Of a DNA stretch of 64,000 nt, positions 1 to 64,000 are shown piece by piece. Source of the stretch: Cyanobium sp. PLM2.Bin73 (GTDB taxonomy: Bacteria > Cyanobacteriota > Cyanobacteriia > PCC-6307 > Cyanobiaceae). The notes below the pieces were generated by a model. The model did no database searches and had not been told where the DNA came from. It saw only the letters and a program-made list of their open reading frames with translations. Each line of letters starts with the position of its first letter. Positions within the stretch are counted from its first letter, which is position 1. Location: NCBI GenBank assembly GCA_007694915.1, contig REEV01000066.1, positions 1-64,000 on the forward strand, read 5' to 3'. The position numbers and the translations under genes are program-made.

Positions 1-1
1 C

Positions 2-684
2 TACCGCGAGGCGCTGCAGGTGCGCCACTACGCCCGCCGCACGGTGAACACCTACAAACGGTGAACACCTACGAGCAGCGGCTACGACGGTTCCTGCGCT
101 TTCACAAGATGCGGCATCCCCGCGAGATGGGCAGTTCCTGTATCGCGAGCTGCTGGAGCGGGATCTCGAGCTGGACGGCATCGTGCGGGCGCGCACGCGC
201 CGCCGGCTGCCGGTGGTGCTGAGCCAGGAGGAGGTGAGGGCGGTGCTGCAGCGACTGCACGGTGCTGAGGCGCTGGTGGCGGGCCTGCTTTATGGCAGCG
301 GACTGCGGTTGATGGAAGCGTTACGGCTGCGGGTGCACGACCTGGAGTTCGGCCGGCACGAACTCACGGTGCGCGACGGGAAGGGCGGCAAGGACCGACG
401 CACGCTGCTGCCCGTGGGCGTGGCCAGTCAGCTCCGCAGCCATCTGCTGGAGGTGCGAACGATCCACAAGCGCGATCTGGTCGAGGGATGGGGACGTGTG
501 CAGCTACCCCATGCCCTCGCCCGCAAGTATCCGAATGCGCCTGTGGAATCAATCAGTGCGCCAGGCAGTGTTGGCTGCTGGGATCAGCAAACCGGCCACC
601 TGCCATACCTTTCGGCATTCCTTTGCCACCCACGTGCTGAATCGAGGCCACCTCGGCGTCGCCAGCCCCGCCGACCTGCTGTGA
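2..684 (+). pseudogene. Integron-type tyrosine recombinase (IntI-like), multiply broken
   Basis: Fragments match the order of an integron integrase. An N-terminal piece (YREALQVRHYARRTVNTY) is followed by a frameshift caused by a 17-bp tandem duplication (42-58 repeated at 59-75). A jump from HPREMG to FLYRELLERD shows lost sequence. The core from 183 carries [17 protein letters not shown] (first catalytic Arg region) and DGKGGKDR. After [15 protein letters not shown] the frame shifts again to an [13 protein letters not shown] stretch (the His-x-x-Arg box). That runs directly into [16 protein letters not shown], so the LLGH...YTH segment with the catalytic Tyr is gone. The gene cannot encode an active recombinase. 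It may begin upstream of the window. Assignment to the integron family rests on the overall wording of the core and is fairly secure. Confidence 0.8.
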
Positions 685-692
685 GACTGTGA

Positions 693-1105
693 CGAGGTGT
701 ACAGATGGTTATCGGATCCGTATAAGAACACAGCTATCCACGCACCAATCGACCCCAATCCATGCTGGCTCAACTGATTTGACTTCCACAGCCCGAGCAG
801 CTTTCACGGTTTAGGCTGACAAATGCCACGGGGATTAGCGGATACCTCCATGGTTTCAAATGGAGAATGTACGGTTGGCGAGTTCGTGGAACAGTACCCA
901 AAGGAAATCTCCGCCGCGATGTAAAGGCAGCTCACCTGGGAGTGGATCAGCGCGAGGCGCCGCCATCCATCGCCAGTGGCCCAGCACGGAACGAGGCGCT
1001 GGATCAGATCAAGTAGCTCCTGGAAGCTGGTGTGAGTTGAGATAGTCGGGCTGTTTCCGCAGGAATGTGTTCCCGTACACAGCGTGATGTCGCTGCCGTT
1101 CCATT
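693..1105. other. Intergenic stretch without a recognisable gene
   Basis: About 410 bases between the integrase relic and glgX. All frames are short and none resembles a family I know. A short inverted repeat CTCCAT/ATGGAG lies near 847-866. It is probably decayed accessory DNA; no promoter for glgX could be assigned with confidence. Confidence 0.4.
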
Positions 1106-1123
1106 GTGAAGGGTATGGCTACC

Positions 1124-3214
1124 ATGAATGTGTCCCCAGGCAGCAGCGCCCATCTGGGTGCAGTCGTCACGGCTGCGGGGGTCAACTTCAGCGTTTATTC
1201 CAAGCACGCCACGCGGGTCGAACTGCTGCTCTTCGATCGGGAGGATTCAGCCGATCCCTGCCACGTCGTTGAGCTCGATCCGGTGCGGCAGCGCACCTAC
1301 CACTACTGGCATTGCCAGATCACGGGCATCGGCCCTGGCCAGATCTACGGCTATCGGGTGCACGGCCCCTGGCTGCCCGGACGTGGACTCCGCTTCGATG
1401 GCCGCAATCTGCTCCTGGATCCCTTTGCTCTGGCCGTGGCTACACCAGCCGTCAACGCACGGTATGAGGGACGCTCCAACCGTGGGGACCTGGCGGCGGC
1501 GATGAAGAGCGTGGTGGTCGATCCCACCCTCTACGACTGGGAGGGCGACAGCCCCCTGCGCCGTCCTCGCCGGGAAACCGTGCTCTACGAACTCCATGTC
1601 CGTGGCTTCACCAGGCACCCCAGCTCCGGCGTAGCGCCGGAGCGCGCCGGCACCTATGCCGGCTTGATCGAAAAGATCCCCTATCTGCAGGATCTCGGCA
1701 TCACGGCGGTGGAGCTGCTGCCGGTGTTCCAGTTCGATCCGCTCGACGCACCGCCCGGCAGGACGAATTACTGGGGCTATTCACCGATTTCGCTGTTTTC
1801 CCCCCACCGCCCCTACAGCTCACGCACCGATCTGCTCGGGCCGCTTGACGAATTCCGTGATCTGGTGAAGGCCCTGCACTGTGCCGGCATCGAGGTGATC
1901 CTCGATGTGGTGTTCAACCACACCGCCGAGGGCGACCACCGGGGGCCCACCTTCTGCTTCCGCGGCCTGGCCAACGAGGCCTACTACCTGCTGGAGGGTG
2001 ATCGAAGCCGCTATGCCAATTTCAGCGGTACCGGCAATACGCTCAACAGCAACCATCCGATCGTGCGGCGGCTGATCTGTCACAGCCTGCGCTACTGGGT
2101 GGAGCACATGCATGTGGACGGTTTCCGCTTTGATCTGGCCTCCGTGCTGGCCCGCGACCATGAAGGTCGGCCCATGCCCCTGCCCCCGGTGTTGGGAGAC
2201 ATCGAAACCGATCCCCACCTGGCAGGCACCAAGCTGATCGCCGAGCCCTGGGATGCGGCCGGCCTCTATCAGGTGGGCAGCTTCATCGGCGACAGCTGGC
2301 AGGAATGGAATGGTCGCTTCCGCGATGACGTGCGTCGGTTCCTCAAGGGGGATGAGGGCAAGGTGCCGCTGGCGGCGCTACGGCTGCTGGGCAGTCCGGA
2401 TATCTACGGCCAGCTGGAACGGGAGGCGGAGCAGAGCGTGAACTTCGTCACCTGCCACGACGGCTTCACCCTGGCTGATCTGGTGGCCTACAACGGCAAA
2501 CACAACAAAGCCAACGGCGAAGATGATCGCGACGGTGCTGATCACAACGACAGCTGGAACTGCGGAATGGAAGGCCCCTGCCGTGATTCCCAGGTGCTGG
2601 CGCTGCGCCAGCGCCAGATCCGCAACTTCCTGACCCTGCTGCTGCTCGCCATCGGCACCCCCATGCTCGCCATGGGCGACGAGGTGTGCCGCTCTCAGCA
2701 GGGCAACAACAATCCCTACTGCCAGGACAACACGATCAGCTGGTTCGACTGGACCCTGCTGGAGCGCCATCGCGACATCCACCGATTCGTGAAGGAGCTG
2801 ATCACCCACCGGACGCGACGCGACATGGTGATCGATCAGAAGCGGATGAACCTCAACGATCTGCTGCTGGAAAGGCAGATCGAATGGCATGGCGTTGGCC
2901 TTCATGAACCCGACTGGAGCGTTTTCTCCCGTTCCTTCGCCGTGCGGGTCACGAGCTACGACAACCGATTCCGGCTTCACATAATCGCCAATTCCTACTG
3001 GGAGGCCCTCGACTTCAGCCTGCCCCCTGGCGATGGGCGCGGCAACCACTGGCGACGCTGGATCGACACTGCCCTGCCCGCCCCGCACGACATCAGCGAC
3101 TGGGGGAGCGCGCCGGGGGTCACCACCCCCCACTACCGGGTGCAGGCCCGCTCGGTGGTGGTGCTCTTCGTGCTGCTCGGTGGCGACGAACCCGCTGGCC
3201 GATCCCCCAGCTGA
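1124..3214 (+). CDS. glgX: Glycogen debranching enzyme GlgX (isoamylase type)
   Basis: Hydrolyses alpha-1,6 branch linkages of glycogen or its limit dextrins in the cytoplasm. An N-terminal CBM48-like domain (about residues 8-105) precedes a GH13 barrel. Region I is DVVFNHTAEG (about residue 261). The nucleophile Asp lies in GFRFDLAS (about 336), the acid/base Glu in IAEPWD (about 373) and the transition-state Asp in CHDGF (about 446). Length, about 696 residues, is normal for GlgX. Candidate starts are GTG 1106, ATG 1115 and ATG 1124; I chose 1124 because AAGGG lies nine bases before it. The gene is intact although it sits between decayed cassettes. A 7-bp GC hairpin (3255-3261 with 3276-3282) follows the stop by about 40 bases. 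Confidence 0.95.
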   Translation: MNVSPGSSAHLGAVVTAAGVNFSVYSKHATRVELLLFDREDSADPCHVVELDPVRQRTYHYWHCQITGIGPGQIYGYRVHGPWLPGRGLRFDGRNLLLDPFALAVATPAVNARYEGRSNRGDLAAAMKSVVVDPTLYDWEGDSPLRRPRRETVLYELHVRGFTRHPSSGVAPERAGTYAGLIEKIPYLQDLGITAVELLPVFQFDPLDAPPGRTNYWGYSPISLFSPHRPYSSRTDLLGPLDEFRDLVKALHCAGIEVILDVVFNHTAEGDHRGPTFCFRGLANEAYYLLEGDRSRYANFSGTGNTLNSNHPIVRRLICHSLRYWVEHMHVDGFRFDLASVLARDHEGRPMPLPPVLGDIETDPHLAGTKLIAEPWDAAGLYQVGSFIGDSWQEWNGRFRDDVRRFLKGDEGKVPLAALRLLGSPDIYGQLEREAEQSVNFVTCHDGFTLADLVAYNGKHNKANGEDDRDGADHNDSWNCGMEGPCRDSQVLALRQRQIRNFLTLLLLAIGTPMLAMGDEVCRSQQGNNNPYCQDNTISWFDWTLLERHRDIHRFVKELITHRTRRDMVIDQKRMNLNDLLLERQIEWHGVGLHEPDWSVFSRSFAVRVTSYDNRFRLHIIANSYWEALDFSLPPGDGRGNHWRRWIDTALPAPHDISDWGSAPGVTTPHYRVQARSVVVLFVLLGGDEPAGRSPS

Positions 3215-3275
3215 TGCCCTCAGGCCGGTGCGAGTGGGGCGTTCCAGCGTTTGTCCGGCGCGTCAACCCCCTTGG

Positions 3276-3304
3276 GCGCCGGCCAACTTCATTGTCGGCG
3301 GACA
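3276..3304. repeat. 29-nt dispersed repeat, copy 1
   Basis: These 29 bases (core GGCCAACTTCATTGTCGG) recur exactly, in inverted orientation, at 60274-60302. The copy here overlaps the right arm of a perfect hairpin, CCGGCGC 3255-3261 with GCGCCGG 3276-3282. TTGTCCG at 3251-3257 also pairs with CGGACAA at 3299-3305. The hairpin could act as a glgX terminator but has no T-run. Its nature (IS end, small mobile repeat or recombination site) is unknown. Confidence 0.75.
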
Positions 3305-3359
3305 AGCCAGTTCGGATGTGTATGGCTGGCCTAGTCTGTACACATTGCCCCTAATGCCG

Positions 3360-3618
3360 ATGCGCACAAACATCGTCATCGACGACGCCTTGATGAAGCA
3401 AGCGGCTGGATGGGTTGCTCGGGTTGACGCCGCTGGCGATCGGTGATCTGATCCTGGTGGAGGTGATGCAGGGATTTCGCAGCGAGCAGGACGTGGCCAC
3501 CGCCCGGCAGCTGTTTCGTTCCCTTGCCCTCCTGCCTCTGCTCGGGGGCGGCAACGCTTGGAAGGCGGCAGAGAACTACCGGAAGCTGCGCCGCAAGGGG
3601 ATCACGGTCGTCGTATAA
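3360..3618 (+). pseudogene. vapBC toxin-antitoxin remnant (VapB head joined to PIN-toxin fragment)
   Basis: From ATG 3360 the frame reads MRTNIVIDDALMKQA, the N-terminal strand of a VapB-type antitoxin of the MRTNIVID class. It then breaks. A second frame from about 3415 reads PLAIGDLILVEVMQGF and ends KLRRKGITVVV, which is the middle of a VapC/PIN RNase. Missing are the rest of the antitoxin, the toxin N-terminus with its first acidic residue, and the C-terminus after GITV where RKTID-type sequence is expected. An internal deletion therefore fused the two genes. It sits between the 29-nt repeat and an attC-like site, so it may be the wreck of a cassette. Confidence 0.75.
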
Positions 3619-3810
3619 CTCGAAGACGGAAGATGCATATCTGATCCTTTTGCTTGGCATCCAAGGCATTTACATGCATCTCAGCAGGAACGTGATGAAT
3701 GGCAAGCGGCTGGTGGCGGTTTCGGCATTCACTGGCCAAATATTGACGAGGATCTCAGAGTTGAAGGCTTACTTCGGGGAGCGCCGGCGCCACGCGTGCG
3801 TGTGATAAGC

Positions 3811-3896
3811 AGCTAACATCAAATCCAGCGGACGGAAGAAATAATTCTCATCTTCCAACCCAGCCTCCTGCCCGCCGCTGCTCATGAGCGTTAGAG
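3811..3896 (+). other. attC-like recombination site (upstream of mazEF)
   Basis: The layout is that of an integron attC site. An R''-like AGCTAAC (3811-3817) is followed by CAGCGG-A-CGG (3826-3835). A loop of about 36 bases leads to the complementary CCGCCGCTG (3872-3880) and an R'-like GTTAGAG (3890-3896). The two inner arms pair over 9 bp with one extrahelical A (3832), a hallmark of attC. CTAAC and GTTAG pair at the outside. Deviations are a G in the pyrimidine positions of R'' and at the end of R', and spacers of 8-9 rather than 5-6 bases. Inference; the structure should be scored with a covariance model. Confidence 0.55.
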
Positions 3897-3929
3897 AGAT
3901 GGGGGCGAAGCAGTGCAGTCCAACGCTGG

Positions 3930-3944
3930 TATACTCGTCGTATA
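3930..3944 (+). promoter_or_regulatory. Palindrome overlapping likely mazEF -10 region
   Basis: TATAC and GTATA form an inverted repeat with a 5-base spacer, and TATACT resembles a -10 hexamer. It ends 14 bases before the antitoxin start. Toxin-antitoxin promoters are commonly autorepressed through such sites. No convincing -35 element is visible. Confidence 0.4.
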
Positions 3945-3958
3945 GACGCAGGATTGGG

Positions 3959-4201
3959 ATGCAGACGCGGGTCCAGAAGTGGGGAAACAGCCTTGGGGTG
4001 CGGATCCCGCGTGGCCTTGCTGAACAGGTTGGCCTTGGTGCTGGTACTGAAGTGAGCCTGAGCGCCAAGGACGGTGAGCTAATTGTGAAGCCAGCGCTTC
4101 CAACTCGCCTCAGCCTTGATGAACTTTTGGCAGGTGTTTCAGATGGCAATCTTCATTCGTCTGTTGATACGGGATCGGCTGTAGGCGCGGAGATCTTCTA
4201 G
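3959..4201 (+). CDS. MazE-like antitoxin (AbrB-type DNA-binding)
   Basis: This is an 80-residue protein. Its N-terminus MQTRVQKWGNSLGVRIP is the swapped-hairpin AbrB/MazE fold that binds the operon promoter. The acidic, flexible C-terminal part (DELLAGVSDGNLH...) would wrap around and neutralise the toxin. ATG 3959 was preferred to an upstream in-frame start because GGA lies six bases before it and the family begins here. The stop TAG overlaps the toxin GTG by one base (TAGTG), so the pair is translationally coupled. It is bracketed by attC-like sites. Confidence 0.9.
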   Translation: MQTRVQKWGNSLGVRIPRGLAEQVGLGAGTEVSLSAKDGELIVKPALPTRLSLDELLAGVSDGNLHSSVDTGSAVGAEIF

Positions 4202-4560
4202 TGTCAGTTGCGTATAGGCCTGATCGCGGAGACTTGGTGTGGCTTGAATTCACACCGCAGACAGGTAGTGAGCAGGCTGGAAGGCGACCTGCTTTGGTGA
4301 TCTCACCGAAGGCATACAACGCAAAGGTTGGCTTGGCCTTGTTCTGTCCAGTGACGTCTCGAATCAAGGGCTATCCCTTTGAGGTGTCCTTGCCAGAGGG
4401 TAGTGGGGTGATCGGTGTTGTTCTTGCAGATCAGCTGAAGAGTCTTGACTGGCGTGCCAGGAAAGCCAAGCTGATTGAGCGAGCATCGCCTGAGGTTCTT
4501 GCGTTGGTTACAGCAAGGATCCTTCCTCTTCTTGTTCCCGACAATGCTGCCACTGCCTAA
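4201..4560 (+). CDS. MazF-like mRNA interferase toxin
   Basis: A 119-residue protein of the MazF/ChpB/PemK family, sequence-specific endoribonucleases that cut mRNA ribosome-independently. It shows YRPDRGDLVWLEF at the start, then GRRPALVISP, the conserved CPVTS segment and DQLKSLDW near residue 80. It looks complete and therefore probably active; its partner is the overlapping antitoxin. The start is GTG 4201, dictated by the one-base overlap. The stop TAA lies inside the GCCTAAC box of the following attC-like site, as is usual for integron cassettes. Confidence 0.93.
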   Translation: MSVAYRPDRGDLVWLEFTPQTGSEQAGRRPALVISPKAYNAKVGLALFCPVTSRIKGYPFEVSLPEGSGVIGVVLADQLKSLDWRARKAKLIERASPEVLALVTARILPLLVPDNAATA

Positions 4561-4656
4561 CACGGCCATTACCTGACCCGCCACCGCAGATTCGCTGTCC
4601 CTTTGGGAATGCTTTCGCTTCAGCTCTCTGCGGGCAGGTGATGGCCAGCGTTCAAA
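4555..4656 (+). other. attC-like recombination site (downstream of mazEF)
   Basis: GCCTAAC (4555-4561) matches the R'' consensus RYYYAAC exactly. The arm 4564-4581 (GGCCATTACCTGACCCGC) pairs with 4630-4646 (GCGGGCAGGTGATGGCC) over 17 positions. The pairing includes one T-G wobble and one extrahelical A (4576). GTT at 4650-4652 then stands where R' should be, but the rest of R' (CAAA) departs from GTTRRRY. Total length, 102 bases, lies within the usual attC range. The bulged arm and the toxin stop codon inside R'' are the main arguments. Confidence 0.6.
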
Positions 4657-4800
4657 GGTTTGACAAATTCCTTCTCAGACGTTTCAGGGCTGGCCAGCCA
4701 AGAGTTGGCAGTACCCTGCGATCCCGATGGCGAGCACAGCGATGACTCCAGGTCAGCTGGCCCTGCTGCGTTACAACGCCTACCCCTCTAAGGAGAACTC

Positions 4801-5525
4801 CTGCTTCAGCCACATGCTGATCTGCAGCTCAGCGCTGAACGTATACAGAAGTTGCGTCAGCATCTCGCCCAGTTCTTCAGCAAACCTGGGGCCGGTGGCG
4901 GCAACCAGCGCCTGCGCGTGGTGGTGCGCATCCATGGCTACAACGTGTCGCTGAAGAGCGCGCAGGAGGAATACTCCCATGCTGAGCACAAGTTCCAGCG
5001 TGACGCCCAGGAGATGCTCAAAAATCTCCCAGACGATTACGTTCTGTTCGTGCACTACGCCTGGCCTTCCGAACGGATTGGTGCCGGCGGGCCCTTGCGC
5101 TGGATCCGGGCCATGCCGGTGGGGCTGCTCATGCTGTTTGGCCTTGGCGGCGCACTCGGCGTCGTCGCCAGCTGGCCAGCATCGGCGAGCTGTTCATGCT
5201 TGACCAGTTAATCCTGGTGGCCGCCGACATCCCGGTTTGGGCCATCACAACAGGCCGCTCCAACTATCTGGCCAGCTGCCTGCGCCGCTTCCACGACACC
5301 GTCCTGTTCGTCAACGACGCCGACATGGTGCTGCGGCTGGCCCCTCTCCGCATTGGTCAGATCGACAGCCATGGGGGCTACTTCCGCGGCCGCTTCTGCC
5401 TTGACCTGCTCTATGAAATAGCCCTGAGGGGAATTCCTGCAGAGCAGAAACGGCGGCTCGAAATCCATGCCGAACTGAAGCAGCATCGCATCAGCTGGAT
5501 CAGCATTCCCAGTGAAGGTTCTTGA
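4801..5525 (+). pseudogene. Alpha/beta hydrolase (DUF900-like), internally deleted
   Basis: One frame runs from about 4801 to 5211 and contains RLRVVVRIHGYNVS, the oxyanion-strand signature of DUF900-type hydrolases, then DYVLFVHYAWPSERI. A second, shifted frame (5196-5525) continues with LILVAADIPVWA and FHDTVLFVNDADMVLRLAP, which resembles the C-terminal half of the same family. The nucleophile elbow (HSMG-type) expected between them is absent, so the join looks like a deletion with frameshift. AAGGAG precedes codon 4801 but no normal start codon does. A decayed gene is the best reading. Confidence 0.55.
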
Positions 5526-5583
5526 CCGAACTGACCATTGAGAGAGTCTCCATCCCCGGGCAGCCACCACCATGAGCACGCCG

Positions 5584-6201
5584 TCAGAGCGCCGCGGCGA
5601 AATCAAGCACCTGGGCCTTGGCGGCATCGCGGGCCGCACGGTCAACGTCCGGGCCGGAGAGACCGCGGTCGATGGTGACAGCCGTGTGATCGGTGATGCC
5701 CATGAACGCCAGCACCGAGGCCAGATAGCGCGTCTGCTGGTCATAGGCCGCTGCATCACCGCTGTAGTCGCCGCCGCGGGCGTAGATGCCCACCGCGCGC
5801 GTGCCGGTGATCAGTCCGTAATACCCCTTGGCGGGGTCGACGCCGAAGCTCAGCCCCGGTTGGGTCACCAGATCGATCCAGTGCTTGAGCTTGTAGGGGA
5901 TGCTGAAGTTCCACATCGGCGTGGCCACCACCAGCAGCTGGGCAGACTTCAGCCGCTCCACCATGGCCGCCACGCCGTCCCAGGCGGCCTGCTGGTCGGG
6001 CGTGGGGTTCTGGGCCGACATCACGGCGTACTTGGCTTCGAGCAGCGCACCGTCGAACTCGGGCAGCGGCGCAGCCCACAAATCCAGCGTGTCGATCTCG
6101 TGTCCCTTGGCGGCCAGCGCGTCCAGCAGCACGCGGGCCACCTCAATGGAGGCGGAACGGGCCTTGCGGGGGGAGGCTTCGACGTAGAAGACCTTGGCCA
6201 T
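5584..6201 (-). CDS. azoR: FMN-dependent NADH:quinone reductase / azoreductase
   Basis: A 205-residue flavodoxin-fold enzyme that reduces quinones or azo compounds with NADH using FMN. The N-terminal MAKVFYVEASPRKARSAS is the flavin-phosphate loop. TPMWNFSIPYKLKHWID (about residues 95-111) and a TGTRAVGIYARGG segment are diagnostic of AzoR. The length is typical. It lies at the border between the decayed cassette zone and the core chromosome, transcribed toward the hydrolase relic. Its physiological substrate cannot be told from sequence; quinone detoxification is likely. Confidence 0.92.
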   Translation of the reverse strand: MAKVFYVEASPRKARSASIEVARVLLDALAAKGHEIDTLDLWAAPLPEFDGALLEAKYAVMSAQNPTPDQQAAWDGVAAMVERLKSAQLLVVATPMWNFSIPYKLKHWIDLVTQPGLSFGVDPAKGYYGLITGTRAVGIYARGGDYSGDAAAYDQQTRYLASVLAFMGITDHTAVTIDRGLSGPDVDRAARDAAKAQVLDFAAAL

Positions 6202-6360
6202 TCGAAACTCCGTCCGGTTGGTGACGGCGGCTGGAAAGCGCTATGCAAGCAAAACCCGGTCGGTTCTGACCTGTAACCGCAGAAACTGAACTACCCCAAA
6301 ACAGAACCGGGGGAGCGGCAGCGATACTGCCCGCTGCCCCACCTGCCCCCGCGCCGCCCC

Positions 6361-7338
6361 ATGCCCGCCGCCGCCGGCACCAGCCCAGCAGCGCCGGCCT
6401 CCCTGGCCCCGCCCAACTGGGCCGACGACCGCACCCCCCTGGGGCGGCTGATCTCGGCTGTGCTGGCGGTGGAGCCCCTGCGCCAGCTGCTGTTTCAGCA
6501 GGCCCGCGGCATGATGATCCGCACCGCCGAGCAGCGCGGCATCCCCTGGCGCGAGCGCCGCGAGCAGCTGCGCCGCCAGGCTGAGCCGCTGCTGGCGGCC
6601 AGCACCAATCCGGCCACCGTGGCGCCGCCCTACTACCGGGCCCGCTTCCACGCCTACAACCAGGGCAACCTCTGCTGGGAGGCCGCCTGCGAGGCGGAGC
6701 AGGCCACCGCCTCGGTGGCGCTGCGGGTGTGGAAACGCGAGCCCCTCAGCCCCGAGGCGGCCGAAGCGCGCATGCGCGACGCGATCTTCGCGGCGATCGC
6801 GCCCAGCCTCACCGGGCCGGTGCGCGAGGCCCTCGATCTGGGCTGTTCGGTGGGCATCAGCACCCAGCTGCTCAAAACCTGGCTGGAGGCCCGCCAGGAC
6901 CAGCCGGTGCGCGTCAGCGGCCTCGACCTCTCCCCCCACATGCTGGCGGTGGCCCGGGTGCGCGACCCCGAGGGCCTGATCCATGCCTGGCACCACGCCG
7001 CCGCCGAGGCCACCGGCCTGCCGGAGGCCAGCGTCGATCTGATCACCCTGCAGTTCGTGTGCCACGAGCTGCCCGCCGGCGCCACCCGTGCCGTGCTGGC
7101 CGAAGCCGCCCGGCTGCTGCGCCCCGGCGGGGTGCTGGCGATGGTGGATCAGGACCCCGAATCGGCGACGATCCGCGCCATGCCGGCCCCCCTGGCCACC
7201 CTGCTCAAAAGCACCGAGCCCTACCTGGCCGACTACTTCGCCCTCGACATGGAGGCCGCCCTACGCCAGGCCGGCTTCAACCCCATCCGCCGCGTGGCCT
7301 CCGACCACCGCCACCGGGTGCTGGTGGCATGCCGGTGA
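6361..7338 (+). CDS. Class I SAM-dependent methyltransferase
   Basis: A 325-residue protein. A helical N-terminal part (residues 20-120) is followed by a Rossmann methyltransferase domain. The SAM-binding motif is ALDLGCSVGIS (about 157-167), an acidic GLDLSPHML strand end follows, then LQFVCHELP and a LLRPGGVLAMVDQ strand. The substrate is not evident; the family is widespread in cyanobacteria and often annotated only as methyltransferase. Its last codons overlap the start of the following MFS gene, so the two are co-transcribed. An 8-bp inverted repeat (CGGTTCTG 6261-6268, CAGAACCG 6302-6309) lies in the upstream gap. Confidence 0.85.
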   Translation: MPAAAGTSPAAPASLAPPNWADDRTPLGRLISAVLAVEPLRQLLFQQARGMMIRTAEQRGIPWRERREQLRRQAEPLLAASTNPATVAPPYYRARFHAYNQGNLCWEAACEAEQATASVALRVWKREPLSPEAAEARMRDAIFAAIAPSLTGPVREALDLGCSVGISTQLLKTWLEARQDQPVRVSGLDLSPHMLAVARVRDPEGLIHAWHHAAAEATGLPEASVDLITLQFVCHELPAGATRAVLAEAARLLRPGGVLAMVDQDPESATIRAMPAPLATLLKSTEPYLADYFALDMEAALRQAGFNPIRRVASDHRHRVLVACR

Positions 7339-8603
7339 GCCGCCTGCGCCGCTCGGCCCTGCTCTGCGCGTTCGTCACCCTGCTCAACGACCGCCTCAGC
7401 GAAACGCTGATCTTTCCGCTGCTGCCCTTCCTGCTGGCCGGCTTCAGCGGCGACGGCCGGGTGCTCGGCCTGCTCACCGGCAGCTACGCCATCGCCCAGT
7501 TCGCCGTCACACCCCTGATCGGCGCCCTCAGCGACCGCTACGGCCGCCGGCCGGTGATGGCGGTGTGCGTGGCCGGCTCGGTGCTGGGCATCGGCCTGTT
7601 CGCCCTCACGATCACCATCAACTGGCAGAGCCTGCCCTGGGCGGCCGGTTCCACCCTGCCCCTGGCCCTGCTGTTCGCCGCCCGGCTGATCGATGGCGTG
7701 AGCGGTGGCACCGCCGCCACCGCCGGCGCCGTGCTGGCCGATGTGTCAGCGCCGGAGCAGCGGGCCCGGGCCTTCGGCCTGATCGGGGTGGCCTTCGGCC
7801 TCGGCTTCATCCTCGGGCCGGCCCTCGGCGGCGTGCTGGGGCGGGTGCAGGTGAACCTGCCGGTGCTGGTGGCCGTGGCCATTGCCGTCCTCAACCTGGT
7901 GCTGGTGATCACCCTGCTGCCCGAAACCCACCCGCTCGACGCCCGCATCGCGCTGCCGCGCAAGCGCGAGCTGCAGCCCTTCACCCAGCTGGCCCGGGTG
8001 TTCAGCAACCCCCAGGTGCGGCGGCTGTGCGCAGCCTTCTTCCTCTTCTTCCTGGCCTTCAACGGCTTCGCCGCCGTGCTGATCCTCTACTTCAAGCAGC
8101 AGTTCGGCTGGGGGCCGGGCCTGGCCGGCGCCGCCTTCGTGGTGGTGGGGGTGGTGGCCACGGTGGTGCAGGGGGGCCTGATCGGGCCGCTGGTGGCGCG
8201 CTTCGGCGAGTGGCGCCTCACCCTGGCGGGAATCGGCTTCGTGATCAGCGGCTGCGGCCTGATCCTGGTGGCCACGGCCGACACCTCCCGCGCCGTGGTG
8301 TTTCCGGCGGTGGCGATCCTGGCCCTGGGCACCGGCCTGGTCACCCCCTGCCTGCGTTCCCAGGTTTCGCGCCGCCTCGATTCCAGCGGCCAGGGGGCAG
8401 CCCTGGGCAGTCTCCAGGGCCTGCAGAGCCTGGGAAGCTTCATCGGCCCGGCCCTGGCCGGGCTGGCCTACGAAACCCTCGGCCGCACCAGCCCCTTCTG
8501 GCTGGCCCTGGCCCTGCTGCTGGGGGTGGCGGCGATCGTCGCCGGAGGCGCCCGACGCATGGGCGCCGTCAAGCAAACCGGGCACAGGACCAACCGCCCG
8601 TGA
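7329..8603 (+). CDS. Major facilitator superfamily transporter (TetA/DHA1-like)
   Basis: A 424-residue inner-membrane protein with about 12 hydrophobic segments. LIGALSDRYGRRPVMA after the second segment is MFS motif A, and GLGFILGPALGG near residue 160 resembles the antiporter motif C. It is probably a proton-driven drug or metabolite exporter. ATG 7329 overlaps the methyltransferase stop by ten bases; GTG 7335 is an alternative. Coupling with a methyltransferase suggests that a methylated product might be exported, but this is only inference from position. Confidence 0.9.
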   Translation: MPVSRLRRSALLCAFVTLLNDRLSETLIFPLLPFLLAGFSGDGRVLGLLTGSYAIAQFAVTPLIGALSDRYGRRPVMAVCVAGSVLGIGLFALTITINWQSLPWAAGSTLPLALLFAARLIDGVSGGTAATAGAVLADVSAPEQRARAFGLIGVAFGLGFILGPALGGVLGRVQVNLPVLVAVAIAVLNLVLVITLLPETHPLDARIALPRKRELQPFTQLARVFSNPQVRRLCAAFFLFFLAFNGFAAVLILYFKQQFGWGPGLAGAAFVVVGVVATVVQGGLIGPLVARFGEWRLTLAGIGFVISGCGLILVATADTSRAVVFPAVAILALGTGLVTPCLRSQVSRRLDSSGQGAALGSLQGLQSLGSFIGPALAGLAYETLGRTSPFWLALALLLGVAAIVAGGARRMGAVKQTGHRTNRP

Positions 8604-8619
8604 TTGCTACGGTTCAGCC

Positions 8620-10758
8620 ATGAGCAAAGCCACGCCCAAGGTCTCCCCCGAGCTCTACATCAACCGGGAGCTGAGTTGGATCGACTTCAACCACCGGGTG
8701 CTGGCCCAGGCCCTCGACGAACACACGCCGCTGCTGGAGCAGGCCAAGTTCAGCGCCATCTTCAGCAACAACCTCGACGAGTTCTTCATGGTGAGGGTGG
8801 CCTCCCTCAAGAGCCAGCTGGAGGCCGGCGTCACCGCCCTGAGCGACGACGGCCTCACCCCCCTCCAGCAACTTCAGGCCATCCAGCGCAAGCTGCGCCC
8901 CCTGCTGGATCTGCAGCAGCAGCACTACCGCCACTCTCTCAAGGGCCAACTGGCCGAACAGGGTGTGCACCTGGTGGATTACGCCAACCTCAACCAGGAG
9001 CAGCGCGACTGGGTGGACGACTACTTCCGCAACGCCGTGTTCCCGGTGCTCACCCCGCTGGCGGTGGATCCCTCGCACCCCTTCCCCTACATCAGCAACC
9101 TCAGCCTCAATGTGGCGGTGCTGGTGCGCGATCCCGACAGCGGCCGGCAGCAGTTCGCCCGGGTGAAGGTGCCCCAGAAGATCCTGCCCCGGTTCGTGCC
9201 CATCCCTGCCGAGCTCAGCGGCCGCTCCCCCGAACCCGTGTTCACCGCGGTGCCCCTGGAGCAGGTGGTGGCCTTCAACCTGCGGCTGCTGTTTCCCGGC
9301 ATGAGCGTGGAGGGCCACTACTTCTTCCGCGTCACCCGCGACGCCGACCTGGAGCTGCGGGATCTGGAGGCCGACGACCTGATGGAGGCCCTGGAGGCGG
9401 GCCTGCGCAAGCGCCGCCGCGGCGGTGAGGTGGTGCGCCTGGAGGTCACCGATGAGATGCCGGAAGCGGTGCTGCAGCTGCTGATGGAGGGGGCGAACGT
9501 GGAGGCCGAGGACGTCTACCGCGTCAACGGCCCCCTCGGCCTCGACGACCTCATGGGCCTGCTGGGCGTGCCCCTGCCCAAGCTCAAGGACCCGTCGTTC
9601 AAGGGCCGCACCCCGCCCGCCCTGGCCCGCACCCAGAAGAGCCAGCTGCAGGACGGCTCGATCAAGGAGGAGGAGTTCGAGAGCATCTTCTCGGTGATCC
9701 GCCGCGGCGATGTGCTGCTGCAGCACCCCTACGACCTGTTCGCCGCCTCGGTGGAGGAATTCCTCAACCAGGCCGCCGACGACCCCGCGGTGCTGGCGAT
9801 CAAGATGACCCTCTACCGCACCTCCAAGGATTCACCGGTGGTGGCGGCGTTGATCCGGGCGGCCGAGAACGGCAAGCAGGTGATGGCCCTGGTGGAACTG
9901 AAGGCCCGCTTCGATGAGGACAACAACATCCAGTGGGCCCGGCAGCTGGAGAGTTCCGGCGTGCATGTGGTGTACGGAGTGATCGGTCTCAAGACCCACA
10001 CCAAGATCCTGCTGGTGGTGCGGCGCGAGAAACGGGGGCTCAACAGCTACGTGCACATCGGCACGGGCAACTACAACTCCAAGACCTCCAGCCTCTACAC
10101 CGACCTGGGCCTGCTCACGGCCCGACCCGAGTTCGGGGCTGATCTGGTGGAGCTGTTCAACTACCTCACCGGCTTCTCCAAGCAGCAGAGTTTCCGGCGC
10201 CTGCTGGTGGCCCCGGTGACGCTGCGCAAGGGCATGGAGGATCTCATCCGCCGGGAGATCGAGCACGCCCAGGCCGGTCGGGGCGGCCACATCCGGGCCA
10301 AGATGAACGCCCTGGTGGACCCGGCCATCATCGCCCTGCTCTATCAGGCCTCCCAGGCCGGTGTGCAGATCGACCTGCTGGTGCGGGGCATGTGCTGCCT
10401 GCGGCCGGGTCTGGAGGGCATCAGCGATCACATCCGCGTGGTCAGCGTGATCGGCCGTTTCCTGGAGCACTCCCGGCTGTTCTGGTTCGGCAATGCCGGC
10501 GAGCCTGAGGTGTTCATGGGCAGTGCCGACTGGATGCCGCGCAACCTCGACCGCCGGGTGGAGGCGGTGGCGCCGATCGAGGATCCGGTGCTGCGGGAGC
10601 AGCTCGAGAGTCTGCTGGATGTGTACTTCAGCGACACCGGCGCCTGGCACATGGGTCCGGACGGCCAGTTCAGCCAGCGGCAGCCGGAGGGCGAGGAACA
10701 GCTGGTGCAGCAGGAGCTGATGGCCCGCTGGCGCGGTGGGCTGGTGGAGGCCCGCTGA
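8620..10758 (+). CDS. ppk1: Polyphosphate kinase 1
   Basis: Polymerises the gamma-phosphate of ATP into polyphosphate through a phosphohistidine intermediate. It has 712 residues, the normal length. The N domain starts YINRELSWIDFN. The catalytic His is His460 in GLKTHTK, followed by HIGTGNYN. The second conserved His is His617 in RFLEHSR, and GSADWMPRNLDRRVE closes the phospholipase-D-like C domain. It follows the MFS stop by 16 bases and precedes the sigma-factor gene, with about 180 bases between. In cyanobacteria it serves phosphate storage and stress. Confidence 0.97.
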   Translation: MSKATPKVSPELYINRELSWIDFNHRVLAQALDEHTPLLEQAKFSAIFSNNLDEFFMVRVASLKSQLEAGVTALSDDGLTPLQQLQAIQRKLRPLLDLQQQHYRHSLKGQLAEQGVHLVDYANLNQEQRDWVDDYFRNAVFPVLTPLAVDPSHPFPYISNLSLNVAVLVRDPDSGRQQFARVKVPQKILPRFVPIPAELSGRSPEPVFTAVPLEQVVAFNLRLLFPGMSVEGHYFFRVTRDADLELRDLEADDLMEALEAGLRKRRRGGEVVRLEVTDEMPEAVLQLLMEGANVEAEDVYRVNGPLGLDDLMGLLGVPLPKLKDPSFKGRTPPALARTQKSQLQDGSIKEEEFESIFSVIRRGDVLLQHPYDLFAASVEEFLNQAADDPAVLAIKMTLYRTSKDSPVVAALIRAAENGKQVMALVELKARFDEDNNIQWARQLESSGVHVVYGVIGLKTHTKILLVVRREKRGLNSYVHIGTGNYNSKTSSLYTDLGLLTARPEFGADLVELFNYLTGFSKQQSFRRLLVAPVTLRKGMEDLIRREIEHAQAGRGGHIRAKMNALVDPAIIALLYQASQAGVQIDLLVRGMCCLRPGLEGISDHIRVVSVIGRFLEHSRLFWFGNAGEPEVFMGSADWMPRNLDRRVEAVAPIEDPVLREQLESLLDVYFSDTGAWHMGPDGQFSQRQPEGEEQLVQQELMARWRGGLVEAR

Positions 10759-10938
10759 GGGGGCGACGGCAACCGCGGTTAGCATCGGTTGACACCAAAT
10801 TGATGTCCGGCCCGCACCACATAGCTGGCGCCGCCCAATCACTGAGGGTCGCCGATCCGAAAACCGTTCAAGATCCGGCCCCCAAGCCATCGCGAGGGTG
10901 CTACATTCCGCGCACAATTGATTTCGGGAGGCAACGGT

Positions 10939-11940
10939 GTGGGGACGCCTGAGCAATCCGCTTCCGGCGTTTCTTCCAGCGGCGCCGCGAAACGGTCCAG
11001 CACAACCAGATCAAGCTCCAGCAGGTCGAGCTCCAGCAAATCGAGCAACGGCACCCGCATCAATGCCGATTCCATCGGTTGGTATCTGAGCAACATCGGC
11101 CGCGTGCCGCTGCTCACCCCGGCCGAGGAAATCGAGCTGGCCCATCACGTGCAGGCGGGCAAGCGCCTCCTCCAGCAGCCGGACGAGCAGCTCAATCCCC
11201 AGCAGCGCCGCCAGTTGCGCATGGCCCAGCGGGCCCGCGAGCGGATGATGTCCGCCAACCTGCGGCTGGTTGTGAGCGTGGCCAAGAAATACCAGCACCA
11301 GGGCCTGGAACTGCTGGATCTGGTGCAGGAGGGCGCCATCGGCCTGGAGCGGGCGGTGGACAAGTTCGATCCGGCCATGGGCTACAAGTTCTCGACCTAT
11401 GCCTACTGGTGGATCCGCCAGGGCATGACCCGGGCGATCGACAACAGCGCCCGCACCATCCGCCTGCCGATCCACGTGAGCGAGAAGCTCTCGAAGATGC
11501 GCCGGGTGAGCCGGGAGCTCTCCCACCGCCTCGGCCGGCAACCCAACCGCCTGGAGCTGGCCCACGCCCTGGGCATGAAGCCGGGGGAACTGGAGGACCT
11601 GATCGCCCAGAGCGCCCCCTGCGCCTCCCTCGACGCCCATGCCCGCGGCGATGAGGACCGCAGCACCCTGGGGGAACTGATCGCCGATCCCGAGAGCAAC
11701 CAGCACTTCGATGCGATGGATCGCCATCTGCAGAAGGAGCACCTGGGGGCCTGGCTGTCCCAGCTCAACGAGCGCGAACAGACGATCATCAAGCTGCGCT
11801 TCGGCCTCGAGGGCAGCGAACCCCTCACCCTGGCCGAGATCGGGCGCCTGATCAACGTGTCGCGGGAGCGGGTGCGGCAGCTGGAGGCCAAGGCGATCAT
11901 GAAGCTGCGGCTGCTCAGTAACGTGCACAAAGCCGCCTGA
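10939..11940 (+). CDS. Group 2 RpoD-like sigma factor
   Basis: A 333-residue sigma-70 family protein that directs core RNA polymerase to consensus-like promoters. Region 1.2 is SIGWYLSNIGRVPLL. Region 2 carries LRLVVSVAKKYQ, DLVQEGAIGLERAV and YAYWWIRQ. Region 3 starts LPIHVSEKLSK, and region 4 ends LAEIGRLINVSRERVRQLEAKA. The N-terminus is an unusual run rich in Ser, Arg and Lys (about residues 15-40) without region 1.1, so it is not the primary sigma. GTG 10939 is preferred to TTG 10918 because GGGAGG sits seven bases upstream of it. Confidence 0.95.
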   Translation: MGTPEQSASGVSSSGAAKRSSTTRSSSSRSSSSKSSNGTRINADSIGWYLSNIGRVPLLTPAEEIELAHHVQAGKRLLQQPDEQLNPQQRRQLRMAQRARERMMSANLRLVVSVAKKYQHQGLELLDLVQEGAIGLERAVDKFDPAMGYKFSTYAYWWIRQGMTRAIDNSARTIRLPIHVSEKLSKMRRVSRELSHRLGRQPNRLELAHALGMKPGELEDLIAQSAPCASLDAHARGDEDRSTLGELIADPESNQHFDAMDRHLQKEHLGAWLSQLNEREQTIIKLRFGLEGSEPLTLAEIGRLINVSRERVRQLEAKAIMKLRLLSNVHKAA

Positions 11941-11959
11941 CGGGCTTCTGGTTGCGGCG

Positions 11960-12664
11960 TTGACAGGGCCAGAGCTGGACTGGCCCCGCCAGGTGATCGG
12001 GGTGGCAGCTGTGGCCGGCTGGCTGGCCCTGCTGGCCACGGCGGCGGTGACCGTGCGGCGGCGCTGGAACGGCGACGCCAGCCCGGCCCGGCGGGAATGG
12101 AGCCGCAAGCTGGTGCACATCGGCAGCGGCGCCGTGGTGCCGATCGCCTGGGCAACCGGCATCCACCGCCTGATTGCCCTGCCGGCCGCCGCCGCGATCA
12201 CGGTGGTGGCCGCCCTCAACCACCGCCTGCGCCTGCTGCCGGCGGTGGAGGACGTGGGCCGCGCCAGCTACGGCACCGTGGCCTACGGCGCCTCGATCAC
12301 CCTGCTGCTCTGGCAGTACTGGCCCCAGCAGCCGGCACCGGTGGCGGCCGGTGTGCTGGTGATGGCCCTCGGCGATGGCCTCGCCGGGCTGCTGGGTCCG
12401 CTGCTGGCCAGCCCCAGCTGGCAGGTGCTGGGCCAGCGCCGTTCCCTGGTGGGCACGGCCGTGATGGCCGGCGCCAGCCTGCTGGTGCTGGTGCTGCTGC
12501 GCCTGGCCCTGGTGGCGCTGGGCCTGGAGCAGGCCGCTCCCCCCTGGCCGGCGCTGCTGGCCATCGCCGCCAGCGCCACCCTGCTGGAGCAGGTGGCCGT
12601 CGGCGGCATCGACAACCTCAGCGTGCCACTGGGGGTGGCCTGGCTGTGGCAGCAGCTCAGCTGA
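11960..12664 (+). CDS. Phytol/polyprenol kinase-like membrane protein (VTE5/dolichol kinase family)
   Basis: A 234-residue protein with about six membrane segments. REWSRKLVHIGSGAVVPI is the conserved R-K-x-x-H-x-x-x-G entry of CTP-dependent prenol kinases. Later come ALGDGLAGLLGPLL (nucleotide-binding DGxAxxxG) and LLEQVAVGGIDNLSVPL, both typical of phytol kinase. It probably phosphorylates phytol from chlorophyll turnover for tocopherol or chlorophyll synthesis, or a polyprenol. The start TTG 11960 lies 19 bases after the sigma-factor stop; no clear ribosome-binding site. It ends tail-to-tail with the next gene. Confidence 0.85.
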   Translation: MTGPELDWPRQVIGVAAVAGWLALLATAAVTVRRRWNGDASPARREWSRKLVHIGSGAVVPIAWATGIHRLIALPAAAAITVVAALNHRLRLLPAVEDVGRASYGTVAYGASITLLLWQYWPQQPAPVAAGVLVMALGDGLAGLLGPLLASPSWQVLGQRRSLVGTAVMAGASLLVLVLLRLALVALGLEQAAPPWPALLAIAASATLLEQVAVGGIDNLSVPLGVAWLWQQLS

Positions 12665-12665
12665 G

Positions 12666-12995
12666 TCAGGCCCGCAGCAGCTGCTCGCAACGCCGCTCCC
12701 AGTCGTGGGCGGTGCCCAGGCCCGCCACCAGCAGCCGGTCGTGGGGTTCGTGGCGCAGCCGCAGCTGCCACTGGCGGATCACGTCGGCACGCTCCAGCCA
12801 GGCCTCCATCACCGCCTGGTGGATCACTTCCAGATCCCAGTGCCGCTGGCGGCCGATGGCCTGGGCCCAACCCAGCAGCTGGTCGAGCTGCACGGGGCGA
12901 AAGCCGGCAAAGGCCGGGCCCGGACCCTCGCACTGCTCGAGGTAGAACACCTGCAAGGGATCCGAAAGCCCGCAGAACTGCAGCAGGTAGCTCAT
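12666..12995 (-). CDS. Conserved cyanobacterial protein of unknown function
   Basis: A 109-residue soluble protein, MSYLLQFCGLSDPLQVFYLEQCEGPG..., without a signal peptide or membrane span. I recognise no named domain. A hydrophilic helical middle (LDQLLGWAQAIGRQRHWDLEV) and a Trp/Arg-rich C-terminal half suggest an all-alpha fold. The ATG at 12995 is chosen because GAGGTG lies a few bases upstream; the frame stays open further upstream but that part looks non-coding. It is followed, after a 105-base gap, by the end of the DAHP synthase gene on the same strand. Confidence 0.7.
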   Translation of the reverse strand: MSYLLQFCGLSDPLQVFYLEQCEGPGPAFAGFRPVQLDQLLGWAQAIGRQRHWDLEVIHQAVMEAWLERADVIRQWQLRLRHEPHDRLLVAGLGTAHDWERRCEQLLRA

Positions 12996-13100
12996 CACGC
13001 ACCTCGGATTGATGGGTGATGACGCTATGGGCTTACAAAAAGAAAGCTGTTCAGAAAGAACAGTTCGTTGCAGGATGTTGCAGCCATCGATGATTGGCAC

Positions 13101-14234
13101 TCACGGCACACGAGTGCCAGTTGAGGTAGCCAATACCGGCTCAACCCCCTGGGGCACAGGGGCCAGGTCCGCCGTGGCGCGCACCGACGCGGCCAGGCCC
13201 GCCAGCACCGCGGCGGTGGTGTCGAGGTCGATGCAGGCATCGGTGATGCTCTGGCCGTAGGCGAGCTGGCTGAGGTTGGCGGCGAGCTTCTGGTTGCCCG
13301 CCACCAGATGGCTCTCGAGCATCACCCCCATCACGTGGCGCGAGCCGGCCCGCACCTGGGCGGCCACCTGCTCCGCCACCTCCGCCTGGCGGCGGTAGTC
13401 CTTGTTGGAATTGCCATGGCTGCAGTCCACCATCAGCCGGCAGGGCAAGCCCGCCTTCTCCAGCGCCGCCGCGGCCTCCTCGATCGCCTCCGGGTGGTAG
13501 TTGGTGCCGTGCTTGCCGCCCCGCAGCACCAGATGGCCATCGGGGTTGCCGGTGGTGGTCACGATCGAGGCATGCCCCTCGCTGTTGATGCCCAGAAAAT
13601 GGTGGGGTCGGGCCGCGGCCTCCACGGCGTTCACGGCCGTGGCGATGCTGCCGTCGGTGCCGTTCTTGAAGCCGATCGGCATCGACAGGCCCGAGGCCAT
13701 CTCCCGGTGGGTCTGGCTCTCGGTGGTGCGGGCGCCGATGGCGGTCCAGGTGATCAGGTCGGCGATGTACTGGGGCACCACCGGATCGAGCAGCTCGGTG
13801 GCCGCCGGCAGGCCCAGATCCGCCACGTGCAGCAGCAGCGAGCGGGCCAGCCGCAGGCCGGTGTTGATGTCGTAACTGCCGTCGAGGTGGGGGTCGTTGA
13901 TCAGGCCCTTCCAGCCCACGGTGGTGCGCGGCTTCTCGAAGTACACACGCATCACCACCTCGAGTTCAGCGGCGTGGCGCCGGCGGGCCTCGGCGATGAA
14001 GCCGGCGTACTCCTTGGCCGCCGCCACGTCGTGCACCGAGCAGGGGCCCACAATCACCAGCAGGCGTTCGTCACGGCCGTGGAGGATGTCCTGGATGCAC
14101 TGCCGGGCCTGCTGCACGGTGGCGGCGGCGTTGTCGCTGAGGGGCAGGTCGCGGTGCAGCACCGCCGGCGGCACCAGGGGCCTGGTCTCCACCACATGGA
14201 GGTCGCTGGTGATGGCGTGGGTGGTGGCGTGCAT
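13101..14234 (-). CDS. aroG: 3-deoxy-7-phosphoheptulonate synthase (class I, AroG/F/H type)
   Basis: First step of the shikimate pathway: condenses PEP and erythrose-4-phosphate to DAHP. It has 377 residues. Motifs are LVIVGPCSVHD (Cys metal ligand), EKPRTTVGWKGLINDP, SMPIGFKNGTDG, DCSHGNSNKDY and MLESHLVAGNQ, all characteristic of the E. coli-like class I-alpha enzyme. Which aromatic amino acid inhibits it cannot be read. It is transcribed divergently from acnB across a 108-base gap. With aroE at 25874 the window holds two shikimate genes, not adjacent. Confidence 0.96.
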   Translation of the reverse strand: MHATTHAITSDLHVVETRPLVPPAVLHRDLPLSDNAAATVQQARQCIQDILHGRDERLLVIVGPCSVHDVAAAKEYAGFIAEARRRHAAELEVVMRVYFEKPRTTVGWKGLINDPHLDGSYDINTGLRLARSLLLHVADLGLPAATELLDPVVPQYIADLITWTAIGARTTESQTHREMASGLSMPIGFKNGTDGSIATAVNAVEAAARPHHFLGINSEGHASIVTTTGNPDGHLVLRGGKHGTNYHPEAIEEAAAALEKAGLPCRLMVDCSHGNSNKDYRRQAEVAEQVAAQVRAGSRHVMGVMLESHLVAGNQKLAANLSQLAYGQSITDACIDLDTTAAVLAGLAASVRATADLAPVPQGVEPVLATSTGTRVP

Positions 14235-14342
14235 GGGAAACAGGCTGCCGGGGGGGGCGCGCTCAGCCCACCAGCCTAGGGAGGGAGACGGCAGCGACCG
14301 TCACCAACAACCTGGGCCCGAGCCAAGAACAATGGAGGCAAC

Positions 14343-16976
14343 GTGCAACGACCCGCGATGAGCACCACCACCTTTCTCGCCGACTACCGCGCAGCCGCCG
14401 CCGAACGGGAGGCCCTGGACGTGCCGCCCCTGCCGCTCACCGCCGGACAGACCGCCGCCCTGACCGAGCTGCTGGCGGCACCCCCGGCCGGCGAGGAGGC
14501 CGTGCTGCTGCACCTGCTGAGCGAGCGCATCCCCCCCGGTGTGGATGAGGCGGCCTACGTGAAGGCCAGCTGGCTGCTGGCGGTGGCCAAGGGGGAGACC
14601 ACCAGCCCCCTGGTGGGCGGCCTGGAGGCGGTGCGGCTGCTGGCCACCATGATCGGCGGCTACAACGTGGGCGCGCTGATCGAGCTGCTCGGCAGCGCCG
14701 ACACCGCCATTGCCGAGGCGGCCGCCACCGGGCTCAGCCGCACCGTGCTGGTGTACGACGCCTACCACGACGTGCTCGAGCTGGCGGAATCCAACCCCTG
14801 GGCCCAGCGGGTGGTGGACAGCTGGGCTGCGGGCGAGTGGTTCACCGCCCGGCCGGAGATGGCCGAGGAGATCACCGTGACGGTGTTCAAGGTGGAGGGG
14901 GAGACCAACACCGACGACCTCTCCCCCGCCACCCACGCCACCACCCGGCCCGACATCCCCCTGCACGCCATGGCGATGCTGGAAACCCGCATGCCGGGCG
15001 GGCTGGAGCTGATCGCCGAGCTCAAGGGCAAGGGCCACCCGCTGGCCTACGTGGGCGATGTGGTGGGCACCGGCAGTTCCCGCAAATCCGCCATCAACTC
15101 GGTGCTCTGGCACATCGGCACCGACATCCCCCACGTGCCCAACAAGCGCAGCGGCGGCGTAATCCTGGGGGGCAAGATCGCGCCGATCTTCTTCAACACC
15201 GCCGAAGACTCCGGCGCCCTGCCGATCGAGTGCGACGTCAGCGCCCTCAGCAGCGGCGATGTGATCACGATCCGCCCCCGAGCCGGCACCATCGAGCGCG
15301 CCGCCGGCGAGCCGAACGCCGGCGAGATCGTGGCCCGCTTCGAGCTCAAGCCCAGCACCATCGCCGATGAAGTGCGCGCCGGCGGCCGCATCCCGCTGAT
15401 GATCGGCCGCGCCCTCACCGACAAAGTGCGTGCCCAGCTGGGCCTGCCCTCCTCGGAGCTGTTCATCCGCCCCACCCCGCCGGCCGACACCGGCAAGGGC
15501 TACACCCTGGCCCAGAAGATGGTGGGCAAGGCCTGCGGCCTCGCGGGCGTGCGCCCCGGCACCAGCTGCGAGCCGTTGATGACCACCGTGGGCTCCCAGG
15601 ACACCACCGGGCCGATGACCCGCGACGAGATGAAGGAGCTGGCCTGCCTGGGCTTCTCAGCCGATCTGGTGATGCAGAGCTTCTGCCACACCGCCGCCTA
15701 CCCCAAGCCTGTGGATCTCAAGACCCACGCCGAGCTGCCCGACTTCATGGCCTCGCGCGGCGGCGTGGCCCTGCGCCCCGGCGACGGCATCATCCACAGC
15801 TGGCTCAACCGCATGCTGCTGCCCGACACTGTGGGCACCGGCGGCGACAGCCACACCCGCTTCCCCCTGGGCATCTCCTTCCCGGGCGGCTCGGGGCTGG
15901 TGGCCTTCGCCGCCGCCATCGGCGCCATGCCGCTGGACATGCCGGAATCGGTGCTGGTGAAATTCTCCGGCTCCCTGCAGCCGGGCGTCACCCTGCGCGA
16001 TGTGGTCAACGCCATTCCCTGGGTGGCGATCCAGAAGGGCCTGCTCACGGTGGCCAAGGAGGGCAAGAAGAACGTCTTCAACGGCCGCATCATGGAGATC
16101 GAGGGGCTGCCCGATCTCAAGCTGGAGCAGGCCTTCGAGCTCACCGACGCCACCGCCGAACGCTCCTGTGCCGGCTGCACGATCAAGCTCAGCGTGGACA
16201 CGGTGAGCGAATACCTGCGCAGCAACGTGGCCCTGCTCAGGAACATGATCGCCCGCGGCTACGGCGATGCCCGCACCCTGGCGCGGCGCATCCAGGTGAT
16301 GGAGGCCTGGCTGGCCAACCCGCAGCTGATGGAGGCCGACGCCGACGCCGAGTACGCCGAGATCATCGAGATCAACCTCGATGAGATCCGCGAGCCGATC
16401 CTGGCCTGCCCCAACGACCCCGACAACGTGAAAATGCTCAGCGAGGTGGCCGGCGACCGCATCGATGAGGTGTTCATCGGCTCCTGCATGACCAACATCG
16501 GCCACTACCGGGCCGCCGCCAACGTGCTCAAGGACCAGGGCGAGAACGCCGCCCGCCTGTGGGTGTGTCCGCCCACCCGCATGGACGAGGAGAAGCTCAA
16601 GGAGGAGGGCTACTACGCGATCTTCGAGGCCACCGGCGCCCGCATGGAGATGCCCGGCTGCTCGCTGTGCATGGGCAACCAGGCCCGGGTGGAGGACGAC
16701 ACCACCGTGTTCTCCACCAGCACCCGCAACTTCAACAACCGCCTCGGCAACGGCGCCCAGGTGTACCTGGGCAGCGCCGAGCTGGCGGCTGTCTGCGCCC
16801 AGCTGGGCCGTATCCCCAGCCAGCAGGAGTATCTGGCCATCGCCGCAGAGAAGATCGATCCCTACGGAGACGAGCTCTACCGCTACCTCAACTTCGACCA
16901 GATCGAGGGCTTCGAGGACAGCGGCCGGGTGCTGAGCGCCGAGGAGGAGGCCCGGATGCTGGCGGAGGTGAGCTGA
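14343..16976 (+). CDS. acnB: Aconitate hydratase B
   Basis: Interconverts citrate and isocitrate with a [4Fe-4S] cluster. It is 877 residues long, close to the usual 865. The N-terminal HEAT-like domain ends near residue 160. The swivel domain has DDLSPATHA and [17 protein letters not shown]. Cluster ligands are the Cys in [11 protein letters not shown] and the pair in [13 protein letters not shown] 14343 has GGAGG four bases upstream; ATG 14358 is too far from that site (19 bases) but is an alternative start. A ClC gene follows within 7 bases and may be co-transcribed. Confidence 0.97.
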
Positions 16977-16983
16977 GACCGGG

Positions 16984-18456
16984 GTGGTCAGCAAGGCCGG
17001 CGTCACCAGCAGACACGACGAATGGCTGCAGCTGCGGGCCATCCGCCAGCTGCTCCAGCAGCGCGGCGTGGGGGTGGTGCTGGGCCTGGCCCTCACCGGC
17101 CTGGCGGTGGCCACCACCGTGCTGGTGTTCACCCTCGGCATTGACGCCCTGGGCAGCTGGCGCATCCGCAGCCGGGAGCACGCTCCGGAGTGGCTGATGC
17201 TTCCCGCCATCGGCGCCGGCGGCGGCCTGCTGGCCGGCCTGCTGATCCAGACCCTGGCGCCGGCGGCCTCCGGGGCCGGTATCACCCAGGTGATGCTGTT
17301 TCTGCGCAAGCGGGGCGTGCCGATCGGCCTGCGCATCGCTTTGGTGAAACTGGTGGCCGGCATCCTGGCCATCGGCAGCGGCTTCCCCCTCGGCCCTTCC
17401 GGCCCCGCCATCCAGATGGGCAGCTCCATGGGCTGGAGCCTGGGCCGGCTGCTGCAGGCGCCGCGGCCGTTCGTGCGCCTGCTGGTGGCTGCCGGCGGCG
17501 GCGCCGGCATCACGGCCGTGTTCAGCGCCCCGATCGCCGGCTTCTTCTACACCCTGGAAGCGCTGCTGCGCGGCGGCCGGCCGGTGGTGATGCTGATCGT
17601 GCTCACGCTCACCTTCTGGACCGACATCTGGGCCGATCTGCTGGGGCTGGCCGGCCTGGGGATGGACAGCACGAGTCTGATCGTGAGCGGCGAACTGCAG
17701 CTCAAGCGCGCGGTCTTCGTGTACGTGCAGGTGCTGCCGATCGATCTGCTGCTGCTGTTCGGCCTGGGCGGGCTGGTGGCCGTGGCGGGAGAGGCCTACT
17801 GCCGTTTTCTGCTCAGCCTGCAGCGGCTCAGCAACCGCTGGCACAGTTCCCTGGCCCTGAAGCTGACCGTGGCCGGCGCCCTGCTGGGGCTGGTGGATGC
17901 CTTCCTGCCCGAGATCTTCATCAACAACGCCGGCGTGCGCCTGGCGGTGGCCAGCGGCGAGGTGGACGTGGCCATGGCCATCAGCGTCACCGTGGTGCTG
18001 TTCGTCACCACCGCCCTGGCCGCGGCGGTGGGGGCGCCCGGGGGGCTGTTCGCACCCATGCTCAGCCTCGGCGGCGCCCTCGGCCTGGTGGCGGTGCAGC
18101 TGGTGGAGCTGGTGGGCATCAAGGCCCCCAACACCGCGGTGTTCGCCGGCATGGGGGCTTTTCTCACCGCCACCGCCCGCACACCGATCACCGCCCTGTT
18201 TCTGGTGTTCGCCCTCAGCAAGCAGTGGCTGCTGCTCAAGCCTGTGCTGAGCGCCTGCCTGGGCAGCTTCCTGGTGGCGCGGCTGCTGGCCAGCGAGTCG
18301 CTATTCGAGCGGCTGATCCAGCTGGCGCCCCCCGGCCATCAGGGCTGGGCCGGCGCAGCCCCCACTCCCGATCCGGCGCCCAGCTCGGTGCCGCTGCGGC
18401 CACGGCTGGGGGATGCCAACGCCGCTGGAGCAGGCCCCGCGAAGGGTCAGGCCTGA
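16984..18456 (+). CDS. ClC-family anion channel/transporter lacking gating glutamates
   Basis: A 490-residue membrane protein with the full ClC helix set. The selectivity loop reads ASGAGITQV. The GxGxP loop that normally holds the gating Glu reads GPSGP, with Ser139 in its place. The internal proton-path Glu pair after FSAPIAGFFYTLEALL keeps only the first Glu (Glu192); Ala193 replaces the second. In E. coli ClC the equivalents are Glu148 and Glu203. Loss of both predicts passive anion conduction rather than H+/Cl- exchange. GPxGP resembles the plant plastid CLC-e/f branch. The C-terminal tail lacks CBS domains. GTG start, 7 bases after acnB. Confidence 0.9.
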   Translation: MVSKAGVTSRHDEWLQLRAIRQLLQQRGVGVVLGLALTGLAVATTVLVFTLGIDALGSWRIRSREHAPEWLMLPAIGAGGGLLAGLLIQTLAPAASGAGITQVMLFLRKRGVPIGLRIALVKLVAGILAIGSGFPLGPSGPAIQMGSSMGWSLGRLLQAPRPFVRLLVAAGGGAGITAVFSAPIAGFFYTLEALLRGGRPVVMLIVLTLTFWTDIWADLLGLAGLGMDSTSLIVSGELQLKRAVFVYVQVLPIDLLLLFGLGGLVAVAGEAYCRFLLSLQRLSNRWHSSLALKLTVAGALLGLVDAFLPEIFINNAGVRLAVASGEVDVAMAISVTVVLFVTTALAAAVGAPGGLFAPMLSLGGALGLVAVQLVELVGIKAPNTAVFAGMGAFLTATARTPITALFLVFALSKQWLLLKPVLSACLGSFLVARLLASESLFERLIQLAPPGHQGWAGAAPTPDPAPSSVPLRPRLGDANAAGAGPAKGQA

Positions 18457-18533
18457 AGGGGCGGGCGGGCCCCCGGCCATGGGCAGCCCTGGTATCCAGG
18501 GCTACATTACCTACGATCTAATCAAGCATCGTG

Positions 18534-19001
18534 ATGACTGCACAACACCCCCGCCGCTGGCGCAGCGGCCGCTTTATCGGCGCCGCCATGGCTCTGACGG
18601 TGGCCGGTGGGCTCACCCTCAGTGGCTGCCAGCAGGCCAAGCAGACGGTGGACGATGCCGCCACCGGTGTGGGCGATGCCGCCCAGGACGCCGCCACGGC
18701 CACCGGCCAGGCCGCCCTGACCGCGGCTGTCAATCCCGTCCTCGATCAGCTCAAGAAAGGCCAGGCACAGGTGGAGGACGGCAATCTCGAAACCGCCGCG
18801 GTCACCATGGGCGGCTTCAAGTCGCTCTGGGACCGCTCCGCCCCGGTGATCCGCCCCCTGGCCGGTGACAAGTGGCCCGGGATTGAGTCGGCCGCCAACA
18901 GCGTGGTCAGCACCTTCGACGGCGGCACTCCGGCAGCGGGTGCCGCCAGCTCGGCGATCAGCGGCCTCATCGGTCCCCTCAGCGGCCTGATCGGTCAGTA
19001 G
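18534..19001 (+). CDS. Small lipoprotein of unknown function
   Basis: A 155-residue protein. A basic n-region and hydrophobic stretch end in the lipobox LSGC with lipidated Cys32, so it is exported and membrane-anchored. The mature part starts with an Ala/Asp/Thr-rich helix (VDDAATGVGDAAQDAATATGQ). It continues with a QAQVEDGNLETAAVTMGGFKSLWDRSAPVIRPLAG segment, which gives predicted amphipathic helices, and ends in a Gly/Ser/Ile-rich tail. No named domain is recognised. GTG 18531 is an alternative start. An AT-richer promoter-like stretch precedes it (18501-18525). Confidence 0.75.
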   Translation: MTAQHPRRWRSGRFIGAAMALTVAGGLTLSGCQQAKQTVDDAATGVGDAAQDAATATGQAALTAAVNPVLDQLKKGQAQVEDGNLETAAVTMGGFKSLWDRSAPVIRPLAGDKWPGIESAANSVVSTFDGGTPAAGAASSAISGLIGPLSGLIGQ

Positions 19002-19082
19002 GCCTGCCCTGGGTGACACGCTGGGGGCGACGCTGCCCCCAGCCGAGCCCTGGATCAGGAAACCCTGCTGTTTGAGCCTGCC

Positions 19083-20708
19083 GTGCCCCAGGCCGGGGCG
19101 CTGCGCACCGTGCTGGCCTTCCCCAGCACCTATTCGGTGGGCATCACCAGCCTGGGCTACCAGGTGGTGTGGGCCACATTGGCCCAGCGGCCCGATGTGG
19201 ACGTTCGCCGCCTGTTCACCGACCAGAGCGATCCGCCCCACCGCAGCCTTGATCTGTTCGGCCTGTCCCTGAGCTGGGAGCTCGACGGGCCGGTGCTGCT
19301 GGAGCTGCTGGAGCGCCAGCGCATTCCCCTGTGGAGCCACGACCGGGGCGACAGCGACCCGATCGTGTTCGGCGGTGGCCCGGTGCTCACCGCCAACCCC
19401 GAGCCCCTGGCGCCCTTCTTCGACGTGGTGCTGCTGGGCGATGGCGAACTGCTGCTGCCCGCCTTCCTCGATGCCCTGCAGGCCTGCCGCGACGCTCCCC
19501 GCCCCGAGCGCCTGCGCCAGCTGGCCCGGGTGCCGGGCGTGTACGTGCCCAGCCTCTACGCCCCCCGCTATGGCTCCGAGGGCGAGCTGCTGGCCGTGGC
19601 ACCCACAGAGCCGGGCATCCCGGCCACCGTGGCCAAACAGACCTGGCGAGGCAACACCCTCAGCCATTCCGCGGTGATCACCCCGGCGGCGGCCTGGCCG
19701 TCGATCCACATGGTGGAGGTTGTGCGCAGCTGCCCGGAGCTGTGCCGCTTCTGCCTGGCCAGCTACCTCACCCTGCCCTTCCGCACCCCCAGCCTCGACG
19801 ACGGCCTGATCCCGGCGGTGGAGAAGGGGCTGGCCGCCACCCAGCGCCTGGGCCTGCTGGGGGCATCGGTCACCCAGCACCCCCAGTTCGCCGAGCTGCT
19901 GGCCTGGCTGGATCAGGACCGCTTCGACGGCACACGCGTCAGCGTGAGCTCGGTGCGGGCCGCCACGGTGACGCCGGAGCTGGGCCGGATCCTGGCCAGA
20001 CGGGGCAGCCGGTCGCTCACGATCGCCATCGAGAGCGGCAGCGAGCGCATGCGCCAGGTGGTGAACAAGAAGCTCGCCACCGAGGAGATCTATGCAGCGG
20101 CCCGCTACGCCAAGGAGGGGGGGCTCACGGGCCTGAAGCTCTACGGGATGGTGGGCCTGCCCAGCGAAGAGGAGGCCGACGTGGAGGCCACCGCCGCCCT
20201 GCTGCTGGCTCTGAAGAAAGCCACGCCGGGCCTGCGGCTGTCGCTGGGGGTGAGCACCTTTGTGCCCAAGGCCCACACCCCCTTCCAATGGCAGGGGGTG
20301 CGGCCCGAGGCCGACAAGCGCCTGAAACTGCTGGCCAAGCGCCTCAAACCCAAGGGCATCGAGCTGCGGCCCGAGAGCTATGGCTGGAGCGTGATCCAGG
20401 CCCTGATCTCCCGCAGCGACCGGCGCCTGGCGCCGGTGATCGCCGCCGCCCGCGGCCGCCACGAGAGCCTGGGGGGCTGGAAGCAGGCCTACCGGGCCGT
20501 GCTGGCCGGCAAGCACGATACGGCGCCGTCCCGCAGCGCGGACACTCAACTGCCCCCGCCGCCCCCCTGGGAGGAGGTGATCCACGCCACCTGGAGCCCG
20601 GAGCGGGTGCTGCCCTGGCAGCACCTGGAGGGGCCGCTGCCCCCGTCAACCCTGCTCAGGCACGCCCAGGTAGCGCTGGCGGCAGGCGGCCCCACGGCGG
20701 CGGCCTGA
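19083..20708 (+). CDS. Radical SAM protein with B12-binding-like N-terminus
   Basis: A 541-residue protein. The N-terminal half (LAFPSTYSVGITSLGYQVVW, then a DLFGLSLSWELD strand and VFGGGPVLTANPEP) resembles B12-binding radical SAM enzymes of the TIGR03960 type. The iron-sulfur motif is CPELCRFC (Cys217, Cys221, Cys224; CX3CX2C). IAIESGSERMRQVVNKKL and YGMVGLPSEEEADVEA are standard radical SAM barrel segments. The substrate is unknown. The same frame is open upstream to about 19038 and reads LDQETLLFEPAV, which looks homologous, so a non-AUG start near 19050 is likely. Confidence 0.88.
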   Translation: MPQAGALRTVLAFPSTYSVGITSLGYQVVWATLAQRPDVDVRRLFTDQSDPPHRSLDLFGLSLSWELDGPVLLELLERQRIPLWSHDRGDSDPIVFGGGPVLTANPEPLAPFFDVVLLGDGELLLPAFLDALQACRDAPRPERLRQLARVPGVYVPSLYAPRYGSEGELLAVAPTEPGIPATVAKQTWRGNTLSHSAVITPAAAWPSIHMVEVVRSCPELCRFCLASYLTLPFRTPSLDDGLIPAVEKGLAATQRLGLLGASVTQHPQFAELLAWLDQDRFDGTRVSVSSVRAATVTPELGRILARRGSRSLTIAIESGSERMRQVVNKKLATEEIYAAARYAKEGGLTGLKLYGMVGLPSEEEADVEATAALLLALKKATPGLRLSLGVSTFVPKAHTPFQWQGVRPEADKRLKLLAKRLKPKGIELRPESYGWSVIQALISRSDRRLAPVIAAARGRHESLGGWKQAYRAVLAGKHDTAPSRSADTQLPPPPPWEEVIHATWSPERVLPWQHLEGPLPPSTLLRHAQVALAAGGPTAAA

Positions 20709-20711
20709 GCC

Positions 20712-21608
20712 TCAGTCGAACACGGCCGTTCGGCCCCGATACACCATCACCTGACGGCGCAGATGCAGGCGCAGGGCCCGGGCCAGGGCCAGACGCTCGG
20801 TGTCGCGGCCCTTGCGGATCAGGTCGTCCACCTCATCGCGGTGGCTCACGTGCACGGTGGCCTGCTCGATGATCGGCCCGGCGTCGAGCTCTTCGGTCAC
20901 GTAGTGGGCCGTGGCACCGATCAGCTTCACCCCGCGCTCCCAGGCGCGGTGGTAGGGCTGGGCCCCCTGGAAGGCGGGCAGGAACGAGTGGTGGATGTTG
21001 ATCACACCATGGCCTGAGACGCCGGCGCCGCCTTCGGGGCGGCCGGCGGCGTGGAAGCGCTCGAGAAAATCGCCGCTGAGCACCTGCATGTACTTGGCCA
21101 GCACCACCAGCTCGATGCCGTGCTCGGCCAGCAGCCGCAGCTGCTCGGCCTCCACCTCCGCCTTGGTGGCGGGGCTCACGGGCAGATGCACGTAGGTGGC
21201 CCCGAAGTCCTCGGCGGTGGCCTGCAGCTGCGGGTGATTCGACACCACCAATGGCACGCGCATCGGCAGCTCGCCGGCGCGGGTGCGCCAGAGCAGGTCC
21301 ACCAGGCAGTGGTCCTGACGGCTCACGAAGATCGCCACCCGGGGCAGCTCATCGGAGAAGTGCACCTGGCCCTCGCCGCCAAGGCGCTCGGCCAGGGCTG
21401 CCACGGCCGGGGCGATCGCCGCCCGCGGCAGCCCGAAGCCCTCCAGCTGCCATTCGATGCGACTGAGGAAGAGGCCGGCACCGGCGTCGGTGTGGTGATC
21501 AGCGTGACGGATGTTGCCCCCGTTGGCCGCCACCCAGCCCGAGAGCTCACTCACCAGGGCCGGCCGGTCGGGACAGATCACCTGGAGGATGGCGGTGGCA
21601 GGCGGCAT
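20712..21608 (-). CDS. purU: Formyltetrahydrofolate deformylase
   Basis: Hydrolyses 10-formyl-THF to THF and formate. It has 298 residues. An N-terminal ACT domain (AILQVICPDRPALVSELSGWVA) is followed by a formyltransferase-fold domain with INIHHSFLPAF, GATAHYVTEELDAGPIIEQ and LARALRLHL. The start ATG 21608 is where the family begins; the frame runs further up without homology. It ends four bases from the radical SAM stop on the opposite strand. The released formate can be used by PurT, encoded at 31757, for purine synthesis. Confidence 0.95.
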   Translation of the reverse strand: MPPATAILQVICPDRPALVSELSGWVAANGGNIRHADHHTDAGAGLFLSRIEWQLEGFGLPRAAIAPAVAALAERLGGEGQVHFSDELPRVAIFVSRQDHCLVDLLWRTRAGELPMRVPLVVSNHPQLQATAEDFGATYVHLPVSPATKAEVEAEQLRLLAEHGIELVVLAKYMQVLSGDFLERFHAAGRPEGGAGVSGHGVINIHHSFLPAFQGAQPYHRAWERGVKLIGATAHYVTEELDAGPIIEQATVHVSHRDEVDDLIRKGRDTERLALARALRLHLRRQVMVYRGRTAVFD

Positions 21609-21630
21609 CGCGGCAGGGGCCGGCAGGAGC

Positions 21631-21891
21631 TCAGAGCAAGTGCATGCGTAGCACCTCGCGGTTGGCGCGCCGCACCCGGGCACGGATGGTGGTGAGGCCG
21701 AGACGCTCGTGGGCCGCCACTCGGTGGCAGCCGTTGAAGCCCCACAGCTCCCCCTCCACCTCGAGCACGTCGATGGGCTCCTGTTGACCCTCGGCGGCGA
21801 TCGCCGCCGCCAGGGCGGCCACCTTGGCCTCATCGAGCACCCGCTCCAGGGGACGGCGGATGGCGGCCAGGGGCAGCACGGCTTCGCGCAT
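21631..21891 (-). CDS. srx: Sulfiredoxin
   Basis: An 86-residue enzyme that uses ATP to reduce over-oxidised (sulfinic) 2-Cys peroxiredoxin. The catalytic Cys55 lies in GFNGCHR, matching the F-x-G-C-H-R active site. IDVLEVEGELW precedes it and TTIRARVRRANREVLRMHLL ends the protein as in other sulfiredoxins. It has a ParB-like fold. It lies 22 bases upstream of purU on the same strand, and divergently from psbQ across about 127 bases, so a light- or peroxide-responsive control region may lie between. Confidence 0.93.
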   Translation of the reverse strand: MREAVLPLAAIRRPLERVLDEAKVAALAAAIAAEGQQEPIDVLEVEGELWGFNGCHRVAAHERLGLTTIRARVRRANREVLRMHLL

Positions 21892-22018
21892 CGATCTATC
21901 TCATACTCATTCCGTTTTAGCGCCCCTCAGCGGGGAGGTTGCGAGCGGCGACAACCCGACTCTCCAGGCACCGCAGCACCGATACAGTCAGCCCCTGCCA
22001 CTGCCGCTCCGCCCGACG

Positions 22019-22567
22019 ATGGCCCCTGCCCAGGTCTCAAGGCCGCTGCTCACTTCGCCGCTGCCCGCCTCGCCGCTCTCGCGGCCGCTGGCCGCCCTGC
22101 AGCAGCCCCTGCGCCGGCTGCTGTCGTTCGTGCTGGCGGCCATGCTCTGCGTCAGCCTCGCCGCCTGTGGCGGCAGCCAGGCCCAGCCGCCCAGCCTCAG
22201 CGCCGAGGACATCGCCTTCATCGAGCGCCAGGCGGAGGGCTTCCTGGCCGCCCGCGATCGCCTCCCCGAGCTGGCCGACCTGGTGAACCAGCGCGACTGG
22301 ACCTTCACCCGCAACCTCATCCACGGGCCGATGCAGGAGGTGGGCCGCCAGATGCTCTACATCAACCAGCGCCTGCTGCCCGACGACCAGCCGGAAGCCA
22401 AGCGCCTGGCCGAGCAGCTCAAGCGCTCCCTGGCCCAGCTCGATGAGGCCGCCCGCCTGCAGGACGCCGACGCTCTGCGCAAGACCTACATCTCCGTGGC
22501 CAGCGGCTTCGGCAAGTACGCCCAGATCCTGCCGGCCCAGGTGCAGGAAGATCTCAAGCAGGTCTGA
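22019..22567 (+). CDS. psbQ: Photosystem II lumenal lipoprotein PsbQ (CyanoQ)
   Basis: A 182-residue precursor. A signal sequence ends in LAAC with lipidated Cys50, and a four-helix domain follows. EDIAFIERQAEGFLAARDRLPEL, RDWTFTRNLIHGPMQEVGRQM and LRKTYISVASGFGKYAQILP correspond to CyanoQ helices. It binds the lumenal face of photosystem II near CP47 and stabilises the oxygen-evolving complex. ATG 22019 gives a long n-region of about 30 residues; the first Met nearer the hydrophobic core is at 22142. Its stop overlaps the 5' region of the following oxidase gene, so they may form an operon. Confidence 0.9.
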   Translation: MAPAQVSRPLLTSPLPASPLSRPLAALQQPLRRLLSFVLAAMLCVSLAACGGSQAQPPSLSAEDIAFIERQAEGFLAARDRLPELADLVNQRDWTFTRNLIHGPMQEVGRQMLYINQRLLPDDQPEAKRLAEQLKRSLAQLDEAARLQDADALRKTYISVASGFGKYAQILPAQVQEDLKQV

Positions 22568-22625
22568 CCGGCAGCCCCTGAGCGAACCCGGCCCGCCGCC
22601 GGCGCCCGTCAGGCCGGCTGATCCG

Positions 22626-23747
22626 GTGCTGCTGGTGGGGGCCGGCCTGGTGGGCCTGGCCTGCGCCTGGCAGCTGCAGCGCCGCGGCCATCCAGTGCTG
22701 CTGGTGGATCCCGCCATCGACGGACCGCCGGCCGTTGACGCGGGCAGCTGGGCCGCCCTGGGAGTGCTGATGGCCCAGGTGTTCCACCGCTCCAGCGGCC
22801 GGGGCTGGCGGCTGCGCCAGCGCAGCCACGCCCTCTGGCCCCAGTGGCTCGCCGCCCTCGAGGCCGAGGGTCATGGCGTGGCCCGGCGGGCAGGGCTGCT
22901 GCTGCTGGCCTCCAGCGCAGACGAGCTGGCCCGCCAGCAGCGGCTCGCCGCCGAGCGCCAGCGCCGCGGGGTGCCCCTCGACCTGTGGTCAGCCGAGCGG
23001 CTGCAGGGGCTGCGGCCCCAGCTGCCGGCCGCCGCCCTGGGCGGCCTGCACTCCCCCAGCGATGGCCAGCTGGATCCGGGCCAGGCCATGGCCGCCCTGC
23101 TGGCCAGCGCCCGCGCCGGGGGGCTCAACGTGCTCAGCGAAGCCGCCTGCCGGCTGGAACGCACCGGCCACGGAGCTGGCGGGGGCTGGCGCCTGATCGG
23201 CAGCACCGGCAGCCGCGTGGAGGCCCCCTGGCTGGTGCTCTGCGCCGGTGTGGCCACGGCGGCGCTGCTGGAGCGCCTGGGCCACAGCCTGCCGATGGAA
23301 CCGGTGCTGGGTCAGGCCCTGGAGCTGGAGCTGGAGGACGGGCTGGAGGAGGGGCTGGACAGCCTGCCCGCCTGGAGCCGCCCGCCGGGCGGCTGGCCCG
23401 GGGCGGTGCTGTGGCGCGGCATCAACCTGGTGCCCCGGCCCGACCTGCCGGGCGGGCGGCGGTGCTGGCTGGGGGCCACCCTGGAGCCGGGCCACCTGGC
23501 CGACCCGGCGGCCCTCAGGGATCTGCGCGGCTGGGCAGGGGCCGACCTCGGCTGGCTCAGCCGGGCCACCGTGATCCGCGCCTGGCAGGGCCAGCGCTGC
23601 CGGCCCTGCCGGCAGCCCGCGCCGGTGCTGGAGGTGCTGGAGCCGGGCCTGGTGGTGGCCAGCGGCCACTACCGCAACGGGGTGCTGCTGGCGCCGGCCA
23701 CGGCCGAGTGGGTGGCCGAGCGGATCGCCGCCGGCCGCGGGGCATGA
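22626..23747 (+). CDS. FAD-dependent D-amino-acid/glycine oxidase-like protein
   Basis: A 373-residue member of the DAO family (ThiO/glycine oxidase type). VLLVGAGLVGLACAWQLQRRG is the FAD-binding Rossmann motif at the very N-terminus. GGLHSPSDGQLDPGQAM and a C-terminal VASGHYRNGVLLAPAT are typical of ThiO proteins. ThiO makes dehydroglycine for the thiazole of thiamine, but related oxidases act on other amines; no other thi gene is in view. No ATG is available. GTG 22626 fits the fold; the frame is open upstream into psbQ, and a CTG near 22575 is possible. Confidence 0.82.
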   Translation: MLLVGAGLVGLACAWQLQRRGHPVLLVDPAIDGPPAVDAGSWAALGVLMAQVFHRSSGRGWRLRQRSHALWPQWLAALEAEGHGVARRAGLLLLASSADELARQQRLAAERQRRGVPLDLWSAERLQGLRPQLPAAALGGLHSPSDGQLDPGQAMAALLASARAGGLNVLSEAACRLERTGHGAGGGWRLIGSTGSRVEAPWLVLCAGVATAALLERLGHSLPMEPVLGQALELELEDGLEEGLDSLPAWSRPPGGWPGAVLWRGINLVPRPDLPGGRRCWLGATLEPGHLADPAALRDLRGWAGADLGWLSRATVIRAWQGQRCRPCRQPAPVLEVLEPGLVVASGHYRNGVLLAPATAEWVAERIAAGRGA

Positions 23748-23768
23748 AAAAGCCCCCGGGCGGGGGCT
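23747..23768 (-). terminator. Rho-independent terminator of dnaK
   Basis: AGCCCCC (23751-23757) pairs with GGGGGCT (23762-23768) over a 4-base loop. On the minus strand this GC stem is followed by five T (23747-23751), giving a classic intrinsic terminator about 50 bases after the dnaK stop. The + strand gene ends inside its edge. Confidence 0.85.
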
Positions 23769-23821
23769 GGGACGCATCGGGGACTGGCAGGCATCAGGGG
23801 CTGGATCAGCCGGCGGGAGGC

Positions 23822-25738
23822 TTACTTGCTCTCGGTGAATTCGGCGTCGATCACATCGTCGCTGCCGGCGCCGCCGGAGGCCTCGGCCCCGGCACCGTTG
23901 CCACCGGGGGCACCGGCGGCACTGGCATCGGCACCGGCCGCCTGCTGATAGACGGCGGCACCGGCGGCATAGAGGGCCTGCTGGAGGGTTTCCAGCTCGC
24001 TCTTGATGGTGTCGAAGTCCTCCTTCTGCAGCGCCTCCTTGAGCTTGGCGCTGGAGGCCTCCACCTTGCCCTTGTCCTCGGCACCCACCTTGTCACCCAG
24101 CTCACCGAGTTGCTTCTCGGCCTGGTAGATGAGGGTCTCGGCCTGGTTCTTGAGGTCGATGCGCTCGCGCTTCTCCTTGTCGGCGGAGGCGTTGGTCTCG
24201 GCGTCCTTCACCATCTTCTCCACCTCGTTTTCGCTGAGGGTGGAGGCGCCGGTGATCGAGATGCTCTGCTCCTTGCCGCTGCCCTTGTCCTTGGCGGTGA
24301 CGCTGAGGATGCCGTTGGCGTCAATGTCGAAGGTGACCTCGATCTGGGGCACGCCGCGGGGAGCCGGAGGGATGCCGTCGAGGCGGAAGGTGCCCAGCGA
24401 CTTGTTGTCGCTGGCCATCTCGCGCTCGCCCTGGAGCACGTGGATCTCCACGTTGGTCTGGCCATCCACCGCGGTGGAATACACCTCGGTTTTCTTGGTG
24501 GGGATGGTGGTGTTGCGGGTGATCATCTTGGTCATCACGCCACCCAGGGTCTCCACCCCGAGCGACAGCGGCGTGACGTCCAGCAGCAGGATGTCCTTCA
24601 CCTCACCGGCGAGCACACCGCCCTGGATGGCGGCGCCCACGGCCACCACTTCGTCGGGGTTGACGGTCTGGTTGGGGTCCTTGCCGGTGATCCGCTTCAC
24701 CAGCTCCAGCACCGCCGGGATGCGGGTGGAACCACCCACCATCACCACCTCGTCGAGCTCGGCCGAGGCGAGCTTGGCGTCCTTGAGGGCCTGCTCCACC
24801 GGCACACGGCAGCGGTCGATCAGGCTGGAGGCCAGCTCTTCGAACTTGGCTCGGGTGAGGGTGAGGTCGAGGTGCTTGGGGCCCTCGGGGGTGGCCGTGA
24901 TGAAGGGCAGGTTGATCTCGCTCTGGGTGGCGCTGGAGAGCTCGATCTTGGCCTTCTCGGCGGCCTCGGTGAGGCGCTGCAGGGCCTGCTTGTCCTGACG
25001 CAGATCGATGCCCTCGTTGGCCTTGAAGCTGTCAGCCAGGTGATCGACGATCACCTTGTCGAAGTCGTCACCGCCGAGGTGGGTGTCACCGGAGGTGGAG
25101 AGCACCTCGAACACGCCGTCGCCCACCTCCAGCACCGACACGTCGAAGGTGCCGCCGCCCAGGTCGAACACCAGGATGCGCTCGTTGCTCTTCTTGTCGA
25201 GGCCGTAGGCCAGGGCCGCGGCGGTGGGCTCGTTGATGATCCGCAGCACCTCGAGACCGGCGATCTTGCCGGCATCCTTGGTGGCCTGGCGCTGGGAGTC
25301 GTTGAAGTAGGCGGGCACGGTGATCACCGCCTGGGTGACGGTTTCACCGAGGTATTTGCCGGCGTCTTCGGCCAGCTTGCGCAGCACCTGGGCGCTCACC
25401 TCCTCGGGGGCGAACTGCTTGCCGAGCACCGGGCACTTCACCTTGACATTGGCACCGGATTTCTCAACCCCATAGCTCACTTCCTTCGACTCCTCGTTCA
25501 CCTCATCCACCCGGCGGCCGATGAAGCGCTTCACGGAATAGAAGGTGTTCTCCGTGTTCATCACCGCCTGACGCTTGGCGATCTGCCCCACCAGCTGATC
25601 CTGGTTCTTGGTGTAGGCCACCACCGAGGGGGTCGTGCGGAAGCCTTCGGCGTTGGCGATCACCGTGGGCTTGCCGCCCTCCATCACGGCCACACAGCTG
25701 TTCGTCGTGCCGAGATCGATGCCAACAACCTTGCCCAT
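23822..25738 (-). CDS. dnaK: Molecular chaperone DnaK (Hsp70)
   Basis: A 638-residue ATP-dependent chaperone. The N-terminal ATPase domain starts with [13 protein letters not shown] and contains [36 protein letters not shown] and [10 protein letters not shown]. The linker [15 protein letters not shown] leads to the substrate domain. The C-terminus is a Gly/Ala-rich tail ending DDVIDAEF, as in bacterial and cyanobacterial DnaK2-type proteins. No dnaJ or grpE lies next to it. It is divergent from aroE across about 135 bases; no CIRCE element was seen there. Confidence 0.98.
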
Positions 25739-25873
25739 GGGCCCTGTCCTCTCCTGGTGTATCTGAGATTTGATCTCTGCATCCTCAGCAGCGAGGGCCT
25801 GTGGGGGCGAGGTGTGGTTCCCGAACAGCTGCCGTACCGAGGCCTACGGTTCGGCCATCAGCGCCGCGCCCCC

Positions 25874-26761
25874 ATGGCTTCGCCGATCACCGCCAGCACG
25901 GCCCTGGTGGGGGTGCTGGGGGATCCGGTGCGCCACTCGCTGTCGCCGGTGATGCACAACGCCGCCCTGGCGGAACTGGGGCTGGACTGGGTGTATCTGG
26001 CCCTGCCCGCCCCGGCCGGCCAACTGGCGACGGTGGTGAAGGCTCTGGCCGCCATGGGCTGCCGGGGACTGAACGTGACCATCCCCCACAAGCAGGCGGT
26101 GGTGCCCCTCTGCCGGGAGTTGAGTCCCCTGGCCGCCCGGCTGGGGGCGGTGAACACCCTGGTGCCCCACGCCGGCGGCGGCTGGCTGGGCACCAACACC
26201 GACGTGGAGGGCTTCCTGGCCCCCCTGCGCAGCGGCGGTCCCCAGGACTGGAGCGCGCGCCGGGCACTGGTGCTGGGCTGCGGCGGCAGCGCTCGCGCCG
26301 TGGTGGCGGGCCTGGTGGAGCTGGGGCTGAACTCCATCGCCGTGGCCGCCCGCCGCCGCGAGGCCGTGGCGGCGTTCGTGGCCGGCTGCCGCGGCTGGGC
26401 CCCGCAGCTGCAGGGTGTGGACTGGGCGCAGCTCGATGGCGCCCTGGCCGGCGCCGCCCTGGTGGTGAACACCACCCCGGTGGGAATGGCCGCCGCCGGC
26501 GATCCGGATGCCGCCGAACGCTGCCCGCTGAGCCCGCATCAGCTCGACGCCCTGCAGGCCGGGGCCACGGTGTACGACCTCATCTACATCCCACGGCCCA
26601 CGGCCCTGCTGCAGGCCGCGGCCGCGCGGGGCTGCCGCAGCCTCGACGGGCTGGAGATGCTGGTGCAGCAGGGCGCCGCGGCCCTGCGCCTGTGGAGCGG
26701 CCGGGAGCACGTGCCGGTGGCCGCCATGGGCGCCGCCGCCGAGGCGGCCCTGGCCGGCTGA
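25874..26761 (+). CDS. aroE: Shikimate dehydrogenase
   Basis: NADPH-dependent reduction of 3-dehydroshikimate to shikimate. It has 295 residues. GVLGDPVRHSLSPVMHNAA holds the shikimate-binding SxS; LNVTIPHKQAV contains the catalytic Lys. NTDVEGF follows, then the NADP motif VLGCGGSARAV and GLEMLVQQGAAALRLW at the C-terminus. ATG 25874 gives the normal family N-terminus. The Tic20 gene follows within about 50 bases on the same strand. Confidence 0.96.
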   Translation: MASPITASTALVGVLGDPVRHSLSPVMHNAALAELGLDWVYLALPAPAGQLATVVKALAAMGCRGLNVTIPHKQAVVPLCRELSPLAARLGAVNTLVPHAGGGWLGTNTDVEGFLAPLRSGGPQDWSARRALVLGCGGSARAVVAGLVELGLNSIAVAARRREAVAAFVAGCRGWAPQLQGVDWAQLDGALAGAALVVNTTPVGMAAAGDPDAAERCPLSPHQLDALQAGATVYDLIYIPRPTALLQAAAARGCRSLDGLEMLVQQGAAALRLWSGREHVPVAAMGAAAEAALAG

Positions 26762-26808
26762 GGGGGTCCGCGGCGCTCACTAGCCTGGCCCCAGTGCGTG
26801 CCGCAGCG

Positions 26809-27276
26809 ATGCAAGGCCCCCCGATCTGGCAACGGCTCCTGGCGGCCCTCGCCTACCTGCTGCCCTGGAGCGATGCCCTGGGTTTCGGCCGCAGCCTGTT
26901 CGGCCTGTTCCCGGCCCTGCAGTGGCTGAGCCTGCCGGCCCTGCCGCTGCTGCTGCTCCAGCAGGCGGTGCCCTTCAGCGGCTTCGTGCTGTTCCTGGTG
27001 CTGTTCCTGGCGGTGGTGCGCAACGGCCGGGTGCCCTACCTGATCCGCTTCAACGTGCTGCAGGCGATCCTGATCGACATCCTGCTGATCCTGCTCACCC
27101 TGGCCTTCAGCGTGCTTCTGGCCCCCCTGGCCGGCGGCTTCGCCCTGCGCACCCTCAGCAACACCGTGTTCCTGGCGGCCCTGCTGCTGGTGAGCTTCGG
27201 GGTGGTGCAGAGCCTGCGCGGCCAGGAGGCCGACATCCCCAGCCTCTCCCAGGCGGTGCGCATGCAGCTCTACTGA
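26809..27276 (+). CDS. Tic20-family membrane protein
   Basis: A 155-residue protein with four hydrophobic segments. It opens with WQRLLAALAYLLPWSDALGFG and contains VPYLIRFNVLQAILIDILL, both typical of cyanobacterial homologues of the chloroplast import component Tic20. The role in cyanobacteria is not established; an inner-membrane protein-handling role is usually assumed. ATG 26809 was preferred; GTG 26794 would add five residues. It lies between aroE and rpsF, all on the same strand. Confidence 0.85.
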   Translation: MQGPPIWQRLLAALAYLLPWSDALGFGRSLFGLFPALQWLSLPALPLLLLQQAVPFSGFVLFLVLFLAVVRNGRVPYLIRFNVLQAILIDILLILLTLAFSVLLAPLAGGFALRTLSNTVFLAALLLVSFGVVQSLRGQEADIPSLSQAVRMQLY

Positions 27277-27374
27277 GCTACTGAACGGCGCCTGCGCTGG
27301 GACGCCGGCGCTGGGATAAGTTGATCGATCCGTCGCTGGTGGGCATCGCCCATCGGCCCCTACGACAGGCGACC

Positions 27375-27737
27375 ATGACGCAGTCCTATTACGAAACCAT
27401 GTACATCCTTCGTCCGGACATCCCGGAGGAGGAGGTGGAAAGCCACATCACCCGCTACCGCGATCTGGTGACCGAGGCCGGTGGCGAGGTACTCGATTGC
27501 CAGATGCGCGGCAAGCGCCGCCTGGCCTACCCGATCGCCAAGCACCGCGAAGGCATCTACGTGCAGCTCAACCACGACGGCGACGGCCAGCAGGTGGCCC
27601 CGCTGGAGCGGGCGATGCGGCTGTCCGAGGACGTGATCCGCTACCTCACGGTCAAGCAGGACGGTCCCATGCCTCCGCCCCGCAGCGTGCCCGCCGGGGT
27701 GAGTGAAGCCGCTGAGGTGGAGCGCCAGCCGGCCTGA
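27375..27737 (+). CDS. rpsF: 30S ribosomal protein S6
   Basis: A 120-residue small-subunit protein. [18 protein letters not shown] and the later [24 protein letters not shown] are the S6 core that contacts S18 and the 16S rRNA central domain. A C-terminal tail rich in Pro, Glu and Ala extends beyond the core. ATG 27375 has AGG six bases upstream; more distal in-frame starts add no homology. rpsR and rplI are not adjacent, as in other cyanobacteria where rpsF stands alone. Confidence 0.97.
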
Positions 27738-27774
27738 GTTGTGCTCTCCGTAGCCTCCCCCTAGGGTCAAGGCC

Positions 27775-28134
27775 ATGGCAGCCGAATCGCTGTTCTCCCC
27801 CCATCAGCAGACCTGGAAACGGGAATCCCTGCTGCGGGAACTGTCCGCCTGCAGGGAAGAGCTGGCCTCGATGCGGGCCCTGCTCAACGACCTACCGCAG
27901 ATCTTCGAAGGCAAGTTCGAAACCCGCCTGGAGCCGCTGATGGAGCAGAAGCAGCGGCTGCTGGAGGGCAACCAGGATCTGCGCGAGCAGCTCCGCCAAC
28001 TCCAGCCCGCCGAAGCGGTCTCCGGCCAGCTGATGCCGGCGGCCGATCCGCCTCTGCCCCCCTCCCACCGCCGCCAGGCCTGGGGCCGCAGCCTGCGGCA
28101 TGCCTTCGGCCTTGACGACCGGCAGCGGTTCTAG
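27775..28134 (+). CDS. Conserved hypothetical coiled-coil protein
   Basis: A 119-residue soluble protein. Heptad-like Leu spacing from residue 20 to 80 ([20 protein letters not shown], then [21 protein letters not shown]) predicts a coiled coil. A Pro-rich linker and a basic C-terminal end [18 protein letters not shown] follow. No named domain is recognised. Its stop overlaps the argG stop on the opposite strand by three bases. The function is unknown. Confidence 0.7.
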
Positions 28135-29342
28135 GGCTGCGGGCGCTGGCTGGCCGCCCACAGCCGTGTCGGCAGCCCCCACACGTAGATGAAGCCTTCG
28201 GCCGCACGGTGATCGAACTGATCGCCGGCGTCGTAGGTGGCCATGTCCGGCACGTAGAGGCTGTGGCTGGCGCTGCTGCGGCCCACCACGGTGGCGTTGC
28301 CCTTGTGCAGCTTGAGGCGCACGCTGCCGTTCACGGCCCCCTGGGTGCGCTCGATGAAGCCGTCGATGGCGTCCTTGAGGGCCCCGAACCAGAGTCCCTG
28401 GTACACCAGATCGGCCCACTGCATCTCCAGCTGGCGCTTGGCGCGCAGCACGTCGGCGCCCAGGGTGAGGCTCTCGAGCTCCTGGTGGGCCTTGATCAGC
28501 AGCAGCAGGCCGGGGGTTTCGTAGATCTCCCGGCTCTTGATGCCCACCACCCGGTCCTCGATCATGTCCAGCCGGCCGAAGCCATGGCGGCCGGCCAGGG
28601 CGTTGCCGCGGCGAATCAGGCTCACCGGATCGAGCCGCTCGCCATCGATGCTCACCGGGTTACCGGCCTCGAAGCCGATCTCCACCAGCTGGGGCGCGTC
28701 AGGGGCGGCCTCCACGCTGGCGGTGAGGGCAAACACCTCCTCCGGCGGCTCCACATCGGGATCTTCCAGGGGACCGGCCTCGATCGAGCGGCCCAGCAGG
28801 TTGAGGTCGATCGAGTAAGGGGATTTCTTGCTCACCGGCGAGGGGATGCCGCAGCGCTCGCCATAGGCAATGGTTTGCTCGCGGCTCATGCCCCACTCCC
28901 GCGCCGGGGTGAGCACCTTGAGGTCGGGGGCCAGGGCGCCGATGGCCACGTCGAAGCGCACCTGATCGTTGCCCTTGCCGGTGCAGCCGTGGGCCACGGC
29001 GTCGGCCCCCAGCTCCCGGGCGATCTCCACCAGGCGGCGGGCGATCAGCGGCCGGGCCAGGGCGGTGGAGAGGGGATAGCGGCCCTGGTAGAGGGCGTTG
29101 GCGCGAATCGCCGGAAAGGCGAACTCGGTGATGAAGGGCTCGATCAGATCACCCACCAGCGACTGGCTGGCGCCGGCGTCGAGGGCCTTGCGGCGGATCG
29201 GCTCCAGCTCATCCCCCTGGCCCAGGTCGGCGGCGAAGGTGATCACCTCCTCCACGCCCCACTCGTTGATCAGATAGGGGATGCAGACGCTGGTGTCGAC
29301 CCCGCCGGAATAGGCCAGCACAGCCCTCTTGGCACGCCCCAT
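28131..29342 (-). CDS. argG: Argininosuccinate synthase
   Basis: Condenses citrulline and aspartate with ATP to argininosuccinate in arginine synthesis. It has 403 residues. The PP-loop [18 protein letters not shown] binds [30 protein letters not shown] and [19 protein letters not shown] are conserved ASS segments. The ATG at 29342 overlaps the stop of an upstream small membrane-protein gene (TGATG), implying translational coupling. There is no other arginine gene in the window. Confidence 0.97.
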
Positions 29343-29617
29343 CAACCCAGTCCCTGCGCTTGATCGCCCGATTCTCCCCTGTCGCCGCCAGGGGGGTCCT
29401 GCGGGAGGCGCCAGCTGGCTGCCAGCCACAGGGCCATCAGCAGCGGCGGACCCAGCACCAGGGCCCACACCAGCCGGCCGTCGGGCGCCAGGGGAGTGGG
29501 CCAGCGGGCGCCGGCGGCTGCGAGTGCGGCGCTGAGGGCCAGGGCCAGGGCCCACAGGCCCAGCACCGAGCGCAGGACACGGCCGGAGGCGCGCGGCGGG
29601 GGCAGGGGCTCGGGCAT
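29342..29617 (-). CDS. Small two-span membrane protein upstream of argG
   Basis: A 91-residue protein: a Pro/Arg-rich start ([13 protein letters not shown]) and two hydrophobic segments ([19 protein letters not shown] and [20 protein letters not shown]). A charged tail [13 protein letters not shown] follows. No domain is recognised. The stop TGA shares its A with the argG ATG, which is the best evidence that it is translated. The frame is open upstream to 29740, but that part overlaps the divergent promoter region. Confidence 0.55.
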
Positions 29618-29751
29618 GGGGGTGGTGAGGGGAGAGGTGGTTAGATTGGTGGGTCGGGGTGGAGCCGCCCGGGGCGCGCCTGCACAGCCCGCATCCAACC
29701 AGAGCGCCACCCACCAGCCTGACGACCCAAGCCTGACCACCCTCGGACCGC

Positions 29752-30027
29752 ATGAGCAAGCTCTCCGCCTCCAGCCTCAGCCGTCTGGAGAGCGTCAACC
29801 CCTCCCTCACCCGCTACGACCGCGACGAGCCGGCCCCGGTGCTGCCGCTGCGCGATGAACCCGATCTGCTCAGCTGGCTGGAGAGCAGTGGACGGCTGGT
29901 GGCCGAGGAGGAGAGTGCCACCACCGATGTGAGCACCGTGGAGGAGGAGGAGCTCTCGGCGCTGATGGGCGAGAAGGAGGACTACAACAAGGACGACGAG
30001 CAGCAGGACGAAGCCTGGGAAGACTGA
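29752..30027 (+). CDS. DUF3134 family protein
   Basis: A 91-residue acidic protein. [20 protein letters not shown] followed by [14 protein letters not shown] is the DUF3134 signature, restricted to cyanobacteria. The C-terminus is strongly acidic ([17 protein letters not shown]). No function is known. It ends three bases before the mraY start, so the two are probably co-transcribed. Confidence 0.85.
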
Positions 30028-30030
30028 GCG

Positions 30031-31161
30031 GTGGCGCGGGCAGTGACAGGCAGGCCGGCCCAGGCCCCCACGGCCCAGGGCCAGGCCAAGCCGAAAAACG
30101 CACGCCTGGCGGCGGGGCTGCTGGCCCTGATCCTGCTGGCTGCCTGTGCGCTCAGCGACTGGCTGGTGGCCAACTCGATGCTCACCCTGCCCCTGCTGGT
30201 GGCGGCGCTGCTGAGCACTGCCATCGCGGCCTGGGGGGTGCCGCGGCTGCGGCGGCTGAAGCTCGGCCAAGTGATCCGCGAGGAGGGTCCCCAGGCCCAC
30301 CACAGCAAGGCCGGCACTCCCACCATGGGGGGGCTGCTGGTGGTTCCGGTGGGAGTGGTGGTGGGCGGGCTGGTGAGCCCGGCCGATCCGCGCCTGCTGG
30401 CCGTGGCGGCCGTCACCCTGGCCTTCATGGCGGTAGGCGCTGTGGACGACTGGCGCAGCCTCACCCGCCGCACCAACACCGGCCTGACACCCCGCGGCAA
30501 GTTGCTGCTGCAGGCCGGCGCCGCCCTGCTGTTTCTGGCCTGGGCCGCCCAGGGCCAGTGGCTGGGCGGCGCCAGCCCGGGCCATGTGGCTCTGCCCCTG
30601 GGCTGGATCCTGCCCCTGGGTCTGCTGATCTGGCCCCTGGGCCTGTTCGTGTTCCTGGCCGAGAGCAACGCCACCAACCTCACCGACGGGCTGGACGGCC
30701 TGGCGGCCGGCTGCGGCGCCGTGGTGTTCACCGGCATGGGGCTGCAACTGATGCTGCGCGGCCACGAGGGTGACCCGGCCCTGGCCGCGTTCTCCGTGGC
30801 CATGGCCGGCTGCTGGCTGGGCTTTCTGGCCCACAACCGCAACCCGGCCCGCCTGTTCATGGGCGACACCGGTTCGCTGGCGATGGGGGCGTCCCTGAGC
30901 GCCGTGGCCCTGCTCTCCAACAGCCTCTGGCCGCTGCTGGTGATGGGCGGGGTGTTTCTGGCCGAATCGCTGTCGGTGATCGTGCAGGTGTGGGTGTTCA
31001 AGGCCACCAAGGGACCCGATGGGGTGGGCCGCCGGGTGCTGCGCATGGCGCCCCTGCACCATCACCTGGAACTGGGGGGCCTGGGGGAGATCCAGGTGGT
31101 GAACCGTTTCTGGATCGCCAGCCTGCTACTGGTACTGCTGGGTCTGGTGCTGCTGCCCTGA
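30031..31161 (+). CDS. mraY: Phospho-N-acetylmuramoyl-pentapeptide transferase
   Basis: Transfers phospho-MurNAc-pentapeptide from UDP to undecaprenyl phosphate, making lipid I at the inner membrane. It has 376 residues and about ten membrane segments. Conserved parts are [16 protein letters not shown], the Asp pair in [37 protein letters not shown] and the cytoplasmic APLHHHLE. The GTG 30031 start lies three bases after DUF3134. The N-terminal 25 residues are a charged extension before the first span. Confidence 0.96.
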
Positions 31162-31213
31162 ACCCCTCCTCGCTCCCACAGCGCGCCCCCACGTCACCCC
31201 CTCGCACCGCCCC

Positions 31214-31471
31214 ATGGCCCACTTCACCTGGAGGGAAACCGGCCTCACCGCCGACTGCGCCAGCCTGGAGGCGATGGCGGCCCGCTTCGAGGAGGCGGCG
31301 GCCCTGATGCGCCGCATGGCCGACGAGGGCTTTCAGCTCGAGCGCCGCAACGGCGGCCAGCGCATCACCCACCCCGACCCGGCGGTGTTCGAGGCCTACG
31401 GGTTCGTGAGCGAGGAGCCGCCGGTGCGCCAGCTCACCCTGCTCAGCTCCGACGACGAGCCCTCGCCCTGA
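31214..31471 (+). CDS. Conserved small cyanobacterial protein, unknown function
   Basis: An 85-residue soluble protein. A helical N-terminal half (LEAMAARFEEAAALMRRMADEG) is followed by FQLERRNGGQRITHPDPAVFEAYGFVSEEPPVRQ and an acidic Ser-rich end. There is no signal peptide or membrane span, and no named domain is recognised. It follows mraY by about 50 bases and is probably co-transcribed with it. Confidence 0.7.
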   Translation: MAHFTWRETGLTADCASLEAMAARFEEAAALMRRMADEGFQLERRNGGQRITHPDPAVFEAYGFVSEEPPVRQLTLLSSDDEPSP

Positions 31472-31487
31472 GCTCCCGGCGCCAAGC

Positions 31488-31658
31488 TCAGCGGCTGCGC
31501 ACGTAGCCCACCACCCACACCACCACGAACGCCAGCGACGACAGGCCCAGGTAGAGCAGCACGGAGGTCTGCAGGGTGGCGATGTCGAGGCCGAAGGGCA
31601 GATTGGCGGCCGCGTCTCCGGCCGTGCTCAGGGCCAGCAGCGGCGAAGGAAGGGGCAT
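31488..31658 (-). CDS. Small single-span membrane protein, unknown
   Basis: A 56-residue protein. A Ser/Ala/Gly-rich lead is followed by one strong span, TSVLLYLGLSSLAFVVVWVVGYV, and a basic RSR end. The size resembles small photosynthetic-complex subunits, but I cannot match it to a named one. ATG 31658 has CAGGG at a good distance; an upstream Met at 31673 is possible. It is tail-to-tail with the 85-residue gene and divergent from purT. Confidence 0.5.
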   Translation of the reverse strand: MPLPSPLLALSTAGDAAANLPFGLDIATLQTSVLLYLGLSSLAFVVVWVVGYVRSR

Positions 31659-31756
31659 GATCAGCCCTGGCATCTGCGGTGTGGCGCGGCCGGCCTTCTC
31701 TAGCAGGCGATGGCTGGGCTGCGGGAGGATCGCCGCTGTCCCATCCTCGCTCCCGG

Positions 31757-32938
31757 ATGTCTGCGCTCTTTCCCCGCACCCTGATGCTGCTGGGCAGCGG
31801 TGAGCTGGGCAAGGAGGTGGCGATCGCCGCCCAGCGGCTGGGCTGCCGGGTGATCGCCGTGGACCGCTACGCCGGCGCCCCGGCCATGCAGGTGGCGGAC
31901 GTGGCGGAGGTCATCGCCATGACCGACGCGGACGCCCTCAAGGCCGTGGTGCGGCGGCATCGGCCCGATCTGCTGATCCCCGAGATCGAGGCCCTGGCGG
32001 TGGACGCCCTGGCGGAGCTGGAGGCCGAAGGCATCACCGTGATCCCCACCGCCCGGGCCACGGCGGTGACGATGAACCGTGATCGCATCCGCGATCTGGC
32101 CGCCACGGAGCTGGGGCTGCGCACCGCCCGCTTCGCCTATGCCGGCAGCGCCGCGGAGCTGGCGGCCGCGGCCGCACCCCTGGGCTGGCCGGTGGTGGTC
32201 AAGCCGGTGATGAGCTCCTCGGGCAAGGGTCAGAGCGTGGTGCGGGGACCCGAGGGCATCACCGCGGCCTGGGAGGCGGCGATGGCCGGGGCCCGTGGAG
32301 CGGGGGCACGGGTGATCGTGGAGGAATTCCTGCACTTTGAGCTGGAGATCACCCTGCTCACCGTGAAGCAGTGGGATGGACCCACCCTGTTCTGCCCGCC
32401 GATCGGCCACATCCAGGAGCGCGGCGACTACCAGTGCAGCTGGCAGCCGGCCTCCCTGGGGGCCGCGCAGCTGGCGCAGGCCCAGGCGATGGCCCAGGCG
32501 GTCACCGCCAACCTGGGGGGTGCGGGCCTGTTCGGGGTGGAGTTCTTCCTGTGCGGCGAGCCTGGGGCCGAGGAGGTGGTGTTCTCCGAGCTCTCCCCCC
32601 GCCCCCACGACACCGGCCTGGTGACGCTGGTGGGTCAGAACCTGAGCGAGTTCGACCTGCACCTGCGGGCGGTGCTGGGGCTGCCGATTCCCAGCATCGA
32701 GAGCCTGGGGCCAGCCGCCAGCCGCGTGATCCTGGCCGAGCGGGCGGCCGACGAGGTGGCGTTCGCGGGGGTGGCCGAAGCCCTGCGCGAGCCCGACACC
32801 CAGGTGTTGCTGTTCGGCAAGCCCGACGCCCGGCCCCAGCGGCGCCTGGGGGTGGCCCTGGCCCGGGGCGCCAGCGAGGCCGAGGCCCGCCGCCGGGCCG
32901 ATGGCGCCGCCGGCCAGATCCGGGTAGTGGCCACCTGA
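31757..32938 (+). CDS. purT: Formate-dependent GAR transformylase
   Basis: ATP-grasp enzyme that formylates glycinamide ribonucleotide with free formate and ATP in purine synthesis. It has 393 residues. TLMLLGSGELGKEVAIAAQRLG is the N-terminal Rossmann part. WPVVVKPVMSSSGKGQSVV is the ATP-grasp Lys/loop, EEFLHFELEITLLTV follows, and ELSPRPHDTGLVTL carries the metal ligands. ATG 31757 starts at the family N-terminus. Formate can come from PurU (20712). Confidence 0.96.
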   Translation: MSALFPRTLMLLGSGELGKEVAIAAQRLGCRVIAVDRYAGAPAMQVADVAEVIAMTDADALKAVVRRHRPDLLIPEIEALAVDALAELEAEGITVIPTARATAVTMNRDRIRDLAATELGLRTARFAYAGSAAELAAAAAPLGWPVVVKPVMSSSGKGQSVVRGPEGITAAWEAAMAGARGAGARVIVEEFLHFELEITLLTVKQWDGPTLFCPPIGHIQERGDYQCSWQPASLGAAQLAQAQAMAQAVTANLGGAGLFGVEFFLCGEPGAEEVVFSELSPRPHDTGLVTLVGQNLSEFDLHLRAVLGLPIPSIESLGPAASRVILAERAADEVAFAGVAEALREPDTQVLLFGKPDARPQRRLGVALARGASEAEARRRADGAAGQIRVVAT

Positions 32939-32990
32939 CCCCTGGCCGCGCAGGCCTTCGCCCCTTAAGGTGCGCCCACCAGGAGTGGGC

Positions 32991-34055
32991 ATGGGCCAGC
33001 AGCAGCCAAAACGAGCTCCCTCCCGCAGCCGCGTCGGGGGCACCCGGGTGGGAAGCCGCCGCATCACGCTGGTGCCCTTCGCCATGGGCCTGGCCCTGGG
33101 CTACGGCCTCTCGGGGCCCCTGCCAGGGTTGGTGAACGGGGCCGTGGCCGCCCTCAAAGGCGGCTCCGACTACCTCTCGGAAACCATCAGCCCCCTGGCC
33201 GGCAAGTCGATCCTGGTGATGGGGATCGACAAGGTGGGCGACAACACCGATGTGATCTTCACCGTGGAGATCGACGACGGCACCACCCGGGTGACCCAGG
33301 TGCCGCGCGACACCTACGTCGAGTCCGAGCACTACGGGGTGCTCAAGGCCAACGCCCTCTACGCCTTCGGTGGCATGGATGGTGCCCGGCGGGAGCTGAG
33401 CGGCCTGCTGGAGGAACCCATCCAGCGCTACCTGCTGGTGAATCTGAGATCGGTGCGGCGGGTGGCCGACGCCCTCGGGGGGGTGGAGGTGGATGTGCCC
33501 CGGCGCATGTACTACGTGGACAACGCCCAGGGGCTCTACATCGACCTCTACCCCGGCCCCCAGGTGCTGAAGGGGGAGGAGCTGGAAGGCTTCCTGCGCT
33601 TCCGCAACGATCCGGAGGGTGATATTGGCCGCATGGAGCGCCAGCGAGTTGTGCTGGATCAGGTGTTCAGCAAACTGGCCCAGCCAGCCATGCTCACCCG
33701 GCTGCCGGAGCTGCTCAAGATTGCCGGCGAGGACATCCAGACCGACCTGACCGCTCTGGAGTTCAGCCAGCTGCTCACGGCCATGGCCAGCACCAACCTG
33801 GTGGCAGGCCAGCTGCCCGGACGTCTGTACTGGTACAACGACCTCAGCTTCTGGATGCCGGACAGCAACCCTGATTACGGCCGCACACCCGAGCAGTTCG
33901 CGGCAGAGAAGAAGGGCGGCTGGGAGTCCGAGCGATGGGAGCAGGACGGCTGGAATGCCGAGCGCTGGAACGATGAGCCCTGGGAGGATCAGGCTCCAAG
34001 GTCGGGGGAGCGGAGCCTCGAGGCCCACAGCCATCCCACCTACCGCCTCTACTGA
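32991..34055 (+). CDS. LytR-CpsA-Psr (LCP) family protein
   Basis: A 354-residue membrane-anchored phosphotransferase-like protein that attaches glycopolymers to the cell envelope. A basic N-terminus precedes one span (ITLVPFAMGLALGYGLSG). The LCP domain runs from ILVMGIDKVGDNTDVIFTV through TQVPRDTYVE and GGVEVDVPRRMYY to FLRFRNDPEGDIGRMERQRVV, holding the conserved Arg/Asp residues. The C-terminal about 40 residues are an unusual Trp/Glu-rich run (WESERWEQDGWNAERWNDEPW). AGGAG lies five bases before ATG 32991. Confidence 0.92.
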   Translation: MGQQQPKRAPSRSRVGGTRVGSRRITLVPFAMGLALGYGLSGPLPGLVNGAVAALKGGSDYLSETISPLAGKSILVMGIDKVGDNTDVIFTVEIDDGTTRVTQVPRDTYVESEHYGVLKANALYAFGGMDGARRELSGLLEEPIQRYLLVNLRSVRRVADALGGVEVDVPRRMYYVDNAQGLYIDLYPGPQVLKGEELEGFLRFRNDPEGDIGRMERQRVVLDQVFSKLAQPAMLTRLPELLKIAGEDIQTDLTALEFSQLLTAMASTNLVAGQLPGRLYWYNDLSFWMPDSNPDYGRTPEQFAAEKKGGWESERWEQDGWNAERWNDEPWEDQAPRSGERSLEAHSHPTYRLY

Positions 34056-34069
34056 TCAACCCAGGGCGG

Positions 34070-36250
34070 TCAACGCAGGAAGCGGTGGTGATCCAGGCCC
34101 TCCAGCAGGCCCCAGGCGTCGGGCCGGGTGGAGAAGAACACCCGCCGGTGGCCTCGCAGTCGATCCAGTGACGGGTCATGGTCCCGCGGCACCACCCCCA
34201 GGGACAGCCCGCGCAGCAGATCTCCATCCCCCTGTTGGCTGGCCTCCACCAGCAGGGCGTGCAGCGGCAGCCGCCAGCGCAGGGCCAGATAGCGCAGCGC
34301 CTCGGTCTTGGACGCCGCCAGCGGCAGCACATCCAGGAACCAGTGGTGATAGAGGTGCGGCCGTGCCATCAGCGCCTGGCTGCGCAGGGTCTGGCGCACC
34401 AGGGGCAGCACGCCCTGGTCGGCGTCGCTGAGCAGGTAGCTCACCTTGAAGGCCCCCTGGTCGGACTCCCCCTGGAGGCGCAGGCGGGGCTCCAGGGCCG
34501 CCATCGCCGCCTCCACCCCGGCCCGGTCCCACTCCCGGGCGATGTGCTCCCGCCAGCGCTGGTCCACCCCGCCATCAGCCTCGGCGCCGTAGCGAATCTC
34601 CGTGCCGGCATCGCTGATCCACACGCAGGGGCGGGGCAGGTGCAGGGCGTCGTAGGCCTGCCGGGCCGGATCGATGCCACGGCCGGACACCACGGCGATG
34701 CCCAGCTGGGGATCAGCGCCCAGGCGCCGGCCCAGCTCCACCAGGCTGGGTTCGTCGGCACCGGCCAGGCCCGCATCCAGATCGAGGGCCAGCAGCCGCT
34801 GCGGCGGCGGCGGGAGCGCCGGTTCGCCGGCGGACGGGCGCGCCGCAGGTTGCTGAAACCAGAGGGGTGGCTGCTGAGCGGCGTCCCGGGTGGCGGCCAC
34901 GGCCTCGGCCAGGTAGTGGCTGGCATGGGCATCCCAGCTGTAGTGGCGGCCCACGGCGTCGATGCCGTTGTCGCGCCAGCGGCGCCAGCGTTCGGGCTGG
35001 GCCAGGGCGTCCTCCACGGACGTCTGCAGGGCGTCGAGGTCGGAGACGTCCACCAACAGACCGTTGCGGCAGCGGCCCACGATCTCCCGGGGTCCACCGT
35101 CGTCGGTGGCCACCACCGGCAGGCCACAGGCGGCGGCCTCCAGCAGGGTGAGGCCGAAGGGCTCGGTGAGCGCCGGATTCACGAACACCCCGCCGAGGCG
35201 TGCCGCCCAGCGGTAGATCTCCGGGATCTGGCTGCGCTGATGCTGTTTCGGGTAGGCGATCTGGCCGTAGAGATCAAAGCGATCCACCAGCTCGAACACC
35301 TGCTGCAACACCTCCCGCTGCTGGCGGTCGAGCTGGCGGGGGTCATCACGGCAGCCCAGCACCAGCACCAGGTTGTGGGCCCGGCGCAGGTGCTCGGAAC
35401 GGCCGAACACCTCCACCAGAGCGGGAATGTTCTTGCGGCGGTCGGCCCGGCTGATGGCCAGCACCGGCGGCAGGGAGGGATCCCGCAGAAACGGAGCCAT
35501 CAGCGCCTCCACCGCCGGCTCCCGCTCGTCAGGCCGGGGGGCGAAGAACTGGAGGTTGTCGACACCCGGCGGGATCACCCGGGCCCGCTCCGGCCGGAAG
35601 CGGCCATAGCGGGCATATTGCTGCTCGCATTCCTGACGCGTGCTGGTCACCACCAGCTGGGCATGGGCCAGGGCCAGTTCCTCGGCGTCGATGCGCTGGG
35701 CCATGGCGAACTGGGCGTCGATCTGGCTGGCCTCCAGGCCGGCGGCCAGCAGGCGGCGGCGCTTTTCGCGGCCGAGGGAATGGCCGGTGAACACCAGCGG
35801 GATCCCCAGCCGGCGCTGCAGCAGGGCGCCCACATAGCCGGCGTCGGCGTAGTGGGCATGGATCCAGTCAGGCCGGCGGGGCTGGGCCAGCAAGCGCTCG
35901 GCGAGCAGATCGGCCAGCTCATCGAGATGGGGCCAGAGCAGCTCCTTGCGCAGGTAGCGGGACGGCCCGAAAGGCAGGCGCACGATCGTGGCCCCGGGGA
36001 CAATCAGTTCCTCGTCCCAGGCGTAGTCGTCGGACACGCGCCTGTCGCGGATCAGCCGCGTGACCACCTCCACCCGCTCCACCTCCGCTCGGGCCGCCAG
36101 GGCGCGGGCCAGCTCCAGCACGTAGATGGTCTGGCCTCCGGTGTCGGGATCCCGGCCCAGCTCCAAATCCCGGGACCGCAACAGCCCGTGCAGATGGAGA
36201 TGGAGGATGCTGTGACCGACCCGGGCAGCGCTGTCCATGGGCGGCGCCAC
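34070..36250 (-). CDS. sps: Sucrose-phosphate synthase with C-terminal SPP-like domain
   Basis: A 726-residue fusion. A GT4 domain (DPDTGGQTIYVLELARALA, HAHYADAGYVG, FTGHSLGREKRRRLL, VNPALTEPFGLTLLEAAACG) makes sucrose-6-phosphate from UDP-glucose and fructose-6-phosphate. From about residue 475 a HAD domain resembles sucrose-phosphate phosphatase. It keeps LALDLDAGL (DxD, but Gly where Thr/Asn is usual), VVSGRG and GAFKVSYLL. The fourth motif reads SQQGDGDLLRG instead of a GDSGND-type sequence. Phosphatase activity is therefore doubtful. Sucrose is a compatible solute here. GTG 36250 or ATG 36238 is the start. Confidence 0.92.
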   Translation of the reverse strand: MAPPMDSAARVGHSILHLHLHGLLRSRDLELGRDPDTGGQTIYVLELARALAARAEVERVEVVTRLIRDRRVSDDYAWDEELIVPGATIVRLPFGPSRYLRKELLWPHLDELADLLAERLLAQPRRPDWIHAHYADAGYVGALLQRRLGIPLVFTGHSLGREKRRRLLAAGLEASQIDAQFAMAQRIDAEELALAHAQLVVTSTRQECEQQYARYGRFRPERARVIPPGVDNLQFFAPRPDEREPAVEALMAPFLRDPSLPPVLAISRADRRKNIPALVEVFGRSEHLRRAHNLVLVLGCRDDPRQLDRQQREVLQQVFELVDRFDLYGQIAYPKQHQRSQIPEIYRWAARLGGVFVNPALTEPFGLTLLEAAACGLPVVATDDGGPREIVGRCRNGLLVDVSDLDALQTSVEDALAQPERWRRWRDNGIDAVGRHYSWDAHASHYLAEAVAATRDAAQQPPLWFQQPAARPSAGEPALPPPPQRLLALDLDAGLAGADEPSLVELGRRLGADPQLGIAVVSGRGIDPARQAYDALHLPRPCVWISDAGTEIRYGAEADGGVDQRWREHIAREWDRAGVEAAMAALEPRLRLQGESDQGAFKVSYLLSDADQGVLPLVRQTLRSQALMARPHLYHHWFLDVLPLAASKTEALRYLALRWRLPLHALLVEASQQGDGDLLRGLSLGVVPRDHDPSLDRLRGHRRVFFSTRPDAWGLLEGLDHHRFLR

Positions 36251-36256
36251 GTCCCG

Positions 36257-36781
36257 TCAGCAGTTGCCGAACAGGGCGTCCTCCAGATCGCGGAAACAAC
36301 GGTAGGTGTCGTCGCAGTCCAGGCCGCTGACGGCGATGGCCACCGTCTGACGCCGGGGGTTGAAGTTCACCGTGAGCGACACCGGCAGATCACGGTGATC
36401 CACGTGATAGGTGGCACTGCGGCCGCCGTCACCGTAAAGGGTGTCGGGATCCCGGCTGAAACCCCGCTCCCGGCTGAGCTGGCTGATGCCATCCAGGGAC
36501 GCCACCAGATCGGCGCTGGTGTGAATGGCGGCGGTGTGCACGTAGGGCCCGGGGTCCGCCGCGGGCAGCGGCTCGAAGGCCAGCAGATCGGCCAGCCGGC
36601 GCAGCCTCTGGACCACGCCACCTCCCGCTGAGCCCGGCGCGGAGGTGGTGGGCCGCCCGGTAGTGGGCCGCCCCGACGGAGCCAGGGGCTGGGGAGCGGG
36701 GGGATGGGCAGGCTGCGGTGCGGGGGAGCGCGGTGCGGGTGAACGCAGCGCGTTGGGGCGCACTGGAGAACCGATGGGCAT
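36257..36781 (-). CDS. Conserved hypothetical protein with Pro-rich N-terminus
   Basis: A 174-residue protein. The first about 60 residues are rich in Pro, Ala, Ser and Thr and look disordered. The C-terminal part is folded: LRRLADLLAFEPLPAAD, then ADLVASLDGISQLSRERGF, a VSLTVNFNPRRQTVAIAVSG strand pair and an end CFRDLEDALFGNC. No domain is recognised. It precedes sps by six bases on the same strand and is probably co-transcribed. The start is uncertain between 36781 and further upstream. Confidence 0.6.
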   Translation of the reverse strand: MPIGSPVRPNALRSPAPRSPAPQPAHPPAPQPLAPSGRPTTGRPTTSAPGSAGGGVVQRLRRLADLLAFEPLPAADPGPYVHTAAIHTSADLVASLDGISQLSRERGFSRDPDTLYGDGGRSATYHVDHRDLPVSLTVNFNPRRQTVAIAVSGLDCDDTYRCFRDLEDALFGNC

Positions 36782-36892
36782 CGGGAGCTGGTGGCGGGCG
36801 GAGCCGTGAAGACGTCCTGTCCAGACCTTAAGCGCCCACACCAGGGATGGAGTGCTCACCCTGAGCAGCACACCAGAACTGGCCCCTGGGAC

Positions 36893-39907
<3,015 letters not shown>

Positions 39908-39994
39908 ACGGCAGCCTGCAGAACGAAGGATTCTAGAAGTGCCGGTCCGGGCCCCGGAACGGAGCTAGACAGCAACCAGCGGGAGCAGCCGGCC

Positions 39995-40498
39995 ATGCGC
40001 TTGACGTTCGTGCCGATCCACGTGTTCCGCGAAACGCCACAGGTGATGTTCTTCGATGCCAGCGTGCCGCACAGCAACGGCAGCGACATCGTGGAGCACA
40101 GCGGCGACGCCGTGTCCCCACCGGATGACACCGCTGGTGACGCGGTGTTCGAGCAGTACTACCGACATCGCCACCAGGTGGACCACAACCTGGTGCTGCA
40201 TGGCACGCGCAGCTTCCGGCTGCTGAATCCGCACTGGCCACAGCCGCACCATGTGGTGCACCTGGAGCGGGCGATGGGGGCGCTGCAGATCCCGATCGGC
40301 ACGTATCACCGCTCGGAGTCGGGTGCGGAGGGGAGCCTGGTGCTCAATCAGGCCGTGCGCGACCCCGAGTTCCGCTTCGCCACGGAGTTCATCCCCGTGA
40401 GCCTGCGCGAGCGGCCGGACCTGCAGGCCCTGCGGCAGTCAGCGCCGTGGGTGTGGTGCTGGCGCAACGGCCACATCTGTCGCCACCACGAGGTCTGA
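39995..40498 (+). CDS. Cupin-like protein of unknown function
   Basis: A 167-residue soluble protein. YYRHRHQVDHNLVLHGTRSFRLL has the HxH...G spacing of a cupin metal box and is followed by beta-strand-like sequence and a HRSESGAEGSLVLNQ turn. The C-terminus is Trp/Cys-rich (APWVWCWRNGHICRHH). The cupin idea is inference from the motif only. GGGAG lies nine bases before ATG 39995. The GNAT gene follows by eleven bases, so both are likely one transcript. Confidence 0.65.
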   Translation: MRLTFVPIHVFRETPQVMFFDASVPHSNGSDIVEHSGDAVSPPDDTAGDAVFEQYYRHRHQVDHNLVLHGTRSFRLLNPHWPQPHHVVHLERAMGALQIPIGTYHRSESGAEGSLVLNQAVRDPEFRFATEFIPVSLRERPDLQALRQSAPWVWCWRNGHICRHHEV

Positions 40499-40509
40499 GG
40501 GCCCGCCCG

Positions 40510-41412
40510 ATGTCCTCCCTGCTGCGCATCACGCCGCTGGACCGTCGTGCGGTTCCCCTGGTGACCTCCTGGGCACGGGCGGAGGGCTTCACCCCGGGGG
40601 CCGGTGACGTGGCCATCTACAGGCATACCGACCGCCAGGGTCTGTGGCTGGGCTGGCTGGGCCAAGAGCCGGTGGGGTGCATCGCCGGCGTGCGCTACAA
40701 CGCCGCCTACGGCTTCATCGGCCTGTTTCTGGTGAAGCCCGAGTATCGGGGCAGGGGCTACGGCGTGGAGCTGTGGCGGCACGCCCTGGATCACCTGGCC
40801 GACCTGCCTTGCATCGGTGTGGAAGCGGCACCGGAACGGGTGGACGACTACGCCGGCTGGGGATTCCGGCCGGCCTCGATCACCACCCGCTGGCAGCTGA
40901 TCAGCAACGGCAGCCGCAGCGACAGCCAGGCCGAGATCGGCAACGCCGGGTGGCAGGGCAGGGAGGGTGTGCGCCTGCTGGAGGGCGTGGCGATCCCCAC
41001 GGCGGCGGTGCAGGCCTACGACGCTCAGCGCGAACCCAGCCCCCGGCCCCATTTCCTGGCCGACTGGCTCAGCCATCCGGCAGGCACGGTGCTGGCCCTG
41101 CTGGATGGCGAGGGCCGCTGCCATGGCTTCGGGCGCATCCGCCCCTGCCTGCTGCCCCGGGGTGAGGGCTGGCGCATCGGCCCCCTGCTGGCTGACACCC
41201 CGGCCCTGGCGGGGCAGCTGCTGGAGGCGCTGATCCACCGCCATCCCGGGGTGGTGCTGATCGATGCCCCCGGCGCCAATCCGGCGGCGGCGGCGGCGCT
41301 GGAGGGGCTGGGCTTCCTGCCCGTCTCCCGCACCCAGCGCATGTATCGCGGCACGCCACCGGCGGTGCCGCTCAGCGAGGTGTACGGGCTGGCCTGCCTG
41401 GAGCTGGGCTGA
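40510..41412 (+). CDS. GNAT-family N-acetyltransferase with second C-terminal domain
   Basis: A 300-residue protein. The first half is a GNAT fold with FIGLFLVKPEYRGRGYGVELW, the acetyl-CoA-binding R/QxxGxG/A loop (RGRGYG). The second half (LADWLSHPAGTVLALLDGEG, GFGRIRPCLLPRGEGWRIGPLLAD) looks like a DUF1248-type acetyltransferase-like repeat. Such two-domain GNATs act on unknown small substrates. ATG 40510 starts at the fold boundary. Good match overall; the acceptor cannot be named. Confidence 0.85.
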   Translation: MSSLLRITPLDRRAVPLVTSWARAEGFTPGAGDVAIYRHTDRQGLWLGWLGQEPVGCIAGVRYNAAYGFIGLFLVKPEYRGRGYGVELWRHALDHLADLPCIGVEAAPERVDDYAGWGFRPASITTRWQLISNGSRSDSQAEIGNAGWQGREGVRLLEGVAIPTAAVQAYDAQREPSPRPHFLADWLSHPAGTVLALLDGEGRCHGFGRIRPCLLPRGEGWRIGPLLADTPALAGQLLEALIHRHPGVVLIDAPGANPAAAAALEGLGFLPVSRTQRMYRGTPPAVPLSEVYGLACLELG

Positions 41413-41558
41413 ACCGGGTCCAGGTTCCAACGGCGACGGACGGGGGGACGGACGGGGGGTAAGAACACTCATTCGCGCGCGGCGGTGGCCTGCGACACGC
41501 TTTCGTCCGGCAGCTCACCAGAGGATCGGCAGTCCGGGTCCCATCGCCAGAGGCCGCC

Positions 41559-41981
41559 ATGACGCGCCGCACCAGCCCCGAACCCGATCGACACCACAGC
41601 AATCCGCGCGGACACAGCGCCTACGGCTACCGCAACGGCCGGGACGTGATGGTGGTGCTGCGCTGCTGCGGACCGGATCAGTTCTTCCTCGAGCGGGTGG
41701 TGTTCCCGTTCGAACTGCTCACCTTCCTGGCGCCCGCCGAGGCCGAGGTGCGCATCCACGGCCCGGCGGCGGGCGGCATGGAGCTGCTGGAGGAGGTGCC
41801 GCTCGAGGAGCTGCAGCTCGAACCGGTGCCGGTGCCCCGTCACCCCCTGGAGCAGCTGAGCATGCGCCACCTGCTCAACGACCTGCAGCAGCGCTACGCC
41901 AGCGATCCCAGCGACGCCAACCGCCAGCGCCTGGTGCAGCAGGAGCAACTGCTGCGCCGCTGGCTGCCGGGCCAGGCCTGA
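41559..41981 (+). CDS. DUF1830 family protein
   Basis: A 140-residue protein. SAYGYRNGRDVMVVLRCCGP, FFLERVVFPFELLTFLAPAEAEVRIHG and an end with QQRYASDPSDANRQR. The FLERVVFP...F.AP...A..EIH core is the DUF1830 pattern, cyanobacterial and of unknown function. The stop TGA abuts the rhodanese stop on the other strand (TGATCA). Confidence 0.75.
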   Translation: MTRRTSPEPDRHHSNPRGHSAYGYRNGRDVMVVLRCCGPDQFFLERVVFPFELLTFLAPAEAEVRIHGPAAGGMELLEEVPLEELQLEPVPVPRHPLEQLSMRHLLNDLQQRYASDPSDANRQRLVQQEQLLRRWLPGQA

Positions 41982-42536
41982 TCAGCGATCGAGCACGGGC
42001 TCATAGCCGCGGGGCAGCAGGTTCCAGTCGGCGCCATACACGTGCACCCGGCGGGTGGATCGGCCAGCGCTCTCGAACGACTGGCCGGCATGGGCCCAGG
42101 CGAGCACGCTGCCGGCCAGGTTGCGCGCTGCGAAGCCCTCCGCGATCAGCTGCTGGGCATAGAGACCGCTGCGCAGGCCGATGGTGCAGTAGGGCACGAC
42201 CAGATTGTCGCGGTAGCGCTCCCGGTGCTGCTCGAAGGCCTGGCGGCTGATGGCCCCCGGCAGCATCGACACCGCCTGCTCGTGGGGCGCGCGCACATCC
42301 ACCAGCAGGGGCTGCCGGCCGAACGCCTCAGAGCCGCCCGCGGCGAGCCAGTCGGCCACGCTGAGGTCGGGCACGGCCGGGAACAGGCGCCGGCGGAAGG
42401 CGGCGTAGCGGCGCTCCACCTCGGCGGCCAGCTGCGCGTCGGCGGCATCGCTGGGCAGGCGGGGGCCACAGCCCACCACCGCCAGCAGGGCCAGGCCCAC
42501 GGCCAGCAGGCGCAGCGGCGACCTCAGGCCTGCCAC
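41982..42536 (-). CDS. Rhodanese-like lipoprotein
   Basis: A 184-residue exported protein. The hydrophobic leader ends VVGC with lipidated Cys23. The rhodanese domain starts near residue 60 with PLLVDVRAPHEQAVSMLPGAI; the active loop VPYCTIGLRSG puts the persulfide-forming Cys at 117. It would carry sulfane sulfur at the outer face of the inner or thylakoid membrane. Its start overlaps the end of the sulfide:quinone oxidoreductase gene by 13 bases, so the two are translationally coupled and probably act in sequence. Confidence 0.88.
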   Translation of the reverse strand: MAGLRSPLRLLAVGLALLAVVGCGPRLPSDAADAQLAAEVERRYAAFRRRLFPAVPDLSVADWLAAGGSEAFGRQPLLVDVRAPHEQAVSMLPGAISRQAFEQHRERYRDNLVVPYCTIGLRSGLYAQQLIAEGFAARNLAGSVLAWAHAGQSFESAGRSTRRVHVYGADWNLLPRGYEPVLDR

Positions 42537-43828
42537 CGCATCAGGCCGAGGCGCCGGGCCAGCCCCTCGAACGGCTTGAGATAGCCGGCCTCGTGGGGCT
42601 GGGCCTTGAGCATGCGGTTCCAGTAGATCCAGGGGAACCCGAAGCGCTCCAGCAGCCAGGCAAACCAGCGCTCCTTCACCGGATTCACCAGAAAGCTGCT
42701 CACCGGCTGTTTGCTGTAGTCGAACTCCACCATCATCACGGCGTGATCGCTGGTGATCAGGGGGCAGGCGCTGTAGCCGTCGTAGCCGGGATCGAGGTGC
42801 CGGCCCTCCAGCACCGCCAGCACATTGGCCGCCACCACCGGCGCCTGCATGCGCACCGCCGCCGCCGTCTTGGCGGTGGGGAAGGAGCCCACATCGCCGA
42901 TGGCGAACACGTTGTCAAAGCGCACGTGGCGGGCGGTGTGGGGGTCCACCTCCACCCAGCCACCGCTGGCGGCCGCCGGCTCCCCCTCGGCGGGCTGAAT
43001 CGCTAGGGGGCTGGCCGCCACCACCGGCGGCGCCGACATGGGCGGGACCACGTGCAGGAGTTCGAAGGGAATGGTCTCCAGCCGCTCGCTGTGCCCAGGC
43101 TCCCGCACGCGAAACGTGGCCAGGCCCGCCGGCCCGTCCACGGCCACCAGGTCGTGGTGGTAGCGCACCTCGCTGTGGTGGCGGGCGGCGATCTCCACCA
43201 TTTTGTCGCTGTAGGCCCGCACCGGAAACAGGCTGGCCTGAGCGGTGCAGAACAGGGTGCGCGTGTTCACACCCACGCCGCTGCGCTGCTCGAACCGCTG
43301 GTGGGCCAGGTGCATGATCTTCTGGGGCGCCCCGCCGCACTTGATCGCCGTGGCCGGCTGGGTGAACACCGCCGTGCCGCCGCGGAACGCCTCGAAGCAG
43401 TGGTGGGTGTAGCTGGCCGTGCGGCGGCCGTAGATGCTGGTCACCTGGTGACGGCCCAGGCTCTCGGCCAGGCCCTGCACGGCGCTCCAGTTGAGCTCGA
43501 TGCCCAAGGCCACCACCAGCACGTCGTAGGTGAGGCGGTGGCCGCCGATCAGCTCCACGGCGTTGTGGTGGGGATCGAAGCCCATCACCTTGCTCTGGAT
43601 CAGCTCCACCTCCGGCGGCAGCACATCCCGCTCGGCGCGGCGGGTGTCCTCAGGTGGAATGAAGCCGCCGGCCACCAGCACCCAGCCCGACTGGTAGTCG
43701 TGAAAGGGGGACGGCTCAACGATGGCGATCTCCAGCCGGGAACTGAGCTTGCGCAGCCAGCTGGCCACCGTGATGCCGCCGGTGCCGCCGCCGGCGATCA
43801 GCACCCGCACGTGGGCGGGGGCCGTCAT
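42524..43828 (-). CDS. sqr: Sulfide:quinone oxidoreductase (type II-like)
   Basis: A 434-residue flavoprotein that oxidises sulfide to sulfane sulfur and passes electrons to quinone. The FAD motif is VLIAGGGTGGITVA. The redox cysteines are Cys164 in IKCGGAPQK and Cys355 in GYSACPLIT, the two-Cys pattern of type II (mitochondrial-like) SQR. NVFAIGDVGSFP is the second FAD segment. The C-terminal amphipathic part (WFAWLLERFGFPWIYWNRML) suits membrane attachment. Organisation with a rhodanese and a divergent thiol methyltransferase-like gene supports sulfide detoxification. Confidence 0.88.
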   Translation of the reverse strand: MTAPAHVRVLIAGGGTGGITVASWLRKLSSRLEIAIVEPSPFHDYQSGWVLVAGGFIPPEDTRRAERDVLPPEVELIQSKVMGFDPHHNAVELIGGHRLTYDVLVVALGIELNWSAVQGLAESLGRHQVTSIYGRRTASYTHHCFEAFRGGTAVFTQPATAIKCGGAPQKIMHLAHQRFEQRSGVGVNTRTLFCTAQASLFPVRAYSDKMVEIAARHHSEVRYHHDLVAVDGPAGLATFRVREPGHSERLETIPFELLHVVPPMSAPPVVAASPLAIQPAEGEPAAASGGWVEVDPHTARHVRFDNVFAIGDVGSFPTAKTAAAVRMQAPVVAANVLAVLEGRHLDPGYDGYSACPLITSDHAVMMVEFDYSKQPVSSFLVNPVKERWFAWLLERFGFPWIYWNRMLKAQPHEAGYLKPFEGLARRLGLMRWQA

Positions 43829-43926
43829 GGCCTCACCTCAGGGGGCCTGGAGCCGGCGCGGCGAACCGCGACGCCGGGAGGGATAACGGAAGCAGGGGAA
43901 GCAGACAGGGTCATAGGTCGTCCGTT

Positions 43927-43975
43927 TTGATGACTGTCCGCCTTGATGACGGCACGTCTTGTAACGGTTTATAAT
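43927..43975. promoter_or_regulatory. Divergent control region: TTGATGAC repeat and TATAAT box
   Basis: TTGATGAC occurs at 43927-43934 and 43943-43950, a 16-base direct repeat. TATAAT at 43970-43975 is a perfect -10 hexamer 27 bases before the + strand methyltransferase start. The -35 spacing to the repeat is 21 bases, longer than ideal. The repeat is a candidate operator shared with the sqr promoter. Confidence 0.45.
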
Positions 43976-44001
43976 GGTTTCGTGATTTAAGAATAGCGAG
44001 C

Positions 44002-44673
44002 GTGCCCACCCAACGGCTGAACCCTCCAGCGGCGAAGCCGGCTGATCCCCAGCGCTGGGACCAGCGCTACCGCGAGGGCGGCGATGGCTGGGAACTGGGC
44101 CAGCCGGCCCCGCCCCTCGCCACCTTTCTGCGCCACGATCCCCGGGCTCCGGCACCTGGGGGCCCGGTGCTGGTGCCCGGCTGCGGCCGCGGTCATGAGG
44201 CCGCCCTGCTGGCCGAGCTGGGCTTCTCGGTGCTGGGCCTGGATTTCAGCGGCGAGGCCCTGAACGAGGCCCGGCGGCTGCACGGCCCCGACCGCCCCGG
44301 CCTGCGCTGGCTGCAGGCCGACCTGTTCGATCGAGGGGGCCTGGAGGCCGCCGGCCTGGGACCCGGCAGCCTGGGCGGCGTACTGGAGCACACCTGCTTC
44401 TGCGCCATCGACCCGCAGCAGCGCCGGGCCTACGCCGCCACCGTGGCGCACCTGCTGCAGCCGGGCGGCTGGCTGCTGGGCCTGTTCTGGTGCCACGCCC
44501 GGCCCGGAGGCCCGCCCTGGGGCAGCGATCCCGGGGAGCTCAGCGCGCTGTGGCGGCAGGCCGGCCTGGTGGAGGAGATCTGGGAGTCGGCCACTGGCTC
44601 GGTGGCCCAGCGCACAGGCGAATGGCTGGGCCTCTGGCGTCAGCCCGGCCGACCCACACACAACGAGAGCTGA
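44002..44673 (+). CDS. TPMT-family (thiopurine/thiol/halide) methyltransferase-like
   Basis: A 223-residue SAM methyltransferase. WDQRYREGGDGWELGQPAPPL, the SAM motif VLVPGCGRGHEAALLAELGF, GLDFSGEALNEARRL and EHTCFCAIDPQQRRAYAATV are characteristic of TPMT-like and plant HOL-type halide/thiol methyltransferases. These methylate bisulfide, thiols or halides to volatile or excretable products. It is divergent from sqr, so a role in hydrosulfide or thiol removal is plausible but inferred. GTG 44002 start; two bases after its stop the next ATG begins. Confidence 0.85.
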   Translation: MPTQRLNPPAAKPADPQRWDQRYREGGDGWELGQPAPPLATFLRHDPRAPAPGGPVLVPGCGRGHEAALLAELGFSVLGLDFSGEALNEARRLHGPDRPGLRWLQADLFDRGGLEAAGLGPGSLGGVLEHTCFCAIDPQQRRAYAATVAHLLQPGGWLLGLFWCHARPGGPPWGSDPGELSALWRQAGLVEEIWESATGSVAQRTGEWLGLWRQPGRPTHNES

Positions 44674-44675
44674 CC

Positions 44676-45239
44676 ATGGCAGAACGACCACGTGAGCGGC
44701 TGCAGCGCTGGGGCTTCTCCCGGGCCGGCCTGCTGGACAATCGCCATGGCGAATGGTGGCTGCTGGCCCAGATGGTGTTGATCGCGGCCCATGCCCTGCC
44801 GCCCTGGCCACCCCTGGCGACTCTGGGCATCGCCTCCTGGCCGCTGGTGCTGCGGCTGGGGGGCGCCCTCACGCTGGCGATCGGACTGGCCGTCGGCGGC
44901 CAGGGCGCCGCCAACCTGGGCGAGGGCCTCAGCCCACTGCCAGAGCCCATCCCCGGAACGCCCCTGGTCACAGAAGGCGCCTACGGCCGCTGCCGCCATC
45001 CGCTCTACCAGTCGCTGCTGCTCTGTTCCCTGGGGGTCGTGTTGCTGCTTGGCAGCCTGCTGCATCTGGGGTTGCTGGTGGCCCTGGCCGTTGTGCTGGC
45101 GCTGAAGGCACGGCGGGAAGAACAGCGCCTCTGCGAAAGCCACCCCGACTACGCGGCTTATCGGCAGGGCACCCCAGCGATCATTCCGCACCTACCAGGC
45201 CTGGACTGGAGAGGCGGCTACAACGAGCATCATCAATGA
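44676..45239 (+). CDS. Isoprenylcysteine carboxyl methyltransferase-like membrane protein
   Basis: A 187-residue protein with about four membrane segments. GAYGRCRHPLYQSLLL is the RHPxY SAM-binding motif of the ICMT/PEMT family, and ARREEQRLCESHPDYAAYR the conserved E...Y..Y end. The acceptor is not evident (phospholipid, isoprenoid acid or thiol). It is coupled to the TPMT-like gene two bases upstream, giving two consecutive methyltransferases. It runs tail-to-tail with the DUF3122-like gene. Confidence 0.85.
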   Translation: MAERPRERLQRWGFSRAGLLDNRHGEWWLLAQMVLIAAHALPPWPPLATLGIASWPLVLRLGGALTLAIGLAVGGQGAANLGEGLSPLPEPIPGTPLVTEGAYGRCRHPLYQSLLLCSLGVVLLLGSLLHLGLLVALAVVLALKARREEQRLCESHPDYAAYRQGTPAIIPHLPGLDWRGGYNEHHQ

Positions 45240-45279
45240 TTGGCAGTGGCCAACCGAAGAGATGGTGCACGGGCTGGAT

Positions 45280-45831
45280 CTAACCAGCGCACGCTGCCGT
45301 CAGGGAATGGAGCGTTTGAACCTGGCCGGGTTCAAGTTCAAAGCTCAAGTCACCCGCTGAACTTGGCACCATGATCTGCATCGTGACTCCGTCGTCGGGG
45401 ATCGGGTTGAGGCACCCTGCGTCGTACTGGGCGGACGCTGGGGGGATCGCGCCACCGGAATTGATCAGCAGTTCCTCACTGCGATTGGCGAGGCCCCAGG
45501 TCTGTTGATTCTCATCAGTCAGCACCAGGGGGCGAGTGTGATCCAACTTGAGAGGGGAAGACTCGGCATTCAGTCTCAGTCGCAGACCCGACGGAGTATT
45601 GACATCGGAGCGCTCAAAGAGCATCGCCCCCAGCTTATGCCCTGAACCGTCGTCAAGAAACCAATTTCCCGTCGTCTCAGCCGCCGAAGCTGCTAATGGA
45701 GCAAAGAGCGGGGCGAGAACAAGTAGCCCAACTGCCACGATCCCAGCCATAGCAATGGTGAGAGAACGACGAGCTCGCCTCAAGCTCTCAAAAGGCGAAG
45801 AAGCAAAAAGTAACCACAAAGCGTTGACCAT
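45280..45831 (-). CDS. Exported DUF3122-like protein
   Basis: A 183-residue protein. After a basic segment, the stretch LTIAMAGIVAVGLLVLAPLF and ...ASAAE form a signal peptide with likely cleavage at ASA-A. The mature part (DDGSGHKLGAMLFERSD, GLRLRLNAESSPLKLDHTRPLVLTD, TWGLANRSEEL) resembles cyanobacterial DUF3122 proteins, but the match is by impression. The start chosen is Met at 45831, the first that gives a normal-length leader; the frame is open to 45930. Confidence 0.55.
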   Translation of the reverse strand: MVNALWLLFASSPFESLRRARRSLTIAMAGIVAVGLLVLAPLFAPLAASAAETTGNWFLDDGSGHKLGAMLFERSDVNTPSGLRLRLNAESSPLKLDHTRPLVLTDENQQTWGLANRSEELLINSGGAIPPASAQYDAGCLNPIPDDGVTMQIMVPSSAGDLSFELEPGQVQTLHSLTAACAG

Positions 45832-45936
45832 TTCTTGGTGTTCATGGAATCCAAGGGCAACCCCTTGGCTGGTCTCGTTGGCTGGTCTCGGCTGAATCCT
45901 TGAGTGGGGGAAGCATGGGCCGCGTTTCATGCCGGA

Positions 45937-46083
45937 TCAGACGGTGCGCCCGCTGATCAGTCTCAGCACGATCGCAACCAAGGCAATGATGAGCAGCAGA
46001 TGGATCAGACCTCCTAGCGTGTAGGAAGTGAGCAGACCAAGAAGCCACAGAACGATCAGCAGAACCGCAAGCGTTTCCAGCAT
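45937..46083 (-). CDS. Lmo0937-family small membrane protein
   Basis: A 48-residue protein, MLETLAVLLIVLWLLGLLTS followed by YTLGGLIHLLLIIALVAIVLRLISGRTV: two spans and a basic end. It matches the small lmo0937-type family, common next to stress genes. GGGGAAAG lies five bases before the ATG. The gene is too short for usual ORF cut-offs. It is 31 bases downstream of a csbD gene on the same strand and probably shares its transcript, consistent with a general stress role. Confidence 0.85.
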   Translation of the reverse strand: MLETLAVLLIVLWLLGLLTSYTLGGLIHLLLIIALVAIVLRLISGRTV

Positions 46084-46114
46084 TGTTCTTTCCCCTCAGA
46101 AGCGGATAGTTGGG

Positions 46115-46336
46115 TCAGTTCGCCTTATCCTTGGCATCGTGCTGGTTGGCATCGCGTACCTTTCTGCTGGCAGAACGAGCGGCCTCTTTCACATCTTCGA
46201 CGGCGTTCATGGCGGAAGCTTGCGCCTGCTTTGCCTTCCCTTTGATCTTGTGGCCCGTGTCGTCGGTCAGCTCACCGAAGGCCGATTCCAGCTTGCCTTC
46301 GGCCTCTTTGGCTTTGGCGTCGATACGATTGGACAT
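46115..46336 (-). CDS. CsbD-family stress protein
   Basis: A 73-residue hydrophilic, helical protein. IDAKAKEAEGKLESAFGELTDD then TGHKIKGKAKQAQASAMNA is the CsbD core; the tail EDVKEAARSASRKVRDANQ is amphipathic. CsbD proteins are abundant under general stress, but their molecular role is unknown. It is the first of three CsbD-type sequences in the window (others near 54850 and 58754). Confidence 0.92.
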   Translation of the reverse strand: MSNRIDAKAKEAEGKLESAFGELTDDTGHKIKGKAKQAQASAMNAVEDVKEAARSASRKVRDANQHDAKDKAN

Positions 46337-46670
46337 GATTTTCTTTGCAGGGGGCGTGAACCGTGCAGGGTTGTTGCCGGGCTGAAGGCTCGAACAACTG
46401 CTCTGTCGGCTATACCTTCTTCTCTACCTGCGTTGGCTCGTTCCGAGTCTTCGAGGTTCCGCCCTGGGGAGGAATCGGGCCTGCGGGCAACCGTCCGCTT
46501 CAGTCCCCGCAGGGCGGAAGAGGAGTGTGTCGAAATATGAACTGGCGCTGGCTTTCGCTCCGTTCACAGCCCAGAGCCATAGGCGCCGCCGATCAGGTTG
46601 GAGCAGGCTCTTGTCAGCCCAACGAGCAAAAGATGTCTAGCGTTTGATCTAGAACTGAAGTCCGCACACC
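46337..46670. other. Intergenic region with a long imperfect hairpin
   Basis: About 330 bases between the csbD start and the YcgJ-like gene, which are divergent. Frames on both strands are short and unconvincing. The clearest element is the inverted repeat at 46457-46519, listed separately. Promoters for both flanking genes should lie here. Confidence 0.5.
46457..46519. other. Bulged inverted repeat, possible structured RNA
   Basis: TTCCGCCCTG (46457-46466) pairs perfectly with CAGGGCGGAA (46510-46519). The pairing continues inward (GGGA with TCCC) past a 2-base CG bulge, giving about 14 bp. The enclosed bases GCGGGCAACCGTCCGC can pair again. No T-run follows, so it is not a simple terminator. 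It might be a small RNA, a leader structure or a relic repeat. Confidence 0.4.
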
Positions 46671-47447
46671 TTGACCCGATCACCTCTCGCCCCCGTCTCG
46701 TTCGCCCTGCTGATCGCAAGCGCATCCCTGGTCAACGCCCCGGTCCGGGCCCAGTGGTTCACCAGCCCCATCAGCAGCCCCATCAGCAACCCCTCCCCCG
46801 GAGTGCTCTGCGATCGAAACGCCCAGCGTTGCTTCGACAACCAAGGGGCCTCGGTCTCCTTGACACAGCGCTATCTGGGTAACACCGCTGGCCAGAGGCT
46901 TTCCGCCGAGCAGAGCGGTAGGCCCAGGCCTTCGGAATTCCAGCTCAGCGACGGCACACTCTGCAGTGTCCCGGAGCGGACTTGCTGGAGCGACGGCTCG
47001 CGGAAGCGGACTACGAACACGACCATCACCCAGCAGCTGTTCGGTTCCACCACAGTCGACAATGCCGACAACGAACGGCAGGAAGCACGCTGCAGCCTGA
47101 ACCAGCAAGGGCGGGGCATCTATGACGGGCCCTGTGAAATCCGGGTCGTCAGTCGCGAAGGCACACTCCAACGCTACGCGGTGATCTTTCCCGATGGACG
47201 CCGGTACCAGTTCCGCCGCAGCGGGGATGGTTCTCTCCAGCTCGAAGACGCCACAGGCACCTGGCCGGTTGAGTTGATTGATCATGGCTACACCGGTGTG
47301 TTCCGCTGGGGCACCATGTTGCTGGTCGCAACCCGCGAGCACAGCCGGATGCGGCCTCTGGCAGGTGCCGACGGACCGGCACCAGGCTCATCGTCCTCGC
47401 CGTTCAGCCCTGGTCAGCTGATCGATCTGCTCTTCTTCCGCAACTGA
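46671..47447 (+). CDS. Exported YcgJ-family-like protein
   Basis: A 258-residue protein. The leader (SFALLIASASLVNAPVRA) suggests export with cleavage at VRA-Q. PSPGVLCDRNAQRCFDNQG, VSLTQRYLGNTAGQRL and FQLSDGTLCSVPERTCW have the Cys spacing of the small periplasmic YcgJ proteins. A second domain follows: CSLNQQGRGIYDGPCEIRV and AVIFPDGRRYQFRRSGDGSL, with a GxxxFxGPC-like turn seen in other secreted cyanobacterial proteins. The start TTG 46671 has no clear ribosome-binding site. The function is unknown. Confidence 0.7.
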   Translation: MTRSPLAPVSFALLIASASLVNAPVRAQWFTSPISSPISNPSPGVLCDRNAQRCFDNQGASVSLTQRYLGNTAGQRLSAEQSGRPRPSEFQLSDGTLCSVPERTCWSDGSRKRTTNTTITQQLFGSTTVDNADNERQEARCSLNQQGRGIYDGPCEIRVVSREGTLQRYAVIFPDGRRYQFRRSGDGSLQLEDATGTWPVELIDHGYTGVFRWGTMLLVATREHSRMRPLAGADGPAPGSSSSPFSPGQLIDLLFFRN

Positions 47448-47581
47448 AGCCAGCGGCGCAGCAGCGGCAGGCTCAATCCGGTCCCTGTGCTGACGCATCG
47501 ATCGATGCGCTCCACCACGAGATCCACCACCAGGCCTGATCGATCCAGGTGGGGGTGAGCCTCCCAGGCCGCCTCGGGGAT

Positions 47582-47761
47582 TCAACGGCTGCTGAACCTG
47601 GTTGCGGAGTCGGCGGGAGCCACCTCATGCAGCAGAGAGTCCTCGAGCAGGAAGGCGCAGAGGTTCGACATCGAACGACCTTCCTCCTCCGATCGCTTCA
47701 GCAGGACCTCATGCACCTGAAAGCTGATGGTGATCGAGATGCGCTGCGGCTGACGCTGCAT
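47582..47761 (-). CDS. Small ribbon-helix-helix (CopG-like) protein
   Basis: A 59-residue protein. RISITISFQVHEVLLKRSEEEG followed by RSMSNLCAFLLEDSLLHE is a CopG/Arc strand and two helices; such proteins are DNA-binding repressors or antitoxins. No toxin is adjacent. ATG 47761 is preferred; GTG 47791 would add ten residues. The same frame stays open for 55 codons beyond the TGA and reads AHPHLDRSGLVVDLVVERID, which itself resembles an RHH helix pair, so a longer ancestral protein may have been cut by the stop. Confidence 0.7.
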   Translation of the reverse strand: MQRQPQRISITISFQVHEVLLKRSEEEGRSMSNLCAFLLEDSLLHEVAPADSATRFSSR

Positions 47762-47870
47762 CACCCGGAACCTGTCATTCACACGTATCACTTATAAGGA
47801 CTGATCTGAACTCTGTTCAGCTTGCGGAATCTGAGTTGCCCTGTACACAGAGCTTCATGGCGAGCGTGGA

Positions 47871-48968
47871 TCAGCTGCTGGTGGGCGGCTGCGACGCCCG
47901 TGCCTCCCGCAGCAGCTGGGAGGGCTTGACATGAAAGCGATGTTGAAAGTCGACGCTGAAGAGGCTCAGGGAGCGGTAGCCGCAGAGCGTGGCGATGCCC
48001 GCCACTGTGTCGCCCGGACCAGGATTCTGAAGATGTCGCCGGGCCAGATCGAGCCGCTGGTTGCGGATCCACTGGGTGGCCGTACAGCCGAGCCGTTCGC
48101 GGAAGGCATACTGCAGCGCCCGACGTGAATAGTGGCTCTGGCTCTCCAGCATCGTGAGATTGAGCGGCTGGGGGAGATTGATCTTGATGTAGTCGATCAG
48201 CTCATCGAAGGCATCCCGCCCCTGCTGATCCTTCTGCGTCAACCGATCAAACGGGGTCTCCAGGCGAAGGTCCGGCAGCACCAGCGCCGCGATCAGCCGG
48301 TAGATCTGATCATCGAGCTGGACGCTATCCACGAGGGCGTGGCTGTACTCCAGCAGCTGGTCAGCCTTGCTGAGCTCCTGGCGAAGCAGGGTCTGCAGCG
48401 GCACCGCGACGGGATCGCCGGAGAGGCGCCAGCCATGGCTGTGCTGGAGCTCCTGTGTCCAGTGGGAGGGCTTGAGGCTCAGCCCCGCCATCGTGGTGGC
48501 GGTGTGCAGCAGCCGTTCCGACGAGAGCTGAAAGGCCAGGGCGCTCTGGAGGGTGGTTTCGGAGGAATAGGCCTCACCGGAGAGGATCAGGCAGCCATCC
48601 GACGGGCAGGACCAGTGCCGCGAAGCCTGATGCACCCGTTGCTCCCCCCCGTAGCCGAGCAGCACGGTCATCCCGTGCTGCTCCAGCACAGTCATGCTCA
48701 ACGGTGGATGGATGCCCGCTCCCACCAGGATGCTGCCCACACTGATGGAAGCGCCGTAATCCCACCACGGTGATGTAGGTGTTCCACTGCAGAGTTCATG
48801 CAGTGGCAGCACCTTACGCAGCAGCCGGTCGCTGCTGTCGAGGTCCTCGAGCAGGATCAGCCGTCGCTTGAAGGGATTCTCGAAGGCTGCCGCTTCAGGA
48901 TGCTGCTCGAATCCCTGTTCATGGCCGGACTCATTGGGTTCACCGGTTCCTGCTGCTGCGGCATCCAC
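47871..48968 (-). CDS. AraC-family transcriptional regulator
   Basis: A 365-residue protein. The N-terminal about 250 residues form a cupin-like sensor (AraC-binding-like, ligand unknown). The C-terminal double helix-turn-helix runs from LTMLESQSHYSRRALQYAFRE through GCTATQWIRNQRLDLARRHL to AGIATLCGYRSLSLFSVDFQ and RFHVKPSQLLRE. It is divergent from the CheB-CheR fusion gene across about 130 bases, which makes that gene a plausible target. Confidence 0.92.
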   Translation of the reverse strand: MDAAAAGTGEPNESGHEQGFEQHPEAAAFENPFKRRLILLEDLDSSDRLLRKVLPLHELCSGTPTSPWWDYGASISVGSILVGAGIHPPLSMTVLEQHGMTVLLGYGGEQRVHQASRHWSCPSDGCLILSGEAYSSETTLQSALAFQLSSERLLHTATTMAGLSLKPSHWTQELQHSHGWRLSGDPVAVPLQTLLRQELSKADQLLEYSHALVDSVQLDDQIYRLIAALVLPDLRLETPFDRLTQKDQQGRDAFDELIDYIKINLPQPLNLTMLESQSHYSRRALQYAFRERLGCTATQWIRNQRLDLARRHLQNPGPGDTVAGIATLCGYRSLSLFSVDFQHRFHVKPSQLLREARASQPPTSS

Positions 48969-49101
48969 GCAATTGTCTCCACCCCAAGTGGATGATTCCG
49001 AACCCTACCGGGATCCAACGGTGGTGTCTGCGGGGGGCTTGCCGACTCGCCCTTCAGCCTGACGCTTAGCTTGACGTTGAGCAGCGGCGGCGAGGTCCGA
49101 C

Positions 49102-52100
49102 GTGGGACGACGTTCGAGCCTTCCGGCAAATGCTCCGGGGCCGGCCATCCGCCAACCCGTGGCGATCGAACACGTGGTGGGCATCGGCTCCTCGGCCGGA
49201 GGGCTGGAGGCGCTGCAGGACCTGGCGTCCCATCTGGTGGCAGGTGGCGGGGTCAGCTATGTGGTGGCTCAGCACCTCGCACCGGAACATCGCAGCCTGA
49301 TCGTCGATCTCCTCGCCCATGCCACGACCCTGACGGTGGTCACGGCCCGCGATGGCGCGCCGCTCCTGGCCAACGTGATCGCCATCGCCCCTCCCAACCA
49401 TGACGTGGCTGTGGAGGGGGACCGGCTGAAGCTCAGCGATCCCCTCCCCCGCTTCGGGCCGAGCCCCTCGATCAATCTGCTGTTCGAGTCAATTGCCGAG
49501 CACTGGGGGGAGAGGGGGGTCGCCGTGGTGCTCTCAGGCACGGGCGCCGATGGCGCCCAGGGGGTGCGTGCCGTGCGAGTCGCCGGCGGGCTCACCCTCG
49601 CCCAGTCGCCGGAGAGCGCCAAGTTCGACGCCATGCCCCGTGCCGCCATCAGCCTGGGCGGGGCAGACCTGGTGCTGGATCCCGCGGCGATCGGCGAGCG
49701 CCTGGCGGAGCTGATCGCCGCCGGTGGCCCCTGGGGTGGCGGAACCCTGCCGGGCTTCGAGCCCATTGGACTCGATGCGGTGACGGGCCAGCTCAGGCAC
49801 ATCACCGGCATCGATTTCTCCCAGTACAAGGAGACGACGCTCCGGCGCCAGCTGCAGCGCCGCATGGCGATTCGCCAGGTCAGCAGCCTTGAGGACTATC
49901 TCCCCCTGCTGTCGGCCGAGCCGGAGGAGGCCCAGGCGCTCGTGCAGAACCTCCTGGTCACCGTCACCGAATTCTTCCGCGATCCCCAGGCCTTCGACGC
50001 CTTGCGCGAGTTGCTGCGCGAGTACGTCGATCAGCGCGTCTCAGGCGAACGTCTGCGAGTGTGGGTTCCAGGTTGCGCCACGGGAAAAGAGGTCTACTCG
50101 ATCGCCATGGTCGTCAGCGAGGTGCTGGATCACCCGGCAGATCTGGCCACGCATCTCAAGATCTTCGGCACGGATCTCGACGAGCCGAGCCTCATGATCG
50201 GCCGCCGCGCCATCTATCCGATCGCGGCCGCCAAGGGGATTCCCGCCGATCTGCGGCGCCGTTTCGTGATCGAGCGTGGCGAAGAGATGGAGATCGGCGA
50301 AGTGCTGCGCAGCTGCGCCGTGTTCGCCCGCCACGACGTGGGTGCCGATCCGCCGTTCCCGAACCTCGATCTGATTTCCTGCCGCAACACGCTGATTTAC
50401 TTCACCCAGCCGATGCAGGAGCGGGTGCTGAGCCTGTTCCGGTTCGGATTGCTGCCCGGCGGCCTGCTGTTCCTGGGCAGTTCGGAATCCCTGGGCCACC
50501 GCACCGTGGGCTTCGCCGTGGCCGATGCCGAGCACCGCCTCTTCCACCGCACCCGGGAGGAGGCGAACCGGCAGCGCTCTCCACTGGCGACAGCTCCGGC
50601 GCGGCAGCCCCTGCCGATCACCCCCGCGAGCCGGATCGCGGTGTTGCGTGAGACCGTGCCCGAGCAGCACATGGCCCTGCTGGAGGGCCTGATCCGCGCC
50701 ATCTGCCCACCCGCCCTGGTGCTCGATGAGAACCACGATCTGGTGGAGGTGATCGGCGATGTCACCCCGTTCTGCCGCCTGCCCGAGGGACGCATGAGCG
50801 TGGCGGCCCATGCCTTCCTGCTGCCCGAACTGCAGTCGGAGGCGCGTGCCCTGTTCCTGCTGGCCCGGGCCGATGGCCTCGCAGTCGGCAGTCAGCCGCT
50901 CAAGCTGGCGGACAACGACCGGTCCGTGCGGCTGGAGGCCTTTTCGATCAAGGTGGGCGAACGTGCCTTCACCGTGCTCTCGTTCGCCTCACCGGAGGAA
51001 CCAGCGACGGCCGTTCCCTCCCAATCGCTCACCACGACGAGGGATGCGGCCTTCGATCGGGAGATCGAGCGGCTGGAGCGAGAGCTGCTCACCAGCCAGG
51101 ACTCACTGCGACGCTCCCTGGCCGAACTTGAGCAGGCCAACGAGGAACTGGAAGCGTCGTCGGAGGAACTGCAGGCCTCATCGGAGGAGCTGCAGTCGTC
51201 CAACGAGGAGCTGGAGGCCTCCAACGAGGAGCTGCAGGCCACCAACGACGAGCTCGGAACCCTCAATGGGCAGCTGCGCGCCCGCAGCGACGAACTTGAA
51301 CAGCTCAACGTGGATCTGGAGAACATCCAGACCTCCCTCAGCCAGGGGATGGTGATCGTCGATCCCCATCTGAGGGTCAGCCGCTTCTCACCCCTGGCGG
51401 TGCGGGTGTTCGGCCTGGTGGACGGCGACATCGGCCAGCCCCTGCTGGCCGTGCCCACCACGGTGCCGCTGCCGGGGCTGCGGGAAGCGCTTCAGGCCGT
51501 CTTGAACGGTGAGCCCCGCCACAGCCTCGAAGCCGGCAGCGAAGAGGTGAGCTATCTCGTCCAGGTGCTGCCCTACCTGGAGCGCGACGGGCGCAGAAGG
51601 GGCGCGATCGTGACCCTCACGGATGTGTCCGAGCTGGTGGAGCTGCGCCGGACTGCCGAAGCCGCGCTGGATGAGTTCGCCGGCCTCACCGACGCGCTCG
51701 ATCAGGCGGTCTGGAAGTGGGATCGGCCCATGCAGCAGCTGCTCTACGCCAGCAAGCGCATCCAGTCGTTGACGGGATGGTCGCCCATCGAACTCTGTGA
51801 TCGACCAGCCCTGCTGGATGAAGCGATCGATCCGGCTGATCGTGAGCGGGTGAAGGCGGCCCGCAACCAGGGGCTGGGGCAATGGACAGTCCGTTATCGC
51901 CTCAGCACACGCGATGGCCGGCAGATCTGGGTGCTCGAGACGGCGAGGGTGGTCAGCGAGGGCAGCCAGCCGTTCGTGGTGGGCGCCCTGGCTGATGTCA
52001 CAGCGGTGCAGGAGCTGGAGGATCGCGCCAACGAGCTCTCCGCCACGTTCGAGTCAGTCTTTGCTGCCCGCAGCTTCGGCGTGATCGTGCTGGACGCCCA

Positions 52101-52404
52101 GCTGCGGGTGGTGATGGCCAACCAGGCGTTCTGCGCCATGGTCGGCTTCGATCAGGAGTCGATCGTGGGGGTGAGCAGCACCCTGTTCGCCCCGGAGGCC
52201 GTGGAGGAGCTCAGTGCGGATGTCCAGGCGGCTCTGGCGGGATCGCGGCCCACGGCCATCCGCACCTTGCAGATCAAGGGCCCGCAGGGATCGCTCCATC
52301 CAGTCCAGGCCGAGATCAGGGCCCTGCCACAACCGTCTGCTCGAGCCGTGATCACCTTGATCATTCATGACCCCGCCGCGGTGCCCAGTGGGATCAACTC
52401 CTGA
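49102..52404 (+). CDS. CheB-CheR-PAS fusion protein
   Basis: A 1100-residue multidomain protein. Residues 20-210 are a CheB methylesterase with the Ser in GIGSSAGG (30-31), His58 in AQHLAPEH and Asp150 in GTGADGAQG. Residues 215-490 are a CheR methyltransferase (NLLVTVTEFFRD, GCATGKEVYSIAM, LISCRNTLIYF). Lys329 stands where the SAM motif normally has the first Glu of EE. A long coiled coil (about 655-735) of EELEASSEEL-like repeats leads to two or three PAS domains. No receptor, CheA or CheW is adjacent and no kinase domain is attached, so the output is unknown. Start GTG 49102. Confidence 0.92.
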   Translation: MGRRSSLPANAPGPAIRQPVAIEHVVGIGSSAGGLEALQDLASHLVAGGGVSYVVAQHLAPEHRSLIVDLLAHATTLTVVTARDGAPLLANVIAIAPPNHDVAVEGDRLKLSDPLPRFGPSPSINLLFESIAEHWGERGVAVVLSGTGADGAQGVRAVRVAGGLTLAQSPESAKFDAMPRAAISLGGADLVLDPAAIGERLAELIAAGGPWGGGTLPGFEPIGLDAVTGQLRHITGIDFSQYKETTLRRQLQRRMAIRQVSSLEDYLPLLSAEPEEAQALVQNLLVTVTEFFRDPQAFDALRELLREYVDQRVSGERLRVWVPGCATGKEVYSIAMVVSEVLDHPADLATHLKIFGTDLDEPSLMIGRRAIYPIAAAKGIPADLRRRFVIERGEEMEIGEVLRSCAVFARHDVGADPPFPNLDLISCRNTLIYFTQPMQERVLSLFRFGLLPGGLLFLGSSESLGHRTVGFAVADAEHRLFHRTREEANRQRSPLATAPARQPLPITPASRIAVLRETVPEQHMALLEGLIRAICPPALVLDENHDLVEVIGDVTPFCRLPEGRMSVAAHAFLLPELQSEARALFLLARADGLAVGSQPLKLADNDRSVRLEAFSIKVGERAFTVLSFASPEEPATAVPSQSLTTTRDAAFDREIERLERELLTSQDSLRRSLAELEQANEELEASSEELQASSEELQSSNEELEASNEELQATNDELGTLNGQLRARSDELEQLNVDLENIQTSLSQGMVIVDPHLRVSRFSPLAVRVFGLVDGDIGQPLLAVPTTVPLPGLREALQAVLNGEPRHSLEAGSEEVSYLVQVLPYLERDGRRRGAIVTLTDVSELVELRRTAEAALDEFAGLTDALDQAVWKWDRPMQQLLYASKRIQSLTGWSPIELCDRPALLDEAIDPADRERVKAARNQGLGQWTVRYRLSTRDGRQIWVLETARVVSEGSQPFVVGALADVTAVQELEDRANELSATFESVFAARSFGVIVLDAQLRVVMANQAFCAMVGFDQESIVGVSSTLFAPEAVEELSADVQAALAGSRPTAIRTLQIKGPQGSLHPVQAEIRALPQPSARAVITLIIHDPAAVPSGINS

Positions 52405-52557
52405 AGAACTCGAAATGTAACGGGTGGGCTCTCTGAAAAGTGCAGAGCTTTCGTGAAGGTGCAGAGAACGCTCTCCAATTCCCAGCCAGTGGTCTGAGGC
52501 GCGTAGCTTCAGATTGAGCGACGGCCTGTTGCATGCGCGAGAAGAATGTTCTTGAGG

Positions 52558-52580
52558 CGTGATCTCGAAAAGGGATCACG
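52558..52580. promoter_or_regulatory. Inverted repeat CGTGATC/GATCACG
   Basis: Seven-base perfect arms with a 9-base centre, about 200 bases upstream of the sigma-factor start. No T-run follows, so an operator is more likely than a terminator. Confidence 0.35.
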
Positions 52581-52703
52581 AAGAAGCGCATTCACGTAAC
52601 ATTCCGCCCAGGTCCACTGATCTGATGCGGCACAAGGCAGGCTCGATTCGCACTTGGCTCTTAAGGCGAAAAGCAAAACGATCAATCCAGACACCCAGAA
52701 TTG

Positions 52704-52731
52704 ATTGATCCCATCTACTGGGGGGATCAAT
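52704..52731. promoter_or_regulatory. Inverted repeat ATTGATCCC/GGGATCAAT
   Basis: Nine-base perfect arms around a 10-base centre, ending 51 bases before the sigma-factor start. The size and symmetry suit a dimeric repressor site. The half-site GATCCC recurs in the palindrome at 58395-58411. Confidence 0.5.
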
Positions 52732-52781
52732 GGTGATGCCAAAGCTTAGAGCTAAACAACGCACTCAGGAGGAGTCAGCCC

Positions 52782-53657
52782 ATGGTTTCGATTGCAAACC
52801 AGCCAACCAAGTCTACCGACAGTTTCAGTGATTATCTGAGGGTGTTGGGGCGCATCCCGCTGCTGTCTCCTGCCGAGGAACTCCACCTTGGCGGAATCGT
52901 GCAGGAGTGGCTGTCTCATCCCGACCCGCCGTTGGCCCTGCAGCGAAGCGGTGCCCGGGCCAGGAATCGCATGGTCTCGGCCAATCTTCGGCTTGTGATT
53001 GTGATCTGCCGTCGCTATCGGGGCCGGATCGGCAATCTCCAGCTTGAGATGATCGATCTGCTGCAGGCTGGAAACCTGGGACTGATCAGGGCCGTCGAGA
53101 AATTCGATCCCTCTCGGGGCTACAGGTTCTCAACCTACGGCTACTGGTGGATCCGCCAGTCTGTGACGCGCTTCATCAATGAGCTCGGCAACAGTATCAG
53201 GATTCCGATTCAGATGCGATCGCTGGCCTACCGCGTCCATCTGCTCCAGGCGGGCTCAGACAAGGTTCTCTCGACCCAGGCGATGGCCGAGAGCCTGGGG
53301 GAGGAGCCGCGCAGGCTCGAGACGTCGCTGCGGGCTGCCGCCCTGTGCCGTCCGGTCTCCCTCGATCAGCCGGTGGGAAGCCCTGGCGACGACAGCTGCC
53401 TGCTGGATCTGATCCAGGACGAGCGCACCCTGACTCCGGACGATGACTACCGCTGGCTGCACCCCCATATCTGGGCACTCGAGCCGGCTGAGCGGAAGGT
53501 GCTGGGTCTTCGCTATGGATCGGACGACCCCTGCTCCTTATCCGAGGCGGCCCGGATCATGGGGCTGAGCAAGAGCTTCGTGCAAAGCATTGAGCGGAGG
53601 GCCCTGCGGAAGCTTCGCCAACAGTTGACCCCTGTTCTTGCCCCCCGTTCGGCCTGA
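52782..53657 (+). CDS. Group 2/3-type sigma-70 factor
   Basis: A 291-residue sigma factor. Region 1.2 is DYLRVLGRIPLLSP. Region 2 is LRLVIVICRRYRGRIGNLQLEMIDLLQ...GYWWIRQSVTRFI. Region 3 is IRIPIQMRSLAYRVH and region 4 is SLSEAARIMGLSKSFVQSIERRALRKL. Region 4 departs from the RERVRQ consensus (KSFVQS), so its -35 preference may differ from housekeeping sigma factors. AGGAGG precedes ATG 52782. It is followed after three bases by a PAS/GGDEF-like gene. Confidence 0.93.
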   Translation: MVSIANQPTKSTDSFSDYLRVLGRIPLLSPAEELHLGGIVQEWLSHPDPPLALQRSGARARNRMVSANLRLVIVICRRYRGRIGNLQLEMIDLLQAGNLGLIRAVEKFDPSRGYRFSTYGYWWIRQSVTRFINELGNSIRIPIQMRSLAYRVHLLQAGSDKVLSTQAMAESLGEEPRRLETSLRAAALCRPVSLDQPVGSPGDDSCLLDLIQDERTLTPDDDYRWLHPHIWALEPAERKVLGLRYGSDDPCSLSEAARIMGLSKSFVQSIERRALRKLRQQLTPVLAPRSA

Positions 53658-53660
53658 GCC

Positions 53661-54731
53661 ATGCCCTCCCCTTCACCGGCGCTGCCGCCGATCCGCTCTG
53701 AAAACGGGCGCCGGCTGTGGACCCTGCTGGGCGCGATCACGGGAGGCAGTGCCAGGTTTTTCACCCCTGACGGCGCCGATGAGCCCTACCGAGCCCTCGT
53801 TGAGCAGATGGGCGATGGCGTCGGCATCCTGTCCGCCGATGGGCGTCTTCTCTACGCGAACCCGCGTCTGGCCGAGCTGCTCGATCGGCCTGGCGAGACG
53901 CTGCTCGGCCGCCCGCTCGCTGAGCTGATCCCCCCGTCACAGCGGGCCTGCCTGGATCGTTTACACAAGGTCTCCCCGGGCCGGACCGAGCGCGCGGAAC
54001 TGGAACTGCTGCCTGACGCAGGCGAGCCCATCCGCGTTCTTGCCGCAGTGAGCGGCCTGGAGGGTGCCGGGATCGGGACCCATTGCGTGATCTTCACCGA
54101 CCTGAGCGGCCTCCGGTCCCCCCCCGGGATGGCGCCTGCCAGCGACGAGCATCGACGCCTGCGCTGGATGCGCTTTCTCTCCAGGCCGCTCAAGGGGGAT
54201 GGGCTCAGCTGCAGCTGGAGCGAGGTGGTGAGTCACACGGCGGCACAGACGCTGCAGAGGCTCCCGCAACCCACGGGCCTGGTGAGCCGCTCGGAACTGC
54301 TGGAGCAACTTTGGCGGCACCACCCTCCATCTCACCGCCGCAGCCAGCCGCTGGCGCTGGCCCTTTGCTATGTCCGCAATCTCAGGACAATCCACCAGGA
54401 TCAAGGCGTCGAGACCGCAGACAGGGTGGTGCAGACCATCGAAGAACGGGTTCGCCGGGTGTTGCCGAACAACACCATCCTGGCCCGCGTCAACGTCGAC
54501 CAGTTGCTGGTGGTGCTCGGGTGCATGAACAACCATGCCCAGGCGGAGGCCACGGCTGAATCAATCCGGGCCGTGCTGGCCCTACCCCTGCCGAACCAGG
54601 GTGCGTTGATCAGGATCACTGCGTGGGTCGATGTCACGCTGGAGCAGCCAGGGGAGTGCGTGGAGGATCTGATCAGCAGCGCTCTCCAGCAGAGCCGGGG
54701 CAGAGACCTGGCTCGAGACACGGTGGGCTGA
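53661..54731 (+). CDS. PAS domain protein with degenerate GGDEF domain
   Basis: A 356-residue protein. The PAS domain (about 45-160) contains VEQMGDGVGILSADGRLLYANPR. The second half has diguanylate-cyclase topology (RSELLEQLW, LALALCYVRNLRTIHQ, ADRVVQTIEERVRRVLP). The active-site strand reads ILARVNVDQLLVVLG where RxGGDEFxxxL is expected, so it lacks the GGDEF residues and cannot make c-di-GMP. It may bind a nucleotide or serve as a scaffold. The start follows the sigma stop by three bases; a sensory partner of that sigma factor is a fair hypothesis. Confidence 0.82.
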   Translation: MPSPSPALPPIRSENGRRLWTLLGAITGGSARFFTPDGADEPYRALVEQMGDGVGILSADGRLLYANPRLAELLDRPGETLLGRPLAELIPPSQRACLDRLHKVSPGRTERAELELLPDAGEPIRVLAAVSGLEGAGIGTHCVIFTDLSGLRSPPGMAPASDEHRRLRWMRFLSRPLKGDGLSCSWSEVVSHTAAQTLQRLPQPTGLVSRSELLEQLWRHHPPSHRRSQPLALALCYVRNLRTIHQDQGVETADRVVQTIEERVRRVLPNNTILARVNVDQLLVVLGCMNNHAQAEATAESIRAVLALPLPNQGALIRITAWVDVTLEQPGECVEDLISSALQQSRGRDLARDTVG

Positions 54732-54763
54732 GCAGATATGCAGCAGATATGCAGCAGATCTGC
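54731..54763. repeat. Three 11-bp tandem repeats
   Basis: AGCAGATATGC twice (54731-54741, 54742-54752) and once with one change (54753-54763), straddling the PAS-GGDEF stop codon. Slippage is the likely origin; no function is implied. Confidence 0.7.
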
Positions 54764-54849
54764 CCGGGGTTCAGGCCGAAGTTGACCGCTGAGATGGCTA
54801 GAGAAAGGGTATGCCCTTGTGGCAAACCACACCACTGTGAAGCTCCACC

Positions 54850-55143
54850 ATGAAAGCTCTGTTCTCCACCCTGTCCGCCTTTGCCCTTCTCATCACCCTG
54901 TGGTTCACTCCGTCTGCCGCCATCGCACTCTCCGCTGACACGTTGACAGCCTCGACACCGCTCGCAACCCTGGGCGAGGACATCAAGGCCACCACCAAGG
55001 ATGCGGAAGGCAAGATGCAATCGGCGCTCGGAGAACTCACCGGTGACGCCGGCATGAAGATCAAAGGCGAGGTCAAGCAGGGCCAGGCTGCGGCCATGGG
55101 CGCAAGCAGCGACATCAAGCGGGCTGCGGAACGGATGCGCTGA
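54850..55143 (+). CDS. Exported CsbD-like protein
   Basis: A 97-residue protein. A leader ALFSTLSAFALLITLWF...SAAIA gives probable export. The mature part has DIKATTKDAEGKMQSALGEL then TGDAGMKIKGEVKQGQAAAMG, the CsbD core. Exported CsbD proteins are known in cyanobacteria but have no assigned role. It is tail-to-tail with the amylo-glucosidase gene, whose stop lies directly after its own. Confidence 0.85.
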   Translation: MKALFSTLSAFALLITLWFTPSAAIALSADTLTASTPLATLGEDIKATTKDAEGKMQSALGELTGDAGMKIKGEVKQGQAAAMGASSDIKRAAERMR

Positions 55144-57264
55144 TCACTTCAGGATCAGCACATCCACCCCTGAACTGCGGCCCCGAACCAGCACGCCCAC
55201 ATCATGCTCACCGCGATGGAACTGCAGGTCGATCTCCTCTTCGCCCAGGCGCAGGCTGTTGATGTCCAGCAGATTCAGGCAGGCAGGCAGGGTGGGGTTG
55301 CGTAAGCGCACCTGCACCCTCCCGCCCTCGGGAGTGCGCTCGATCGACATCCCCGTGATGGCCTCCAGCAGGCCAAACACGCTGCCACTCGCCCAGGCCT
55401 GCGGACTGCAGGCCACCGGGTAGAAGGTGGGGCCCTCCTCCTCACGGCGTGGAAAGCCGCAGAACAGCTCAGGCAGCCGGAACAACGGCACTGCGCTGGC
55501 GGTCTCGTAGAGCCCCGTGAGGATTCTGAGGGCTTCGCTGCGGTGGCCGTAGCGGGCCAATCCCATGCCGATCAGGGCGTTGTCATGGGGCCAGACCGAG
55601 CCGTTGTGATAGCTCATCGGGTTGTAGCGGGCTTCCCGTTCATCCAGGGTCCGTACTCCCCAGCCGTTGAAACTGGTGGGGGCCAGCAGATGGCGGGCAA
55701 TGGTCTCGGCTGCCTGGGGAGTCGCGATCCCGGTCCAGAGGCAGTGGCCTGCGTTCGAGCTGCGCACCGCGCAGGGTTCCCCCACACCATCAATGGCCAG
55801 GGCGTAGGAGCCGATCCCTGGACTCCAGAACGCCCGGTGGAAGCGTTGCCGCAGGCTGGCTGCTTCCTCCAGCAGCGTCTGCGCCTCCTCCATCCGGCCC
55901 AGCTGCTGCAGCACCGTGGCCATGGAGCGGCGGGCACCATAGGCATAGGCCTGCACCTCGCAGAGGGCGATCGAACCCTCCGCCAGACGGCCATCGGCAT
56001 GGTGGATGGAGTCATCGGAATCCTTCCAGCCCTGGTTGCGCAGGCCTCCATCGGCCTCCCGCAGGTAACGGAGAAAGCCGTCGCTGCTGGTCGCCTCGGC
56101 CCGGTGAATCCAGTCCATGGCCGCCTCCAGAGCGGGCAGCAGGTCGGCCACGAAGGCCTTGTCATCGCTGCGGATGAGATAGTCGCCGGCCAGCATCAGA
56201 AACAGAGGCGTGGAATCCACGGCGCCGTAGTAGCGGGCAAAGGGCACTTCCCCCAGGGAGGCCATTTCGCCGAGGCGTGATTCGTGCAGGATCTTTCCAG
56301 GCTGCTCGTCGTGGGCGGGATCGTCGGTGCTGGCCTGCCGATCGGCCAGGAATCCCAGCACGCCCCGTGCCAGTCGGGGCTCCACCATCAGCATCTGGCG
56401 GGCGGTGATCAGACCGTCCCGGCCGAAGGGACAGCTGAACCAGGGCACTCCCGCGTAGGGATAGAGCCCGTCGCCCACCCGGCTGGCCAGCAGATGCACA
56501 TCTGAGAAGGAGCGCATCAGCCAACTGTTAAAGCCCGCGTTGTCGCTCACCACCGAGGCGGCACTGCGGCGGGCCTCGCGGAAGCGCTCGATCGTGGCCA
56601 GCAGCGCCGCCTCGTAGTGATCCTCCGGCTCCAGCAGCACCGTGCCCGGCCTGAAATCGAGCACGAGGGCGACCCTTCGGGTCTGGTGGGGCTCCAGCAA
56701 CAGCTCCATGCGGAGGTGGTCCGGCTCAGCAACGTGGGTGACCACCTCGCTGAGCCGTACCACGGTGAAGCGATCCTCGCCGTCGAGGCCGTGGTAGATG
56801 CATTCCAGCGTGCCAGTGGCGTTCTGGCGCAGGGTGCGGCCCCTGGCAGGCCGCCTATAGCCCCGCACCTCGAAGATGTCGTGGAAATCTCCATCAATGC
56901 GCAGGTTGAGCGGCATGCGCACCGCTGTGCGCCCGTAGTTGGTGAAGCAGAACTGCTGCAGGCAGGCCGTGGCGGTGAGCACGGTGCTGCGCTCCAGATG
57001 CACCGTCATGGCGGCCGGGCCGCCAGGGCCGCTGTCGTCGTTGGTGAGATGGCTCACGTGGAGTCCGACGGCGCCGCGCTCGGTGGAACTGAGCACCACG
57101 GGCGGCCTGTCCCAGAGCAGCAGCTGCAGGCGGCTCACATGCCGGGCTCCCCGGTGGAAGATGCCGGCGTCGTGTTGCGTCTCCGGGCAGATCTCACCCC
57201 GGGGATCGAGGATGGCGAAGGTCTCCTCGTTCTTCAGCACAAACGGAGGCAGGGGATCAGGCAT
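55144..57264 (-). CDS. Amylo-alpha-1,6-glucosidase (glycogen-debranching-like)
   Basis: A 706-residue protein. The N-terminal domain (FVLKNEETFAILDPRGEI, then IFHRGARHVSRLQL) is the GDE N-terminal glycogen-binding-like fold. The C-terminal alpha/alpha toroid contains YPYAGVPWFSCPFGRDGLIT, RLGEMASLGEVPFARYYGAVDSTPLF and MSYHNGSVWPHDNALI, with Asp and Glu residues that fit GH63/GH15-like catalysis. It probably trims glucosidic linkages of a glycan made by the overlapping GT4 gene (8-base overlap). A role in glycogen branch removal is the alternative. Confidence 0.9.
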   Translation of the reverse strand: MPDPLPPFVLKNEETFAILDPRGEICPETQHDAGIFHRGARHVSRLQLLLWDRPPVVLSSTERGAVGLHVSHLTNDDSGPGGPAAMTVHLERSTVLTATACLQQFCFTNYGRTAVRMPLNLRIDGDFHDIFEVRGYRRPARGRTLRQNATGTLECIYHGLDGEDRFTVVRLSEVVTHVAEPDHLRMELLLEPHQTRRVALVLDFRPGTVLLEPEDHYEAALLATIERFREARRSAASVVSDNAGFNSWLMRSFSDVHLLASRVGDGLYPYAGVPWFSCPFGRDGLITARQMLMVEPRLARGVLGFLADRQASTDDPAHDEQPGKILHESRLGEMASLGEVPFARYYGAVDSTPLFLMLAGDYLIRSDDKAFVADLLPALEAAMDWIHRAEATSSDGFLRYLREADGGLRNQGWKDSDDSIHHADGRLAEGSIALCEVQAYAYGARRSMATVLQQLGRMEEAQTLLEEAASLRQRFHRAFWSPGIGSYALAIDGVGEPCAVRSSNAGHCLWTGIATPQAAETIARHLLAPTSFNGWGVRTLDEREARYNPMSYHNGSVWPHDNALIGMGLARYGHRSEALRILTGLYETASAVPLFRLPELFCGFPRREEEGPTFYPVACSPQAWASGSVFGLLEAITGMSIERTPEGGRVQVRLRNPTLPACLNLLDINSLRLGEEEIDLQFHRGEHDVGVLVRGRSSGVDVLILK

Positions 57265-58327
57265 GAACCGGTGACCGGCGGGCGGGGCACTGGCAGCGAT
57301 GGGCCTGGATCAGGTGGCGGTAGAGCTGTTCGTAGTCTTCCGCCTGACGAGTGACGGAGAAGCGCACCTCAAAGTGGCTACGCACCCTGGAACGGTCCAG
57401 GCGCTCGATGCGGTTCACAGCGTCTGCGGCCTCGGCAATCGTCTCCACCAGACAGCCGTTGACTCCCTCGTGAATCACCTCAGGCGTGGAGCCCCGCCGC
57501 CAGGCGATCACCGGGGTGCCGCAGGCGTTGGCCTCGATCATCACCAAGCCAAACGGTTCGGGCCAGTCAATCGGAAAGAGCAGGGCGAGGGCGTTTCCGA
57601 GCAGCTCCTGCTTGCCCTGGTCATCCACCTCACCCACGAACTCCACCAAGGGATTGCCGAGCATCATCGGCTCGATGTGGTGATGGAAGTAGTCGCGGTC
57701 GACGGGGTCGATCTTGGCGGCCACCTTCAGGGGAACGCCCACGGCCATGGCGATCTCGATGGCACGATCGAGCCGCTTTTCCGGAGAGACGCGACCCACA
57801 AAGGCGAGGTAGTCGGCGGGTGTGGCCACGAAGGTGTAGAGATCGGTGGGCAGGCCGTGATGGATCGTTCCCAGCCAGTTGGCCTGGGTCACCGGTCGGC
57901 GCTGGTTCTCCGAAATCGACACCAGGGGCAGCCGATCGAAGTGGTTGAACAGCGCTGCCTGTTCCGGTGAATCCAGGGGACCGTGCACGGTGCTGAGGTG
58001 GGGAACCTCGAGCCGATTCAACAGGGGGAACGACATGTGGCCGGTGTGGAAGTGCAGCACGTCGAAACGACCCACCTGCTTGAGCACCTGATCAAGCTGG
58101 ATCGCCTCCTGCACGGTCGGATCACAGCCTCGGCCAGCCAGGCGCAGGGATTCCGGCACGCAGGGGCAGAGTTCGGCGCTGGTTCTCGAATCACCGCTGG
58201 CAAAGAGCGTGACCTCATGGCCACGGCGCACCAGCTCTTCGCTGAGGTAATGCACAACCCGTTCGGTTCCGCCGTAACGAAGTGGAGGCACACTTTCGTG
58301 CAGTGGTGCAATCTGCGCGATTCTCAT
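57257..58327 (-). CDS. GT4-family glycosyltransferase
   Basis: A 356-residue GT-B enzyme. The start MRIAQIAPLHESVPPLRYGG is the donor/acceptor loop of MshA-like transferases. FVGRVSPEKRLDRAIEIA and EPFGLVMIEANACGTPVIAWRRG hold the conserved E-x7-E region. The sugar donor and acceptor are unknown. The gene is upstream of, and overlaps, the amylo-glucosidase; this pair recurs in cyanobacteria and proteobacteria and may make an osmolyte or a glucosylated compound. Confidence 0.92.
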   Translation of the reverse strand: MRIAQIAPLHESVPPLRYGGTERVVHYLSEELVRRGHEVTLFASGDSRTSAELCPCVPESLRLAGRGCDPTVQEAIQLDQVLKQVGRFDVLHFHTGHMSFPLLNRLEVPHLSTVHGPLDSPEQAALFNHFDRLPLVSISENQRRPVTQANWLGTIHHGLPTDLYTFVATPADYLAFVGRVSPEKRLDRAIEIAMAVGVPLKVAAKIDPVDRDYFHHHIEPMMLGNPLVEFVGEVDDQGKQELLGNALALLFPIDWPEPFGLVMIEANACGTPVIAWRRGSTPEVIHEGVNGCLVETIAEAADAVNRIERLDRSRVRSHFEVRFSVTRQAEDYEQLYRHLIQAHRCQCPARRSPVHA

Positions 58328-58753
58328 GTCTTGATCCTCGCGCCGCAGCGTTGGTGTTGTGCCTGGAACCTAGGCAGGGAATCAGCGATCGAGTCAGATC
58401 CCTGGGATCTGCAGCATGTTCGGTCTCGACCAGCGGGCGATGTCGACGTCAATCGGCACAGCGGACGGGCCGTCGCACTATCCACCGAACTGGATTGCCG
58501 TGACGGAGCCGTGGGGTTAGGGCCACAATCGAGGTCGCCTCGATCCATAGGAAGGCTTGAGGCGAACTCACCTGGCCGACGCGGAGTGGCGACTTCATGA
58601 CTCGTTACATTCCTGAGTTGCATTGCGACAACTGATGGATCCACTCCCTTCACCATCCAAAAGGGCCGACAGGGTGCCACCAAGACTCGATGCATATCGA
58701 CATTCCTAGGCTTGTACTGAGGTGAAACTCAGAACTCATGTTGCTCAGAACTC
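58328..58753. other. Intergenic region upstream of the GT4 operon
   Basis: About 425 bases with no convincing frame. It contains the perfect palindrome at 58395-58411 and, next to the frameshifted CsbD gene, the direct repeat at 58728-58756. It should carry the GT4-operon promoter on the minus strand. Confidence 0.55.
58395..58411. promoter_or_regulatory. Perfect 17-base palindrome CAGATCCCTGGGATCTG
   Basis: Eight-base arms around a central T, 68 bases upstream of the GT4 start. Its GATCCC half-sites match those of the palindrome before the sigma-factor gene, though the spacing differs (1 versus 10 bases). It is a good candidate operator. Confidence 0.5.
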
Positions 58754-58756
58754 ATG
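58728..58756. repeat. Direct repeat CTCAGAACTCATG (x2)
   Basis: Thirteen identical bases at 58728-58740 and 58744-58756. The second copy contains the ATG of the frameshifted CsbD gene and the first offers a matching ATG 16 bases earlier. Probably a local duplication. Confidence 0.8.
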
Positions 58757-58971
58757 ACGCATCGAAGTGACGCTTCAGCCAAAGACGCAGAAGGGAAGCT
58801 GGAAGCTGCTTGCGGAGCCCTTACTGGTGACACTGGCCATCAGATCAAAGGCAAGCCAAGCGGGTCCTGGCTTCTGCAATGAATGCGGCAGCTGATCTCA
58901 GTCAAGGAGCACAATCCATCGCCCAGAAGGTTGCAGATGATGCCGATCAACTAGCAGCTGATCTCAGCTGA
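58754..58971 (+). pseudogene. Frameshifted CsbD-family gene
   Basis: From ATG 58754 the frame reads MTHRSDASAKDAEGKLEAAC then GALTGDTGHQIKGK, a CsbD core. It shifts near 58855 and stops at 58882. The +2 frame continues the homology as VLASAMNAAADLSQGAQSIAQK and ends at TGA 58971. Adding one G (AAGGCCAAG instead of AAGCCAAG) restores a 73-residue protein resembling the intact gene at 46115. A one-base deletion is the simplest reading; a sequencing error is possible. Confidence 0.8.
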
Positions 58972-59046
58972 ACAGCCAGGCGTCCCTATCTTGCGTGCCC
59001 CAGGGAGATCAACTCTCTAGATTAGTTCCATTTCTCGGATTTTAGA

Positions 59047-59412
59047 ATGACCATGCGACCACAGATTTCGACTATGGCGACACTCTTGATTGCTCTGGCC
59101 TTGCCAGTGTCTGCCCAATCAATCAGCGAGGCTCAGATGCGAGCAGCAAATCTTGCACGGATGCAGGCTGAATTGATCAATGGTGGCTTAAGTAAATATT
59201 CCCCTGCCAAGTGCATGCACGAAGGTGGGGGTGGCAGCTGCATGGTGTCAGAGACTCCTCAGGGGTATCGATTCCGCTTCCTGGGTGGCGCTCCGGGCTG
59301 GGATGCAAAGCAGCAGCCAGGAACCCTAGAAACGGTGGTACTTGTGTCTGCTGATGGCAAGTCATCAACAGTCGAATACAACGGGCCGGTCCGCCCTCAC
59401 ATGATGCCGTGA
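59047..59412 (+). CDS. Exported protein of unknown function
   Basis: A 121-residue protein. The leader ISTMATLLIALALPVSAQS predicts cleavage at VSA-Q. The mature part has a helix (EAQMRAANLARMQAELINGG), two Cys (KCMHEGGGGSCMV) likely to form a disulfide, and FRFLGGAPGWDAKQQPGTLET followed by beta-type sequence. No domain is recognised. It has lower GC than the core genes, consistent with accessory origin. The next 115 bases contain an 8-bp inverted repeat TTTCTGAG/CTCAGAAA. Confidence 0.65.
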   Translation: MTMRPQISTMATLLIALALPVSAQSISEAQMRAANLARMQAELINGGLSKYSPAKCMHEGGGGSCMVSETPQGYRFRFLGGAPGWDAKQQPGTLETVVLVSADGKSSTVEYNGPVRPHMMP

Positions 59413-59526
59413 GTCACTGCAAGCCATTCTTCAGGACCAGTTTCTGAGTGGCCACAGAAATCTGGACTCCAGCTCAGAAATTAGCATCGGGCTGGAGGAA
59501 GGCCAACACCTCCGGCTTATTTTGTT

Positions 59527-59757
59527 GTGCACACGAAGAACAATAAACCGATAAAACAAGGTTTGGCTGGCCTCAAGGAGATGGGCCGACAGCTGAGCGA
59601 GTCGGCGCTGCAGAACGAACTCGGCTCCGCCTCGCGACGGGAATCCGCCCTCCAGGCACAGATCGCTGCCATGGATGCGACGAAGCGGCAGCAGGCGGAA
59701 CGGGAACTGCAGGACCTCAGAACGCAGCGTGCACAGCTTCAGAAGCAGTTGAACTAT
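59527..59757 (+). pseudogene. Coiled-coil hypothetical protein cut by the IS remnant
   Basis: From GTG 59527 the frame reads a basic, helical protein: GLKEMGRQLSESALQNELG, then RESALQAQIAAMDATKRQQAERELQDLRTQRAQLQKQL, a coiled coil of about 75 residues. At about 59758 it enters the terminal sequence of an IS5-type element and continues as nonsense to 59868. Whether the original protein was longer is unknown. Confidence 0.5.
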
Positions 59758-60545
59758 GAGGGAAGCTCTGGAAAACCCGGGCGATCCGCGCGACAATGGC
59801 CTCGTGGTCGCAGGCTAGAACCTGGGGGATGGGCGGCAAGCAGCTCGGCTTCTCGGATTAAGAGCTGATGACAGCGGCCGGCCTCCGTATCCCTTGGCCA
59901 CCATGCTGCGCATCCACCTGCTCCAGCAGTGGTACGCCCTCAGCGACCCGGCCATGGAAGAGGCCCTGATCGAGGTGCCCACCATGCGCCGCTTTGCCGG
60001 CATTGATCTGGTCAGCGACCGGATCCCGGATGAGACGACGATCCTGACCTTCCGCCACCTGCTGGAGAAGCACGAGCTGGGCGAGCAGATCTTTGAGCCC
60101 GTCCAGGATCACCTCAACGCACGAGGCATGACGATGCGGCAGGGGACGATCGTCGATGCCACCGTGATCGCCGCCCCCAGCTCCACCAAAAACAAAGCGG
60201 GGAAGCGAGATCCGGATATGCACCAGACCAAGAAAGGCAACCAATGGTATTTCGGGATGAACGTCCATGCGGGTGTCCGCCGACAATGAAGTTGGCCGGC
60301 GCATGGCGATGAGGCGGTCGTCTACGCGGATGCCGGTTACCAGGGCATCGCCAAGAGACCTGAGATGGCAGGCAAGACAATGGAATTCAGGGTGGCAATG
60401 CGACCCGGCAAACGCCGAGCCCTACCGGACACACCAAAGGGAAGGCTGCAAGATCTGATCGAGATGGCCAAGGCCCACATCCGCTCCAAAGGTGAGCACC
60501 CCTTCCGAGTGATCAAGCAGCAGTTCGGCTTTCAGAAGACCAGGC
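59758..60545 (+). mobile_element. IS5-family insertion sequence remnant
   Basis: GAGGGAAGCTCTGGAAAACC at 59758 looks like the left terminal repeat. The transposase begins [10 protein letters not shown] at 59829 but has TAA at codon 11. It then jumps to [20 protein letters not shown]...[19 protein letters not shown] and [34 protein letters not shown] and [16 protein letters not shown]. About 35 residues are missing where the 29-nt repeat sits. The frame resumes HGDEAVVYADAGYQGIAKRPE and HPFRVIKQQFGFQKTRL, and ends at a junction with a glycosyltransferase gene. DDE residues are partly present. The element is dead, with the right end absent. Confidence 0.85.
60274..60302. repeat. 29-nt dispersed repeat, copy 2 (inverted)
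   Basis: Reverse complement of 3276-3304 without mismatch. It lies inside the transposase remnant, between the codons for MNVHAGV and HGDEAVVYAD, exactly where family members have about 35 further residues. It thus marks an insertion or deletion joint. Confidence 0.8.
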
Positions 60546-60975
60546 TGCCAAGCGCCTGCTGCGTCGCCACCAGTCGTTCCAGGAAGGTGGGCCCTGGCTC
60601 GGTGTCGGCGTCGAGGAACACCAGCACCTCACCCGCGCTGGCCTGAACACCATTGTGCAGAGCCCAGGTCTTGCCGCACCATCCCCCCGGCAGCGGGGGG
60701 GTGGGCACCAGCACCCTCACGCCCGCCCGGGTGGCGATGGCAGCAGTGCGATCACTGGAATGATCGTCGATCACGATCACCTCGAGGGGTTGGAGGCTCT
60801 GCCCGCGAAGGGCCGGCAACAGGTTGGGGAGCGTGCCTTCCTCGTTGCGCGCCGGGATCAGCACGGAAACCTTCGGCTGGCCCTGCAGCCGGTGTTCGGG
60901 GAGTCGCGACAGCCCCCTACAGAGAGCCCAGCCGAGCAGCCAGCTCACCAGCAGAGTGATGGTCATCAACCCCAT
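60540..60975 (-). pseudogene. GT2-family glycosyltransferase, 3' end lost at the IS junction
   Basis: The first about 145 residues of a membrane-anchored GT2 enzyme. One N-terminal span (ITLLVSWLLGWALCRGL) precedes QPKVSVLIPARNEEGTLPNLLPAL, VIVIDDHSSDRTAAIA, GKTWALHNGVQASAGEVLVF and the DxD motif LDADTEPGP. It stops after VATQQALGSLVF, where the IS5 remnant begins; GACCAGGCT is shared by both at the junction. Family members (CrtQ/HpnB-like transferases) continue for another 200 residues. The remainder is not in the window, so this copy is inactive. Confidence 0.8.
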
Positions 60976-61219
60976 GACTCAGCTGCAATGGGACTTGCTC
61001 AAGACTATTGGGGCACACCGCAACCAGTGAGGCTCCAACGTCTCATGGTGCAGGGCTGGAACAGCTCCCCCTCCCTAGTGTTGTGTCTCAGCATGAGCTG
61101 ATCAGGACGGCTGGGTTGGCCAGCGATGTCCTGAAAACCTGCCGCTCTGGAGCATTCAGCAGGAGACTGGCCTACGATGATCGGATCACACGACACTGTG
61201 CCGCAAAAATTGCCGAGAT

Positions 61220-62005
61220 ATGCGTCTTCATGCAGGTTGCAAACTTCTGTTTGAGGCCACTGGCCCTTCCTCGCTGATCCTGATGCTGCGCCCTCGCAGC
61301 GGCCCGGGCCAAAGGGTTGTAAGGGAGGCAAACGAATACGCGCCAGACACGGTCGCTGCGGATTTCATCGATAGTAATGGTAATCTCTGCCAGCGCCTGA
61401 TGATCAATCAAGGCAGCTTTCAAATTGAAAGCACCGTCACAGTCGAGACATCCGACTTCATCGACACAGCACCTGGAAGCGCTTTCGTACCCGTGCATGA
61501 GCTGCCTGACTTTGTGCTGCCGTTCCTGCTGCCCAGCCGCTACTGCCAGTCTGACCTAGTTGGCGAACTCGCTCAGACGATGATTGAGGGTCAAGAGCAT
61601 GGTTATGATCAGGTCGAGGCTATTCGCAGCTGGATTCATGCCCATATTGAGTACCGCTATGGCACCAGCAGCGCCTCAACTTCCGCTGTGGACACTGTCC
61701 ATTCACGAGTCGGGGTCTGCCGTGATTTTGTTCATCTGGGCATTGCACTGTGCCGCAGCCTGAGCATTCCAGCTCGGATGGTCGTTGGCTATCTCCACAA
61801 GCTTGAACCGATGGATCTCCATGCCTGGTTTGAGGCCTTTGTCGGAGGTCGATGGTACACATTTGATGCCACTCAGGCTCAACCAAGAGGCAACCGTATA
61901 GCGATTGCCTATGGCAGGGATGCGGCCGATGTTGCCCTCGCCAACCAGTTTGGTCCCATCGATCTCACTGGGATGGAGGTTTGGGTTCATGCCGCCCAGT
62001 CATGA
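61220..62005 (+). CDS. Transglutaminase-like cysteine peptidase-fold protein
   Basis: A 261-residue soluble protein. An N-terminal beta domain (LILMLRPRSGPGQRVV) precedes a transglutaminase-like core with catalytic Cys167 in RVGVCRDFVHLGIALCRSL, His201 in DLHAWFEAF and Asp216 in YTFDATQAQPRGNRI. Such proteins act as peptidases, amidases or cross-linkers; the substrate is unknown. There is no signal peptide. Its GC is lower than the core and no operon partner is evident. Confidence 0.88.
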   Translation: MRLHAGCKLLFEATGPSSLILMLRPRSGPGQRVVREANEYAPDTVAADFIDSNGNLCQRLMINQGSFQIESTVTVETSDFIDTAPGSAFVPVHELPDFVLPFLLPSRYCQSDLVGELAQTMIEGQEHGYDQVEAIRSWIHAHIEYRYGTSSASTSAVDTVHSRVGVCRDFVHLGIALCRSLSIPARMVVGYLHKLEPMDLHAWFEAFVGGRWYTFDATQAQPRGNRIAIAYGRDAADVALANQFGPIDLTGMEVWVHAAQS

Positions 62006-62083
62006 AGCGATGCCGTGCGTTGCTGGCTCCCTGTCGTTGCTGCTCACCGCGCCGTCCTCACTGCCACGCGCTCACCGGCCCTC

Positions 62084-62677
62084 CTAGCGACGTGGAACAA
62101 CAGGCCAGGATTGAACCGTGCCAGGGGCTTTCGACGCTGTCACGGGCTCTCCGGCAGCTTTCCATCCAGCAAAGCTGGGTGGAAATCCTTGCACATTGGT
62201 GTAGCCCTGCAGGCGAAGAGCCATCACTCCCATTGCCGATCGATAACCCGTTGAGCAGTAGAGCACAACAGCTTGATCAGTGGGGATATCTTCCAGGTGA
62301 CGATCCAGCTCTGGAAGAGGAATATTGATCGCTCCGATGATATGGTCGGCTTGGAACTCAGAAGAAGTCCGCACATCAATCAGAAAAGGGCTTGAACTTG
62401 CCATCAAACTCTTCAAGGCAGCAACCGTCCCAAGCGCATAGTAATCGGTCGGGATAGAACTAAGATAGTTATCAATAGCTAGTTCGAATATTGAGAGCTG
62501 TTCTTGTTTCGAAAGTGCCGGACCATGCAATCGTTCTGTCTCGATACTGGCTGCAACGGCTTGGCTTGGATACAAGCTAATCAGGATATAAACTGCGATG
62601 GCGAAGCAGCCAAGCGCCGCTGATAGTGAAGCCCACAGCTCAGTCAAACTGAGCCGATGATGAGAAAGTCTGTTCAA
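62084..62677 (-). CDS. Membrane-anchored rhodanese-domain protein
   Basis: A 197-residue protein. One N-terminal span (LSAALGCFAIAVYILISLYP) probably anchors it or acts as a leader. The rhodanese domain starts PFLIDVRTSSEFQADHIIGAINIPL and the active loop VVLYCSTGYRSA places the catalytic Cys at 141. GYTNVQGFPPSFAGWKAAGEP ends the fold. It is a second exported rhodanese besides the one at 41982, here without an SQR neighbour. It is lower in GC than the core. Confidence 0.87.
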   Translation of the reverse strand: MNRLSHHRLSLTELWASLSAALGCFAIAVYILISLYPSQAVAASIETERLHGPALSKQEQLSIFELAIDNYLSSIPTDYYALGTVAALKSLMASSSPFLIDVRTSSEFQADHIIGAINIPLPELDRHLEDIPTDQAVVLYCSTGYRSAMGVMALRLQGYTNVQGFPPSFAGWKAAGEPVTASKAPGTVQSWPVVPRR

Positions 62678-62703
62678 TTGTAGTGCTCAGAAAACAGCAG
62701 GCC

Positions 62704-63381
62704 TCAGGGATTGACGGCAAGGGCTTCTTGCACTTCCGGCAAGTAGACCGCATACATGCCGCGCAGGTCGCCGGGCTTGAAGTTGAAGGCCTTGTCGGCG
62801 GGATACTTCTCGGTCACAAAAGCGGGCCTGCTGTCCTTGCTGCCGTGGCAGGCCAGGCAGCTGGCCTGCACATCGATGCGGCGGTAGTAATTGACCCCCG
62901 CGCCCTGCTCCGCCGTGGCGGGTTCCCAAAGGCCCGTGATCTCGGGATAGCGGGCGAACAGATCGATCACCCCGGTTTCCTGGGCACCGGATGGTGCGTG
63001 GTCGGGGTTGCGGTATTTGCTGGCAACTTGGCGCACGGTCCAGCCGTTCTCCTGGCCGATGGCCTTGGCCCGCTTGCCCACGGGCATGCACACCTCGCGC
63101 ATGGTGTCCATGGTGGGCTCCTCGCTGCTGCCCTCCAGGGTGGAGGCCAGTGAGATGCGCATGCGGTCGAGCTGCTCCATCTGGTCCACGGCCTTGGCGA
63201 GCGTGGCCGGATCCACCGGTGCTTCGCCGGCCACCGCCAGGGCCGCGGCGGGCGCCAGGCCCAGCAGCAGCACGGCGAACACACAGCCCAGCAGCAGGGT
63301 CGCCAGGGGTTGCCAACGGATCGGGATCTGCAGGGATGTGATCTCAGCCACAAGCAATCCGCGAAGGCGGTCTCGTTTCAA
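62704..63381 (-). CDS. Tll0287-like (DUF3365) c-type haem protein
   Basis: A 225-residue protein. A long leader (PLATLLLGCVFAVLLLGLAP) exports it. The DUF3365/Tll0287-like domain has MREVCMPVGKRAKAIG, VRQVASKYRNPDHAPSGAQE and one haem-attachment site SCLACHG (Cys175, Cys178, His179). A YYRRIDVQASC segment precedes it and KPGDLRGMYAVYLPE follows. The fold resembles PAS-like haem sensors of cyanobacteria. It probably acts in the periplasm or lumen in redox sensing or electron transfer. Confidence 0.88.
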   Translation of the reverse strand: MKRDRLRGLLVAEITSLQIPIRWQPLATLLLGCVFAVLLLGLAPAAALAVAGEAPVDPATLAKAVDQMEQLDRMRISLASTLEGSSEEPTMDTMREVCMPVGKRAKAIGQENGWTVRQVASKYRNPDHAPSGAQETGVIDLFARYPEITGLWEPATAEQGAGVNYYRRIDVQASCLACHGSKDSRPAFVTEKYPADKAFNFKPGDLRGMYAVYLPEVQEALAVNP

Positions 63382-63531
63382 TCTGGTTGGCAGGCCGATG
63401 GGCGAATCGGTAGAGATCCTGGAGATAGGCCCGGGCCCGGGCCTGGGATCAGGCTCTGTTGCCTGCTGAGATCAGCTGGGCGGGAGAGGGCCCAGAACCC
63501 TGTTTATTCATAACGGTAGTATTAAAAAATA

Positions 63532-64000
63532 ATGGGCGTGATCGTGTTCATGGCTTTCATGGCTCGGTGCTCGCGATCGCGCCGGGCTGCAGGCGTCGCC
63601 GGGGTCATCCCCTCCCTGCTGGGGCTGATGCTGGGAGTTGTGGTCTCGGGGATCGCGTCGCCATCGGTGCGGGCAGACCCCCAGGCCATCGACGCCCAGA
63701 CCACCACATGCCTGGATCAGGCCATGGACACGACAGCGATGCTCGCCTGTCTGGCCCAGGGCAGCCAGGCCTGGGAGCGCGAACTGGAGCGCACGCTGCC
63801 GGCACTGGCGTCCAGGTTGCCGCCGCAGGACCAGCGGGTCCTGGAGGCATCCCAGCAACGCTGGCAAGCCTACCGAGACGCCCAGCTGCAGTTGCTGGGG
63901 GCGGCCTTTGGACGCATGGACGGAAGTCTCTACCGGGTGCTGCATGCCAGCGATCGGCTGGAGATCGTCAGGGCCAGAACCCTGGGGCTTGCCGGCCTGA
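63532..64000 (+). CDS. LprI-like secreted protein (partial, runs off window)
   Basis: At least 156 residues, open to the last base. The leader (GVIPSLLGLMLGVVVSG, then ASPSVRADP) predicts export. The mature region has CLDQAMDTTAMLACLAQGSQ and AWERELERTLPAL, then LEASQQRWQAYRDAQLQLLG, the helical Cys/Trp pattern of the LprI N-terminal (lysozyme-inhibitor-like) domain. Usually the RD is followed by C; here it is AQ. ATG 63532 is preceded by an AT-rich, promoter-like stretch (63501-63530). Confidence 0.7.
   Translation, partial: MGVIVFMAFMARCSRSRRAAGVAGVIPSLLGLMLGVVVSGIASPSVRADPQAIDAQTTTCLDQAMDTTAMLACLAQGSQAWERELERTLPALASRLPPQDQRVLEASQQRWQAYRDAQLQLLGAAFGRMDGSLYRVLHASDRLEIVRARTLGLAGL

Follow-up and report, generated by a model that had tools for sequence, protein, structure and literature searches.

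The window examined here is a 64,000-nucleotide stretch of one contig (G000:C125) from a 2.72-Mb genome whose closest named relatives are Cyanobium. It encodes a CLC-family protein that appears to lack two glutamates linked to proton coupling. This raises the question as to whether the substitutions are real, how they arose, and whether the protein would still exchange anions for protons. The gene lies between two other open reading frames on the same strand:

14343..16976, + strand: acnB (aconitate hydratase), the upstream neighbour of the CLC gene (ORF list)
16984..18456, + strand: CLC-family anion transport protein of 490 aa with a GTG start (ORF, translation, Pfam and phmmer)
18531..19001, + strand: small lipoprotein-like ORF downstream of the CLC gene (ORF list)

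We take the first of these to be acnB, and the CLC gene starts 7 bp downstream of its stop. The CLC product matches PF00654 over the entire profile (protein residues 80-433 against profile positions 1-346 of 346, E=3.9e-56, 191 bits), and this was the only Pfam family detected in it. Its residues 18-445 align to E. coli ClcA in phmmer with E about 1e-28, compared with about 1e-4 for matches to CLC-F. The translation contains GSGFPLGPSGPAIQMG and AGFFYTLEALLR. An AlphaFold2 run of the protein together with three relatives (four sequences) returned a mean pLDDT of 32.9 and a pTM of 0.23, and scanning positions 16700-18700 for promoters and terminators found none.

To number pore residues, we used E. 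coli ClcA (ClC-ec1, here ec1; K-12 locus L108) as the reference. The alignment places the following residues of the window protein:

17275..17277, + strand: Ala98 at ec1 Ser107 (Ser_cen, or SerC), codon GCC
17398..17400, + strand: Ser139 at ec1 Glu148 (Glu_ex, the gating glutamate), within GPSGP, codon TCC
17557..17559, + strand: Glu192 at ec1 Glu202, next to Glu_in, kept
17560..17562, + strand: Ala193 at ec1 Glu203 (Glu_in, the proton glutamate), codon GCG
18022..18024, + strand: Ala347 at the ec1 Phe348 inner-barrier position
18046..18051, + strand: Leu355-Phe356 at ec1 Ile356-Phe357, transporter-like
18304..18306, + strand: Phe441 at ec1 Tyr445 (Tyr_cen, or TyrC, the inner gate), codon TTC in all 18 orthologs that share the gating-site serine

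The first-pass annotation had put Ser139 at the gating glutamate and Ala193 at the inner proton glutamate, and both placements hold: ec1 E148 aligns with S139 (TCC) and E203 with A193 (GCG). A local shift of the alignment could in principle hide a conserved glutamate, but the register is firm at both sites. We checked 73 orthologs, comprising all 18 with Ser at position 148 (S-type) and 55 of the 108 with Glu there (E-type), and found the 12 columns on each side of both sites free of gap cells. Flank identity to the Glu-bearing orthologs averages 78% at Glu_ex and 59% at Glu_in, with Glu occupying exactly these columns. The adjacent Glu192 (ec1 E202) is kept in 73/73 (18/18 S-type and 55/55 sampled E-type). 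Because Ser recurs in 18 and Ala in 5 of 126 orthologs, neither residue is a lone sequencing error. The earlier annotation had overlooked Ala98 (S107), Phe441 (Y445) and Ala347 (F348). The register at Tyr445 is the least firmly anchored of these sites, with 38 gap cells within 12 columns (73 rows) and a mean flank identity of 36%. At the ec1 F190 position, the window protein still has a bulky or aromatic residue. None of its acidic residues lies at or beside the Glu_ex site; D305 (ec1 306) is the sole acid that is fixed in 18/18 S-type orthologs and missing from the E-type sample of 55, and a long stretch of sequence separates it from Glu_ex. As aligned, then, the joint absence of the Glu_ex, Glu_in, Ser_cen and Tyr_cen side chains is a real and unusual natural variant.

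We next consider where such proteins occur. Our label Cyanobiaceae denotes family code f1, after its named Cyanobium and Synechococcus members; NCBI places ATX 6A2 in Prochlorococcaceae, and SynAce01, which we take to be an Ace Lake isolate, in Synechococcaceae. An ortholog is present in 129 of 201 family genomes (18 Ser-type, 109 Glu-type and 2 partial) and absent from 72. The best match outside the family, across 386 genomes of the phylum, has E=2.6e-65 at 37% identity, compared with 2.1e-97 for the weakest near-full-length ortholog (G385, clipped by a contig end), and therefore the acnB-linked clade appears confined to Cyanobiaceae. Two shorter ortholog pieces, from G346 and G374, score 4e-53 and 1e-50; the former (L170) has Phe at 445 and does not cover 148. 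Identity to the window protein is 42-55% for E-type orthologs and 42-96% for relatives overall. The versions in L006 and L005 are 92-96% identical to it, L005 being the nearest named relative at 96%.

Both glutamates are kept in 108 of the 126 aligned orthologs, and Tyr445 in 107/107 of the E-type sequences that are readable there. The other 18 all combine Ser at Glu_ex with Phe at Tyr445. Within these, Ala replaces Glu_in in five, and three of those five have Ala at Ser107 too, whereas SynAce01 (L007) is an S-type representative that retains Glu_in. Ala at Ser107 also appears in 18 E-type rows, such that Ser107 is missing from 18/108 E-type and 3/18 S-type orthologs. The ec1 F348 position is small throughout the clade (126/126 rows: Ala in 122, Thr in 2 and Ser in 2), and no variation is seen among the 18 S-type proteins in PSGP, GLF or the two slide Phe residues. 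Rows left out of these counts were duplicates (L005, L006, L007 and L097), the genome's own copies (L002 and L038), L003, L004 and L188, and fragments of the clade (L141, L170 and L171) or of a paralog (L105, L178 and L180), while L108 serves as ec1. One of these fragments, L141 (G380), is an E-type ortholog broken by a TAG.

The locus itself is conserved. acnB lies upstream of the CLC gene in 18/18 S-type and 98/108 E-type loci, and the remaining 10 E-type loci have no acnB match within the available flank. In the 1.7-Mb genome G107 (L187), the gene order is aroF, acnB, clc, purU. The downstream ORF at 18531-19001 (+) has an LSGC lipobox by eye and no Pfam family above the cut-off. It is matched in 34/201 family genomes, namely 17/18 S-type, 17/72 CLC-less and 0/109 E-type, a distribution that was cross-read by eye against the CLC types. 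We considered this ORF as a dedicated partner of S-type CLCs and rejected the idea, since 17 of the 34 genomes with a match have no such CLC; it is a lineage marker rather than CLC-specific.

We built a tree from 91 sequences after masking the four trait columns. It comprised the 18 S-type sequences, 55 of 108 E-type (no genus code contributing more than two), 8 of the 16 paralogs, 9 of the 31 other cyanobacterial CLCs and ec1, with L001 left out; the method was a quick one and gave warnings on long outgroup branches. All 18 S-type rows form a single group (SH-aLRT 96), within which the Ala203 group has support of 100. The tree requires one change each at 148, 445 and 203, and three at 107. 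The Glu-to-Ser change falls on one branch inside a clade made up of Cyanobiaceae only and, because 16/16 paralogs have Glu at 148, it is polarised as a loss. Going from Glu to Ser takes two or more base substitutions, and the 18 S-type genes encode this Ser by TCC, TCA or TCG. With one change at Glu_ex and one at Tyr, the pairing of the two amounts to a single event and not a statistical rule. A mechanistic link is plausible: in simulations, protonated Glu_ex hydrogen-bonds Y445 (PMC7274781), which could explain the joint loss. Against a strict link, Phe accompanies Glu_ex in 12/16 paralogs, and Tyr is kept in 23/23 CLCs with Gln at the gating position.

These observations suggest an order of events. 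The ancestor would have been an acnB-linked picocyanobacterial CLC, probably a Cl-/H+ exchanger with Glu_ex, Glu_in and Tyr. Glu_ex would then have become Ser and the inner-gate Tyr Phe on a first branch, Glu_in Ala on a nested branch, and Ser_cen Ala in the window's own group. Each step has living representatives: E/E/Y, S/E/F, S/A/F, and S/A/F minus Ser_cen.

What would the end product do? Mutation of either glutamate in the E. coli protein had been held to uncouple H+ exchange. For Glu_ex this agrees with published work, as ec1 E148A abolishes H+ transport and leaves Cl- throughput at about a quarter of wild type (PMC6019066), and H+ signals of E148Q resemble those of control vesicles (PMC7253180). 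For Glu_in it does not: E203A still pumps H+, albeit with degraded stoichiometry, and a titratable Glu_in is unnecessary for pumping (PMC7253180). Thus, Ala193 alone would not prove uncoupling, and the loss of Glu_in is supportive rather than decisive. The remaining positions are informative as well. With S107G, Cl- flux is doubled and coupling falls three-fold; when F348A is combined with it, almost no coupled H+ transport is left, and the triple mutant S107G/F348A/E148A passes Cl- about 25-fold faster than E148A (PMC6019066). E148A/Y445S is channel-like, at about 14,000 per second in a D417C background (PMC4769167), and E148A/Y445A is described as a high-turnover mutant (PMC3755343).

Given the trimming at S107, E148 and F348 together with Phe at 445, we infer an H+-uncoupled anion path. 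Its outer gate would be permanently missing and its inner constriction loosened, with the small residue at the F348 position common to the whole clade, and it would let Cl- or some other small anion through passively, with no exchange for H+. By analogy with the ec1 mutants, the window CLC is thus probably a route for Cl- that is uncoupled from H+ in salt-tolerant picocyanobacteria; that it is uncoupled, how fast it conducts, which anion it carries and in which direction, and what it does for the cell are all inferred here.

Two residues speak against this explanation, namely Phe rather than a small residue at Tyr445, and Leu at ec1 I356. The CLC-K channel pattern has small or polar residues at both ec1 348 and 356 (PMC6019066); the window protein has a small residue at the first (Ala) and a large one at the second (Leu). 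Phe at 445 and Leu at 356 are both bulky, and the inner barrier may therefore remain mostly shut. In a narrower version of the same explanation, Phe441 and Leu355 keep the inner barrier and the protein is a slow uncoupled uniporter rather than a channel, with low turnover as in ec1 E148A. That mutant is uncoupled, carries Cl- at about a quarter of the wild-type rate and remains conformation-dependent (PMC6019066, PMC4769167). Weighing on the other side, small residues occupy both the S107 and the F348 position, the kind of trimming that gives about 25-fold on E148A in ec1 (PMC6019066). We regard the slow uniporter as a serious contender, though at somewhat short of even chances.

The presence of the gene tends to coincide with that of ggpS, a salt-acclimation gene, which we scored by TIGR02398 matches above the cut-off. 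ggpS is present in 15/18 S-type genomes (all but G319, G352 and G406), 53/109 E-type and 8/72 CLC-less genomes. CLC presence (129 genomes, including partial) or absence (72) is associated with ggpS at Fisher p=1.5e-9, uncorrected for kinship. The three S-type exceptions and the E-type share of under half count against a salt-linked role. Within the window's genus group, ggpS occurs in 8/8 genomes with the CLC and 0/2 without. ATX 6A2 (L006) is one of two among 67 freshwater isolates that carry the ggpSP cluster (PMC9361551). L005 bears the sample label CSSed, which is used for bins from Cock Soda Lake, a soda lake of pH 9.9-10 with brine measured at pH 9.9 and 55 g/L salt; its link to that lake rests on the label, and the passages naming CSSed bins make no mention of Cyanobium (PMC6704655). 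A putative chloride channel gene, which may be the CLC studied here, the paralog or another gene, is described as common to Synechococcus subcluster 5.2 (PMC7522525). Habitat information covers three named relatives, and an alkaline setting would extend to the other genomes by extrapolation. We consider the host to be a salt-tolerant, perhaps alkaline-lake, Cyanobium.

Such a habitat could account for the loss of coupling. By our thermodynamic reasoning, an exchanger working at 2:1 brings cytoplasmic Cl- under its passive level only with an inward proton-motive force. An external pH near 10 shrinks or removes this benefit, and so coupling could go at little cost: the plasma membrane may have little inward proton-motive force there, Cl- exclusion via H+ entry would gain little, and cytoplasmic Cl- would be set by the membrane potential alone. 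More tentatively, a CLC anion channel may have evolved from a Cl-/H+ exchanger at this one locus, with saline-alkaline conditions as the driver. It would then parallel, in nature, what S107G/F348A/E148A and the E148A/Y445 channels achieve by engineering.

The main rival to an uncoupled pathway is that the S-type gene is decaying, its key residues having drifted under relaxed constraint in a weakly active or inactive protein that is heading to loss. Selection estimates bear on this directly. We computed dN/dS by the Nei-Gojobori method, with parts of acnB from the same genomes as a control. For clc, dN/dS is 0.02-0.13 in E-type (8 pairs), 0.09-0.23 in other S-type (5 pairs) and 0.18-0.36 in the Ala203 group (6 pairs), a climb that favours decay. 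The corresponding acnB values are 0.017-0.055 (two pairs), 0.055-0.13 and 0.12-0.20. The clc value lies above that of acnB in 11/11 S-type pairs, at most about 2.4-fold and in one case barely; in the two E-type pairs, clc and acnB give 0.042 versus 0.055 and 0.020 versus 0.017.

Gene loss in related genomes also fits decay. We surveyed ten stretches from genomes without an acnB-linked CLC. In five of these (L190, L193, L194, L196 and L197), about 120-170 bp separate the acnB match from the lipoprotein match and no CLC match falls between them, L190 having a partial acnB in the stretch plus two radical-SAM matches. L198 keeps a CLC relic between acnB and the lipoprotein ORF, three further stretches show 0.7-1.3 kb gaps devoid of CLC matches, and no acnB was seen in L191. 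The acnB-linked CLC has thus been lost in place repeatedly.

Despite these signs, the S-type genes look maintained. A single open frame of 468-504 residues spans the domain in 18/18, and the stops inside the matches of G319, G356, G406 and G419 fall outside those frames. No S-type pair exceeds a dN/dS of 0.36. The motifs PSGP and GLF and both slide Phe positions do not vary, and Ser is kept despite codon change. In the window's genus group, moreover, the CLC accompanies ggpS in every genome that has it and is missing from both that do not. The window clc is still under purifying selection, with constraint relaxed on the S-type branch, and we consider decay unlikely.

A further rival holds that the protein carries an anion other than Cl-, such as nitrate, bicarbonate or fluoride, the lost Ser and Tyr hydroxyls reflecting altered selectivity. 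The hydroxyls of Ser107 and Tyr445 are indeed both gone in the window group, and replacement of Ser107 accompanies nitrate preference in plant CLCs. However, Ser107 is missing in only three of the 18 S-type proteins and yet also in 18 of the 108 E-type, and the window CLC is far nearer to ClcA (about 1e-28) than to CLC-F (about 1e-4). We judge this improbable, to about the same degree as decay. That proton coupling persists through another residue, for example Glu192 (ec1 E202) plus water, is very improbable: pumping can occur without a titratable Glu_in (PMC7253180) and E192 is kept, but no acid lies at or beside Glu_ex, D305 is far off in sequence, and Glu_ex mutants show no H+ transport (PMC7253180, PMC6019066).

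The same genome holds two other CLC sequences, one intact-looking (G000:C6) and one split. The first (L001, 3-1985, - strand) has GPEGP, with the gating Glu kept, Gly at Glu_in and Pro at Ser107; its CBS match falls just below the Pfam cut-off. In keeping the gating Glu and losing the proton Glu it is like AtCLCe as reported (PMC4746265). The second (G000:C80, 12433-12956; L003/L188) is a piece in two frames that covers only profile positions 124-239 and 290-341, and is probably a relic. The ORF preceding it is presumably recJ-like. Elsewhere in the family, a second CLC, 36-39% identical, keeps Glu_ex and Glu_in, with Phe at Tyr445 in 12/16 and Leu at ec1 F357 in 16/16 (L104, L106, L107, L172-L177, L179 and L181-L186). 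Outside the family, Gln stands at the gating Glu in 23 of the 30 loci with top Pfam scores (L011, L012, L015-L018, L020-L029 and L031-L037), a phylum sample biased to high scorers. The motif is GRQGP in those printed, and Glu_in and Tyr are kept. Two of these that were scanned, L011 and L018, have CBS and Usp domains. By sequence, the Gln-type proteins are a natural E148Q group.

The exchanger-to-channel origin of CLCs appears to have been studied mostly through ec1 mutants or distant animal proteins. Here, the forms of a single orthologous bacterial gene range from intact through intermediate to fully stripped, such that each step is measurable and the conversion becomes testable in bacteria. 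It also raises the question as to whether H+-coupled Cl- exclusion is dropped once external pH removes its benefit. TyrC has been stated to be invariant among CLC channels and transporters (PMC6019066); for the S-type sequences, as aligned, this invariance fails. We found no report of a natural prokaryotic CLC without Glu_ex in the literature on CLC residues or picocyanobacterial CLCs, which is weak evidence of absence, as the sources were mostly listings and mostly excluded subscription papers.

How, then, does the window CLC compare with known systems? The acnB-linked E-type CLCs of other Cyanobiaceae are orthologs at the same locus, for which we found no functional characterisation. Unlike S-type proteins, these keep Glu_ex and Glu_in in 108/108 and Tyr in 107/107 readable sequences. 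Sll0855 of Synechocystis (PDB 3nd0; E=2.3e-25) is likewise a cyanobacterial CLC of similar length (466 residues). Sll0855 is a slow coupled antiporter with both glutamates. The CLC-F fluoride/proton antiporters are more distant from the window CLC than ClcA is.

Plant CLC-e and CLC-f are, like the window protein, bacterial-like CLCs of photosynthetic organisms (PMC3928508). The first-pass annotation had suggested that a cyanobacterial CLC lacking both glutamates bears on the origin of plastid CLC-e, an assumption that our results do not support. AtCLCe is reported to have the gating glutamate and to lack the proton glutamate only (PMC4746265), AtCLCf retains Glu247 and is a reported Cl-/H+ antiporter (PMC11087495), and the Glu-to-Ser change is confined to one Cyanobiaceae branch. 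Because both plant proteins keep the gating Glu, the window CLC is a poor model for CLC-e. We rejected a CLC-e ancestry on these published residue patterns, which set the proteins apart, and not by a tree; the host or symbiont origin of CLCe itself has been left unsettled (PMC3928508).

The CLC-K kidney channels share with the window CLC a natural replacement of Glu_ex, by Val instead of Ser, and this Val is said to make CLC-K inert to H+ transfer (PMC6019066). They differ from it in that the window protein is bacterial, has PF00654 only and carries Phe at TyrC; in CLC-K, the inner barrier is lowered mainly by a reoriented SerC (PMC6019066). Finally, the window CLC belongs to the same family as ClC-ec1 but, unlike that type of antiporter, is without the Glu_ex, Glu_in, Ser_cen and Tyr_cen side chains, and its changed positions match those of engineered uncoupled or channel-like mutants. 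In contrast to those mutants, it is natural: Glu_ex is replaced by Ser instead of Ala, Tyr445 by Phe instead of Ala or Ser, and I356 by Leu, and Glu_in is lost.
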